Below, piece by piece: positions 1 through 64,000 of a stretch of DNA of 64,000 nt (position 1 is the stretch's first letter; each line of letters opens with the position of its first letter). Source of the stretch: Pseudo-nitzschia pungens (Eukaryota > Bacillariophyta > Bacillariophyceae > Bacillariales > Bacillariaceae); assembly GCA_037355855.1 (NCBI GenBank), contig CM074768.1:62001-126000 (forward strand), written 5' to 3'. A model generated the notes under the pieces. The model made no database searches and was not told where the DNA came from. It saw only the letters and a list, made by a program, of their open reading frames with translations. The translations under genes were made by a program, and so were the position numbers.

Positions 1-314
1 CAACACAATACGGCATGACACACTCCCCCAATGGACAGCAATAAACTTGAACTTGAAAATGAGGACCTGGTGGTGGTGATAGTAGTAGCAGCAACAGCAG
101 GGGCACTTCCCCTAGTATCCAACAGCAGCTTGCTCGTCATTCTTGCTCCAAAAGATCTCCTCCAATTCAATCCATAGTACTACTAGTACTACTAGTAGTA
201 GTATGATTCAATCCAAACCATTGATCAATGATCTCCTCCAAGGGACAGCAGCAGCATGATACAGTAGTATACAAGAATACTACTAGGATACAGCAGTAGT
301 AGTACTAGTAGTAG

Positions 315-1285
315 TATGAAGATATTCAAGGTGGATGCTATGATCTGTGCTAAGGCTCCTGTGTAGGAGAGGTACTGGGGCTACAGGCAGCAGCATCCAG
401 CAGTAACTGACTAACACCAGGTGCTGAGCTGAGTGCTGAGCTGTGTGCTAGTTGGTAGCATACAGCCTTAGCAGCAGGCTTAGCAGCAGGCTTAGCAACA
501 GGCTTAGCAACAGGCTTAGCAACAGGCTTAGCAACAGGCTTAGCAACAGGCTTAGCAACAGACCTATCCTGCTTACGAAGTAGTATGGATGCTAGCAGAA
601 TTTACTAGGGCCGTCGCGTACGATTTGTACCAATCGTACGTACCCCGAGTAAAGCACCTGTTATGGTGAACCTGTTATGGTGTAGCTAAATGCTACAGGG
701 TTAGGGTTGCTAATGCTACGAGATACTGAAAGATGCTAACCTACCATGATACCATGCTAAGATACTATGCTACCGCCGGGGTCGGGTCATTGGTGTATAA
801 TATGTACCATGACCGGATACCCGGCCCAAACAGTTACCAAACGTGCTAGCATAAGTGAGCTAGCACACAATTCGATCTAATAATTAATCGGAGATACGAT
901 ACTCCGATACGATACGCTACCCGTAGAATACAGTACCAGAGCTACAGAGCTCTGTTATTATACGAGTTATCGGATCGCTGTCACGATAGTACAGAGCTGA
1001 GCTGCGCTCAGCTCCCTTTATTCACTCTTTATCTTCCACTCTAAATTAAAAGCCTATCATGCCCTCCCCTTTTGATCGATTCCGATGTACCTCAAGGGAA
1101 GTACCTTGTAGTAACTAAGTGTATGCAATAGACTGAACAGTCCACTGTAGACTCACGATTTGCCAGGACTTTACGTGTTATTATTGTTAGGGCTTTCCCC
1201 TATTTTCAGTACGCAGTACTACAAGATGATTTATCTACGAGTCGATTAAGTTCCCCGAAGATCGCTGACGAGCGAATATCAACAC
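315..1285 (+). repeat. Long dispersed repeat (family LDR), copy A, forward
   Basis: About 970 bp that recur in reverse orientation at 18092-18945. The order of shared blocks is: a GATATTCAAG end; CTGTGCTAAGGCTCCTGTGT; a CTTAGCAACAGG array; a block with GGATTTGTACC-like sequence; a TAGCAT-rich block; a GAGCTGAGCTGCGCTCAGCT-like palindrome; a GTTAGGGCTTTCC block; and the other end, rich in CGCTGACGAGCGAATATCAA. There is no open reading frame of note. It behaves like a non-autonomous mobile element, but the class is unknown and I saw no clear target duplication. Boundaries are approximate. Confidence 0.7.
467..562 (+). repeat. 12-bp tandem array CTTAGCAACAGG, 8 units
   Basis: Eight head-to-tail 12-mers. 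The first two read CTTAGCAGCAGG and the last is changed at its final base. The array lies inside LDR copy A. The same unit forms an array in copy B (11059-11142) and appears as two or three units in the reverse copies (AAGCCTGTTGCT), so unit number varies between copies. Confidence 0.9.
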
Positions 1286-1786
1286 AGTAGTAGTGCTACC
1301 ACCATCATACACCACCAGCAACTCAGCTAGTACTACTACTACTACTATCCTGCTGCTTGGTCAGTTTTTTGTTAGTTTCTTGATGCATTAGTACATAAAG
1401 ACCGGCATCCTATCATAAACCCACCAACAAACACGATTCTGATACTACTACTACTACTAGTAGTATCTCCAATGTAGTACCCGTACTACTAAAGAAGTAC
1501 AGAAGTAGCTAGTACTACTAGTGTACCCCTCAGCATATCACACCAGTACTACTAGTACTACTAGTAGTAGTACTACTAGTTTTGATGAATGCCAGCTGTT
1601 GCCTTGTTACTCCTTGTCATTATTCCGTGCTAAGTTACTGTAATTACTACCTGCTGGTACGGTAGTACCATGTTCCAGATGGTCTCGACGGGCAGAAGTC
1701 ACACCACCACTCCTGAAATACGCGACTCAAAACTCGGAACTGTAAGGTTACCGTACGGGTACGAGTAATCTTACATCTTACGGTAA

Positions 1787-2152
1787 TGAGTGATTCCCGA
1801 AATACATAACACATTATTTCGACCCACATAAAAAATGTCACTTTGGATTCCCGAAAACATAAGGAGATATATTAAATGTCTTTTCACATAAAAAGTGGTA
1901 GTGCCGTCTGTCCGACTACGACTTGACATAAACATAAATCGGAATCGCGCGCCAAAAAAATCTTTAGATGCGCGCGTTGGCAGATAATAGATAATTTTGG
2001 TTTCTTTCGACAAGATTCCAAATTCCAAAATAGGCCTCGTCCGTTGGAACTTATCTAGGCTTATCGGTTGGGTGCGCAATTTTTCTATGTATTAATTAAT
2101 TTCGGGAATGGTTATATGTATTATCTCGATATGACATTTCGGGAATCACTCA
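1787..2152. mobile_element. MITE-like element with TGAGTGATTCCCGAAAT inverted ends
   Basis: The left end TGAGTGATTCCCGAAAT and the right end ATTTCGGGAATCACTCA are perfect 17-bp inverted repeats 366 bp apart. The interior shares blocks (a CGCCAAAAA block and a GATTCCAAATTCCAAAA block) with the element at 10351-10736, whose ends are close variants. There is no coding capacity. I could not define a convincing target duplication. Confidence 0.75.
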
Positions 2153-3306
2153 ATTATGGGAGGGAATGAATGAACAATGAACAATGATATTTTAACAATG
2201 AACAATGAACCCAGGTTGTCGACCCATTCGATTTTCACTGTCGTGGCACCACCTGTGAAGCCGGAGCGCAGCAAGGCATCTATGTGTAAAAGTAACTTCC
2301 TTAGGACGACCCGTTGCGCGCAAAATCTGGCAAATGGCAGGTTCGCGAACATCATGTGACTCTTTCATTCCGATAGGAATCCATCCAATTCGACATAGTA
2401 ATGATACTCCGAGGGATACTCCGAGGACTAATGGCCTATCAAAGAGCCTCCGATATTGCCTCTGATTGTACGGTCCGGTACCGGTAGGGGTAGGTTCCAG
2501 TTAGACTTGCTAGTAACCTTACTGGTACCGTATCGTAAATCTTAACGTTCGTGGTTGATGGAGAGACCGCCGGTGAAATTACGGGTGGTACGAAGGAGTA
2601 AAACCGTAAGGTTACGATAATTTAACCTTCCTTTAACGATTCATTCGTCATTCGGATCTCAAATTTTTTGATTTTGAAATTGGAGTTTGATACAAAGGCA
2701 TCATACGAGTACCGCAAATTGTAAATTACTTCGAAGTAAAAGGTTTACCGTAAGTTACCAGGCAAGGTTACCAGATAAGGTTAATTACCATACCGTTCAT
2801 CACCATCATACTATCAGCATTAAATTACTTTAGTAAGATCTACTCGTAGTTTTCTCCTCGTTTCCCGAGCAAGTCATGGTATCGTAAGGTTTACCGTACC
2901 GTAACGGTACGGTAAGATTAGCATGCGAGTGATTACCGGAAAACTCCGACTCTGTGCAGCAAATGTGATCGGCACGACACACTGGGCTGCCCCACAAGTA
3001 ACCTTACCGTACCTGTACCCGGTACCGTAATTGTGGAACCTACCGTATCCTTCATGGATGGAACGTTCGTTTCCCACGGAATTCGGGTGTGTTGTGCGCC
3101 GAGTGGCGATCGACAAGTAACCTTACGTGTAGGTATTCATGCACATTTTTAATATACGCAGTACTGTAAATTTATGATGATTTATATGACTGCGTCGCAC
3201 GGTAAGATTACTAGTGCAGCATGTTGATTCGGTACGGGCACGTCCCCCGTTGTCGATCAAGTGACGCTCGGTGTTTCACGGTTTGGCTTGCTTTGCTTTG
3301 CTTTCC

Positions 3307-3876
3307 TTAATTGGTGGGATCTTCAATGGTGGGCAAAAAGGTGGTGGGCACAAAGGTGGTGGGCCAAAAGGTGGTGGCGGAGGAGGTGGGGATCGTGGAG
3401 GGAGCGTCCGAGGGAACATCCGTCGGAGCGGCCGTGGGAGCGTCCGAGGGAGCGTCCGAGGGGGCTTCCGTCGGAGCGGCCGAGGGAGTGGCGGTGGGGG
3501 CCTTGTCCTTGTTCTTTTTCATTTTGTTCATCTTCATTTTCATTTTCATCTTCATCTTCTTCTTGGTGGGCTTGAGGGTGGGGGTCTCCGACGGAGCCTC
3601 CGACGGAGCGCTGGAGGCAGACGGAGCGCTGGAGGCCGTGGGGGACGGGGTCGCTTTCATCTTCATCTTCATGTTCATTCTCATCTTGTTGGCATTCTTC
3701 TTGTTCCTCGGGACGTCCTGGAGGTATCGGAGGGCGTCGATGTCCTCGGGGGAGAGATCCTCGTTGGCATCGATCTCGATCTCGAGCGCATTGTCGCGCT
3801 TGTCTCCGCGAAAGGCGGTTGCCGAGGTAGCCAGGAGGGCGAGGACCAACAGGAAAAGGAAGTTCTTGACGGACAT
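3307..3876 (-). CDS. Secreted Lys/Met-repeat, Pro/Ser/Thr/Ala-rich protein (silaffin-like architecture)
   Basis: 189 aa, intronless. Residues 1-21 are a strong signal peptide (basic MSVK, a leucine-rich core, cleavage near ATA/F). An acidic stretch follows (about 25-48), then an RYL tripeptide (50-52). Two unusual alternating Lys-Met tracts (about 64-74 and 105-121) alternate with PSAPS/APSDAPS segments typical of diatom extracellular proteins. Diatom biosilica proteins often show signal peptide, acidic propeptide, RXL processing site, then a lysine-rich disordered chain, so a cell-wall or silica role is a reasonable inference, but there is no homologous domain to prove it. The ATG at 3876 is chosen because it directly precedes the signal peptide. 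The GAAGATGAA-type DNA repeat under the KM tracts suggests slippage growth. The long open frames on the opposite strand are shadows of this low-complexity DNA. Confidence 0.8.
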   Translation of the reverse strand: MSVKNFLFLLVLALLATSATAFRGDKRDNALEIEIDANEDLSPEDIDALRYLQDVPRNKKNANKMRMNMKMKMKATPSPTASSAPSASSAPSEAPSETPTLKPTKKKMKMKMKMKMNKMKKNKDKAPTATPSAAPTEAPSDAPSDAPTAAPTDVPSDAPSTIPTSSATTFWPTTFVPTTFLPTIEDPTN

Positions 3877-6349
3877 CGTGGTGTTTGGTGTTTTGTTCCT
3901 ACGGTAAGCTTATCTCAAAGAAAATAAATTAGTAGTAGATTGGATGCAGTAAGGTTACGTAACCTTAGGGTTAAGTTAGATACAAGTAAATCTTACGGCT
4001 CACGTGTTCGAGTAAGTTACCTGTACGAGTAATAATCTTACGGTATGGGTTAAGATTAGTCCACAACGGATTTGTGTTTGTGTCGAGATGTGTTTTTTTG
4101 TTGGCTCAATCAAACCAAAAAAGTGTGCGGTTCGACAAAAAAGTGACAACCCGATGCGATGGTCCGGTGGTTTTGTATGCCGAAAGGTTAGATTAATTAC
4201 GCGTAATTACGAGTAAACTTTGCCGGTAAACCTTAAGGTTACTTTACTACACTGTACCGGTAATTACTTTTTACCGGCAGAGGATGGAAAGTGATAAACG
4301 AAAATGATCCGAGAAGCAGAAAGACCGTAATTGCGTAAACTAAGTAATCTTACAAGTCAGTAAGTTACGTACGGTAATTACATGTGTTCGTGCTTGCTCG
4401 GAACTTCTTGTTCTGTCTCAATCATTTCTGGTACCGTACGCTAGGTATGAATAACGTAACCTTACCGATACCCGTAAACCTTACCGGTACTGGTATTTAG
4501 TTGTAAGTAAGATTACTCGTGCCACCACTACTGTAGGGCATACTTGTATTACGCACCGCTAAGGTTACTTGTACCGTAACCTTAGTGGCTTCGATCATAC
4601 TCTTATCTACTACTAGTAATTACACTCAACACGCACGAAGTAATCTTACGCCGAATTTACTAGTACCGGTACGTACGAGTAAGACCTTGACTTTGGCGAA
4701 AGAATGGATTGGAATGGAATTTCGAATTACCGTACTATTGGAATGTTGTAAGAATGTTTGAGATTGAATGAATCTCAATCCAACAAATTCTGACACAAGT
4801 TAAGGTTAAAAGATTACCGTACATTACCGGTCGTGTGATTGCGAATTGCGAAGTAAAGTTTACGAAGTAAGTTACTGTACTACGTAAGGTTAAAAGATTT
4901 ACCGAAGTAATTGTTTCATTCGAACTTTCGAATCTGCCAAGTGCAAAGCGCACGACTAGAATCATTAAGCCCTCGATAAAGAGCGAACCGATGTCCACAA
5001 AGACGCAAAAAATGGAAGTTCCGTCTAATCGTTTTGTAGCAAAACAGAATCAATCAATCCTCCCTCCTAATCGAACCGAACGGGATCGAACCAACACATA
5101 CATTCTGTATCGTGCGGCTGTGATTGCCATGACACGCGACATCCAGTAACTTACTCCTACCGACACTTGAGCAAGTAACCTTATGGTACCGCAATCATAT
5201 TCAAGGATCCGAAAGCCAACTGCACCTTCGCCCCTCTGTGGTATGTGTTTGTACGGTACGCGTGCGTTCCACGTCCATCACAACATTCCCATATGAAACT
5301 CATACGGAAATACGAAGTGAGGGCCGAGGGATAAACCTTCCCTCCCGGTACACGTACCTGATTCATTCATTCATTCGTTCGGAACCGATTGGATCGATAC
5401 GTGTGCATGTATCGTACAGGACTCGGGGAAAACTCGGATTCCCGGTGGTGTCCGTGAAGCGGCCGAGAAACAGGTAACCTTACGGTAGGATAAGGTTACT
5501 GTATGAGTAACCTTGCTCGTAATTACCGTTAACTAAGGTTACCGCAACCTTACGGTGAGTTAAGTCTTACTGACAGTTAGTTTCTTTCTGGCACGGATCG
5601 ATCCGCCAAACTCACGATTGATTCGTATTCATTTTCAACCACCGAAAATTAGAAATTAGAACGAAGCAAGTTTTCGGAAAGGAAGCAAGTCCGTGACGGA
5701 ATGTTTGCCTTTGGTGATAACTCCGCACATACACCATGTCTGTTCAACAAAGTAAGAAGTTAAATACATGGTATTCTAGCTAACACTCTATTCTACAATG
5801 CCTCGTCTAAGTAAGCTCACGAATAGAGGACAAAGGCCAACAATGGGGTGTTTTGTGTTTTTTGGTCGAGTGACAGCTTTGCACCAGCCATGCCTTCCGG
5901 CTTGTGTGCCATATGCAGTGGATTTAGCCAAGAATAGTACAGTACGGTACGGAATCGATCTAGTATTATTATTGTTATTGTTATTACTTCGTATTATTTC
6001 CGAAGTATTTATTTAGTCAACCATATTACATGATGCTACAGTGGGCATTGGTGAGTGAGAAACAACAACAACAACAACAACAACAACAAGATGATCCTGG
6101 TCTTTCGGGAATGCAAAGAATCTACGACAAGATGATCCCGTTCTTTTTTCGGGGGGGGGTGGAATCAAATAGTACTGTAATAATGGGATGGTACTAGAAG
6201 CTCTGTTGAAACAGTAGATATTCTACAAAATCTTAAAGAACAAGTGAATGAATAGTCCTATCGATTAGATAAAAGAGAAAAGTATGATACCATCGGATTG
6301 CTGGTAACATAAGCAATCCGTTCAGCATGGTTAGTGGTTGTCCATGGTC
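3877..6349. other. Intergenic, AT-rich, with many TAAGGTTA-type motifs
   Basis: No gene is supported. It contains dozens of GTAAGGTTA/TAACCTTAC and CCGGTAA motifs, an (AAC)n run near 6061-6089 and a copy of a dispersed repeat at 5706-5920. Confidence 0.6.
5706..5920 (+). repeat. Dispersed repeat family 2, copy 1
   Basis: Diverged copy of 12786-12995. Shared blocks in the same order are CATACACCA..TCTGTTCAA, GCTAACACTCTA.TCTACAATG, AGTAAGCTC.CGAATA, TCGAGTGACAGC, and a GCCGGCATAG/GCCATGCC..GGCTTG block. No coding potential was seen. Confidence 0.55.
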
Positions 6350-6696
6350 TGTTGTCACATGTTATCAACCATCTTGACACCTCTCATCATGTGTGGCCTA
6401 GATACCATCTGGCCATATGCTGTATCACTCTGTTCTCTGTTGTTGGTGAATGTATGCATTGCATGTATCTCCGGTATGTATCCTGATTTGATGATATACC
6501 GGTATTCCAACAAGCTTGTTGGACGGAATACAGACAGATGAGGTAACGGCAAGATTCAAAAGGAAGATATCGCGCCAACCGGCAATCCCATGAAAACCAG
6601 TTCCGTCAATACAACTGACAACCAGAAAACCATTGAGAACAATGAAACCCATCAAACATTGATGAATTCAGCAGACAACTGAGAAGATCATTCTCA

Positions 6697-6711
6697 CTTT
6701 TGTACAATTTG
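6697..6711 (+). other. LTR segment complementary to the primer-binding region (decayed element)
   Basis: CTTTTGTACAATTTG is the reverse complement of 6842-6856 except for one end position, which would be a G-U pair in RNA. It is preceded by CTCA, so the context CTCACTTTT is the same as in the intact element at 47721-47729. Confidence 0.75.
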
Positions 6712-6841
6712 TTATCTCGAATAAAACACAATAGACAAACCAAACCAAACCAAACCAAACCAAACTATCTCTTCTTCCCTCTCTCTACTACATATTCATC
6801 AAACAGTGAAGTGAAAGCAGTGCTGGAACAAGAGATCAACA

Positions 6842-6856
6842 TAAATTGTACAAAAG
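6842..6856 (+). other. Putative primer-binding site (decayed element)
   Basis: TAAATTGTACAAAAG directly follows the presumed LTR end CAACA. Fourteen of its 15 bases pair with 6697-6711 inside the LTR. It differs from the corresponding site of the intact element at eight consecutive positions, yet each matches its own LTR. Confidence 0.7.
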
Positions 6857-6964
6857 GCAAGACTAACGAAAAGAAATAGAAAAATCATTCTATTCTATTC
6901 GATAACAAGGAATCAAAAAGAAGCAAAACAAGAAGCATAAGAAGCAAATCAAAAACCATCTACA

Positions 6965-7255
6965 ATGGCGGAAAACAAACCACCAACTAACATCACCAAC
7001 CAAGACGCGCCAAAAGGGACCGAGACCACAGGGAGTGGCAATACCAGTACTAACAACGGAAACCAGTTGAACAAGAAGAAGTCCAACTGGAACAAGAACA
7101 AAAAATCCAACAGAAACTCCAGCACCGCAACTACTAGTAAGAAGAAGTTCCAAGGCAGAACTGCAGGACTAGAAGACCACATTTTTTATTATGGCAAAGG
7201 GATGCAAAACAAGTGGATCAAGCTGTTTGCTTTGTTCTGGAGTGGTCGGAAATAG
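6965..7255 (+). pseudogene. Truncated Copia gag fragment
   Basis: 96 codons. An N-terminal Asn/Lys/Thr-rich tail is followed by FQGRTAGLEDHIFYYG and an NKW motif. This aligns with the Gag of the intact element (FKGETSAIKDDVFVF and NKKWM, at about residues 53-76) at equivalent positions after the start. The frame then leaves the family pattern after NKW and stops, where the intact Gag continues with the MTARQKF region. It is a relic of a retrotransposon, not a host gene. The flanking LTR and primer-binding region support this. Confidence 0.7.
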
Positions 7256-8016
7256 AAAAATGCGCAGCAAGTTAAGTTTTTCAAAATGATACGAAGTAAG
7301 GTATCCTACATATTATATCAGCATGTGATCTACGTACAGTATTACGAAGTAAGATATATTAACGTTCATGAAAAAATCTCAAAAGGGAGCTTCGGGAAAC
7401 TAAAAATAGTTTTTGGGTTGCGTAATTAATTTTTATTACGTACGTACTTCTTATTTCTGTGTGTGAGCACATAGATGTATGTGTGTCACGTCACGAATAA
7501 TGTAATATGGCACGTGCATATTAGTTTCGGGAATCGCTCAATTTCTTGCGTAATTAATTGATTACTTCGTAATTACGCAAAATCACGCACGATTGCAGTT
7601 AATTACGTACGATTGAACAATTCTGAGGGTTAATTAAATAATTATGTGGCTTGAATAGGCATGAATAGGTACACTCGATTCATGACTCACTGATTCATTC
7701 ACGAGTATCAGTCATTATTCAATGGTACGGATTGATCATCCTTCTCCTTGAAGTTCTGATACAATTCCGACCGTTAGACGAAGTCGGTCTTCTTAAGTAT
7801 TTTCACGAATAGATAAATTCATCGAAACTATAAGTTTCTCAATTGAGTCCTTTAAGCCTTTCAATCGTGTTATGTTTTTCCGAAAAGTTGAGGGCTAAAC
7901 CTTAGTACACGTAAGTTACGGTATGTTTGGACTACTGTATCAATATTGATACAAAAGTACTTTACCGATAGAATTCTTCCTGTCTTGCCCACAGAATTTT
8001 CCACCGAGCAATTTTT
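7256..8016. other. Intergenic, with one partial MITE end
   Basis: AT-rich. The segment TTTCGGGAATCGCTCA (7525-7540) matches the right terminus of the 1787-2152 MITE family, and a CTTCGGGAAACT block lies near 7390, so this is probably a third, degraded copy. Several TACGAAGTAA and AATTACGTA motifs are present. No gene is seen. Confidence 0.45.
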
Positions 8017-9656
8017 TTACCGAAACCGTGCGTAGGCGATCGGAAAATCCTTCGTTTCGTCCAGGTGCCCGAGCAGCACGGTGTCGTCCTCGAACAGGGA
8101 CAGAGCGCTCGGGGACATCCGGTGGGTGCTTCCCAGCAACTGGGCAATCGTCTGAGACACGCCCGATTTTCCGTATCCCACCAAATAGGACGCGTGCCTC
8201 GCCAGAAAGTACATGGTCGCCACCAATTGCATGTCCAGCTCCTGGTGCAGGCGCGCGTCCAGCGCCTCGTGCGTTGATAGTTTCGCCCCGAAGTGCTTCC
8301 GGACGATTTCGTCGTCTCCGTAGACCGGCACGGCTTGGTTCTGCGATTCCCGGAGGGCCGAGGCCAGGAAGGCCTTGGCGTCCTCCCCGTAGACCGAGGG
8401 CTCGTCCGACATCAAAAAGATGGACCGAAAGCGCGTTCCCGACAGGCGCTCCGCCGCTCGGAGGAGGGCGTGCACGTGTTTGAGCGTCTGGATCGGTGTG
8501 TTGGTGCGCATGTCCTCGTGAGAGATGGAGGACTTTGCCGGATTGTCGTTCCAGATCTTGTCGCCCCGCCGGACGTGGACCGCGATCATGGGTTGGTGGT
8601 CTCCGAGGGAGGAGAAGCCTTCCTCCATGCGCCGGATTCGTCTCTCGATCTCTCGATCTCTTGCGTGGGCACGAACGCCGATCGGAGCAGCAGGGATCGA
8701 AACACCTCGAGCATCTCGTCTTCGCTTGGTTCGCGTTCGAGTGCGGATACGGGCCCGTTGGCATCGAACCGACGGAGATCGGTGCCAGTGTTGGTGCCAG
8801 TGTTGGTGCCAGTGTTGGTGCCAGTGTTGGTGCCATTGCTACTACCATTGCTACTGCCACTGCCAGTGTCATTGTCTTTTATCGACTTCCACCAGTCAGA
8901 AAGCATTTCCTTCCAGTGAGGAGGGTAATGAAGTTCACCCCTGTGAATAGTAACGTTACACTCGTTTTTCCAGCAGGAGGCCATGCTCGGCACGGGCACC
9001 GTCCCCTGGCAGTAAGAGAATTTTTGAAAGAGACAAATCATGTAATCGTCGTTGCCCGTGTCGTCACTCATCACACAGTGGTCCGGCCCCGAGTGGACGA
9101 CGGGCAGGCTATGGTTCAATGCTCTCAGCATCATATCCATCGTGTCCCGGAGGCGGGATCCGAGCCCCCATTCCCCGCGCTCCATGATGTAGACCGGGGT
9201 GTCGCTCGAGCAGGTGGATTCGGATTTCTTGTTGACACCGTCGAAAAGACGCTGGAACCTTTCTTCCGTTTGGGGGCCCCATGTCCAGTAGGTGTTGCCA
9301 TCCGCAGGTCCCACATCGGTTCTGGCATCGTATCCCGCCGCGAACATTGTTCGTTTCTCTACCAGCAGGGGAGGTGGAGGTGGAGGTGGAGGTGGAGGTG
9401 GTGGAGATGTGGATGTGGATGTCGATGTCGATGTGGCAAAGTGTTCGATTGCGTCGGGGACAAATCCCAACCCGGTCCGGAAATCATTCAAGTTCGGATG
9501 ATAGTATCGCACGATCCAGAGACTCCGCAGGGAAACCAGCAGCAGCACCATACGCACCACAACATTCATAGTCGCAGGGATTCCGAAGAGATTCGAGATA
9601 CCGGTAGAGACATACATCAGAGATAGAGATACCCTACCGTACGTGGACGGGGACAT
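8017..9656 (-). CDS. GT23-type (FUT8-like) fucosyltransferase, interrupted by a frameshift
   Basis: Two frames together give one glycosyltransferase. The upstream frame (9656 down to 8586) has a membrane anchor: the likelier start is the ATG at 9569, MNVVVRMVLLLVSLRSLWIV, giving a type II Golgi topology. A Ser/Thr then poly-Pro stem follows, then a luminal region with MERGEWGLGSRLRDTMD. The second frame (8628 to 8017) carries AVHVRRGDK, the donor-binding motif of alpha-1,6-fucosyltransferases, preceded by a short helix as in FUT8, and a C-terminal MYFLARHASYLVGYGKSGVS segment. The family adds core fucose to N-glycans. No SH3 domain is visible. The join lies at 8643-8658, where an 8-bp unit is tandemly duplicated; with one unit the reading continues without a break. 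The gene is therefore either a very young pseudogene or allele, or carries a sequence error. In-frame NTGT repeats (near 8790-8840) are another slippage site. Confidence 0.75.
8643..8658. repeat. 8-bp tandem duplication causing the frameshift
   Basis: TCTCGATC occurs twice head to tail inside the fucosyltransferase gene. Eight is not a multiple of three, so the second copy moves the frame just before the HVRRGDK motif. With one copy the minus strand reads QEIERRIRRMEEG and runs on open. Confidence 0.9.
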
Positions 9657-10070
9657 GGACTTTTTTGAAAGTGGACTCGAAGGTGTGCGAACTGTCGACC
9701 ATCTGAACCTAAGTTATGGATTGCCTCCCAAATCTCAGAGTTTTACGTGTTGAGTAAGGTTTACCGTACTAGGGTTTTATTTTGATATCTCGATAATACC
9801 CATCGTGGCAGGTTCTGAGGTTCGAGTCGTCAGTGCGTTAAATATTACTGTACTTCGTATTCAACATTACGTACCGGTAAGATTACGGTAGGGTTTGATT
9901 AAGTAATACGGAAAGAAGAATTTGTGGCAACGAATCGGACAAGCGAAATGTATTTACGGTACGTATTCAGTGGCAAAGGGCCATCAAAGTCCAGCCCTCT
10001 CATTTCAGGCCCACTGTACTACGAGCTTTCATAATGCGCGCTAATACATTTAACCGTTCCCTCAGCATTC

Positions 10071-10218
10071 AAAATGCTCCCATAGAAGCAAAAAACGCTC
10101 CCGCAGAAGCAAAAAAAAATTCCTTCAGCTGAGTGAAATTGGTGGCTGCGGGAATTTTTTTCCTTTTATGCTTCTGCGGGAGCATTTTATGCTTCTACGG
10201 GAGCGTTTTTTGCTTCTG
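10071..10218. repeat. Foldback built from GCTCCCGCAGAAGCA units
   Basis: The left arm (about 10071-10122) has two units of the GCTCCCRYAGAAGCAAAAAA type. The right arm (about 10149-10218) has inverted copies (TGCTTCTGCGGGAGC, TGCTTCTACGGGAGC). The arms can pair over about 45 bp around a short centre, and an extra arm unit is present on the right. It is a small foldback element of unknown class. Confidence 0.75.
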
Positions 10219-10350
10219 TTTCATTTTTTTCCCCCTCAACACATGTTTTTTGAGGACCAACTGTAAGAAAATATGATTTCCCGCAGACTCACTAAATTCC
10301 TAACAGCTGTCCTTCTGGAAATTAGTACTTAGGTGCGTACGGTACATTAT

Positions 10351-10736
10351 TGAGTCATTCCCGAAAACGTATTACATAAATATAAAGGTCATGTCACACA
10401 TAAAATAAACGTTTTCGGGAGAGGTGTTAGTCTCATTTAATGTAAAATCGGTATCAGAACACATAAAATTTAGCAGCAGTTGCCTATTGACTGTCTAGAT
10501 TTTCAGATGACATAAATCTCAAACGGAATCTGCGGATAGATTGTCAAAGATTTTGGTGGTCTCAAGAGAGACGCTATATTATTAATTTTTTCCCATGGGA
10601 TTCCGTATTCCAAAAGTATGGAAAACTGACACCGACCGTTAATTTCCACTGGAACAATTAATCGAAACATCCGTTATGGCGCGCCAGTCTGGTAGTTTAT
10701 GTCTGTAATAAAAAATACATTTTCGGGAATGACTCA
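10351..10736. mobile_element. MITE-like element, second copy of the GATTCCCGAAA family
   Basis: The ends TGAGTCATTCCCGAAAA and TTTTCGGGAATGACTCA are perfect 17-bp inverted repeats enclosing 386 bp. The interior matches the 1787-2152 element in patches (GATTCCGTATTCCAAAA, CACATAAA blocks). The two copies are well diverged, so the family is not young here. Confidence 0.75.
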
Positions 10737-10974
10737 TTAATATACTTATTTAAGTAGGAAAAATCCACTGGACGTGGTTAAAAGCTACTCAGTCTGTAAC
10801 CAGACTTAGGATGCATCCCCTCAATCAAAGAGAGTTTAGGCTCCAAGTTGTAAAAATGACATTTTGTAAACAAACCTTGGTAACAAGCAGAGAAAAACAA
10901 ACCAGTCCAGAGCACAACAGACACTGCTGTTGCAAAGCATACAGGAGTATGTTGATTATTCACCACCACCTTCT

Positions 10975-11345
10975 TCCATGATGCTAAAGAGCTAGTACTG
11001 TGTAGAGATCTGTACCAGAGCTACAGGAAGCAGCAAGAGCTATCTACAAGATCCAAGGCTTAGCAACAGGCTTAGCAACAGGCTTAGCAACAGGCTTAGC
11101 AACAGGCTTAGCAACAGGCTTAGCAACAGGCTTAGCAAAAGCTCTATGGGATGCTACAGCTAGTAAGTGACCCGGGTCATCGTGTAGGATTTGTACCAGT
11201 TACAAAACCCTGGGCACAGCATCCGCTGCTAGCATACACTTGTAGCATAGTGCTACAAGGGTACTAGGGATGCTAATGCTAACCGATTACAAGATATCTG
11301 GTGTGCTAACACACCATGCTACCCTATTATGCTACCGTCGGTCCA
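10975..11345 (+). repeat. LDR copy B, forward, internally shortened
   Basis: Shares with copy A the ATGCTAAAG end, the TGTACCAGAGCTACAGG block, the CTTAGCAACAGG array (11059-11142, six good units plus a degraded one), the GTAGGATTTGTACCAGTTAC block and the TAGCATAGTGCTAC block. It lacks the distal 400-500 bp. Its right edge abuts the gene fragment at 11333. Confidence 0.65.
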
Positions 11346-11793
11346 ACATGACCAATTTCAGAGCAAACCATACCGTTGACATTCCTGTCAGAGCGGTCAC
11401 AGTAGCGTTAGGGTCTGGTCTTCCTCCAAGTTCCTACAAAATGGGAGAAACATTCATGTTCTGTGTAGAGGCCGATTTTCCCGATTACAAAATTTCAAAT
11501 TTCAAGAACGTAACGTGCGCCAACGATGGATCCACTCGTCGACTCACGGTTGCCAATGATACTACCACCTTGTTCGATCTGCTTACAGAGCTTATTGACC
11601 CTACTACTATCTTGGTCAAATTTGGTAATGTTCACAGTGTGGGGACCAATGATTTGCGGTGCCTGAAAAGCGTTGTCACGGCAGGATTCTTCTCTGGATC
11701 AGACACTTCATTCAAGTGCACTGGATCAGCTGTGACTGAGTTAAAGAAGCCTGCTGGCAGAAGACGTTGTCTGGATGGAGTCGAAGAAAAGAA
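11333..11793 (+). pseudogene. Fragment of an unidentified, probably secreted protein gene
   Basis: An open frame running from the repeat edge shows coding-like character for about 150 codons, then decays into AAGAAAAAAG-rich DNA. Readable features are a beta-rich pattern with MGETFMFCVEAD, YKISNFKNVTC, a GSTRRLTV strand, two further Cys and a GSAVTELKKPAGRRR tail. This resembles the end of a repeated extracellular domain, but I do not recognise the family. There is no signal peptide or credible start, since the upstream part is LDR repeat. Best read as a gene remnant truncated at a repeat boundary. An unrecognised internal exon of a longer gene is the alternative. Confidence 0.4.
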
Positions 11794-12785
11794 AAAAGAA
11801 AAAAATATTCATCCAATACATATTACACATTTCCGAGTCGGCATATTCAATTGTTTTTGTTTGTCCAAGCCTCATCTCCGATCTCGAAAGTACATTTGAA
11901 ACTGAGGAAGGATAAAAAACGTTTGAGACGCCAAGTACACGTACTGCATTCTGGAAGAGACTTACCAAAGTTGTAGTAATGCTTAGCGACGATTCAGTTT
12001 CATACGTATCTTACTACTAGTACTAGTAATCACCGAAATGTTGTTGTTGTTGTTGTTGTTGTTGGAGTTTTCTACCATATGTATTTGGGAGTTACTGTAT
12101 TGGCCTTGATTGAACAATGAAAAAATAATACTAACAATACTAGAAGTAGTAATACTACTATGAAGTAATGAAAACACTAGGAGTGTCACGTGTTTCATGT
12201 TGACATTGTTGTAAGTGGAAAAATTGTTGGAGTAAATCAATTTCTCTCAAAACATTGGTGCACGAGCAGTGCCTGCAAGCTAGACGAGACAGCTTGTTTT
12301 TTTTTATTATTTTAAAGTTTTAAAAGAAAAAGTATGGACTTCTACTCTAGCATAGTTCTACTACTTGTAGTAGCAATCTTAGCTAGTAGTACTAGTACCA
12401 CCACTAGTAGTATCGCTCCTCATGAGAAAGGACCTTAGCAGTACCGTACAAGTATACCGTACGGTAAGGTTAGTCGTAAGGTTACCGGTAAACCTTAGTA
12501 CTAACTTACCGATATTTTTATTACCATGTAACTGTTGTTCTTGTCAGCATTGCTAAAAACCTTACCGTAAGGTTACCGTATTCTTGTAGAATCGAATGAA
12601 TCAATCTACGAGTAAGATTAACCTTACGTAACCTTAATTAACCTTACCACCACACCGGTGATAATCTCAGGGATAATCTTACGGTTCTCGTAATCTTACA
12701 TGTACCGGTAAGGAATAAGATTACATGTACCGGTACCCGTGAAAAATTAAAATGAATCACGTTCACCATAATGGATCACGTCGAG

Positions 12786-12995
12786 TGACAGCATCTTTGC
12801 TTTTTGGAATATCTCCTTGCATACACCACCTCTGTTCAAAGTAAAGACATCGTCTGTTAGCTAACACTCTACTCTACAATGCTCTATATTCACTTTTAAA
12901 CAACTTTGCTTATTCTTCCCTTAGTAAGCTCTCGAATACAGAAATTGGGCCGAAAATTATGTGTTTTCGAGTGACAGCATCGAGCCGGCATAGTT
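12786..12995 (+). repeat. Dispersed repeat family 2, copy 2
   Basis: Diverged partner of 5706-5920, in the same orientation and with the same order of blocks. Confidence 0.55.
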
Positions 12996-13070
12996 TTTCG
13001 GCTTGCGCGCATAGCAAAAAACAGAACTCATTTTTTTCATTTCGTTTCGAATTCAGTTTTTTTTGGTTCA

Positions 13071-13152
13071 ACATGCTGTCACTCGATCATATGGTCCCGT
13101 GTAGAAAATGTACATGCTGTCACTCGATCGTATGGTCCCGTGTAGAAAATGT
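13071..13152 (+). repeat. 41-bp tandem duplication
   Basis: Two adjacent 41-bp units (13071-13111 and 13112-13152), each starting ACATGCTGTCACTCGATC, differ at one position (CATATG against CGTATG). The unit contains an inverted form of the TCGAGTGACAGC block of dispersed repeat family 2 just upstream. Confidence 0.9.
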
Positions 13153-14700
13153 ACCAGTGTCTACATTTACCATGATGGATCAATTTTTGGCCATTTTTTG
13201 AAAAAACCACTAACTACAGGGGGCCAAAGCTATGGATGTAAGTCACTGATTTCAACAGGAGTTGTTGCAAACAGTCGGTTTATAGTGTTTACGAATAGGT
13301 TGTAACTTTCGTTGAGGAGGTTTCCGTTACTGGGAGGAGGTATTTGGTCAGATAGTGAGGCAACAATCTGTCACTCCGACGTGATTCATTTTAGTTTTTC
13401 ACGGGTACATTCTGTCGACGGGAAGATAATATTATTATTATGAACGTAAAAAAATAATAAGTAAACCTTAACCTTAGTTTTGTAAACCTTACGCAGTAAG
13501 ATCTTACTTACTTCATGGTACGTATTACGTATGGTACGTATCTTAATCTCGGACGATGCAAGACACTCTAAATGTTCCTTCCCGAACCGACCGACTGCGA
13601 GACCATTCACGCAAGAGTGTGGTTCATTGATCGATAAGGTTAACCTTACCGGAACGTAACCTTAATTAAGATTACTCGTAAGGTTAGTTCTTACCTCTTT
13701 ACTACAAGTAATCTTACTTCCGATCTCCTGACCCTTTGAGAGACACAGCCAGACGAGAAACGCAACCTTGCGCCGACTACTAGTAACACCGGTAATGTTT
13801 AACCAGCGACAGCCCGCGCGATAAGCTTACGGATTGCCCTCATCTCGGTGTTTCTATTCTTGTCAATTGCTTGTAAGCTAGGTACGTTAGCAGCCACCGG
13901 GGGAACCATCAAGGGTGCCGAAATCAGCAACCGAAAGCCAACCGGAACGACGATGGGATGCAGTCAGTTAGGTTGATGCAGTGAGAAACGTATTCTGTTG
14001 TGCGGAGCAGTAAGATAAGGTTACCGGTAGATTGGAGCTAAGCAGGTGATGCGGTAGGAAAAATCGATGGAACGAAGTCGTTGGAAGCCAGCTTCGATGG
14101 AGTGGACCCGAAAAGACTTGAAGACTTTACTTTCGCGACGCAACAACAGCGCAAAGACTGCAATCGAATTTGAGACTGAGACGCAGACGCAGAAACAGAA
14201 ACAGGATGGAAGTGAAAGGAATGCGCTATTTAGTTGTGGGGAGACGAATGAAATTCAATGGACGGTGACCGGATGCGGATGCGAATGCGAACCATCTTGT
14301 CTGCGAACTTCTGTTCGATCCACCTCACTGTTGGTGGTGGTAATGATGGTGGTGGTGGTGGTGATTTAGTTGGCGTCACCCGAAATGCTATCCGAACAAC
14401 GAAGGCATTCCCACTGCAATCTTCTGCACCGCAACACGACACAGACGTACCGTACCATCTCAACAACACAAATAAAATGTATCGCTGCATCCCAAAGGTC
14501 TCGCAATGGTTTGTGTTTTCGTGTCGTGTCGTGTCGTGTCTTGTCCAAAACCGAGGATTTCTCACGTTTTTCGTTTTTCGCTGCGCAACCGCATCTCATC
14601 TCATCTCTCTCGAAACCCCAACATCCAGCTCCCGCTCCGAGAATCGCCTTTCCCTCTCGAAAGAAAAAAAAACAACAAATAAAAATACACACAAAAAAAA

Positions 14701-15264
14701 ATGGTCCGATACAGCGTTGAACCCGATGTCCCCGAGAAGGTCTCCAAGGCTCGCGGATCTCACTTGCGAATCCACTACAAGCACTGCCGAGAAATCGCCC
14801 ACTACACCAAGGGCATGAAGGCCAGCAAGGCCCTCAAGCACCTGGACGATGTCCTCGCTTACAAGGCTGTCATCCCATTTGTCAAGTACACCGGAGGAAT
14901 CGGTCGCAAGGGAATGGCAAAGCAGGTCAACGCCCCCGGTGACAAGGGACGATGGCCCGTGAAGGCCACGGCCGTCTACCGCGATCTGTTGCTCAACGCC
15001 ATGGCCAACGCCGAGTCCAAGGGACTGAACGTCGACAACTGCGTCCTGGACCACGCCCAGGTGAACCGCGCTCCCGCCGGACGCCGCCGAACCTACCGCG
15101 CCCACGGTCGCATCGGAAAGTACGCCTCGCAACCCGCCCACATCGAGATCATGCTCAAGGAGGTCGCCGAGGGGGTCGAGAAGGCCGACGAGGAATCCTC
15201 CCCCGTCAAGATCACCAAGAAAATGGCCGCTAAGCGACGATTCGTCAAGGTCGGGGCCGCCTAA
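14701..15264 (+). CDS. RPL17: 60S ribosomal protein L17 (uL22)
   Basis: 187 aa, intronless, full length for the family. uL22 sits near the peptide exit tunnel of the large cytosolic subunit. Diagnostic segments are the N-terminus MVRYSVEP, RGSHLRIHYKHCREIA (about 19-34), KYTGGIGRKG, ALLNAMANAESKGLNVD-like sequence, and the family signature HAQVNRAPAGRRRTYRAHGR (about 118-137) before a basic C-terminal tail ending KRRFVKVGAA. The start is clear: the ATG follows an A-rich leader and matches the conserved first residue. Codon use is strongly biased to C- or G-ending codons (GTC, AAG, GCC), as expected of a highly expressed gene. The 228-codon open frame on the other strand is a product of this bias. 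Confidence 0.98.
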   Translation: MVRYSVEPDVPEKVSKARGSHLRIHYKHCREIAHYTKGMKASKALKHLDDVLAYKAVIPFVKYTGGIGRKGMAKQVNAPGDKGRWPVKATAVYRDLLLNAMANAESKGLNVDNCVLDHAQVNRAPAGRRRTYRAHGRIGKYASQPAHIEIMLKEVAEGVEKADEESSPVKITKKMAAKRRFVKVGAA

Positions 15265-16959
15265 GTTCTTTTTCACGTCCATTCAATAACAATAACACAA
15301 AACAATTAAACAAAAATTTCCCGTTTGGATTGGATGTGACGTGACGTGACGTGATGAAGGAAGTGTGCGTGTACGTACCTACCCGATTCTCTTTCGGTTC
15401 CTACCAGACTGCAAACTTTACAACACCTATAAAACTATACTTTACAACCCCCAGAAGCATATACCTTCCCAGACGTCTCGTTCAAACCGTAGAAAAAAGC
15501 CTCACACTGGCAAGCTTCTTGATCTACCCACACGGAATCACGGTAATCTTAGTATCTCCTCTTGTTGTCGTCGGTTCCCTCAGTGTTTGGTCAATCAAAT
15601 CTGCCGCAGTTTGCAGTTTATCCGGAAGGTTCAGCGGTCATCAATCTCCTGTTGCACGTTCACAACGAAGAAACAACATACCGTACGGACCGTAAAAGAT
15701 GAGCACGACATCCTCCGTAACACACCACCAGCAGTCATTGTGGCACCATACCTCGATTGTCCACCGTTGTTGCTGCATCACTGATTTCTCTTGCCGTTGT
15801 GCAAGTAGTACTAGAATTCAAGCTCTAGTAGCTTCCGAAAGAAACGGCGATGAGGGAAACAGAGCCATGGCAAAAATTCCAACGAAACTCTGGAACCTGC
15901 CTGAACTAAACCAACCACCAACCTCTTCCACACTACGACTAGTACTAGTAGTAATATTTATGTGGTGCTCTAACCCATAGAGGTACTAAGAAGAAGCGAA
16001 TCTTATTGATAGTTAATACTACTACTAGCTAGTTGATGGATTCAACAAGTAAATTATTCATACCGCCAAAAAATACCAGCAAGCAGAAGTATGCGGTAAG
16101 ATACACCACCAGTCCAACAGGAGATAACGGTATGGTATTGAACCACCAATCATACAAGTACAAGTAGTAGTAGTAGTAGTAGCTTCTTCTCGCAAAGCAA
16201 CCATCCTATTTCCGTGACAATTTTTGTGTGCTGTACTAATCTCTCAGCACGGTGAGAAAGGAATGTCAGATCAGATGAAAAGTTATTTCTAAAAAAGTAA
16301 AAAAATATTAAAAAAAAAGGCAGCAGCACAGGACATCGTGCTGCTATACAATCAGTCAAAGAAGAACATCTGTCACCAGAATTGTCGATCTGTCATCACA
16401 ACCATAGTATCAATTTTTTCTTATTTTTGATCCATGGAGGTGGAGAAGTGTTGATGTTGCGAAAGAGGGACTTTGCTCCATAATGGTTTTGGTAAATTGG
16501 GATGAATTAGTAGTTTTTGTTTATTGTAGTACCATTAAGGTTGCATTTTTTGTAATGATATTCACCTTGCTGTGGTGAATTACTTTGGCGCTATGGGAGA
16601 TGCTGGACAAGGTGCTGGGTCCCAGAGTAGGAATCTGTACTGGAGCTAGTACTAGTACTACTACTACTACTAGTAGTAGTAGTAGTAGTAGAGCACTGGC
16701 AACAAATGTTCTTGAGTCTACAGAATATACTGCTGTTCAAGCGCTACTGTTTGTCGCTTGATATTTGCCCGTCCGCAATCTGTACTATTACTACTAGTAG
16801 TAGGAATCGACTGTGGTGAAACAGCAAACAGCAGCAGCACCAGCAGCAGCAATAACAACAATACTACTAGTAGTAGTAGTACTAGTAGTAGTAGCACGTC
16901 AAGTGCTGGCAAATCCTCGTACTACTAGTAGTAGTAGTCTACAGCAGATACTACTGTTT

Positions 16960-17640
16960 GAACGCTATTACATACACTCAAGAGGTGCAAAGGAATCGAT
17001 CAGATTGGAGGGCATGATGGTGTGTTTGTTTTAGATAAGAAAGAAAAGAGTGGGCTCAGCAGCTGAGCTGAGCTCTGTCGAACATAAACAGAGACTCGCT
17101 GTCCCCTACCGGTAGTATCTTAGTAATAGTACTAACCTTAATGAAACGCTGTAGACTGTACTGTAGACTGTATTACGATAGCGTAGCTCTGTATCGTATC
17201 GTAGCACTGTATCGTATCGTAGAACTGTAGCTTAAGATTACCTTACGGTAACCTTAGCCTAGCTTACGCTTGCTTGCTTCGTAACTGAAGGGGCTGGGTA
17301 TCCGGTTATAGTACTTATCGTACACAATGACCATACCCCGACGGTAGCATAATATGGTAGCATAGTAGCATACCAAATATCTCGTAAACAGTAGCAACCT
17401 TAACCTTGTAGCACTGTGCTACAGTCTGTGCTAGTAGCGGTGCCGTGCCCGGGTTTCTGTAACTGGTACAAATCCTACTCGAGAACCCTGGTCACTTGAC
17501 TGTTAGCACCCCATAGCACCTTGGAATAAGCCTGTTGCTAAGCCTGTTGCTTAGCACACAGCCTAGCACCTTGTTAATACTGGAGGCTGATAGTACCTGT
17601 ACTAGTAGCTCTGGGGTACAGCACCAGGGGGTCCCTACTA
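16960..17640 (-). repeat. LDR copy C, reverse
   Basis: In reverse orientation it has the GCATACACTC..GAGGTACAAAGGAATCGATC-type block, the AGGGCATGATGGTGTG block, the GCTCAGCAGCTGAGCTGAGC palindrome, the GGTATCCGGTTATAGTAC block, the TAGCATAGTAGCATACC block, the GGTACAAATCCTAC core and AAGCCTGTTGCT units, in the order seen in copy E. Confidence 0.65.
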
Positions 17641-17779
17641 GTACTAGTACTAGTACTACTAGTAGTACTAGTACTACACAAGAAGGACCTTACTACTAGT
17701 ACTACTAGTAGTACTACTAGTAGTACTACTAGCATGATCTTGGAGGAAGGAGGAGGTGAATATCACCAACATAATTCTT

Positions 17780-17945
17780 GCATACACTCAGATACTACAG
17801 GATACTCCCCTAGAGGTACAAAGCAATCCTCGATCGATTGGAGGGCAAGATGGTGTTGTTGTTCTTATTTTACAGAGAAGAATGGAGAGAGTGAGCTCAG
17901 CACCTGAGCTGAGCTCCATCAAATAAACAGAGGAGACTCACTGTA
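17780..17945 (-). repeat. LDR copy D, partial, reverse
   Basis: Only the distal part of the element is present: TGCATACACTCAGATACTAC, CCCTAGAGGTACA, AGGGCAAGATGGTG and GAGCTCAGCACCTGAGCTGA. It lies directly after copy C. Confidence 0.55.
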
Positions 17946-18091
17946 TTGTATCATACTAGTAGTAAGAACAGTAAACCTTACTACGTTGCAGTAAGAACGT
18001 TTTTAGACTTTAACCTTAGTAGGTAGAAGCGTTTCATATCTCACCAGCGCTATAGTAGCGTAAGGTTACGGATTAGCGTAATTAGTACGGA

Positions 18092-18945
18092 GTTGCGTTG
18101 ATATTGCTCGTCAGCGATTCGTAGAGTTAAAACTGTCTCGTGCTGAAAAATAGCGGAAAGCCCTAACAACAATAATACATACATCCCTGGCAAATAGTAC
18201 TATCTAGTGAGTCTACAGTGGATACTGTTCAAGCTCTATTGCATACACTTAATTACTACAAGGTACTTCCCTAGAGGTACATCGGAATCGATCGAAAGGG
18301 AGGGCATGATAGGTGTGTTTATTTTAGAATAAAAGAAAGAGTGAATAAAGGTCGGGAGCTGAGCGCCTCAGCTCTGTATCGTATCGTGACAGCGTTCCGA
18401 TAACTCGTAGATAATAGAGCTCTGTAGCTCCAGTACTGTATTCTACGGATAGCGTACGGAGTAGCGTAGTGTACGGAGTAGCGTAGCTCCGATTAATTAG
18501 ATCGAATCGTGTGCTAGCGCGTTGGGTAACTGTCTGGGTCAGGTATCCGGTCATAGTACATATTATACACCAATGACCCGACCCTTGCGGTAGCATAGTA
18601 TCTTAGCATGGTATCATGGTAGGTTAGCATCTCCAGTATCTCGTAGCATTAGCAACCCTAACCCTGTAGCATTTAGCTACACCATTACGGGTGCTATACT
18701 CGGGGTACGTACAATTGGTACAAATCATACGCGACGGCCCTAGTAACTTCTTGTTAGCACCCATACCAAGCAGGATAGGTCTGTTACTAAGCCTGTTGCT
18801 AAGCCTGTTGCCAACCATTTAGCACACAGCTCAGCACCTGTTAGTCAGCCACTGGATGCTACTGCCTGTAGCCTCAGTACACTCTCCTACACAGGAGCCT
18901 TAGCACAGATCATAGCATCCATCTTGAATATCTTCATAGAGTTCT
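18092..18945 (-). repeat. LDR copy E, reverse, near full length
   Basis: The best partner of copy A in opposite orientation, about 850 bp. Both ends are recognisable: TTGATATTGCTCGTCAGCGA at the left and TCTTGAATATCTTCATA at the right. Comparing A with E gives the fullest view of the family. Confidence 0.7.
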
Positions 18946-18984
18946 AGCGTAACCATAAGAAGATTACTCGACGGTAGTCTGATT

Positions 18985-19310
18985 GCAGCATAGCGTCGCT
19001 CGTATCCATTATTCAATAGCATATCAACCTGAATCCTGTACCACCAGCATGCTACATTGTGCTATCGGTGCTACTACTAGTAGTACACCTGGGTTTCTGC
19101 AACTGCTGCTGGTTCAAATCCTCCTACTACTAGTACTAGTAGTAGTAGTAGGTAGTAGTATTGTACGAGAACCCGCCACCAGGTCGCTTTGCTGGTGTTA
19201 CTAGCACCCTAGTATAGCACCTCGTAATAAGCCTGTTGCTACTAAGCCTGCTGCTTGGCACACAGTCTGGCACCTTGTAGACAGCAGTTACTGCTGGAGA
19301 CTAAGACCCG
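18985..19310 (-). repeat. LDR copy F, partial, reverse
   Basis: Contains the GCTACATTGTGCTAT block, a CTGGTTCAAATCC version of the core, an inserted ACTAGT/TAG microsatellite, and the AAGCCTGTTGCTACT and GGCACACAG blocks. It ends before the GATATCTT terminus. Confidence 0.55.
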
Positions 19311-20134
19311 AGTTAGCGAAGCGCTGTCACGACACCCGGTTTTGCAAATCACTTTATTTTGCTCCTCGCTGGTATGCTACCATACCATGGTACCTTATTA
19401 TTCTACCGATAGAGGTGCTGATTGAATGAGCCAATCAAAAAATTCGATTTTTCAGTACAAACTGTACAGGAATATGAGTAGAAAAAAAATTCGATCCTAA
19501 TTTACGTCATTATGACAATATGGGCTGTCAAACAAGCCGACAATCTCTTATTATTATTAAGTTACTTCGTATTTACTACTACTTCGTATTTGGTATCTTT
19601 TACAGTACGTCATTATGACAATATGGGTGTCAAACGAGCCGATGACACCCGGTTTTGCAAATCACTTTATTTTGCTCATCACTTTATTTTGCTCCTCGCT
19701 GCTCGCTGCTCGCTGCTCGCAAATCACTGTGTTTCGTGGCAGAATCACTCTTTTTCAACTCACTGTCTTTTCTTCACGAATAACACAAATCACTGCTGTT
19801 TCGATTCACAATCCGACTTATTTTGAGCAGAGTTGCTTTATTGCACTCCGTCCCGAGAACGAAGAGAACCCCTACGGTAGGCTCTTGGCTCATTGTACTT
19901 TAGTCCGAATAACGTCCTTTTGCTGGCAAAAGAAGGAATACCTATTGGTAGGACTTTAACACGCACTAGTTCTTTGTTTTCGTGACATAGGATTAAGAAG
20001 AGAACGACAGTGTTCTTCGTTTCCTTCTCCGCCCTACGATTCATAGATCCCAATCCGGTGAGCATGTAACCTGAAGTTGCTTTGATTTGGTGTCTTCCCG
20101 TTACAATCAATTTCAACCCTATGTCTCAACCCAG

Positions 20135-20450
20135 AACCCCGATCGATTCAACCCGACGATTCATAGATTCCAAGCCCCGATCGTTGGTCTTCCTCCCCCA
20201 CAATCGGATCGATCGAACCCTACGATTCATAGATTCCAAGCCCGTGTCTTCCTCCCCCACAATCGGATCGATCGAACCATACCATCCAAGCCCGTGTCTT
20301 TCCCCTACGATCGGATCGATTGAACCCTTCGATTCATAGATTCCAAGCCAAGTCGGTGTCTTTGGTTCCAAGCCCCGATCGAATCAACCCGGATCGATTC
20401 AACCCTACAAACCCTACGATTCAACCCTACGTCTCAACCCAGAATCCCGA
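20135..20450 (+). repeat. Minisatellite with CGATTCATAGATTCCAAGCC units
   Basis: About four imperfect units of roughly 55-65 bp combine ACGATTCATAGATTCCAAGC, a TCTTCCTCCCCCACAATCGG block and GATCGATCGAACC. Short open frames here are repeat-derived. Confidence 0.7.
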
Positions 20451-21435
20451 TCGATTAGTACTAGTAGTAGTACTAGTAGTACTAGTAGTAGTACTAGCCC
20501 TGGTGGTGGTACAGCAGCAGCAGTTCTCCACACAGGAGGGACCTTAGCATCTTGTTCTTGCTTGAGGAGGAAGAGAGGTGAATAATCAACACACAAACAC
20601 CCTCTGAATTGACAGATCCTTATGCTGCATGTTAGTACTTCTTCTTTACAGGAGTATCAGGTACTACTACCAGTATGTTGGTCCATGCAATATCATCCAA
20701 GCAGGAGTGTCTCCTGTATAACCACCACTGAGTGCCACAACCTTAGTATTGTTGTTGTTGTTACCGTACTTCGGATGGAGCGCGTGTGTGGCGTGAGAGG
20801 TCGGTCCTTTGATTGAGTGATGGACCAACCTCGCATCGAATCGAATCGAATCAATCGAATCGTAGATACAACACCACGCAATCCGTTCCGTTCCATTCGC
20901 ATCTATCTCTAGTGGTTCAATGCCCACGGATTGACGCGAAGATTCCATGTCTTTGAAGTGTTATCCTCGTGAGGGCGGACCTTCCATATGTTTATGTTTG
21001 GGTTGGTCGACCATTGCGTCGCGTAGTGTCGCATCTTAGACAGCAGCAAGAGCTTGCATGCTTGCATTCTGTACGGTACCATTCATCTCGAGTCGTTGTT
21101 TGTTTGATGCCCAGGACTTCCATTGCGGTGGCAAGGACCGGCAAGGAAAGGAAAGAATGGTTTTTCAACCGAACAATCTCACTCCTCGCAAACAAGCCTC
21201 ACCATTCTTGGCAAATATAAGTATCATACCAGCATACTGCACGTACACGTAGTAGTCTCCTGTCATTCTAGTATTATTATTATTATTTTACACTTCGTTT
21301 TGCACAGTTCACAAGACGCAAGACACAAACAATCATAGGGAAAATACACGCAGTTTTCGCCATCATTTACAAACGCATTGAATTCCACTCCACTCCACTC
21401 CATTGTTTCATTCATTCCGTAGCTTCGCTCGATTA

Positions 21436-21942
21436 CTACGCTGTAACACTGCTGCTGAATCCAGAGGAACTAGCCAGGCTAGAGCTGCCGGTGGTTGTCA
21501 CGGTGCTCGCCACGGTCGGAGTGCCGCTCGGAGCTCCCGTCGTGGGAGAGCTTGTGGGGACCGCGGAGGGTGTCCCGGTTGGTGCCGCGGTGGGAGCCGT
21601 GGACGGAACCGCTGAGGGAGCCGCGGTGGGGGGGGACTTTTTGGAGCTCTTCTTGCTGGCCTTTTTGGGGCTCTTTTTCGACGCCTTTGTGGGCGCCTCG
21701 GTCGGCTGCTTTGTGGGACTTGGTGTTGTGGAAGTCGTTGGTGCTGCGGACTTGACAGACTTGTCGGACTTTTTCAGCACTCTTTGTCGTCGTCCCCCGT
21801 TGACGAGGTTGCTGCTGGTGTCGCTTTCTGCGGCGCCTTCCGGACGGACGACCCGGAGGCTTGCTTCTCCCAAGCGACTACTGGCGAGGGCCACGAGGAC
21901 GAACAACCAAAGGGCAGACGAAGAACGCAACAAAAGTTTCAT
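21436..21942 (-). CDS. Secreted Lys-rich, Pro/Ser/Thr-rich protein (silaffin-like)
   Basis: 168 aa from the ATG at 21942. A frame open further upstream adds 55 residues with an IRPT repeat and no signal, so the internal start is preferred. Residues 1-27 are a signal peptide (MKLLLRSSS then a Leu/Val core). A short propeptide-like segment carries RVL at 54-56. Residues about 86-102 form KKSPKKASKKSSKK, paired lysines every four residues, close to the KXXK clusters of silaffins. The rest is APTAAPS/PSAVPS repeat and a Ser-rich tail ending SSVTA. The expected role is in the cell wall, possibly silica formation, by architecture only. The layout parallels the protein at 3307-3876, but the lysine tract is different. 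No conserved domain is present. Confidence 0.8.
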   Translation of the reverse strand: MKLLLRSSSALWLFVLVALASSRLGEASLRVVRPEGAAESDTSSNLVNGGRRQRVLKKSDKSVKSAAPTTSTTPSPTKQPTEAPTKASKKSPKKASKKSSKKSPPTAAPSAVPSTAPTAAPTGTPSAVPTSSPTTGAPSGTPTVASTVTTTGSSSLASSSGFSSSVTA

Positions 21943-23965
21943 GATGATTGGTACGGTATGATGCCTCCGTTTTGTTGTGTGGACTGGTTGGTTGGTCGGT
22001 CGAATCGTTGGTCGGAACGTCGGTCGAATCGTTGGTTGGATTGTTCGTTCGTTGCACGGAAAAGTTGGTTTGGGCAAACGACAGAGGAAGAGCCGAGTGA
22101 GTGTCACGCGAAGCGAAATGGATTGTCCTTCCCGATTTTCTGTACGTTCACTGGGTTAAATTCTCTCGTCGTAGGCGAGCGAGCAAGCAAGCAATCAGGG
22201 AGGCAAGCAATCAGGGAGGCACGAAAGCACGAATGAAACGAAGCAGTGAGACAAGCGTAGTGTCGGATACTTACGTTTCGTGATTTTCGGTGTGCTGAAA
22301 TATCTGATAGGTGAGAGATTCACAAAAACAATTCTGTGAGTACCGACCCCGGTGCTCCATTTTTGCTTGTTTGAAACAGAATACGTACGGTAACCTTCCC
22401 GTAATAATATACGAAGTACGAAGTAGCGTCGAGACACCAATAATATTGTGATCGCCAGAGGCTGTGACGCCATGCGGACAACTATCGAATAAGTTCAGTG
22501 TTACAGGATGTTTTTCGTCTAGGGCATAATAAGTTTTCGTCAACGAATGATTCAAGTTGCACATGCAACGAAAAATAGTAGTAGTAGTAGCTCTTTTGCC
22601 AGCTAAGGATAACCTCCCGAAATGTTTTCCGTTGGGCATTGAACCGATGCGTTTTTGTGACTCTATACCTATTTGATGATCCGTTGGAAGACTATGATTT
22701 TAAATATATGTGAAGATATATGCCCAGGTGTAAAACATTTCTTTAAACTGTGATTAAAAAAGATCCGTATCGGAAACTATCGCGCGCGCTTTGTAAATCA
22801 TGTGAGAATTAAAACTCGGCAACCAGACGTCGCCTAAAGATGCCAAAATCCATTCTCAAAACTAGGCATACGTAAGGTTACTTACCGTCAGGGGTCATAA
22901 TCAGAAGGGGTGTGCCACGATTGCTAAAAATCGGCGATTCATATTCCATGTGTGGTCCAAATAATTTTTTTCCCTCAGTCAATTTTTTTCTTCTCATAAT
23001 TTACTGCATATCACTAGTAAAAGTGTACCTGATATACCAACTTACCAAGTACACTTCTAATCACTCTCCAAATTGAAAATTCAATATGTGGTTCACGTAT
23101 AAAGTTGAGAGTCAAGTAGTAAGTACCTTTTTCAGTTTACATCCCTCTGCTGTCTGATATTGCTGATTCAAACTACCAGTGATCTGTGCCTTCCACCTGG
23201 AATATAAAATACAAAATTGGATCGTCCGTACGCCATCCATTTTATTTTTATTCAATTAAAAGCTTCCACTTGGAATCAAAATTTGGACCATCCATCCAAA
23301 TAAATTACTTTACTACCTTCCATCCATCTACTAGACTGAAAATAATCCTTGTAAAAAATTGGGCTAGATACAATATTCACATATTGTTTTGTTACAAGTT
23401 TTAATGGAGTTGTTATAGATTGAAATGTAATAGTTTTTGTTAGTATTATGCAGTGAAAGTGGACAAAAAAAATTGAGGTTGAGGGAAATTTTTCTTATTA
23501 TTTGAACCACACATGGAATATGGAGTGCCCTTTTTTTTACTAGTAGTACGAGTAGTATTTGTACGACGAAGTGACCCCTGCTTACCGTGCGGTCCAAAAA
23601 ATAATAATAATAATACGATTACGAGTAAGGTTAACTTACGAGTACTAATAATTGTGCCAGCTGTCCAATAACAAACACGCCACATTTCCACATCGACAAC
23701 CTCTATCCGCCCATTCCTTTGCGGTCGACAACGACACAAGAGATCGAAACAGATAGAGAGTAAATGTTAATACTAATATAGAACTATTATATGTTACTAC
23801 GTACTTTCTTAAGTGATATATAAGTGGTGATGTCTGCAGTCCTGGTCATCTTAATTCCGGTTCATATTCCAGAGTCTTCGGAAGGATGCCACACGCGAAT
23901 ATCGCATCCAAACAACGGAGGACTGCTTTTTTTAGTAAAATACAGTACGAAGAAGAACGATGGTG
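21943..23965. other. Intergenic, AT-rich
   Basis: Contains a GTCGGTCGAATCGTTGG repeat (about 21990-22045) at the likely leader of the preceding gene, then AT-rich DNA with TAAGGTTA motifs. No gene is seen. Confidence 0.55.
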
Positions 23966-25765
23966 CTAAGCGCATGGCCCGCTCGAGACGAGAGCGCAGG
24001 TTGCTGGACAATAATCCCAGACTCTTTTGCCCTTCCATTTCTTTTTGCACTTTTTCTTAATCTTTTTGACGTTCTTGTTCTTGTCGAGGTTATTCGAGCC
24101 CTTGGCAACCCATTTCTTGCAAGTCTTCTTCTTTTTGTTCTTGAACTTGAAGGTGGAATCATCCTCACAAGAGCCACCCGAAGTAGGTTCGTATGTGGGT
24201 TCGTACGTCGGTTCGTATGTGGGTTCGTACGTCGGTTCATATGTGGGTTCGTACGTCGGTTCGTATGTGGGTTCGAAGATGAGTGCGGGGCTTGGTTTGG
24301 AGGTGACGCCTTCATCGCTAAGGGACAGTTGAACGGTGGCGTCCTTTCCATCACTGGAAAGAGAAACCCATTCGATGTGTAAGCTATAAACGCTTCCCTT
24401 GAAATTAGAGATGGAAAAGGTTTCGCCAACAACGAGACCCTTGGTTCGAAAGCTGCGTTCACTGCCATACGGGCCTCCCTCGGGCTTGGTCCAGATGCCC
24501 ACTTGGTCCCGAATGTCTGTCGTATCGATGTTGAAACCTGAAGCGCGATTAAACCCAAGGTAGTAGTCATTTCCTGCCTCGCTATCATCTCCGTACTCTA
24601 TGATGCGCAATACAACAACTTTTCCCTCGGGACTTCCAGAAGTCTGGTAATCCACGATTCCATTCAACACATATGTTTGTGGATTCCCAATAATAGTGAA
24701 AGGATCAAGTGCTAGCTCTTGCTCTGAATACCAACCCAATTGCCAGTTCTTAACAGGATTGAAACACTTGAGTGGAGTATCATCTTCATAGTAAGAATAA
24801 CCCATAATGCAAGTCTCGTCGTCATAAACATCATCTCCGAGGGAGCTGTGATCCATTCCCAAGTTGTGACCAATTTCGTGCATTTGAAAGGTCACGGATG
24901 AGCACGCTTCGCCATTGTAGTAGCTGTCATAATCGTTGTAGTACGCATATCCCGAGTAACCTTCCTCATCATCAGGAAAGCAAAATAGGACGTTTTCGAA
25001 TTTGTCTACAACACCTTCTTCGCCACCATACAATTGGTACAGCGCATCGATAGATGCATCTTCCATGGCATCATAATCTGTTTTGGAGGCCGAGACCGTC
25101 ATCTCGATGACTCCACCGCCTTCTGTGGATGGTTCAAACATTAATTGATTGAACGAACAGGCCGCATACTGAGATCTCATATTCGCCTCATCAGTGAAGA
25201 CATCTTCCATCAGCTGGTCCGTATCAGCGACCATTACGTTGCCCTCATTATCGGTAACACGCACCACAAGGGTTCTTCGGGTTCCAATTGCCCTATGGTC
25301 ATCTCGTGAGTTTTTGCGTCTCTGTCTGTGGTGGCGGGGATCATCTTTCGTAAGCTTTTCAATATTAAAGGATACTGCATCCGGAACGACCAGCGTTGAC
25401 ACACCGTTGATAATGGACTGGCGAATGTATGCGCCTTGCATCCTCATGGTGGCTTCTCCCGAAATCGGTCCGTAGGAGTCGATCACGTCCTTCGAAATTC
25501 CTTCGACGTTCATCTTGTGAGCAATAGTACCAATGCTTCGTACATAGTCTTGTTGGAACTTACAAGACCAAGTTCGTTGGTCTGGTCTGCCGTCTGAGAA
25601 GTGGGTCACCTTGAGATACAATACGCACTCTGTATTGTCTTCCACCAAATGCCGGTGGTAGGTGTAGGCTTTATCTATCTCACTCTCACTCCGACGAACA
25701 GTACCTTGTCCCCAGGCCACGGAGAGAGCTGCGGCAAGTATGGCGAACCGAGTGAGACTTTTCAT
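23966..25765 (-). CDS. Secreted gametolysin-like zinc metalloprotease (peptidase M11) with Cys/Lys-rich C-terminal domain
   Basis: 599 aa, intronless. Residues 1-19 are a signal peptide. A propeptide follows with RHL at 38-40. The catalytic domain shows HEIGHNLGMDH at 296-306 (zinc ligands H296, H300, H306; base E297) and a Met-turn CIMGYS at 319-324, the M11 pattern. Gametolysins of green algae digest glycoprotein cell walls; in diatoms the family is likely to act on extracellular matrix or prey proteins. After the protease comes a beta-rich region, then eight near-perfect EPTY units (about 500-532) as a linker. The last domain is a lysine-rich module with Cys spacing reminiscent of ShKT folds (it starts CEDD and ends YCPATC). 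The linker DNA is a GGTTCGTA-type repeat and may vary in length. The start ATG immediately precedes the signal peptide. Confidence 0.9.
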   Translation of the reverse strand: MKSLTRFAILAAALSVAWGQGTVRRSESEIDKAYTYHRHLVEDNTECVLYLKVTHFSDGRPDQRTWSCKFQQDYVRSIGTIAHKMNVEGISKDVIDSYGPISGEATMRMQGAYIRQSIINGVSTLVVPDAVSFNIEKLTKDDPRHHRQRRKNSRDDHRAIGTRRTLVVRVTDNEGNVMVADTDQLMEDVFTDEANMRSQYAACSFNQLMFEPSTEGGGVIEMTVSASKTDYDAMEDASIDALYQLYGGEEGVVDKFENVLFCFPDDEEGYSGYAYYNDYDSYYNGEACSSVTFQMHEIGHNLGMDHSSLGDDVYDDETCIMGYSYYEDDTPLKCFNPVKNWQLGWYSEQELALDPFTIIGNPQTYVLNGIVDYQTSGSPEGKVVVLRIIEYGDDSEAGNDYYLGFNRASGFNIDTTDIRDQVGIWTKPEGGPYGSERSFRTKGLVVGETFSISNFKGSVYSLHIEWVSLSSDGKDATVQLSLSDEGVTSKPSPALIFEPTYEPTYEPTYEPTYEPTYEPTYEPTYEPTSGGSCEDDSTFKFKNKKKKTCKKWVAKGSNNLDKNKNVKKIKKKCKKKWKGKRVWDYCPATCALVSSGPCA

Positions 25766-27019
25766 GATGGTCTATTCAGCGGTAGGTTTGTCGCAAGTTG
25801 TAGTTCTTGTTTGACGCAAACAAGATTTTATGAGATCAGCATTATTAGGGCGAATTTGCAATCATGCGTGCTGGATTTCAAGTGGTTCTCGCAAACGAAC
25901 TAAGATCTTACAGTCAAAGCGAAGAAAATTGTTTTTCGAATGTTGTGACCTCCAATTCTTTGTTGATACCGTACATGTGATCGAACAGAGTAAACCTTAA
26001 TCAGATTACGAACGTGATTTCATGAAAACAAAAAAAACATTCTTCTGCTATGTGTACGAAGAGAATTTTCTTGGACTCTTCTGAAATCTTAAACATGCCA
26101 TTATGAAACAAATACGTAGTAATAATCAAAGAACACGAAACAAATTTTTGATTCCGTAAGCACCACAAAGAACAATCCTCAGTCCCAGTTACCATCGTTG
26201 CCTTATATCTTTCGAAATATGTCATGATAAAGAAATATAGACCTAAAGAAGCTTTATCGGTCATAGAGAAGGTTTCAATAAAGGACATAGGTCATTCGGT
26301 CATGGAGAGCCTCGAAATCCTGCCAACGGTGTTCGTTTAGTCATGGCAAAGCACTAATCATGATACCGCTAGCCGTGTGGTTCATAACCACAATTTTTGC
26401 ACACCGGTCAAGGGTCCGATTTCTGAGAAAACGTACGTTCGTTGATTGTTTCGACGAGCGAACCGAGAACTCTTTGTCAACGCTGTGTTTTCGACTGCTG
26501 GTAAATTAAGGTTACGGTATTTTTGTTTTTTTTAATGTGAAGAATTAAAATTCCATCGGTCTTCCTGAATTTTTTTGGCACCCGACACAAAAGGGTGCAC
26601 AGTGCACACCTGCTGAAAACCTAACGGTATGTAATGTTTCTACACACATGTACGTATCATACGGTATACTCGTACGGTAGTTTCGTACTGTGCATTTTTC
26701 ATTGCATTTTGAAAAAAATAAGGTCTTACTGTAAGACTTACTGTATTCTGTAGACGTTACACGTACTGGTAGTAGGAGTAAGGTTAGTAGTATGGCAGTA
26801 CCGTGCGGTAAGGTACTGGTACGAAAAACGACAAAGACAAAGACAAAAACAAAAAAAGTCCCCGTTTTTGCCAAAACGTTGTGAAAAAAGCACAAGAAAG
26901 CATGGCTGGAATATCCGAGAACAAACTCGGCCAAAGATAGTATGAAGCAAGACCAAGAACAAGAACAAAGTTACTTGTACCGGAACGAGTAGTACTCATT
27001 ACAGGTCAATAAACCAATC
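25766..27019. other. Intergenic
   Basis: AT-rich with no supported gene. An ACAAAGACAAAGACAAA run lies near 26832-26855. TAAGGTTA motifs occur at 26507 and 26780. Confidence 0.55.
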
Positions 27020-27508
27020 ATGCATCGTCTTTGCCCCTCCCGTATACGTACTTGTACCGGCAGCAGGAGAAGTCAACAAAGGATTCTGGTAGGCGTGGGG
27101 ATATGCATTGGGATGGCTGTGGTCCCGATCTTCAGACTCGGTACCAATTTCTTGTTCACGTCGTACGAGTACTCGTACGAGTACCTGCCAGCGTCCACAA
27201 CCACAACCACAACCACAAACCAGATGGTTGCGGTAAAAGAAGTACAATTCCAACAACAAACATCCGATGTGATGGATGATATCAATATTGATATTGATAT
27301 TGATAATGATAGTGATAGTGATGATACAGCCGAAGTTTTGGATGCGGATGCGGATGTGGATGCCAAGGTCGGTGAGGGAGACAATAATGATAGAAGCAAT
27401 AATCCACCAGAATCGCAACAAGAAGTAGACACACAAGACCTACCCGTGCAGATGCAGCAATCCAAATCCAAATCCAACACAAACAAAGCCGAAACACAAA
27501 CACACACA

Positions 27509-27546
<38 letters not shown>

Positions 27547-28894
27547 AAAAGTCCAAGTCCAGGATGCCAATGCCAATTCCAATGCCAATGCCGCCGCCGA
27601 GACAGAAAAACCACCGAGCGAATCGCTGATACCCTGCGAGGTTCTGATGCAGACGAACCCGGAGTATTCCGACGGAGCCTTTTTGACGAGAAACACGACG
27701 GAGGTGGTGTGGAAGAAACGAGCCGACCAATCCAGGGAACTCACCCTGCCATCGACGTGCCTTCTCAAGCGATACACCGCGGCCCAAGCCGGAAGATGCC
27801 TGAAGAACAAGAACCTGTTTTTCGTGGGCGATTCGTTGACCCGCTATCAGTTTACCAGTTTCGCCTACTTTTTGGAGCACGAGGAATACCCCAAGAGGTT
27901 CCACGCCATGCTCCATCCCTGCGACGATCACATCGACGAGAACGGCGAGAAAACCTGTTCGAAACCCGAGGAGCCCAACGTTGCCGCCGAGGTAGACTGG
28001 GTCCCGTACGGATCCTGGAAGGGATATTACCTGAGTTTGGGAGGCGGCAGATTCAACGGCACGAAACAAATGAAGAACTTTCTCGGCCGAATGGAGGTCG
28101 CTTCCATTCGACGAGACAAATCGGACGAGGCACCGGACGAACCGACGTATCCGATCTCGGATTACCTGGAATACACCACCAGCACGGAGCGTTATACTGC
28201 TACTACTACTGCTGCTGCTGCTGCTACCAATGGCGACGGCGACGGCGATGAACAAAACAACGGTCCCCCCGGATTTGTCCGGGTGACCTCCCTCTTCGAA
28301 GGGGGCACCGAGGGCAACGAGCCCATGCAGGGCTTTCGCATGACGGGGTGCGGCTCCACCGGCACGTGCAACTACACGGCGGAAGAATTCGAAGAACGGG
28401 AGCGACGAGCCCTGGCCGGGGATTACGATTGGGACTGCGCGAACATTGTCCACGCCTTTGGTCCGGATTGCGAGGAGTTCCAGGCCATGCATCCCGACCC
28501 GATCAATTACATGATCTACAATCGCGGAATATGGGGAAGGGTCGGGCTCGAAAAGGCGGAGCAAATGATGTCTTCGATGCATCGAATGATCGGCGGAGAA
28601 AAAGGAAGGAGGGAATCGAACAATCGCTGCTTCTTCAAGAGCACGACCGGGAACGCCAACACCGAATACCTGAAAGAGTACGAATCCGGGCCGGTGCGGG
28701 ATGCCACCCTCGGAGCCGGATGCGAGTTCATGGATGTCTTTCACGTGACGGAGGAGTTTGCCAAGATCGGACGGGATCACGAGGAATTCGCCAATGTGTT
28801 TTGGGACGTCAATCATTACACACCATGGGTGTACGAGGAGCTCAACAATTTGCTATTGAATTTGCTTTGTAATACTGAACAAAGCTCGTCGTGA
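27020..28894 (+). CDS. Type II membrane GDSL/PC-esterase-like protein (TBL/PMR5 type)
   Basis: 624 aa, intronless. An N-terminal basic segment and a hydrophobic stretch (about 22-47) suggest a Golgi signal anchor. Residues about 85-200 are low complexity (ID, DAD, SKSN, then a run of about 12 Asp). The catalytic part has LFFVGDSLTRYQF with GDS at 270-272 and, near the end, DVNH at 596-599, the Ser and Asp-x-x-His parts of the SGNH/PC-esterase triad in TBL-like sugar O-acetyltransferases. Several Cys and NGT/NYT sites fit a luminal domain. The inferred role is acetylation or deacetylation of a cell-surface polysaccharide; the substrate is unknown. A (GCT/ACT)n run encodes a T/A tract at about 395-407. 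The long open frame on the other strand is a shadow. Confidence 0.85.
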
Positions 28895-30280
28895 CGATGA
28901 CGATGACGATGGTGATGGTGATAATGATGGTGATAATGATGAATGATGACGACGATTGTGATAATGGTAGTAACCTTACTGTATTACGAAGTAACGTACT
29001 TTTATCTTGTTGATTTGGATCGATCAATCCTACCGTACACGTAACTTTACCGTCTGTTTGTACGTGTTCAGTGTAGTACCAATCGGATGGCTGACCGTCA
29101 CCGACACGGTAAGGTTTTACTAGTATCATTCATTATCAATTACACGTACCAAACGGTACAAGTAAGGTTACAATTACGACTACGACTAAGGTTTACACGA
29201 CTACGACTAAGGTTACGAATACTGTACTCAACTCGTACGTACGAGTAATTACGTCATTACTTGCACTGTGACTTACCTCTACTTTTCGTACTTCTTTTGC
29301 TTCCACCGGTTACCGGTAGCATGAAGCATGTTGAACGTTGAACGTTGAACGTAAACCTTACTTGTACGGTACGATTAAGATTAAGTTACTTCGTACGTAC
29401 AGTTCTTCCTACTACTACGTATTAGGAGTAATTGCGTAGTACTAGTACTTATATTGCGTGCGCCTGTAAACCTTACTTTTTACTACTGTATCTTGGATTC
29501 TCAATTCCCTCCGAAGCTGCAATGAGGATTGATTGATGATTGATTCGTTCATCCTCGTGATCAAAGCATACCGTACGGTAAAACGTACGAGTACGTAATC
29601 TTACGTAATTACCATCTGGATACTGGTAATCTCACCGCATACGAGTAAGGTTTAAGGTTTACCGTACGCAAAATGTTTTGCAAAGTAAGGTTATGCATCT
29701 TTTGGAGATGCAGATGCAGATGCAGATGGATACAACGTTCATGTACATGAACACATGTACGTGCCGTCGTGCATGCATGCAGTGACCGTGTCGCCGTTGT
29801 TCTTGGAGTCTGTGGAAGGATTGAATCAAATCGAATCGAATCGGTTAGAATTGGATCGGTTAGAATCGAATCGAATCGAATCGGATCGGATCGGATCGGA
29901 TCCATTCTATCGATTCGATTCTTCGGTGATCTCAATTGATTTGATTTGATTTGATCCGATCCGATCGCATTGCACTTCATTGAATTGAATTGAATTGAAT
30001 TGAATTGAATTGAATTGAATTGAATTGAATTGAATTGAATTGAATTGAATTGAATTGAATTGAATTGAATTGAATTGAATTGAATTGAATTGAATTGAAT
30101 TGAATTGAATTGAATTGAATTGGGATTGATTGAAATACAATCAAGTAACTCTATACAAGTACGTGAACCAATACCCTAAGGACCATCACAGTAAGTTACG
30201 TACTGTAAAATCAAAATCAAAGTTGATACAACACTCAACACATTGCGAAGTAAGGTTTACTACGTACTTCGTAATACAGA
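28895..30280. other. Intergenic with pentanucleotide microsatellites
   Basis: Begins with a GATGAT-rich tail (28895-28965), then TAAGGTTA motifs. A run of related pentamers at 29825-30120 precedes the lipase start by about 160 bp. No gene is seen. Confidence 0.6.
29825..30120 (+). repeat. Compound pentanucleotide microsatellite (GAATC, GGATC, TTGAT, TGAAT)
   Basis: AATCG/GGATC pentamers (about 29825-29901), TTGAT units (29937-29955) and a perfect (TGAAT)28 run at 29981-30120. All are five-base units differing by one or two substitutions. Confidence 0.95.
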
Positions 30281-33200
30281 ATGAGGCTCTCGCGTTGGCT
30301 TTCGCTTTCGCTTTCACTTTCACTTTCACTTTCGTTGCTGCTCCGTTTCGAAGCGCTCGCGACGCCTCCGTTGGCGGACGACGATTGCAAGCTCGCGCAA
30401 CAACAAGACCAACAACACGAGCAACAACAAGACCAACAACACGAGCAACAATACGAGCAACAACAAGACCAACAACAAGACCAACGAAAAGGCCATCGAC
30501 GATTCCGCCTGCTAGGACGAAATCGAAATGGAAATCGAAATGGAAATGGAAATGGAAATGGAAATGGAAAACAGCGGGAAACGGCAAAGGTCCTCCCGCC
30601 TCCCACGATTCGCAACCAGCACCGCGGGCGACGCTTGAATCACAATCACAATCGCAATCATCGTCGTGGTCTTCGTCGCTGGCTACTAGGGTGGCGGTGG
30701 CCCTCTTCCAATGCGAACAAAGCAAACGCAAACACAAAAACAGAAACAAACACAGAAACAAACACAAACACAGAAACAAATCTAGACGACGACAACTACG
30801 AATACAACGAGTTTTATCGACCCGAGCTGGCCTTTGAAATGGCCGTCATGGCGACTCTTTCCTATTGGGAATTTCACAAGCGACCAGCACCGCAGCTGGG
30901 ATTTCGGCTCCTGGGGAAAAACGACAACGACAACGACAACGACCACGATAACAAAGACGAGGATGAGGATGAGGATGAGGATGAGTTCCATTCACTGTCC
31001 ATTGCATCGTGGGTGGCTCGATCCCTGGCCAATGCCCATCCCACCACCCACGAGAAGGGCTCCCTCGCAAAGACACGCACCCGATTCCCATTCATTGCAA
31101 ACGAGAATACGAACGAGAATGCGAATCCGTACTATTCCATGGAGTATGCCTTTTACGATTGGTACGAACCGACCAATCTCCCGGGGGTCCGCTTTCACGA
31201 CACGGACCTGCTCGTGGCAACAACAACAACAGCAACATCATCAGCATCAACAACATCATCAACAATGATTCCCGACACGCTGGTGATTGCCTTTGCCGGA
31301 ACCTCCTCCATAGCCGACGCGGTGACGGACGTCCAGACCTTTGAGCCAGCCAACCACTCGGGCTTCTTTCCCGCGGAGGAGGGATCCCTCCACCGGGGCT
31401 TTCTGAACGCATACTCCCGGGTCGAGAAGGGTTCCGTCCTCAGGCTGTCGTCGCGGGTTTTGCCGACAGAGATTGCTCTCGCACCCACTCTTGCATCGGC
31501 ATCGGCATCGGCATCGGCATCCACTTCAGAGAAAACTCGTACAACTCGTACTACAACTCGTGCACCCAAGAAGCGGTGGTGGAGAAGGAGGAACGAGAAG
31601 CGGCGGGGCAACCGGGATATCCTGGAACCACTGCACCGACGATACGGCCACTGCTTCTCCACCGCGCCGGGAGAGGACGGCAGCGGCACGGCAACAACCA
31701 CAGCAACCTCAAACACAACCAAAGAAAACGACAATCCAACCAAAACCAAAACCAAAAGGGGAGCCAATCCAAGGAAGCAAAAACGAAAAAGGAACAAGAC
31801 AAAGGAACAGCCCTACAACAACAACTACAACAACTATTACCACAACCACAACCACAACCACAACCACCACCGCAAGGGATGTGTCCCGGGGAAGACAAGG
31901 GACCAACGCGGTGATGCCGGAAACGATGCCGAAACCGAAACCGAATCCGCTGGCGGGGTCCATCTCTTCAAAGTCCTTCGGGAGCTGATCGAAACCGCCC
32001 TGGCCAACGGGCACACCGTGCACGTCACGGGACACTCGCTCGGGGGTGCCCTCGCCACGTTGCTTGTCCTAGACGTCCTGGTCAATGGCAACGACAATGG
32101 CAACGACAATGGCAACGACAATGGCAACGACAATGGCAATGGCAATGGCAATGGCAACACCCACGATGCTGCCCGAACGATCGAAAACCTGCACCTGTGG
32201 ACCTTTGGGGCACCCCAGGTGGCCGACTCGTTGTTCCGGGAGTCCCTCGTGCGGCGATCGGCGAGGCTCCGGAAGTTTCTGGGCCTGCCGGGCGACGACT
32301 GCGACGAAGACCACGAACGGGACCGGGACTGCGACCGCTCGGAAAAGTACGGGAGAGGCAACAAGCTTCGGCTGGATCCGTCGCAACAACAAGGTCTGTC
32401 GAGAGCGCAATCGCCGGCGGAGGCGCAAACGTAAACGCCAGCGCAAAGGAAAAGGAAAAGGCAACCACCAAAACTGCAAACCAAGCCGCAAAAAGCAGTT
32501 TCATCGGTACGTGACGCTCTCGGACGACGGCAAGGTCGATGCCATCTCGGAGGTCACCAAGATGGCCCTGGCGGCGCACAAGGAGCGGGATTTCGTCCAT
32601 CCCGGAGAAGCTGAAACAGAAGCTGAAACAGAAATAGAAATAGAAGCAACACCGATGGATAGTGATGGCGATAACGATAGAGATAGCGATAACGATAGCG
32701 ACGAAACCGAAACCGAAACCAAACGAGTCGGCGATGGAGAGCCGGAACTCGAAACCGATTCATCCGCAACGAAAGCCGGCGGCGGTGGTATTGTTGCTGG
32801 TTCCGAATCCACGGTAGCTGAGGGCAAGGCGACGGCTCTACAACCCCCACCCACGAAGCAAAAACAAAAACAAAAACAGAAGAAAAAAAGGAAACGCAAG
32901 CTGTCCGCAAGTTTTCACGGAAGGGTTGCCCGGATCCTGGGCGGAATCTCGAGGGGGGGAGAGGTCACGCATTTTTTCGAGCCCCACACCCTCTGGACTC
33001 CCGATCAGCACAGGCGACATTCTCACAATGAACAAGAACAAGAACAAGAATCGGAACAGAAGCAAGAACAAGAACAACAAGGATCAGAACAGGCACAGGA
33101 TCCAACCGCTGGGGATCCAACCGATCCAGGCAGCAAGAACAACATCAAGAACAGCAACAAGAACAACAACAAGAACAACAAGAACGAGTGGGTTGCGGAG

Positions 33201-33425
33201 ACCACCAGCACCACCACTACCACTACCACTACCACTACCAATACGAGATCCTCAGTGGCAGCGCATTCCATGAGTAATTATTTGATGGGAATTTCACGGG
33301 AATCCGGCAACCATCCGCTGGTCCCGGATGTTCCCCTGGAGTGGCTGGAGTTTATGGACATTGCTCACCTTGAGGCCAATGCAAAGGCCAATGCAAAGAC
33401 GAAGGCGAAGGCAAGGGCCATTTGA
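30281..33425 (+). CDS. Secreted class 3 (fungal-type) lipase, microsatellite-rich, with one frame change
   Basis: The ATG at 30281 begins a signal peptide whose core is (SL)n. The first frame runs to 32434; the rest of the protein continues in another frame to 33425. Lipase features are TLVIAFAGTSS-like sequence, the nucleophile elbow GHSLGGALATLL (Ser at about residue 586), WTFGAPQVADSLF, then in the second frame FHRYVTLSDDG and a late HSMSNYL segment that could supply the His. The frames must join between about 32345 and 32500. An intron from GT at 32347 to AG at 32485 (139 nt) would restore reading, but no donor is compelling, so a frameshift remains possible. In-frame repeats are everywhere: QQDQQHEQ, NGNGNG, DNDNDN, DEDEDE, NHNHNH, NDNG, EQEQEQ, poly-Thr. 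The core lipase blocks are interrupted by these inserts, unusual for the family. The likely substrate is an acyl lipid. Confidence 0.75.
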
Positions 33426-34506
33426 AGTCAACCCATTCGCCATTCCACCATATTCCAGGAGACCAAAGCTAGCTGAAATCGTTCCGTTCCTGGTTTGTCC
33501 ACCAGAGGTGCAAATACTCATACCCCATGAGCTATCGATGCGGCTCCTCCAATGGGAAACTGCAAAGGAACCATGCTCCAAGCAACCTGCCTACCGACCG
33601 ACAGACAGAACGACCGAACAACCGACCAAACTCATGATTCCTTCCTGCCAAATGGACGTTTTGTTTCGTTCCATGCCAGATTTTGACGGGACGCGCCGGC
33701 AAGGCTCGGCTTCGCTCGTTGGATCAGTTGCTTGAATATACCGTAGAACCAGTTGTACCCTTTTTTCTTGCAGCTGCGGTATCCAATCAGTATCAGTGTC
33801 GCCTTGCTCGCAACTGGAGCATCGAATTGAATTTCCCCTTCCTCGCAAACGACCGAACGATACTTTTTTTACTATTACTACTTTAATAATAATATTTTTC
33901 TCTATGCATCAGTTAGAATTACATGCTGTGTGGTGTGGGGTGATGTTGTGCGGTGCAATGTGACGTGACGTGACGTGATGTGATACGACTCGGCTCGGCG
34001 TGGCTTGCTGTGTAGATGTGTAGATGTGTAGCTGTGTAGTGCAGTGCAGCGCAATGCTGAGCAATGCTGAGCCCATGTAGACAAGAACGACGAGGAGAAG
34101 CTAACAGCATACAGCACAAGACACAACCGAAACACTTCCGTTGCGTTCCATGTTTGCACCGTCTCGCTGGCACACCAGACCTTACCCCAACCTACACTAC
34201 CTGATATGGTGATTGATCACCTAGCCTTGGCAGTCCCATAATTCAAGGCTAAGCATGCAAGTACTTTCTATTTTTCAATACTAATTTATGATTAGTAATT
34301 ACGCCTAATTATTGATATGCTTTATATTAAAAAGTCTGCAATTCATTTATATTGCCATACATCCCACATGACATATTGAAGGTAGAAAAAAATTGCAATC
34401 ACGAATACCTTTAAAAAATTTCTCCATGAGAAATAACAAATAGTTTGCATTATCTTTCCTGTTCGGATGACTCACAGGAAATCTCCAAAGCAACAACTTA
34501 AAACAA
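33426..34506. other. Intergenic
   Basis: Includes GTGAC/GTGAT pentamers (33959-33985) and GTGTAGAT units (34012-34040). No gene is seen. Confidence 0.55.
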
Positions 34507-35337
34507 TTAGTTCAGCATCATCGTCAGGAAAGTAGCAGCTGAGGCTGCACTGAACAATGCCATCGGGGTGGCACTGTTGGAGACGGCGGCAGAAGTGAAC
34601 GGGTTATCAATAAAGTTGAGGCCCGTACCAGAAGTATCCTCGGTACCAGAAGTATCCTCGGTACCAGAAGTATCCTCGGTACCAGAAGTATCCTCGGTAC
34701 CAGAAGTGTCCTCCGTACCAGAAGTGTCCTCCGTGCCAGAAGTGTCCTCCGTGCCAGAAGTGTCCTCCGTGCCAGAAGTGTCCTCCGTGCCAGAAGTGTC
34801 CTCCGTACCAGAAGTGTCCTCCGTACCAGAAGTATCCGTCGTGCCGGTGAATGGATGCTCAGTCGCTTCGCAGATAACGCCAAATGCCAGCAGTAAGGTG
34901 CGCAACCTTTCTTCCATCGCTTCACCCCTTGCTACAAATTCTTCACACGCACCCGTTGTGGGCACGCATTCGCCGTAGTTGTGGATGGTATACGTTGCCA
35001 TCATGTCCCCATAGACACAACTCTCGGTCGTCTTAACGTAGGAGTCCCAAACCGTGTTCTCCATGTCCAAGCAAGCGTCCTGATACGCTTGAAACGATTC
35101 TTCCGAAAACAAAACGGTCCAGGATAAATCATCCCAGAGGTTATCTGGCTCAACAAGGGTCATAGAGTTATGATAGTTTTCTGAGGCCGTAGAGAGATTC
35201 ACGTCTGAGTACAGTGCAAACATGTCAGCGGTGCATCCGAGAAGTGAGCCGATGAGGTTACCACCTCCAGCGTTGGCAATGGACAACCAGGAGGCAAAAA
35301 GCAAACCGGCAGAATAATTGCTGAATGATAGTTTCAT
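34507..35337 (-). CDS. Secreted, probably GPI-anchored protein with DTSGTE repeats
   Basis: 276 aa, intronless. A signal peptide (about residues 1-23, ending ANA) is followed by a globular part with several Cys (CTADMFALYSDVNLS, CLDMEN, CVYGD, GECVPTTGACEEF, VICEA). About twelve perfect hexapeptides DTSGTE follow. After the repeat a short segment leads to a hydrophobic C-terminus (AALFSAAS-like, ending FLTMMLN) with small residues ahead of it, the pattern of a GPI attachment signal. The family is not recognised. The domain before the repeat is not similar to anything I can name. The likely place is the cell surface. The repeat DNA is an 18-bp minisatellite, so length may vary between strains. 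Confidence 0.85.
   Translation of the reverse strand: MKLSFSNYSAGLLFASWLSIANAGGGNLIGSLLGCTADMFALYSDVNLSTASENYHNSMTLVEPDNLWDDLSWTVLFSEESFQAYQDACLDMENTVWDSYVKTTESCVYGDMMATYTIHNYGECVPTTGACEEFVARGEAMEERLRTLLLAFGVICEATEHPFTGTTDTSGTEDTSGTEDTSGTEDTSGTEDTSGTEDTSGTEDTSGTEDTSGTEDTSGTEDTSGTEDTSGTEDTSGTGLNFIDNPFTSAAVSNSATPMALFSAASAATFLTMMLN
34624..34842 (-). repeat. 18-bp minisatellite encoding DTSGTE
   Basis: About twelve units of the type GTACCAGAAGTATCCTCG on the plus strand. Units fall into blocks of sub-variants (GTATCCTCG, GTGTCCTCC, GTGCCAGAA), which shows stepwise block duplication. Confidence 0.9.
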
Positions 35338-37145
35338 TTTATCTTTCTTTCAAATGGGAGAGGAGGGATTGAAGTACCTGATGCAAGGAATGGAGGTTTT
35401 GGTCGAGATTCTTTGTAAAATTATGAGATCACCCCTTCTAAACTCTCAACTCGGTGTTGTCTTTCATTTGAAATTGTTTGGAGGGCGGATGATACAGTAG
35501 GTTACGAGTTCCTACGTACCGTGCAGATTCTTACGGTACTCCTGCGATAGAAAGATTTTTTTGGTCGTACACGAATATCTTATTCTACTCGTACGATAGG
35601 TAGCTCTTACGAAGTAAGGTTACGTACTACCTGTACGTAATTTTTTTCTAGCTCGTATTTTTTGTTCAAGCAAGACACTCTGAACTCCCATAACAAGAAC
35701 TTTCTTTCTCCAGCGAAAAGCAAGACACAATACAAGTACTACCGGTAGGGTACCGGTACACGCACATAAACTACTAGTACGCGTAAGTCTTACGGGAACT
35801 GAACTAAAGACTCCTCGGCAGAATACCATAGTAGGACATGGTGCTGACATAACGAATACTACTACTAGTACTACTACTAGTACTACTACTACTAAGGAGA
35901 CTTATTCTTGTTCGTCAACTACTTCTTGTAGTAGTACTAGTAGTACTACTACTAGCTACTCTAGAGTACTACTAGTACTAGTAGTAGTAGAGTAGTACTA
36001 CTACTAGCTAGAGTAGCACTAGTAGTACTACTACTAGTACTAGTAGTGGTGAGGAGGACGACCTGCTGGTGGTGGGAGGGTAGTAATACTAGTAGTGATG
36101 CTGCTGGTGGTGCCTTCTTGGACGGGTTAAAGAACCACCAGAATCAAAATAAGTACTAGTAGGGGGCTAAAGGAAAGCACGGCCATCAGTTTCTATGTCC
36201 AATTAAGAAAATTTGTTTTGTCTCGGATAGCAGCAGCAGTAGTACTAGTACTAGTAGACTATATCTCCTTCTTATTGAATGGTGATATTGTTATATAATG
36301 CTGATCATATTCAAAGAGCTATCACCATTACTAGTAGTACTATGAATAGTACTACTAGTAGGTTAGATATTACTAGTAGTAGTAGTACAAATTGCTTTCT
36401 CGTTAGTACTATCCAAGGCACCCATTGGGCCACCAACAATGAGGAGGGTAAGAAAAAATAATGATGTTTGTATTTTTTTATACTGGAGGTACTACACTAC
36501 TACTACGTGTACGTGGTGAACTCCAGCCATCGAAGGATAGAAGACAAACGAAAGAAATGAAACTCACAAAAACGAAGAACCCAACATTGATGGATTCTTG
36601 CATAGTTTCTCACCACCACCACCACCACCACCACTACCAGTGCGGAACAATAACTTCATCACATCACGACCCAACAGGCCAAGCGACAAACAATAATGCC
36701 TCACATGATTGCCACGAGGAGAATCGAAAGCAACAGGGTTGTATTGTTTCTATGTACTTAGTAGTACTCTGTAGTAGTGTATTACCGTACTGTTTACTTC
36801 TGTGTTGTATTCCGTTCGTTTGTGCGTAACCTTACTTGTACTATTCAAAAAATGGCTCGAGCACAACACTGGAAATCCCTATTGCTTTGCGAAGACATTC
36901 TTTCGTACCGGTAAGTTAGGGCTTCTTCTTCTTGACAAGGCGAGTTTTGTTTCGTTTGTTGTCCCGCACACTCCACGTACTGGTACACGTAAACGCAAAG
37001 AACAAACCGAGCTAGACATTCGCCACAGCAGCGGCAGCGGCAGCAGCACTATTTTTATCATTGTCATTATCATCATCCTCGTTTCTCGTCTGCCACGATG
37101 AGCCGCCATCCCCACCATCCCCGCCATCCTCGCTATCCTCGATGT
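35338..37145. other. Intergenic with palindromic ACTAGT/TAC tracts
   Basis: Dense ACTACTAGTAGT-type palindromes at 35850-36060 and 36235-36390, and a (CAC)n run at 36612-36634. No gene is seen. Confidence 0.6.
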
Positions 37146-38213
37146 TCACGACGGTGGTGTTCTCGTTTCCAGTACCGAACCTCGGACGATCTCTTTTCTC
37201 TTGGTTGTGGTCGCTGGGTTCTCGGCCGATGCTTCCGCTCGGGAAAGCGTAGCGGATATCGCCGTCGTCGCCGTCGTTTCCGCGTTAGGGGTGCGGGTGC
37301 CGGTGCCGGGGCTAGTTTTGAGGTCGGTATTGACGTGAACGTTCCCGCCACCATACACCTGGACGTGATCGGGCAGATGACCGTGGAGTCGCTCGTACCA
37401 CACCAGGTACATCCTTGGGAACACGAAAAAGATGGTTGAAGCCACTGAGTGCAAGAAGAATGGTAGTAACCCAAGGATGAAAGCAATTATCTCGACGGCA
37501 TTAGGATTATCCATCTCTTTTCGAATCTTTTCTTCAAGTTTACAAAAATAATATAGCCAGAAACAGGTCCAATTGGTGATTGCAAAAACCAAATAACGGA
37601 AAATTCTTCGGGTGTCTCCAACAGATTCCTCCACATTTCGAAGCATCAAGGCACAAACCATGAGTATGACGCGCAATGAATAAAGAATGATCAAGAAAAC
37701 TATGTGATTCACAGTAAGTGGACCGCACTCTTCTTCGACTATGGCATTGAAAGTGCCCAACACCGCTGGTACAAATAAACCCACCACAAACGGAGCAATG
37801 ATGTGCCGGGGAAGAACAGTTTGACCGCGACGGAATCGCATCACTTTGTAGACCCGATACAGCTTCAGAAATAGGATCAGGTCCACGGCGAACGCGCCGA
37901 GAAAATAAAAGAGAAAAGAGAGATTGCAAAAAACTTCCGAATCATCCCCATCTTCGACTCCTTCGCCCATCATAGCAAATAGCTTAAACACGGTCCCACC
38001 TACATAAACCAATGATCCGACACCCATGACAGCTAGCAGTCGAGGTTGTCCCATCGCAACGATTGGTTTGTTTCGAAACCAAAAAAGAAAGATCAAGGAT
38101 GCAAGATTGACAATCGTGCCGATAGTGATAAACAACGTCCCAATCTTTAGGATCGCCTCTTTCGCGGATGCGGAGAGTTGTCCCGCTGCGATGTCCATCG
38201 TTACGGAACGCAT
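37146..38213 (-). CDS. Seven-transmembrane receptor of class C GPCR type
   Basis: 355 aa, intronless. Seven hydrophobic helices lie at about 21-46, 59-81, 94-119, 138-159, 170-191, 205-227 and 244-266. RNKPIVAMGQPRLL between helices 1 and 2 matches the RN.PIVKA.Q..L segment of 7TM_3 (metabotropic glutamate/GABA-B type) receptors. C96 before helix 3 and C163 in the loop before helix 5 can form the disulphide common to GPCRs. No Venus-flytrap domain or signal peptide precedes the helices: the N-terminus is only about 20 residues. The C-terminal tail is Thr/Ser-rich and probably cytosolic. Ligand and G protein are unknown. The assignment to class C rests on that loop and the topology. Confidence 0.8.
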   Translation of the reverse strand: MRSVTMDIAAGQLSASAKEAILKIGTLFITIGTIVNLASLIFLFWFRNKPIVAMGQPRLLAVMGVGSLVYVGGTVFKLFAMMGEGVEDGDDSEVFCNLSFLFYFLGAFAVDLILFLKLYRVYKVMRFRRGQTVLPRHIIAPFVVGLFVPAVLGTFNAIVEEECGPLTVNHIVFLIILYSLRVILMVCALMLRNVEESVGDTRRIFRYLVFAITNWTCFWLYYFCKLEEKIRKEMDNPNAVEIIAFILGLLPFFLHSVASTIFFVFPRMYLVWYERLHGHLPDHVQVYGGGNVHVNTDLKTSPGTGTRTPNAETTATTAISATLSRAEASAENPATTTKRKEIVRGSVLETRTPPS

Positions 38214-39684
38214 TGTGGTTTCGTCGTTACGTTTTAAAAATTGAAAGTGATAGTGACGGGATGGAAGAGCTGCGTTCGTCGGTCTAACGCCCTGTTGTCC
38301 ATTGATTGAATTTCAGGTTTCAAGAGCAAACGCATGATGAGTGCGAGTGCGAGTGCGACCTTCGAAGTTTCGAATTTCGAATCCATCCATCCGAACTCCG
38401 TGATTGATTCATCATGATTGTTACTGCGTCGAACACAGCATGCAGGAAGCAATGAACGACGGCTTGTCGCTCGTCGCTCGTCGCTCATTTTTGCCAAGAA
38501 AAGGACGAAGATGGGATAACGGCATGATATTATTTCATATCACAGCAACTCATTTTGGTATCTCGCCATACTTGATACGACATCCAAATAGCGAACAGCG
38601 ACAACATTCGTACAGAAAAGAAAAACAAAAGAAATAATAGGTAAACCTTACCGGTAAGTTACGGTGCGTGTAAGATTTTTACTTACATGATGTAAAGTAA
38701 ATCTCACGATACGTACCGGTAAACCTTAGTCGTTTAAGTGTAAGGTTACTTCAATTTAAGAGGTGAGTTGTTTTTAGAGAGTGACAATCGAGCGCTTGAC
38801 AACTGCCCAACAAGAAAAGTATCATTGCAAGCCTTACTTCTTCATTCTATTACGAAGTAAGGTTTACTGTACGAAGTACGTACCGAAGTATTTCGTAAAA
38901 TACCATCTTTCGCTGTGATAACGTGATAACATTGTTGCGTGGGTAATTACCTTACGGTACGTACATATAGTACTCGTACGGTAATCTTACGCGTTCGTTG
39001 TTCGTTGACAGTTTTCCACCAGACCGTAATTGAGTACGAGTAAGATCTTAACGCACTGGTAAGGTTACGAGTTTTTGTTGGGGTTATCCATGTAGTCGTA
39101 ACCTACCGTAACTTACTTTTACAACGAACGAAGTCGAGAATCCAATCTCAAATCGGATCCATTCATACCGGTAATCTTACGGTACTCAAAAACGAAGTAA
39201 GGTTAAAAAGGGTAACCTTACGGTAACCTTACCTTACGAGTAACCTTACTTTCAATACGAAGTAAATCCGATACCGTACAGTAAGATTTAAGTTACCTCG
39301 TACCAGGCACCAGTGGTTCATCCCTTCGTATTATTTTTTGTCAATCGTCAGGTGTCACTTTCCAGTTTCCAGTTTCCAGTTTACGCACCGATTGGGAGGA
39401 TTGTTGCATTATTTTCCCTCCATCACCCATCACCCGATCACTCAGAGAACAAGCCATCAAAGCCAAGAATTGAAAGCGTATTATTATTATTATTTCAAAA
39501 TACCCGCGAGAATCGAAGAGTTTGAAGTTGGCCAAAACCAAACGAAAGCAGAAGTTCTTGTCGGTGGTTTCCTACGGGTAAGGTTACTCTCATTCATCAT
39601 TCCTACCGGTACTATCCATAGCACAGCAGCAGTAGGAAAAACAAGAACATTACGAAGACGGATACACATACCACTACTACTAGT
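38214..39684. other. Intergenic, very dense TAAGGTTAC motifs
   Basis: The 38640-39300 part is built largely from GTAAGGTTA, TAACCTTAC, TACCGGTAA and TACGAAGTAA words. No gene is seen. Confidence 0.6.
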
Positions 39685-41638
39685 ATGACTATGAGTATGA
39701 GTATGAGTACTAGTTCTAATACTAGTTCTAATACTAGTACCAATATCAATACTGGTACCAGCACTAGTATTTACAAACAGGAAAGCCGTCGGCGGAGACA
39801 ACCAAAATCCGGTGGCTTCCTGAAACGTTCCCTGGCGGTGGCCACTCTGGCCCTGGCGGCCACCACCAAAACTCGCACGGTCCATGCCGGAAACGCCGCG
39901 TCAGCAGCAGCACTCGGAGCCCTGAAGAAGATGGACTATCGATACTTTGTGGCGGGAGGAACCTGCGCCGCGTTTTCCCACGGGATCACGACACCCATCG
40001 ACGTCGTCAAGACCAAGTTGCAGGCCGATCCGAAAGTGAGTACAAGTAACAAGTAACTTGCTGTCGTGCGAGTGCGAGTGTTGCACAAACCAAACCAACC
40101 AACAAGACAAACAACAAGACAAACAACAAAAGAAACCAAAAAAAAAAAAAAAAAAAAATAATAAACGAGTGCCCACTACAGATGCGGACATCGATGCGGA
40201 TATCGATGCGGACATCGGCAAACGGTTGGCTCGTCGAGGGGCAGGAAAAGCCGGCATTGGCAAAGGCGAAGTGCAAGGATGTGTCGTGTCGTGTTGTGTC
40301 GAAGCTTGCTATGCAACGACAGTGACAATGACAGCGACAATACCCAACCAACAGCATTCCATTTGTTCCATTGGTATAACATTGCAACCGTGGTCCTGCT
40401 TTCCCGATCGCAAAATCGAATCGGCCGCATCGCATGCCACTGTTTGCTCGCTCGGAGGTCTCGTCGGTCGGTCGACCAAGATTGCGCTTGTCTCGGTCAC
40501 ACGGCGGTATCACCGACGAATCGATCGGCATGACACGATGCTTCCGAGGAGTGTCGGCTCGACTGCCTGCCCGCCTTCCTTCCTACCAGCCTTCCTCCTG
40601 TCGAATTTTTCGTGCGCTCGTTGTATGTCATTCGTATTCGAATACTCCCCCACGTGTTTTGTCGGGCAGTGTCAAACAGTGCGGTGTGGTGTGGTGTGGT
40701 GTGGTGTTGTGCACCTACTGATTCATTCACTTGCTTGATTTTTGTTTTGTTTTGTTCTGTTCTGTTCTGTTTTCTTTTTTTTTTGGTTTTGGTTTTGGTT
40801 TTTGGTTTTGCAGAAATTCGAGGGCAAGGGCCTCGTAGGCGCCACGCTTCAGATTTGTGCCGACAAGGAGGAGGGAGGACCCGCCACCCTCCTGAACGGA
40901 CTGGGTCCCACCATTCTGGGATACGGCATCGAGGGGGCCATGAAATTCGGAGCCTACGAGGTGGCCAAGCCCATCTTTTTGGCGCTCGTTGGCGAGAGCC
41001 GCAAGGTCACGGCATTTGTCCTCAGCAGCATCCTTGCCGGTTCGATCGCCGCCGTCTTGCTGGTGCCGATGGAATCCCTCCGCATCAAGCAGGTGACGGA
41101 CCTCTCCTACAAGACCGACACGATCCTGAGCGGATTGCCCCGCATCGTTCGGGAGGACGGATTCTGGGTCATGATGTCGGGAGTCTGGGCCATGCTAGCC
41201 AAGCAGGTCCCGTACACCTTTGGAAAGCAGGTCAGTTTCGATCTGGTGGCCAGGTTTTTGTATTCCATCACGGAACACTTGGCGGTTTTGAGCAAGACCC
41301 AGCTCAAGTGGATGGTCTCCCTGCTGAGCGCCTTTTGCGCCAGCATTGCGGCCTGCCTGTGCAGCCAGCCCGGGGACATGATCCTCACCGAGACGTACAG
41401 CGGAAGCGCAAGCGCCAGCACCAGCACCAAGAGGGGTGCCAAGAGCGGTGCCAAGAGCGGCCAACCCGGAGATTTCGGAACGGTCGTTCGCAAAATCTAC
41501 GGCAACGGCGGACTGCCCGAATTCTTTCGTGGCACGCAGGCCCGGTTGGTACACGTGGGCATGATCATCACCTCCCAATTGATGGTCTACGATCTCGTCA
41601 AGCAGCTTCTGGGATTGCCGGCCACGGGGTCGCATTGA
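39685..41638 (+). CDS. Phosphate-carrier-like mitochondrial carrier (SLC25 family), two exons
   Basis: Exon 1 is 39685-40035 and exon 2 is 40814-41638, giving 391 aa. The phase-0 intron starts GTGAGT and ends TTTTGCAG after a T-rich tract; the join reads DPK then KFEG. The three carrier repeats carry PIDVVK (104-109), PMESLR (202-207) and PGDMIL (303-308). GPT..GY...G..KFG.YE at 148-166 is characteristic of the SLC25A3 phosphate carriers. The family imports phosphate, usually with protons, across the inner mitochondrial membrane. In the third signature the usual basic residue is a Leu. The first 75 residues are a Ser/Thr repeat, an RRRR patch and an Ala-rich helix ending VHAGNAA, longer than a normal carrier start and possibly an organelle-targeting extension. 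Exact start is uncertain because ATGAGT is itself repeated at 39691-39708. Confidence 0.9.
40036..40813 (+). other. Intron of the SLC25 gene, 778 bp
   Basis: GTGAGT..TTTTGCAG. Long for a diatom intron. It contains a run of about 20 A near 40139-40158, ATCGATGCGGA repeats (40188-40215) and a GTGTG run (40683-40706). No other gene is supported inside it. Confidence 0.9.
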
Positions 41639-43343
41639 TGATTACTACGTGTAGTAGTACTAGTAGTGGTAGTACAACTAGGAAAAAATACTACCGTGTC
41701 CTTGAATGTTGAATGATGCTGAATGATGAAGAATGCTGAATGATGGATCATGATGAAGAATGATGAAGAATGATGAATGATAAATAGTAATGAATGATGA
41801 AACGGAACAGCATGGCAAAATGGCAACTCTGTAATCACCCCCACTTGCTGACCACCATACTACTAGTAGTAGCACTAGTACTAGTAGTACTCCGCTCTAT
41901 CCTCATACTACTACTAGTAGTAGTACTAGTACTAAGAATCATAGTACTCCACTACTCTACTGCTACTATTGCTGTTGCTGTTGCTGCTGTGAAACCACAA
42001 CAAGAAGAAAGCACCAAGGTTTGGGCGGTGGCCACACACAGCAGCATTGCAGCAGCATTGCATGAAACGATAGGCACCGGTAATCTTGCAATGATACTAC
42101 TAGTAATTTTCTGTAACCAATACTCCTAGTACTAGTAATGTTCGTGTGCGTCACACCACAGGCCATTCACTACTACTAGTAGTAGTAGTAGTAGTACTAG
42201 TAAAAGTAATTGTATTGCGGACTAGGATGGTGGTGTTGATACTAGTCTAGTACAGAAGTATAATAGGAGAAAATCTAAATATACTCCACCTTTGATACTA
42301 TTATTGGTGTTGTTCCAGAGTCTTTTTCTTCCATGCAAGAACAAGTTTCTCCAACAAGTTATCTCTGCTTCGTAGTTTTTCCGGATCTTTGTCCAAGTCT
42401 GGGTAACCTTAACCTTACTACTTAGTAGCAATACTAGTTGTGGTAGTAGTAGCAAGGTCTTCGTACTGATACTCGAGCAGCAAGGCACCGGACTGTTCCG
42501 TTCCAATTCTGGTAATTACTATTATTACGAAGTAATCATACGAGTCCGAAGTATTTATTTTTGCATCACGCTTCGTCTAGTACTAAGGTTTACCGTAGCA
42601 GTATTGTACTGAGTAACTTACGAGTAAAGTTACTCGCAAAAGTACGAGACCGCACTTTGCATTACGAAAGTATGGTACGTAGGTAATTACGTAATGTATC
42701 TGGTACCACATACTTTTTCGGGGTACTGGTACAAGTAAGGTTACGTTGTAAGGTCTCACTTGTACGAGTAAGGTTACGTACAGTACTCGTAAGGTAGGTA
42801 AGGTTTAACCTTACCGAAGGTTTAACCTTACCGGTACGTAACCTTACTTCTTTTTCAAAATGTGAATTAGAATTCAGAATGTCGATCATACATACTCCTT
42901 ACCTCTTTGCTAAAATACCGTAATGGGAGATCAAGTACAAAGGGTACGTGGAACGGACGTACCAGCGTCTGCCATTTGGTTGTGGTGCACGTACGGACCG
43001 TAACCTTACGGACCTCACGTCTAATTCACGTGCCGATGTTACTGTCCATGAACATCGTCAAGACTACCAGTAATTTACTTGCACTTGTACTTCTACTTGT
43101 AACCTTACTTGCACTTGTACTTGTACCTGTACCTGTACTCGTAGAGTCATCACACCAACGAGCTTACCTTACCATCCGCCATCGTCGGGTTCGTTCGTCG
43201 TTAACCTTACCGATTACCGATTGCGAATATAAGGAATCTCCGGCTTGGTCCACTAGTGTCGCAACGAAGGTTTTCGTAAGCCTTAACCAATCTCTGTACC
43301 GGTAGCAACAAGAGTAGTCTCTCTGTCCACCGCGCCTCCCTCC
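41639..43343. other. Intergenic
   Basis: GAATGATGAA-type repeats (41700-41800), ACTAGT/TAC tracts (41857-41940, 42170-42205) and TAAGGTTA motifs (42730-42850). No gene is seen. Confidence 0.55.
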
Positions 43344-43354
43344 TATATATATTA
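43344..43354 (+). promoter_or_regulatory. Probable TATA box of the ubiquitin-L40 gene
   Basis: TATATATATTA lies about 33 bp upstream of the ubiquitin ATG. If transcription starts about 25-30 bp after it, the leader is only a few nucleotides long. The pyrimidine-rich CCTCCCTCC lies just before it. Confidence 0.45.
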
Positions 43355-43362
43355 GCACGTGA

Positions 43363-43773
<411 letters not shown>

Positions 43774-45024
43774 ATAACCAGCAAACAGAAGTCTTGGCGA
43801 AGGCCGTATCTTGGCCGGAATCTCCCAAATCACGCAAGACACGGATGTTCCGTATTGTTTCGCGGTGTGTATTGTGTGTTCGGCAAGGATGGAATTCGAC
43901 GAGGGAAGACGAGGATAACTTTCTAAGATAAACAAACAAAATTACCACCCCAAGAGACCAAACTGTCGGATCGACTCGTTCTGTTCTGTTCTTTGCTGTG
44001 CTGCTTTGTGCTATGCTGTGCTGTACTGTACTGTACCGTACTGTTCCAAATCCAATTGGTTGCAACGAGACGTGCCACGCTCTCTCGGACAAAAGGCGAA
44101 TGTTGCGGGCGCGACAGGGGGACGATCCGATCCACGTCCCCGAATCCATCCTTCAACCCACCCACCTGCTTCCATTCTTTTGTAGAAGTGGGATGGAACA
44201 ACAGCAGCTGTGGTGGCAGGATGCAACGGGGGCGGAATGAATATTAATTTCCGGACACGGAGCGGTGGAGCCACTCGCAGCAAGAGGGGTTCGAAGCAAC
44301 GCGGAACTTTTGGGCTGCTGTCGCTGTCGCTGTTCACGTTGCTATCGTTATCCTTTGGTCGTAAGCGTGCCGTCAAGTTCCCACTACGATGGATGTGGTC
44401 TCTATTCTAGATGCTCTCCGCCAATTATTTGTAGTCGGGTTTGGTCTCTAGAGGTTCTGTATTGTATTGTCTTGCAATTCTTGTTTCTCATCATCTTGAA
44501 GGAATGGATAGAAGTACACGTACCAGTCGAGAAGTAATATTATATACTGTAATTGTATTAAGGTTACCCATGTACTACGTCCATTATATTCGTAGTGTAA
44601 TCTCACAACATGAATTTAATAATAATATTACTAAACTATCGATCGAAGTATTGTTATTTTTTATTGACAATGCCATGTTAGCAATGTTATTATCATGGTA
44701 TCGAATGCCGTAGGCATCTACCGGTGTGGTCGGTCTATCGATGGGTTGTATGCAGGTGTTTTTGGGTCTGTGGGTGATTGCTGGTGTAATATGCATGCAT
44801 GCATGCACGCATGTGCGCTTGTAGTATTTGTGAGTGGGTCCAGTCTCGTGGTTGGGCTTGGCTTGTAGTCTCGCTCACGGTCTTGTTTCCGGGTCGCCTC
44901 TCATCTGCTGGTGTGCCTCGTCGTCCCTAGAGCCTTGGTATTGGTTGCCCGAGCGTGCAGGTGTGTAGGTGTGTTCTGGTATATAGGTGTGTCTCGTCTC
45001 GTCTCGTGCCGTCCTTCGTTCTTA
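43774..45024. other. Intergenic
   Basis: Contains CTGTT/CTGTA pentamers (43977-44044) and a GCATGCATGCATGC run (44790-44810). No gene is seen. Confidence 0.5.
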
Positions 45025-45798
45025 TCAATTCATTGGTTCTTGTCCTTCCTCTCCCCTGGGATGTTCTTCATCTTCATCTTCGTCATCTTCATCTTCGTCA
45101 TCTTCATCTTCGTCATCTTCATCTTCGTCATCTTCATCTTGACCTTCATCTTGTTCGTCCCTGTCATCGTCTTGTTCGTTGTCCTCGCTTCCGCTTTTCC
45201 CGGCCGCCCGCAATACCAGCGAGAACAGCACGGCCCGCTTCTTGAGCAGAAAGACCACCAGCAGGACCAGCTGGATGCGGGTCTGCTCTCCCGAACGGTG
45301 GAGCGCCTCTTCCGGAAGGCAGTCGCGCGAGAGGACCACAAAACGTCCCAGGAAGTTTGTCGCGAACCAAAGCGATTCCGACTCGATGAAATAAACGGGA
45401 AAGTCCACAAAGAGATGAGCGATCATGTCCAGGCAACGGGACGGGTCGGCTACGGAAATGGCGGTAGATGCTTGGGAGGAGGGATCTTCGGAGGGAAGGC
45501 CGAAGGGAAGATGCGAGGCAAGATCGATCGAGGCAAGATCGATCGAGGACAGGTCGATCGAGGACAGGTCGATCGAGGACAGGTCGATCGAGACAAGACC
45601 AGTGTGCAAGAGTTGCAAGGGGAAACCAACGGCACCGAGCGCCGCGGTTACCCCGTCGTGAAGCAGCGGATCGAATCCGAGGGCCATGGCCAGTATCGAC
45701 GGCGAATCACCATTGACATTGCCATTGCCATTGCGATTGCCGATTTGACTGTGGATTCTCGCACTGGTCGCTGGATGGGACAAGAATGCGTTTGCCAT
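45025..45798 (-). CDS. Hypothetical protein with SIDLS repeats and an acidic tail
   Basis: 257 aa if real. The frame has a Gly/Asn-repeat start (NRNGNGNVNG), a hydrophobic segment MALGFDPLLHDGVTAALGA, five SIDL(S/A) units (about 90-112), then a well-mixed part (CLDMIAHLFVDFPVYFIESE, FATNFLGRFVVLSRDCLPEE, LLVVFLLKKRAVLFSLVL) and a tail of EDEDD units. The middle looks like true protein, perhaps membrane-associated, but I recognise no family. The start ATG at 45798 is the first in frame. The opposite strand also has a long open frame (44911-45924), rich in FIFVIF from the same repeat, which I judge a shadow. The call is about even. Confidence 0.45.
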   Translation of the reverse strand: MANAFLSHPATSARIHSQIGNRNGNGNVNGDSPSILAMALGFDPLLHDGVTAALGAVGFPLQLLHTGLVSIDLSSIDLSSIDLSSIDLASIDLASHLPFGLPSEDPSSQASTAISVADPSRCLDMIAHLFVDFPVYFIESESLWFATNFLGRFVVLSRDCLPEEALHRSGEQTRIQLVLLVVFLLKKRAVLFSLVLRAAGKSGSEDNEQDDDRDEQDEGQDEDDEDEDDEDEDDEDEDDEDEDEEHPRGEEGQEPMN

Positions 45799-47568
45799 CG
45801 AGGAGAAGGAGAGCGAGAACGAGAACGAGAGGGATACCGAATTCCGGGGTTTTGGTCTTCGTTATTGCTAGTGGTTTGTGTCGTCAATTTTCTTGGGTTT
45901 TTCTCTTGTGGATGTATGGTGTGATATGTTTGTATGTGATTTGTGACACGAGAGTTATCGGGTGTCGAGTGCGTCTCTCGGGAGTGGTACAGGGTTGTCG
46001 GTGCGGAGTTCCTCCACATCTCTGCCGTGGATTCGATATCCGATAGATTTAGAAAACAAGAGCTTTCCCGGACTCTATCTCTTCACGTTCCGAGCACAAG
46101 AAAGAAATTTGGACTGGTTCGGGATTTCCGTCTCGGAACATTGTCCCCTTGCCACTGCTGTTGCATGATGCATATGTTAATGTTGATGTGGTTCTCGTTT
46201 TGGTTCTCTTGGAAATTACGGAACCTGTGAGTTCCTCCGATTTGTTGTGATGTGATGCGATGTAATGTAATGCGATGCGATGTGATGTGATGTGATGTAA
46301 TGCGATGTGATGTGATGTAATGTAATGCGATGTAATGCTATGTACGAAGTACACGTAATGTAATGTAATGCGATGCGATGCGATGCGATGCGTTGTGATG
46401 TGATGTGATGTGATTTGGCCTGATTCGGCCTGTTTGGTACGTAAGGTTAAGGTTAATCGTACGCACAAGTTCATCTATCCGCTCAAAAGTACCGGTAAGT
46501 TATGGTAACTTACCGTCGTATCCTTTTCTGGGTGTGCATAATCAATCAATTATTTTTCGGGCTATTATTTTACTACGTATTATTTTTTTGTGGAAAATGT
46601 CAAAAGAGTCGTTTGAGCCACGAGTCACACTTCTCAAGGATTCTGAAGACACTTACCCAAATATGGCAACGCGCTTCGAAAAGGGTTCTAAAAAGAGATC
46701 GAGATCGAACCGCACTTAGTCTGCCCTAACGATAGGTCGTCGTCTTACCAGGTCCCTTTTCTGGGTTTGCATTATGAATTGTTCAGGCCAGTCCATTATC
46801 CATTACTAGTAACCTTACTTCGTACTACTACTTCGTATTTTCTAAAAATGTCACAAGAGAACTCGATCTATTTTCGCTCGCTCTCTTAACTCAAAGCCAT
46901 GCAACAAAAAATGCAGGACTCCAACCAAGACCCGAGACGAGACAAGGACCAAGACACGGACCAGGACCATGCAGCGTCTTTCCCTGCTGCCCACCAAGCT
47001 GCTAGAGCTGTTGGTGGCATCTCCGGCAACAAGAAAGGTGCAGCCTTGATCATTAGAGACGAGGAATTCTTACCGTACAGATCTCTGAAGTGTTCTGTGA
47101 CCGCCATACCGCAAAACAGCTCTTTCGCGCCGGCCTTTCGACTTTTGACTCAGTACCGTACAAAGCCTTGCCCCCGAGAAAGCCTCCCGTTTCTCCCGTA
47201 ATGATTCTCCAAACAGGCACCCCATGTGTCCCAATCCAATGGAAGTCTTTATCAGCAAGTCCCCGATGCAGAAGCTCTTGGTATTTGACGAGTGGATACC
47301 AACGCCTGATTGGTATCAAACCTACTGCAAGTGGCCGGTGGCACAAAGGTGGCGCCTATGAACGGACCAAGCAACGGCTCGAGGCAACGAAACAAGAGAA
47401 GGAGTCGGGTCCCGATACCTCATCTCCCCCTTCCCCAAAGGTTCTCTCCAAGTTCACCAATTAGCATCAAGCACTTCGTCAGGACCTCCGTCAACGGTTC
47501 GATGAACACGAATTTCCCCCAGTCTGTGTGATTCGAGACCGCAGTCATCCTCGCAGACCGATCTCGCG
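45799..47568. other. Intergenic; left flank of the retrotransposon
   Basis: A GATGTGATGTAATGCG pentamer tract fills about 46240-46415. The 46880-47470 part has a few medium-length frames with mixed composition (a D/Q-rich start at 46899) that change frame repeatedly. They might be the remains of a gene, but none could be supported. Confidence 0.5.
46240..46415 (+). repeat. Degenerate pentamer array GATGT/GATGC/AATGT
   Basis: Over 30 five-base units, almost all ending in ATGT, ATGC or ATGTG variants, broken by a TACGAAGTACACG segment at 46338-46351. Confidence 0.85.
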
Positions 47569-47573
47569 CCATC
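47569..47573 (+). repeat. Target-site duplication, left (CCATC)
   Basis: The five bases CCATC immediately before the left LTR recur at 53328-53332 immediately after the right LTR. This proves the outer LTR boundaries independently of LTR sequence. Confidence 0.9.
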
Positions 47574-47801
47574 TGTTGAGGAAATTAGAGTTAAGGATAC
47601 GAAATGACCGTTGACAAGAATCAGCGAGGCATTGATGACCGAGAAAATCAAATTGGGCGATCACACAACCACACAAAAAAAATGATTTACCTACCGATTG
47701 GAAAATCACAACCAGAAATACTCACTTTTTAGTTTAATACAATTAGTACCGTTTATGCATGTTACAACCGATTGTAGACTTGTTCTGTTAAATTTACAAG
47801 A
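47574..47801 (+). repeat. 5' LTR
   Basis: 228 bp, starting TGTTGAGGAA and ending TTTACAAGA. The end TGTTG..CAAGA is one base away from the usual TGTTG..CAACA, and both LTRs carry it. Contains the primer-like segment at 47725-47739. Confidence 0.95.
47725..47739 (+). other. LTR segment complementary to the primer-binding site
   Basis: CTTTTTAGTTTAATA is the exact reverse complement of 47802-47816. It is preceded by CTCA as in the decayed element. If the RNA starts at or near here, its 5' end would fold onto the primer-binding site across a 62-nt loop. Confidence 0.85.
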
Positions 47802-47816
47802 TATTAAACTAAAAAG
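47802..47816 (+). other. Putative self-complementary primer-binding site
   Basis: TATTAAACTAAAAAG begins at the first base after the LTR. A primer bound here would have its 3' end against base 47802 and would copy the LTR from base 47801 on, as minus-strand synthesis requires. Confidence 0.8.
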
Positions 47817-47868
47817 GCGTTGAAGAGAAAGACAACCTAACCAAGTTAGAAGGAGACTAAAAGAGACC

Positions 47869-50800
47869 ATGAGTACCGATAACGGTAATGAAGAGGAGAA
47901 ACCTGTCGAACAAGAGACAGATGAGGAGACCCAAAAAGGGGATGATCAGAAACGACGAAGCACCCGAAGCAACAGAGGAAAGAATCGAAGCAATATTGGA
48001 AGCCAAAACAGTATGAAATCCAGCTTCAAAGGAGAAACGAGCGCTATTAAAGATGATGTATTCGTATTCCACCAAATCCACAACAAGAAATGGATGACTG
48101 CCAGGCAAAAGTTCATCAATTATGCGGGGAAGACCTATGGAGGAAACGAAGAAACCAGCTTGGAGCTGAGAAAACTAACAGTAGTAACAATAGAGCCACC
48201 GCCACAGCCAACAACGGAGGAATTAGCGGCGATGACTGATTTTGAGAAGGAAATGGCAAAGGATGAATTCAAACAGGACAGGAAGGCCTACAAGGATGTG
48301 GTACAGAAGACCCGAATCAACCTGACAAAGTTATTCAAGGTACTGTGGGGACAATGTGACCCCATTATGAAGAATAAGATCAAAGCCGACAAGGGATACA
48401 AAGAGGCGCATACCGAGAAATCAGTAATTAAACTACTTGGAATAATTGAATCCGTATGTGAACAAGGAGACGGTGCACGCAACCGACGTGTCCAACGGTT
48501 CTTGGCAAAGAAGAAGGTATATAACTTCCGGCAATTGGATGACATGGATCTTGGCGAGTATCTGGAGAAATTTGAGGTCCTTGTTAACGTGGCTGAGAAA
48601 CTTGGTGCAAAATTTTATGACGAAGAGGACGTAGCGGAGGCTGATTCACAACCCATGAGAATAAAACAGGAACCGATTGACACGGATACCAAGACAACGG
48701 CAACGCAATCCAAGGACGACAAGGCGAAAACCACAACTACAACGGTGGTTGCCCCGATCGAACAAGACAACACAGTTGACCTACAAGATGAGGCTAGGGA
48801 CAGGGCCCTAGCAATCATATTCTTCATGAACGCTAACGACACGAAGTACGCTGTTTACAAACAAGAATGCCATAACGCCATGACAAAGGGAAGAGATGAA
48901 TATCCAAGAAACGTAACCGAGGCGCATACGCAACTCGAAGACTTCAAATTCAATCCAAGGCTATATCAGATGCGAGGGTCGAGCAATAAAACAAGATATA
49001 CCCCTGGTCACCAATTCGTGACGAATGGCGTCGGCACGAACACAAATGGGGACTACATCTGTTACAACTGTGATCGAAAGAACGAGTGTATGGCATACAA
49101 CTGTCCACACATGACCAAGGAGAATGGAGATCCCACTCAAAATGAGAGAAAGAGGATCCAACGAGAGAGGAGGGAACAGATTAGTGGTGACCAATGTCTG
49201 ATTGACGCCATCACGGAAGCCGAGATAAACGACGACCATGAGAGCACCATCTCCGACGCCGAAAGCTGGGCTGACGAACTAGATGGCGACAACTACGGTA
49301 TCACACTGTTCACAGAGAAACTTGATACAAACAGAGCAAAACAGGTCCTGATTGAGGATGTACGGGGAAACAATAACCATACATTCAATCAGTGTAAGAG
49401 ACGAATTAACCCACGATGGGTGTTATTGGATAATTGCTCAAGCGTCAATGTGTTCTATAACAAACGATTCCTGGAGAACATTCGAAAAGCAGACAATGTA
49501 CTACATTTATACACAAACGCGGGCAAGGCAATCATAACAATGGTTGGAGACCTTCCTGGATTCGGAGAGGTGTACTACTATCCAAGAGGGATCGCGAACA
49601 TCCTATCATTCCATGCAGTTACCAACCTTCCTGGGTACACGGTGAAATATAATAATGGGATTGAAGATGCCTTTCGCGTAACGAACCCAAATGGAACAAC
49701 CAGGCGGTTCATACCATCAAACAAAGGGCTGTACTATTGGGACAGCAGCGAAGAGATCAAGCGAGGAACCGTGCTCCTCGGGGAGACAACAGAAAACAAA
49801 GCAGTCGAAACCGTACGAGCTAACAAAGAAAAATTCTCGAAAAGAGATAATAACAACGCTGCGAAGGCACGCCAACTACAGAATGTTACCAATTGGAGTG
49901 ACAGGGATATGATGAGGGTCGCAAGATATGGACCACTGATGAACAGCCCATTCACACCAAGGGACATCACCATCATGAAGGCGATATTAGGACCGAGTAA
50001 GAGTGGGATACAAGGCAAAACAGTAAGGAAGAATAGAAACGTGGTGGGAGATCAACTCGTACCAGTACCAAGACAAATAATGGATTATTACCAGCATGTT
50101 ACCCTGTCGATAGACGTGATGCACGTCAAGGAACTACCATTCCTAATCACGATCACGAAACACATCCACTATGGGACTGCCACGATCCTGAAGGACATGA
50201 CCGGTGGAAGCCTCTACAGTGTAATCACGGAGCTTGATAAGTACTATCAGAAACGGGGATTCAAGATCAACATGATATTTGCCGATAAACAGTTCCAGAG
50301 CCTACGAAATCAATTAGGGGAATCCCAGATCACTCTGAACCTAGCAGCACAAGAGGAACATGTACCAGAGATTGAACGGTTCATACGGACCGTTAAGGAA
50401 AGAGCAAGGTGCGCGCTCAACCACACGCCTTTCAAGAACATACCAAAAACAATGGTGGTGGGGATGATATCTAGTGTACTGCTATACTTAAATGGCCTAC
50501 CGTGGGTAGGAGGTGTATCAAAGATCTTGTCACCACTAACCATTATCACTGGCCGAAAATTGGATTACAAGCTACATTGCCAGGTACCATTCGGAGCCTA
50601 TGCACAAGTCCGCAGAACAACTGACAATACTCTTAGACCCCGGACCATTGGAGCAATTGCGTTGGCACCGATGGACAACATGCAGGGAGGGATGAGGTTT
50701 ATGAACCTACAAACCGGAAGAGAGCTGGAACGAGACAGACCAGATTATACAATCCTACCAATGCCAGATGAGATTGTGGATCGAGTTCACGAGCTTGCCG

Positions 50801-53133
50801 GAGGACAGCAGAGGGGAGTGACATTCACTAACAGAGCGGGAGAACAGATACCTGATATGGATGTCGAATATGACTCGGAGGAAGATTCCTATTGTGATCA
50901 TAACATCGAGTCGGACTCGGAGACAGAAGATGACGATTCCACTACAAACGACATAACCGACACCGAAAGTACAGGAGTGGACGTCGATGAGACCGAAGGT
51001 ACGGATGAAGATGATATCAACGATATCGACAATGTCGAAAACACAGGAGTGGACGAGGAGGAAATCATAAGAAACCTAGAAAATGATGCGGAAGTGATTG
51101 AATTCACACATCCTGACAGTGAAGGGAGCATCAGCAGCAATACCGATGAGGAAGAAGACATGTCAAATAGTGACGAGGACTCACTGGAGGAACGGCCAAC
51201 ACGTCGCAACCGTGGACAGCCATATACATGGCGAGGCTTCGAGGACGCCTACACAAATCTGACGATGACGGATGAGACTATCGAAACCATTCAGTCAGGA
51301 GACGAACAATATAATTATCATCGGGCCATGATGTTCTTAGGGCAGGCAGACCAAAGGACCCGTGAGACAGTAACGCATTACATCATGAACCAATACGGAC
51401 TAAAGGAAGGGCTGAAGCGCTTCGGAGAAGAGGGACAGTCTGCAGCCATGAAAGAGATGAAACAGATGCTGTCACGAGAGGTGTTCGAGGAGATTGAATA
51501 CAAATCATTGTCGAGTGAAGATAAAAGACGAGCATTACCCATCTTATTGTTCTTAACAAGAAAAAGAGACGGGACCGTGAAGGGAAGAGCGTGTGCTGAC
51601 GGAAGGAAACAACGCATTTGGATGAGCAAAGAAGATACAAAATCACCAACTGTTGCGACTGAGGCGCTATTCTACCTTATAATGACATTTGCCCATGAGA
51701 ACAGGGACGTCGCCACACTGGATCTACCTGGACACTTTTTACAAACACCAATGGAAGGCAGACTGGTGTTGCGAGTGGATGGGGACCTGGCTCTAACACT
51801 CGTGCGCCTTGACAAAGGGCGCTGGGAGAAACACTTAAAGAAGGTCAGGGGCAAATGGGTCATATTTGTGAAGTGCAGCAAGGCAATATATGGAACACTA
51901 AACGCCGCACTATTATCATATAAGAAACTAGCTGGACACCTGGAGGACTGGGGATATATCATGAACCCATACGACCACTGTGTATGGAATAAAAACATAA
52001 ATGGTCAGCAAATGACCGTGGCGTTCCACGTGGATGATATGATCATTAGCCATGCGAACCAGCTGGAGGTGGACGGGCTTATAGCCCAATTGAGGGCAAT
52101 ATATGGAAAAACAGATCCGATGACTGAGACACGAGGAAAGACACATGAATACTTAGGGATGACAATCGATTTTGGAACACCAGGTGAAGTAAGAATTACA
52201 ATGTATGACTATATACAGAAGATGTTGAATACGCTACCAAAAGAAATGATGGGGGCGAAGACCACGGCAGCACCAGAGAACCTATTTCGAACAGAGGATG
52301 GTGAGCCGGAAGACAAATTGAATGAAGCAGATAAAGACTATTTTCACACAACAACGGCACAGGCATTATATCTGGGGAAGAGAGGAAGACCTGATCTCCA
52401 GACTGCTGTCGCGTTCTTGTGTACCAGGGTCCGGGATCCGGACAAACATGATTATCGGAAACTAGCACATCTGATGAAATACCTACAGGCAACGAAACAC
52501 CTACCATTGATATTGAGATATGATGGCGGAGAGGTATCACTATATATAGATGGAGCACATGCCGTACATTCGGACATGAAAGGACACGCCGGTGTAATGG
52601 TGACTGGCGGGAAAGGGACAATATACGCCTCATCAACCAAAACCAAGCTGAACACAACCAGTTCTACAGAGACAGAATTAGTTGCCGTAGGAGAGAAACT
52701 ACCGAAGCATCTGTGGTTCAGGTACTTCAGAGTGGCACAAGGAGGGAACAGCACAGAGGATGTTCTTTATCAGGATAACAAGGCAGCAATGTTGTTGGAG
52801 AACAATGGAAGGATGTCATGTGGAAAAGGATCAAAACACATACACATTCGATATTTCTTTATCACTGACCGGATTAAAAAGAAAGAAGTATGCGTAAGAT
52901 ATTGCCCAACAAAGGATATGATAGCTGATTATTACACAAAACCAGTACAAGGCGGACTCTTCAAGAAGTTCAGAGACCTCATATTGGGGATTAAAGAGGA
53001 TCAGATCGAAACATACAAGCAACAATATGACGAAATAATTAAGAAATATGGACTGGCACCGACTACAGAGGCCGATAGCGGAGCAAGTCCACAGGAGTGT
53101 GTTGAGGAAATTAGAGTTAAGGATACGAAATGA
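47869..53133 (+). CDS. Copia Gag-Pol polyprotein
   Basis: 1754 aa in one frame, no frameshift. Gag (about 1-460) ends with a Cys cluster CYNCDRKNEC then C412 (C398, C401, C407, C412), spaced CX2CX5CX4C rather than CX2CX4HX4C. The protease has LLDNCSSVNVF with Asp521, where Copia proteases normally read D-S/T-G. Integrase acidic residues are D749 (SIDVMHV), D806 (IFADKQF) and E836 (PEIERFIRTVKER). Reverse transcriptase has LDLPGHFLQTPME and the FHVDDMIIS active site (D1389, D1390). RNase H has SLYIDGAHA, SSTETEL and YQDNKAA, then KHIHIRYFFITDRI and the ADYYTKP end typical of Copia. The last ten codons lie inside the 3' LTR. The protein would reverse transcribe and integrate the element. No disabling change is seen, though the protease triad is unorthodox. 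Confidence 0.97.
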   Translation: MSTDNGNEEEKPVEQETDEETQKGDDQKRRSTRSNRGKNRSNIGSQNSMKSSFKGETSAIKDDVFVFHQIHNKKWMTARQKFINYAGKTYGGNEETSLELRKLTVVTIEPPPQPTTEELAAMTDFEKEMAKDEFKQDRKAYKDVVQKTRINLTKLFKVLWGQCDPIMKNKIKADKGYKEAHTEKSVIKLLGIIESVCEQGDGARNRRVQRFLAKKKVYNFRQLDDMDLGEYLEKFEVLVNVAEKLGAKFYDEEDVAEADSQPMRIKQEPIDTDTKTTATQSKDDKAKTTTTTVVAPIEQDNTVDLQDEARDRALAIIFFMNANDTKYAVYKQECHNAMTKGRDEYPRNVTEAHTQLEDFKFNPRLYQMRGSSNKTRYTPGHQFVTNGVGTNTNGDYICYNCDRKNECMAYNCPHMTKENGDPTQNERKRIQRERREQISGDQCLIDAITEAEINDDHESTISDAESWADELDGDNYGITLFTEKLDTNRAKQVLIEDVRGNNNHTFNQCKRRINPRWVLLDNCSSVNVFYNKRFLENIRKADNVLHLYTNAGKAIITMVGDLPGFGEVYYYPRGIANILSFHAVTNLPGYTVKYNNGIEDAFRVTNPNGTTRRFIPSNKGLYYWDSSEEIKRGTVLLGETTENKAVETVRANKEKFSKRDNNNAAKARQLQNVTNWSDRDMMRVARYGPLMNSPFTPRDITIMKAILGPSKSGIQGKTVRKNRNVVGDQLVPVPRQIMDYYQHVTLSIDVMHVKELPFLITITKHIHYGTATILKDMTGGSLYSVITELDKYYQKRGFKINMIFADKQFQSLRNQLGESQITLNLAAQEEHVPEIERFIRTVKERARCALNHTPFKNIPKTMVVGMISSVLLYLNGLPWVGGVSKILSPLTIITGRKLDYKLHCQVPFGAYAQVRRTTDNTLRPRTIGAIALAPMDNMQGGMRFMNLQTGRELERDRPDYTILPMPDEIVDRVHELAGGQQRGVTFTNRAGEQIPDMDVEYDSEEDSYCDHNIESDSETEDDDSTTNDITDTESTGVDVDETEGTDEDDINDIDNVENTGVDEEEIIRNLENDAEVIEFTHPDSEGSISSNTDEEEDMSNSDEDSLEERPTRRNRGQPYTWRGFEDAYTNLTMTDETIETIQSGDEQYNYHRAMMFLGQADQRTRETVTHYIMNQYGLKEGLKRFGEEGQSAAMKEMKQMLSREVFEEIEYKSLSSEDKRRALPILLFLTRKRDGTVKGRACADGRKQRIWMSKEDTKSPTVATEALFYLIMTFAHENRDVATLDLPGHFLQTPMEGRLVLRVDGDLALTLVRLDKGRWEKHLKKVRGKWVIFVKCSKAIYGTLNAALLSYKKLAGHLEDWGYIMNPYDHCVWNKNINGQQMTVAFHVDDMIISHANQLEVDGLIAQLRAIYGKTDPMTETRGKTHEYLGMTIDFGTPGEVRITMYDYIQKMLNTLPKEMMGAKTTAAPENLFRTEDGEPEDKLNEADKDYFHTTTAQALYLGKRGRPDLQTAVAFLCTRVRDPDKHDYRKLAHLMKYLQATKHLPLILRYDGGEVSLYIDGAHAVHSDMKGHAGVMVTGGKGTIYASSTKTKLNTTSSTETELVAVGEKLPKHLWFRYFRVAQGGNSTEDVLYQDNKAAMLLENNGRMSCGKGSKHIHIRYFFITDRIKKKEVCVRYCPTKDMIADYYTKPVQGGLFKKFRDLILGIKEDQIETYKQQYDEIIKKYGLAPTTEADSGASPQECVEEIRVKDTK

Positions 53134-53327
53134 CCGTTGACAAGAATCAGCGAGGCATTGATGACCGAGAAAATCAAATTGGGCGATCACACAACCACAC
53201 AAAAAAAATGATTTACCTACCGATTGGAAAATCACAACCAGAAATACTCACTTTTTAGTTTAATACAATTAGTACCGTTTATGCATGTTACAACCGATTG
53301 TAGACTTGTTCTGTTAAATTTACAAGA
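53100..53327 (+). repeat. 3' LTR
   Basis: Same sequence as 47574-47801 by eye. Its first 34 bp are also coding: the Gag-Pol stop codon is at 53131-53133. Confidence 0.95.
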
Positions 53328-53332
53328 CCATC
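53328..53332 (+). repeat. Target-site duplication, right (CCATC)
   Basis: Partner of 47569-47573. Confidence 0.9.
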
Positions 53333-54561
53333 AGAGGTCAGAATGGTTTCTCGAATTGGATTAGATGGAGCACAACATTCGATGTGCGGCTCTAAAAAAA
53401 AAAAGGCTCGCGGTTCGTATCAGAAGGACGAGCAAGGCGGATGGAGGTAGCTTTGTGCTGCTGTTCGCGGCGGACCGGGTTGGGAATGTATCGGTCGGTT
53501 GCACTCCGGGACGGACGAGATGGCAGGCGATACACGAGCCGTCCATCTCCGCATCTGCATCTACATCTACATCTACATCTACATCTACAACCAAGCCTTC
53601 ACCGAGACAAAACATCGATGCGATCCCAGAGAAGACCGCTGGGGCCGTGCGCGAAGAAGGGTGCTCCGGCGATTCCCGTACCGTACGCACTCTGCATTTT
53701 GCCGACCGGCACCGTCGCAACCGGTTGGAACAGCACGCTGCGTTGAGTTGACTACCTACGATCACTGCGACAAGCACTAAGTGTAGCTAGTACGAGAAGC
53801 TCTTTCTCCTTGATATCTTTCGGTCGATCACCATCACCGACGAAGACTCCGCAACGCCAAGTCTGTGGCACGCAATCAAAAAATTGCTTAAGTTAGAACA
53901 GTGGAGAAAATCTTCTACGATTCAAAAAATCCAATGCTTTCCAGATCATCCCCTTTCAAACGTTCTTTTCATTCCTTTGTCCCCATAAATAGGGAAGAGC
54001 GATCCCCATGTCAACCTTACCAGATTTTTCCGGCGTACCAGGGTAAAGGTAAAAACAGCAGTTATGACCCATAGGTACAAATACCAAGATCACATTAATT
54101 GAAGTAAAAGTCAACTGTTCTTTCTTAAATAACGGGCTGACTCGAACAAAACATACGCATTGGTATGCTTATAAATGTCTAAGCGAAGCTTGTCGAAAAG
54201 GGGAGGCTTATTTCTAGCGAATTTTATGTTTTCATTAGTTGAATGAAGAATTGCGACAACAAAAGCGTCAATCATGAACAAAGAGAACTTGTTTTTCTTT
54301 CTCAAACTTCCGGATCAACACCACGTAAACCTCACCAAAAAAATACCACCACTCAAATGCCAAACTGATTATTAGACCGAGACAAAACCACAATTTTGGA
54401 ACTCATCCCGTCTGCTCATGTTGAACCAACAATAAATCTCCACAACCCGCTGTTATCGTTCCTTTTGTGCTCCCCCATCAGCAACAGACGAATTTTCTCC
54501 TACATCTTGTACTCTTCTACTCTATTTGCAGTCCATCACGCCAGACTCGAGCCACCCAACC
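53333..54561. other. Intergenic; right flank of the retrotransposon
   Basis: A CATCTA repeat (CATCTGCATCTACATC type, 53548-53590) makes several short overlapping frames. A T/C-rich stretch ending TATTTGCAG (about 54502-54531) before the next gene looks like a 3' splice site, so that gene may have a leader intron. Confidence 0.45.
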
Positions 54562-54855
54562 ATGGATGCATCTACTTCCTGGAGCGAAACCGACCAAGAC
54601 AACAAAAATCTGCCGATCATTCTGGTGATCGCCATTCCCTCGGTAATCCTCATGGTGTGCCTGGTGGGATTGACCCTCGTCGATCGAGCACGAAGGCGAA
54701 CCCAGCAAGTCTGGCACCCACAGATGGTGGGGGCGGGAGACAACAAGTATCGCGAATCGTCATTCACATCAAACGAAAACGAAAACGACAACCACGACAA
54801 CAAGGAATCCGAGCACGGCCACACGCTGGCGGAAACCGAAATCGAAACCGTCTAG
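54562..54855 (+). CDS. Small single-pass membrane protein, unknown
   Basis: 97 aa from the ATG at 54562 (MDASTSWSETDQDNK). One transmembrane helix (NLPIILVIAIPSVILMVCLVG, about residues 18-38) is followed by a basic RARRR stop-transfer and a hydrophilic, Asn/Glu-rich tail. This fits a type I or III orientation with the tail in the cytosol. No signal peptide or family is recognised. A possible acceptor TATTTGCAG about 30 bp upstream could join a further 5' exon, which might add residues; if so, the frame continues upstream for at least 12 codons. The NENEND and ETEIET ends are short repeat-type segments. Confidence 0.55.
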   Translation: MDASTSWSETDQDNKNLPIILVIAIPSVILMVCLVGLTLVDRARRRTQQVWHPQMVGAGDNKYRESSFTSNENENDNHDNKESEHGHTLAETEIETV

Positions 54856-55793
54856 TCCGATGCGAGTGGGGGGGCCACAGGTGGTCTAAAACACCACCAC
54901 CAACAACAACAACACAAAACCTTCACCTGTTCGGTATGGTTCCTTTTCGAACTCTTAAAATGATTTACCCTCCGTCCGTCTTCCACCCGTCGGCTAACAG
55001 CGAGACATTACCGGTGCGGTCCCGTACCTCCTCCATCCTATCCAATTCTGTTCTTTTCAGTTCTGTTCTATTCGTCCGTTTTCTACCATCCATTCGTGGT
55101 GAATTGTTGCAAGAAAACAGACAATCGAGCAAAGAGCCAAGCAAACGAAGAAGCGGTACGGGAGCGATTTCAGAGTGATTGTTCGTCACAACGAACGGAG
55201 CGCGTGCTGTTTTTTTGGACCAACACAACGAGCTCACATGTTGCTCTGTCTTGGAATGCATAATATATCATCGATAATACCTATCCGGGCGTTTCAAGAC
55301 ACATCACACCACTTTCTCATAATCCATGCGTGTTTTACAGTGTGTATTCTATTCAATCAATGTCTATCGGTCTAGAGATATATCTATCTGCTACGTGTAC
55401 GTGTACTTCAAAATGTCACTTTCATTCGTTTTGGTGTTCTTTCTTACATGATTTAGTATGTTGGAGCTTCGGGTATTGACTACTACATCTTACGTTGTAA
55501 GATTTCAGAGTCAAACACGTTTCCATGTTCCCATCAGTGGTTCTTTTTCAATTTGGTATCGTCACGTATTACTTATTGTACTACTGATAGAACAACAGAG
55601 ATGGAGCCTTCGAAACCTTTTGTTCTGTCTTCCATCGTAAGAAGAAATTCAGGATACAAAAATTTACGGAAAAAAATTACTACGTAGTAACTTACGTAAT
55701 CTTAACTTACTTCGTACTGTACTGTGGTTCGAATCTTTTTCTTCCCCATGTGGAAGCACAAGAAGCAGTAGGTCTGTTGATGTAAGAACCTTA

Positions 55794-55881
55794 CTACAAA
55801 ATTCTTATCAGCTGTCCCCCGGTTCTACGTCCCCGACTACTAATTTCTACTGAAACCCGGGGACAGCTGATAAGGCTTAGT
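55794..55881. mobile_element. Small hairpin MITE, copy 1
   Basis: CTTATCAGCTGTCCCCCGG at the left and CCCGGGGACAGCTGATAAG at the right are inverted, with a short centre (TTCTACGTCCCCGACTAC..). It belongs with copies 2 and 3. Confidence 0.8.
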
Positions 55882-55962
55882 AAACGATAACCTTGCCATC
55901 CGGTGGAAATAATTATCGAGAGTTGATGAAAATTCGAGAATCATCCCCAAGTCGCAAACATT

Positions 55963-56050
55963 ACTACCGCGGTCCTATCAGCTGTCCCCCGGCTTCCGTA
56001 GAAATGAGTAAGATCTTAGTTTGGGATGTAGAACCGGAGAATTTTGTAGT
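55963..56050. mobile_element. Small hairpin MITE, copy 2, right arm eroded
   Basis: The left arm CTATCAGCTGTCCCCCGG and centre CTTCCGTAGAAATGAGTA match copy 3. The right arm has lost its CAGCTG part and reads GATGTAGAACCGGAGAATTTTGTAGTA. Confidence 0.75.
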
Positions 56051-56414
56051 ACGTGTCTTTTCTTTTCGGCAATACGAAGTACGTGTACCGGTAACCTTAC
56101 TCGTACAGACTGACTCACGAATGGTCCACGTTCTGGTACTACTAATGAAAATCCTACCGATTTTTTAAAATCTAAAAAAAATAATGTTTCCAAGTTAGTC
56201 CATGGGTCAACTGCGACAGGAGGAGGCTATGAAACTGTCTTTTTTTTCAATCAAAAATTGAAAGAACATGAAGCGCTGGGGAACCGGGTAATTAACCTTA
56301 CCGTTTTTTTTTTTTAAAAAAGAAATTAGTCCAAAAAATCAATCTCAAATCGATGCTCATTTGATTCGTGCACGGGGGGCTGGAAAAATTTAAATTCTTA
56401 GAAAAAATTTAAAT

Positions 56415-56695
56415 CATGTATTGATATTGCTCGTCACCAATAGTAGTAGTAATGATAACAGTAACAACAGCAGCACTCGTTCTTGTAACTGGTACAATTA
56501 TTACACGAGAACCCTGTTCGCTTGGAAAAGGCACCCCATAGCGCCTGTTACTAAGCCTGTTGCTAAGCCTGTTGCTAAGCATACAGTTGAGCACCTTGTA
56601 GAATGTTACTGGAGGCTGATAGTAGTACCTGTAGCCCCATTACAGTTCCCTACACATGAGTCTTAGCACAGTCCATAGCATCTTGGATATCTTTA
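56415..56695 (-). repeat. LDR copy G, reverse, internally deleted
   Basis: Starts TTGATATTGCTCGTCA like copy E, jumps to CTGGTACAATTATTACACGAG and AAGCCTGTTGCT units, and ends TTGGATATCTTTACA. It keeps both termini with the middle missing, as expected of an internally deleted transposable element. Confidence 0.65.
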
Positions 56696-56984
56696 CAATC
56701 AACCATGTTTCAGTAAGTGATCTTACAGTATGGTATTAGCAATCTACTGTACTTGGATTTTAAGAATGTACTACTAATCCTCAAACTACTAGTACTACAT
56801 ACTACTAGTGGTACCATACAATTAGCTATGAAGTACTAATAATATTATCATCATTTGTAGTTTGTTGCTTGGAACTGAGCAATATGACTACAAGCATCTC
56901 CGGAACCAGTTGTCCACTCAATTAGCATCCAAATATTGACTGAAAGATCATTTGACAACTGAACTGAACAATTCACACTGTAAA

Positions 56985-57370
56985 GATATCCAAGGTGTTA
57001 TGCTAAGGTTCCTGTGTGGAGAACTGTACCAGGGCTACATGTCTTAGCCTCCAGTAACTGTCTACAATGGGCTAGACTGTGTGCTAAGCAGCAGGATTAG
57101 CAACAGGCTTATTCCAAGGTGATATGGGGTGCTAACACCAAAGTGACCGGGGTCCTCGTGTAGGATTTGTACCAGTTATAGAAAACTGGGTCTAGCGCCG
57201 TTAGCACACTGTACTGTACCGTGGCATGGTGTTATGGGGTTAAGGCTGGATGCTGTATGCTACTACGTACTTTATACAGTATGCTAGTACTATCAAACTA
57301 CCGTGGGGGTATGGTCATTGTGTACAATACATACTATAATTGGATACCCAGCCACAAAACTAAGAAGGAG
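56985..57370 (+). repeat. LDR copy H, forward
   Basis: Begins GTAAAGATATCCAAGGTG, then GGTTCCTGTGTGGAG, CAGCAGGATTAGCAACAGG, GTAGGATTTGTACCAGTTAT, and ends near GGATACCCAGCC. Orientation is as in copy A. Confidence 0.6.
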
Positions 57371-58090
57371 GCCATTTAAACCAGGTTTGGCATATGCTTG
57401 CCCATCTCAAAGCCCATGCCCCATCCAATTTGTATTTGACAAAACTTGGCGTGCTGTGGGTGAGTCCAGCTTCTTGCTTTTCCAACTATGACTAGAGCAA
57501 ACACAATACAGTGCTAGTACCACACAAGACAGTACTAATACTAGTAGTACTACTACTACTATTACTACTAGTAGTACGAGTACCACCACTGCTGCTACTA
57601 CTACTACCAGTTCTCCTTTTTGTTGTAAGAAGAATGAGTTATTCTTGTTGTTTGCTACTACTTCTATGAGAAAATATGATTCCCTCAAGCTTGTTAGGGG
57701 CAAGTCAACACTAGTAATCCATTCATTCTGCCTCTTGCTTCACATGTCTCTACCACGACTATTCAATGTCATCTCTCTCTTGATGCCAACATTCCGGAAA
57801 TCCGATCAAGCAACATGAAATCGCCAAAACCAATGCAATTGACAAGGTTCAAGTTCTTTTTCTTCAAATTAAAAAAAATAAGAATGTACTAATTTATATA
57901 GCACTAGTGATACATACTAGTTTCCTATTAATAGTAACAAAGAGAGTTGTTGAAGTCGGGATGCTCGCTGTAGTATGTTTGTACAAAAATACTCCTGAAA
58001 GAGTTGCGAGTGAGATCCTTGCGTTCTGTCAAGTGGCTGTGACTCAGCATAAGGATGGGGGCGATGGCGATGGCGCTGTGATGTGCTGTG

Positions 58091-60103
58091 CTAGGTTGGA
58101 TGCTGTTCGTGGTGGCTCGTGATCGTGGTCGGTTCCACGGCACGAATGCAATCCTTCTCGGAGATAGCGAGAGCAGCGTGGACGAACCTTGAGTCGACAA
58201 ACGTCGAGTTCATTTTTTTCGTGTTGTCATCGACACCAGATATCCCGCGAATTGTCCGTTGTGACTTTGTTGAAGGGTCGACGAGTATCGTGTTCGGCGG
58301 CCAGCTGTTCCTCTCCTTCCTGGGACGAGAAGGTAGGTGATGCGTTCCGAATGCGGTGTCGGTACAGCTATTGCTGCAGCTGCTCCAACGACACGGAGGG
58401 AACAAAACGTCTGGACGTTGGATGGCTGAGGCTGCATCCTCCTCTAGTCTCATTTGGGTGACGGCCTCTGCCGCGGCGACAGATCGCGACCGGTGGTGAT
58501 GGAGTGGCGTCGAGATTCGGTGTTGTCCTTCCGGGTCGTGTTGTCGCCTGTGGGTAGTTTTGCTTTTAGTTTTGCTTTGCCGGGGTTTGCCATACCTATC
58601 GGGCATCGATGATTGGTGGGAGTTGGTGGCGATGGTTCCACTTCCGAGAGTTACCGAGGCAGAGTTTCGGACCACAACACCGCCGAATGGGTTCTCCATC
58701 GGTTCAGCACGTGCAGCAACTCTCGATTTCGCATCCGCGTCCATCTCATCGATACCATCGCATATGTGGTTTGGAACGGTCTCCGTGCCAAAGGGTGGTG
58801 CGCTTCTGGGAGTGTCTTCGGTATTGATATTTGTTGTTGTGTTCCCCTCACCACCACCGATGATCAGCAGCCGATCCTTAGGATCGGACGGGGAGCCGTT
58901 ATGGCTTGGTCCTTCGCTATCATGATCTCGATCTCCAGTTTGGGACGTGTAGGATCCATTGGTGCCGGATTCCGGACCACTCGGTATTAGCGCTCTCGAC
59001 GGGTGGTTCTTTCGCTGCTTGCTCTTGCTCATGAGCAAGGCCAGAGTGCCCCCGTGATCGCCCCCCTCCTCCCAATTGTCTGAAAAAGTCAGGCTATCAT
59101 GGAACCGCGCGTTGTCAAAGACAGACCCGGATCTGTGGAGCAACGAATCCCGCGGAGATGCACGCGCACAGTTCTGGGTGGTGGACAATCTTGGATCGCG
59201 CTCGTTGGTTTCGTGGTCCAGATCATCGGTGCGAATGCTTGCGTCGTCGCTGTCGTTTTCCTGAGCGTTGCCGTACAAAGCGTGATTCACACTGACGCTG
59301 GCTTCGTCGAGCACACTTTTCCAGCTCCCGTGAACGGGAATGGTGAGGCTCGGAGTAGTAGTTTGGTTTGGTTTCCGACAAAACGTGGTTGGGTCAACAT
59401 CCCAGGAAGCGTTCCTTTGTGAGTTTTCTCGTTGCGGATCGGTTCTCTGTAGAGAAAGGTGAGCCGCCGAGGCAACTCGGGCTGCGATCTCTAATAAGGA
59501 TTGCTTTTGGTTCGCATCAGATTCACGCTGGGAACAACGTCGTGGTTTGGGTTTGGGTTTAGGTTTGTCGTTGCTCGATGCTCGTTTCGAATTGCCCCCA
59601 AAACCAACCACATCCGCAACTGCATCGATTCCATCACTATCCTCCGAATCAACTTGGGCTAGGTTGTTCCAGTTTCCCTTCCTCACCGGTTGGATCAGGC
59701 ACATATCGCTGAGTTCCCGGCCGAATCGCAAGGACTCCTTGTCGATGGTCGTCGTTCCATATCCATACCGCTTAGGATAGACCAAGAAGGAATCGCTCCT
59801 TTCTCTTCGAATGCTCCTGCCATCCCAATTTACTGCTTTTGGATTTGGGCTTTGGCTTATGCTGGTGGTCGCCCATCGATCCAATTGCCTGCGATTTCTG
59901 GCACGGTTGCTTGTTCTGCTGCTGGGGTGGTCGTTGTTGCCGGCTTCATTCCGGTGTAGCAACAGATTCTGAATCACTTTTGGTACTGCGTGAGCAAAGA
60001 CACGAGCACTGTCCGAGACAAGAACGAATCTCCCCTCTTCATCCCCATCGGCCACCGCACCATCGTAGTCTCGAAGTATCTCTTCTACGAACTGCTGGTT
60101 CAT
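58091..60103 (-). CDS. Hypothetical 670-aa hydrophilic protein
   Basis: 670 aa, intronless. Mixed, hydrophilic, mostly disordered composition. The N-terminal 50 residues (MNQQFVEEILRDYDGAVA, FVLVSDSARVFAHAVPKV) could be folded helix and strand. A KPKPKPKPRR run and several RxRS or SxxRR clusters follow; these, with no membrane segments, fit a nuclear or scaffold protein with kinase sites. A late segment (AAEAVTQMRLEEDAASAIQRPDVLF) looks helical. I recognise no family. The frame is long, the start codon is placed after a leader lacking in-frame ATGs nearby, and the amino-acid mix is protein-like, so I accept it as a gene but propose no function. Confidence 0.7.
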   Translation of the reverse strand: MNQQFVEEILRDYDGAVADGDEEGRFVLVSDSARVFAHAVPKVIQNLLLHRNEAGNNDHPSSRTSNRARNRRQLDRWATTSISQSPNPKAVNWDGRSIRRERSDSFLVYPKRYGYGTTTIDKESLRFGRELSDMCLIQPVRKGNWNNLAQVDSEDSDGIDAVADVVGFGGNSKRASSNDKPKPKPKPRRCSQRESDANQKQSLLEIAARVASAAHLSLQRTDPQRENSQRNASWDVDPTTFCRKPNQTTTPSLTIPVHGSWKSVLDEASVSVNHALYGNAQENDSDDASIRTDDLDHETNERDPRLSTTQNCARASPRDSLLHRSGSVFDNARFHDSLTFSDNWEEGGDHGGTLALLMSKSKQRKNHPSRALIPSGPESGTNGSYTSQTGDRDHDSEGPSHNGSPSDPKDRLLIIGGGEGNTTTNINTEDTPRSAPPFGTETVPNHICDGIDEMDADAKSRVAARAEPMENPFGGVVVRNSASVTLGSGTIATNSHQSSMPDRYGKPRQSKTKSKTTHRRQHDPEGQHRISTPLHHHRSRSVAAAEAVTQMRLEEDAASAIQRPDVLFPPCRWSSCSNSCTDTAFGTHHLPSRPRKERNSWPPNTILVDPSTKSQRTIRGISGVDDNTKKMNSTFVDSRFVHAALAISEKDCIRAVEPTTITSHHEQHPT

Positions 60104-62741
60104 ATTGATTGGAACTGTGATCTACCGGTACCGTGCCGGTACGGGTAAAATGGGAGACGGAAACCGGTTTTTCGAATGATGGCTGGGCGCAACGCACGAA
60201 AGCGTAACCTTACTCGTATTATTTGTTATTCGTATCTGTACGAGTTAGCTAAGAGAACGGTAAAGTTTATGTCCGGTTCGACGGTTCGAACTCTCTACGA
60301 GTAATACGGTACCGTAGTTCGCTCGGTTTCAAATGGGATTATCAATCGAGTCAAAATATTACTTCGTATTATTTATCAATAGGCCCCATTGGATCATTAT
60401 TACTACGGTATTTCAGAATTTTTTCTTTATCCCATCAAAATTGTTCTGAGATAGGATGAAATTAGAAATTAGTTCGTGATAATTTTCTGGATGGGCCTGA
60501 ATAAAATTCTTGAGATTCATTTTTCATGTTATTTTCAGAAGAAATAAAGGAATCTACTTCTTCAAAGATGGGTCTTAAATGTGATGGGTAGCAAAGGAAG
60601 AATAATGACATCATGTTAATCGAATCTGTGTAAAATCCGCGATACAATGAAGAAAGTGGTCAGTCCGTGACACATAATAGACCGAAGCTATCCTTATGTA
60701 ACAAACCTGGATAAAAATTTCTGAGACACTTTCAAAATGCTTCATGAAACATTTTTTCTGACGTTGAAGAGACAATCTATTTCGGGATACTACGGAATTC
60801 CTATCGGCTGTCCCCCGGCTTCCGTAGAAATGAGTAGTTGGGGATGTAGAACCGGGGGACAGCTGACAGGAATTTTGTAGTATAGAAAATACGAAGCATT
60901 TTTTTTTCTTCACACCCTTGTGAGTTCGAAACAATGCAATCGAATATGGTGCAGTAAATCAGTCTGCTGTTAATGCTTTGTTTATCTACCTGTTGTGGTG
61001 ATGAGCTTGGTAGTCGGGATGATGCTCATAACCTGCGAAATGCTGTTGTGCTCCTATTGACGTGATTAACGCATGTATTACAATAAGAGTGAGGTTATTC
61101 ACTAGGTGCTAGGGATTCATTCTCACACCGAGCGGTAAGGCTTACGGTACGAGAATAGAATAAGGTTACCTCTTAACCATGGGAATTGCATTTCGTCATT
61201 GCATCGAAGTAACTTACTACCAGCAGCTACCAGTACTGTTAGTTGGCAAATTAAAAGATTAATTATTTTCGTTCAGGGCTATAATAGTAGGCTTCTTCTA
61301 CGATCGATGACTTCGATCGAACATCCTACCGGTAGAGAGATCCCTCCTTGATTGTGATGTACCGGTACGGTAGGTAACCTTACCGTGAACGATGTGAGTA
61401 AGGTTAACCTGACGCAAAAAATTCCCGACAACAATAATAGTACGAAGTAAGACTTAACCTTATGACCCCTGCCGGTAGGGGGGGACGAGAAAACGAAAAA
61501 GTAATAACTGAACACGTTCGTGAATGAACGTCGATCGTTCTCTGTCGTGAATAAAACATCTCCAGAATGACTACGAGTACGTACCGTACAACTACCGGTA
61601 TGATTGTTTAGTAAGGTTTACGGCATACGAAGTAAGATTATTATTTTCCTGGATTGAAAAAAAAAAATTTATTACGAGTAATCTTACGACTAAGGCACCG
61701 GTACTTTTCGTAAACCTTACCGTACAACCTAAAAACTTTTCTGGAGATACAAACAGTTTTGAGCTCTACAAGACCCGAGATTGACATGGGAGCTAGTATG
61801 GCGGTGGAACCCAACTGATCGTTTTGTTTATTTCAAGGGTCTTGCTCAACGGCGAATTACGTGTGCCATTAATGTTTTTTAGCATTGTGACATGTTTGTG
61901 ACTTTCGATATTCACTTTTTTTATCAGGTACATACTTTTGTTTCATATTCCTGCGTCATTCCCAGAATTGAAATATGCCATCGTGACTGTCTTCGACGAA
62001 AATTAGGTTGACGGACAAAATACAATTAACAGAATAACATTCATCATCTCATTGCCTATGCGACTTCCACTGTCACCCGCCGAAGCCTATCTCTCAGGGA
62101 AGTAGAAATAATTGGATGTTCAACTTTTCCCAACATTATTAGTATTGTTTCTTCTTTGAGTCGGGTTTGCCGCTAACGAATGACTTCGTGTCTTTTTCTT
62201 TCAATCCTGCGTAGGTGTACCAGAAGCCAAATTTTGTGGTGGTCGAATCGGTGTGGGGCAAATAAGTGTTCTAAATGTTGATCGGAAGCTTTCAGATACT
62301 CCATCGAAACAGACATCGGGTGGTAAATGTTTCATGAAAGTGTGACTCGTCGCAGCATTGCGTGATGGGAAACTATAATTATCACGGAACCACACGACTT
62401 GCCTCTCCGATTGGATGATACTTTGCCCTGGGGTTCAGAAGACTCAACCGCGAGGAATGATACTACTGGTTTGGCGACGGACGCCCACGTCCGATTCCCA
62501 AGTCCTGGTGGAAGGCGTTCGATTAGGAATCTTCAAGCTTGTGCTTTCACGATAGGCCACTCGGCAGCCCGCAGCCATACGCCTCGTTTGTCCACCAAAT
62601 ATTCCTTGTCACGACTTCATGCACACAAATTACAACTCGACACAATCGCAAAGAGTATTGCAGACAACAACACCCCTTGCAACATCCGGATAGCATCAAC
62701 CACAACCATAATCCCATCAACTACATCTGCAATCTGCCAAT
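60104..62741. other. Intergenic
   Basis: Holds hairpin MITE copy 3 (60788-60883) and TAAGGTTA motifs (61160, 61375-61455). Frames are short. The last 200 bp before 62742 are AC-rich and form the leader of the next gene. Confidence 0.55.
60788..60883. mobile_element. Small hairpin MITE, copy 3, most complete
   Basis: The arms extend from TACTACGGAATTCCTATC through GGCTGTCCCCCGG and, inverted, CCGGGGGACAGC to TGACAGGAATTTTGTAGTA. That gives about 31 pairs with four or five mismatches, around the centre CTTCCGTAGAAATGAGTAGT. Confidence 0.85.
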
Positions 62742-64000
62742 ATGTTCACCATCAAAAATATCTTGTTTACGTCTGCAGCCGCGGCTGCTCTCATGACAAC
62801 TGCGACCGAAGCCTTCCATGACCGACGCCTAGAGACTAATCTGACAAGACGACAGAGGATCAAGCAAAAGAAGCTCGAGAAACTCAAGCAGCAACAACTC
62901 GAGGAACAAAAACTCATCAATCAGCAGCCCATCGAGATCGATCCTACCAATCCTTGTCCCAACGGGAACTTCTGTCTTCCTGAGTTCACCCCTAGTGCTT
63001 CGCCCACCGTCTCCATGTCTCCGAGTTCAACCCCCTCAGATTATCCAAGCATGGAGCCTTCGGTCACTCCCTCCGACTACCCAAGTTTTGTTCCTTCCGA
63101 CCTTCCGTCGATGGACCCTTCGGTATCTCCATCCGTTGCCCCTACCACATCTCCTTCGAATTCTCCCAGTGAAGTGCCTTCCGACGCCCCCTCCATGGAA
63201 CCATCGGGCTCACCCAGTGCCAGTCCTTCCGCCTCTCCGTCGGTAGTTCCCTCAGATGGTCCCAGCATGTCCCCCAGCGCCAGTCCGTCCGCGTCCCCAA
63301 GTGCTCCTCCCAGTGATGCCCCCTCGTTCGAGCCCAGTGCCACGCCCTCGGCCGCTCCCACCGGACTCCCATCGGTAGCTCCTTCCGCAGCTCCCTCGGA
63401 TGGCCCAAGTATGGCTCCCAGTGCTTCTCCAACCGCTGCCCCTAGCGTCTTGGCGTCCGATGGTCCCACTGACCTGCCTTCCAAGGGACCTACCGCTAGC
63501 CCATCCATTGGGCCAACGGCTTCTCCTTCCGCCTCACCCACTGCCGGCCCCACATCCTCGCCATCGCAAGCTCCCTCGGTAGAGACCGATGCTCCGACCG
63601 TTTTCGTTCCCGCAATCCTTCCCACCAGCGCTTCTCCCACCGCTACTCCCACCATCTCCCCGGCCCCCACCGAGTTTGTTCCCCGCTGCAAGGTCTCCCG
63701 CAAGGGCTACGAGAGTAATGTCTTGGATGTCTTGGAGGCCATGGACAAGGGCTGGATCGAGGCCTCCTACTCCCGCAACCTCCGCTCCCTCGAGTGCGTT
63801 GACTGCGCCCACATGAACTTTATCGATTGCCGCGATATCGAGTGTGTCGACAAGGAGTCCTGCGCCGGATCGTCCTTTTCCACCTCCGGAAAGTTCAGTG
63901 GCCCCCGCGACTACTACAACGTCCGCTGCCTCGAGTCCGAGTCCTGTGAGGGAGCCACCTTCAGCGGAATCGACCGCATCACCTGCCTTGGAGACAACTC
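62742..64000 (+). CDS. Secreted PSxxPS-repeat protein with Cys-rich C-terminal region (partial, runs off the window)
   Basis: The frame is open from 62742 to the last base (419 codons) with no stop. Residues 1-24 are a signal peptide (Ala-rich core, ending ATEAF). An RRL tripeptide is at 28-30, followed by a basic and Gln-rich helix (KQKKLEKLKQQQLEEQK). After a CPNGNFC segment comes a run of about 220 residues of PS(D/A/M)xPS units (PSDYPSMEPS, PSDGPSMSPS, PSASPTAAPS), the linker type of diatom wall proteins. From about residue 310 a well-folded Cys-rich part starts (PRCKVSRKGYES, then LECVDCAHMNFIDC, IECVDKESC, VRCLESESC) with a near-periodic Cys spacing of about 6-8 residues, suggestive of a beta-helix-like stack. 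The family name is unknown to me. Probably extracellular or wall-bound. Confidence 0.85.
   Translation, partial: MFTIKNILFTSAAAAALMTTATEAFHDRRLETNLTRRQRIKQKKLEKLKQQQLEEQKLINQQPIEIDPTNPCPNGNFCLPEFTPSASPTVSMSPSSTPSDYPSMEPSVTPSDYPSFVPSDLPSMDPSVSPSVAPTTSPSNSPSEVPSDAPSMEPSGSPSASPSASPSVVPSDGPSMSPSASPSASPSAPPSDAPSFEPSATPSAAPTGLPSVAPSAAPSDGPSMAPSASPTAAPSVLASDGPTDLPSKGPTASPSIGPTASPSASPTAGPTSSPSQAPSVETDAPTVFVPAILPTSASPTATPTISPAPTEFVPRCKVSRKGYESNVLDVLEAMDKGWIEASYSRNLRSLECVDCAHMNFIDCRDIECVDKESCAGSSFSTSGKFSGPRDYYNVRCLESESCEGATFSGIDRITCLGDN

Follow-up and report, generated by a model that had tools for sequence, protein, structure and literature searches.

The window, by which we mean the whole stretch of DNA that was analysed (64,000 nucleotides, G000:C11:62001-126000 of a 66.9 Mb assembly), carries an LTR retrotransposon on its forward strand. 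The left LTR (TGTTGAGG...TTTACAAGA, 47574-47801, + strand) is 228 bp long and shows 100% identity to the right LTR (53100-53327, + strand) over all 228 bp; since both LTRs are identical, the insertion is probably young. The target duplication CCATC, to which no strand is assigned, lies at 47569-47573 and again, as read at the flank of the right LTR, at 53328-53332. A single gag-pol ORF of 1754 aa (47869-53133, + strand) has RVT_2 at residues 1219-1469 as its only Pfam match (E 1.1e-12; score 48.5 bits, cut-off 31.6), a profile that we take to denote the Copia-type reverse transcriptase, and no integrase profile matched the ORF in this Pfam search. Two named homologues of the element protein are labelled 'Reverse transcriptase Ty1/copia-'. 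By RVT_2, the element is a Copia-type retrotransposon. Immediately before the right LTR, CAGGAGTG (53092-53099, + strand) is a candidate plus-strand primer site; the same sequence followed by the LTR start TGTTGRAG (53092-53107 in the window) is common to two relatives with 35-36% protein identity, L094 and L095.

About 1.1 kb upstream of the element lies a pentamer-based microsatellite with GTGAT, GCGAT and GTAAT units (46217-46444). Other ORFs in the window resemble a Class 3 seven-transmembrane receptor (37146-38213, - strand) and a gametolysin, or M11 peptidase (23966-25765, - strand). A neighbouring lipase gene has 56 homologues, and all eight whose records name an organism come from diatoms, Thalassionema and Attheya among them being confirmed as diatoms in the taxonomy. 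The sequence thus supports a diatom host.

The first 15 bases past the left LTR, TATTAAACTAAAAAG (47802-47816, + strand), are the exact reverse complement (100% over 15 nt) of CTTTTTAGTTTAATA (47725-47739, + strand) within that LTR, as the initial annotation had proposed. This is the sole exact inverted pair of at least 10 nt within 47574-47950. We refer to the two halves as the predicted primer-binding site (PBS), which is flush with the LTR end, and the LTR segment, which is the predicted self-primer. The position of the border had been attributed to the CCATC duplication, and comparison of the outer flanks of seven LTR pairs (the window's and six others, of which one, L014/L019, is internally deleted) bears this out: 5-bp target duplications (CCATC, AAGAT, GTTAC, TACGG, ATTTG, GATGA and ACTAC) are flush with TGTTG...ACAAGA in 7/7 pairs. 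Because the duplications adjoin the LTR ends in every pair, the border at 47801 is fixed independently of the pairing.

The initial annotation had also held that a random match of this length was very unlikely. When the LTR was shuffled with its dinucleotides preserved, a border-anchored complement of 15 nt arose in 0/20,000 shuffles, the longest being 13 nt (in two shuffles), and the expectation from base composition is about 1e-6. The claim therefore holds.

A genome search with the left LTR and leader as query found at least 40 places (40 of 65 candidates were scored), of which 30 were examined as loci; as the leader was part of the query, copies in which it differs strongly may have escaped. 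LTR ends were located independently of the PBS, using CAATTAGT and the LTR end ACAAGA. This yielded 34 ends in the window and the 30 loci. Of these, 32 are distinct (L001 and L003 are the window's own), and they split into two groups with none intermediate. The first consists of 19 left junctions, which deviate from the complement of their own LTR segment at 0-2 positions: 17 are exact over 15/15 positions, L025 has one mismatch and L014 has two. The second consists of 13 ends of right or solo LTRs, which show 9-14 mismatches. Among the 19 left junctions there are six different LTR-segment sequences, each with its own matching PBS, namely (segment/PBS) AGTTTAATA/TATTAAACT, ACGTTAATA/TATTAACGT, AGATTAATA/TATTAATCT, ACAATAATA/TATTATTGT, ACGATAATA/TATTATCGT and CTTTTCAATTTAATA/TATTAAATTGAAAAG.

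Alignment of these junctions (19 rows, 16 distinct, 240 cells counted) showed that 99.2% of the cells are paired. Changes on both sides were found at four base pairs, a number reached by 5/500 shuffles, and in 20 cells, reached by none of 500, although the copies are related and the 20 cells are not independent events. The covariation score was 0.224 against a shuffled mean of 0.056 (0/500 shuffles reached it), and at most 0.028 when the partner was slid by 1-3 columns. Nine of the 15 pairs are invariant, and the number of further pair types (seven) does not rise above that of the shuffles (157/500 reach it). When the seven sequence types read by letter are considered (the six above and the TTT type described below), at least six matched changes are needed. 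These data indicate that the LTR segment and the PBS vary together across the family. A chance inverted repeat in AT-rich sequence might have been entertained, given that the pair is AT-rich and its fold energy is not exceptional; the junction comparison, the shuffles and the covariation refute it, and the same geometry recurs with other sequences in the distant relatives L095 and L098 (see below), so that we regard coincidence as practically eliminated.

Searching the genome with a pattern for the LTR segment revealed two further types, TTT and ATT, and more copies of the known types. Eleven left LTRs whose PBS letters had not been seen (five TTT, three ATT, one CGT and two CGA), taken as left from the order of LTRs and reverse transcriptase, formed the prediction set; at 9/11 of these loci a window-like leader after the LTR was already known, without its letters, so that the letters are what was predicted. 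From the LTR alone, the PBS was predicted with an exact match at 9/11. For four successes, all TTT, the PBS letters were displayed and agree with the prediction; the remaining five were matched by a pattern in which one variable position could be either A or T, and the letter present there was not displayed. The prediction failed at C8:1224790, where the site contains one mismatch, and at C1:1269518, where no site lies within two mismatches. Reversed-pattern controls gave 0 hits in the exact searches and 7 versus 35 when two mismatches were allowed.

Some copies depart from the simple layout. At C7:2269308 one T has been lost from the left LTR segment, the right LTR has the full form and the PBS fits the full form, which is the pattern expected for a mutation after insertion. 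Two exact PBS sites, C3:2393443-2393463 and C2:3846261-3846281, have no left LTR segment that could be assigned to them with clarity from the LTR-segment pattern, and are fragments or nested copies. Four LTRs of a GTTTC type (C1:4671913, C1:4748363, C1:5051525 and C10:131484; L016, L015, L013 and L018) are each followed by the same flank, TTCCGTTCGG, and two of them have a Copia reverse transcriptase nearby on the opposite strand. No PBS of the GTTTC type was found in the assembly, all four matches being the LTR segments themselves. For this reason they look solo; apparently they are solo LTRs copied with their surroundings and hence provide no test of the prediction.

Pairing of this kind raises the question of which RNA serves as primer. 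A host tRNA or half-tRNA could prime, with the LTR-PBS pairing merely masking or presenting the site and perhaps regulating priming; in plants, most Copia groups are described as having a PBS for tRNA-Met, and some use half-tRNAs (PMC6317226). Several observations speak against such a primer here. None of the PBS versions read starts with TGG (0/19 left junctions), so that the tRNA-primed Copia type of site, complementary to a tRNA 3' end, is absent from these junctions. TGG is the complement of the tRNA CCA end, and is the start expected if an intact tRNA 3' end paired there. A search of the 66.9 Mb assembly for the last 13 nt of the window primer, TTTTAGTTTAATA, gave 23 occurrences, and 23/23 lie in this family, 16 in LTR segments and seven antisense in PBSs; for the window primer type, the one searched, no host RNA with the 13-nt match was therefore found. 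The initial annotation had suggested searching for a diatom tRNA complementary to the site. Comparison of the eight primer types of the genome with 24 tRNA records (30 loci), whose nuclear origin is not established, gave no 3'-anchored match of at least 5 nt, in a search where 63 of 4671 candidates were scored and 30 of 67 matches examined. Nor did a site of the half-tRNA type, which matches an internal tRNA stretch, emerge from the family-only 13-mer or from the 24 records in which shorter matches were sought. Shorter matches to nuclear tRNAs appear implausible as a primer source because of the covariation, and a host RNA would not vary with the LTR segment of each family. We thus consider priming by a host tRNA very improbable. 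In the course of this search, the same tRNA genes were found repeated at C5:5.86-5.98 Mb, C7:4.80-5.22 Mb, C23 and C24, with a tmRNA gene occurring twice; this looks like repeated organelle DNA in the assembly.

More distant relatives came from an alignment-based search, which returned seven loci on contigs in bacterial genome bins, presumably contaminants; a search of genome contigs with a single sequence as query found no relative. L094, L096, L099 and L100, which are without a left-LTR junction, were left out, and L097 and L098, being the same element, were counted once. This left two distinct elements with a readable junction, and both show a pair at the LTR end with sequences unrelated to those of the window. 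In L098/L097 (28% protein identity over 1190 residues), ACAATAGTTGATTAAGT at 118-134, right after CTCTC, pairs over 17 nt with 338-354, and the direct repeat in L097 sets the LTR border at 337 or 338. One base is different in the right LTR of L098, and none in that of L097. In L095 (36% protein identity), a 16-nt pair is formed between 4964-4979 and ATTGTTCTTTTGTTCG at 4799-4814, which begins at the A of CTCA; only one LTR is present on the contig, and its end is inferred from the ending CTCAAGA and the start TGTTGGAG. The complement begins at the A of the CTCA motif in both elements, and in each region searched the pair is the sole exact one of at least 10 nt. The single LTR of L095 lies between the end of pol on its left and the start of gag on its right (3822-5037), a layout that may mean that copies are arranged in tandem or in a circle, or may be an artefact of assembly.

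In a midpoint-rooted tree of 50 reverse transcriptases, the three self-matching lineages, L094 and the Pseudo-nitzschia proteins P0029 and P0118 group in a single clade, in which L098 branches first; 30 further Copia loci of the window's genome fall outside it. The other Copia lineages (L031-L060) and the relatives at 60% and 50% were examined around the reverse transcriptase only. The two distant elements hint, without proving it, that the self-matching trait may be ancestral in the clade. No relatives were found in viral contigs: 12 stretches with the PPT-LTR motif were rejected as candidates, since none encodes the element protein. Plasmids gave remote reverse transcriptases only (23-24% identity), and PDB sequences gave no match to the element protein.

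Conservation along the LTR is informative as to where the RNA may start. Mean identity among ten family representatives was taken in ungapped 10-nt blocks, in which indels lower the figure for U3: it is 0.24-0.35, hardly above chance, in the U3 blocks up to -11, and 0.65 at positions -10 to -1, which end in YCA. It then reaches 1.0 at 47725-47729, falls to 0.62 in the variable middle and is again 1.0 at 47735-47744. Such a boundary is the pattern expected if the RNA starts at CTCA, within the initiator-like motif CTCACTTTTT (47721-47730, + strand). TCACTTT fits the oomycete initiator INR, YCAYTYY (PMC3599244), and in the same source the diatom Thalassiosira pseudonana appeared to be without the combined INR+FPR block; the motif is thus a putative initiator. 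A start at A47724 of CTCA appears more likely than one at C47725, given that the A of this motif is the first complementary base in L095 and L098; in the window family A47724 is unpaired, and the PBS is followed by G. Of the initial proposal that the RNA starts at or within a few bases of 47725, the near position thus agrees with the conservation boundary, and the exact base is more probably the neighbouring one.

Folding of the predicted RNA 5' region had been suggested as a check: all 15 pairs form in the single-sequence fold, and its stability is not unusual (z -1.14, 25/200 shuffles being equally stable). The RNAalifold consensus fold adds two predicted U5 hairpins on the + strand, a small one at 47762-47777 and one with a CTTGT/ACAAG stem at 47779-47800, adjoining the PBS helix. 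Both are absent from the single-sequence MFE structure, and both are conserved; neither contains double changes in the consensus fold, so that covariation lends them no support. These hairpins, and the conservation of R-U5 well past the pair, would suit an RNA or DNA structure with a role other than priming, such as packaging, dimerisation, integration or translation. Against that reading, all left junctions read, and the two distant relatives of unrelated sequence as well, have the pair ending at the LTR border, which is what a minus-strand primer requires, and we judge a role outside priming to be highly unlikely.

We conclude that 47802-47816 is, with high probability, the PBS of a Copia retrotransposon that is predicted to prime its own reverse transcription in the manner of Tf1. 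At the level of sequence, this reading draws on the pairing, its flush position, the covariation, the restriction of the 13 nt to the family and the two distant relatives; the last three of these, together with the 9/11 predictions, uphold the Tf1-like geometry that the initial annotation had put forward. Transcription would begin at A47724, and the element RNA would pair with the PBS through its own 5' end. RNase H or another nuclease would then cut this RNA after 47739, leaving a primer of 15-16 nt, from which reverse transcriptase would start the minus strand by copying U5 from 47801. The primer could act within its own RNA molecule or be supplied by a partner molecule. During plus-strand synthesis the primer would itself be copied, rewriting the PBS from the LTR segment in each cycle, and such rewriting would explain how the pair stays matched despite sequence drift. 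A broader form of this model, on which we are evenly divided, is that self-priming is ancestral and general, independently of Tf1/sushi and of the plant TAR lineage, in a deep CoDi-like Copia clade of algae and other protists, with the primer rewriting the PBS each cycle so that both drift yet remain matched.

Natural covariation provides strong sequence evidence for RNA pairing, and here it supports self-priming in a separate Copia clade, an indication that the trait either had several origins or is old. The matched variant families amount to natural tests of primer identity. Annotation pipelines usually seek the primer-binding site by a match to tRNAs. Pipelines that filter on the PBS may discard self-primed elements if the site is sought in this way; in the annotation of Cyclotella cryptica, only elements with a recognised primer-binding site were kept (PMC7466962). 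According to one proposal, LTR retrotransposons descend from a self-priming precursor (PMC3601003).

The initial annotation knew of no report of such a mechanism in Copia. Self-priming in Copia elements is, however, not first proposed here, as Neumann et al. (2019) predicted it for the plant Ty1/Copia TAR lineage, with Houba and Osr-1 (PMC6317226). The TAR elements resemble the window element, by description only, as Copia elements with predicted self-priming; they belong to a plant lineage, and the parts of that paper that concern them give a prediction and mention no covariation test. Among the matches listed from a mainly open-access literature, none reports self-priming for diatom elements, which is no proof of its absence. 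The CoDi elements (Maumus et al. 2009, PMC2806351) are likewise comparable by description only, as Copia-type elements of diatoms, and the window element shares the diatom host with them, as judged from the eight named lipase homologues; the main text of that paper contains PBS once, as a buffer, and contains neither tRNA nor self-prim. Fungal GalEa elements with their Conserved Hairpin Site are also Copia elements without a tRNA-type PBS, but their authors, as reported in PMC5445492, found no LTR segment complementary to the site, whereas the window element has an exact one.

The closest mechanistic parallel is Tf1, a Gypsy element for which self-priming was demonstrated; it has since been implicated in others, and Tj1 of S. 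japonicus is proposed to prime in the same way (PMC4600332). In Tf1, pairing with the PBS involves the first 11 bases, and the RNase H cut falls between bases 11 and 12 (PMC7175516, a review). The U5 hairpin beside the PBS helix of the window element is reminiscent of the U5-IR structure named in the title of a Tf1 paper that PMC4600332 cites. As in Tf1 and Tf2 of the Tf1/sushi group (Ty3/Gypsy), the PBS of the window element directly follows the LTR and is complementary to a segment of that LTR, here the predicted 5' end of the element RNA, an arrangement expected of the self-primed class. Unlike them, the element encodes a reverse transcriptase that matches RVT_2 only, as in Ty1/Copia, and not the Ty3/Gypsy type, and its pair, as read from the sequence, extends over 15 nt, with 17 in L098 and 16 in L095, compared with the 11 bases of Tf1.
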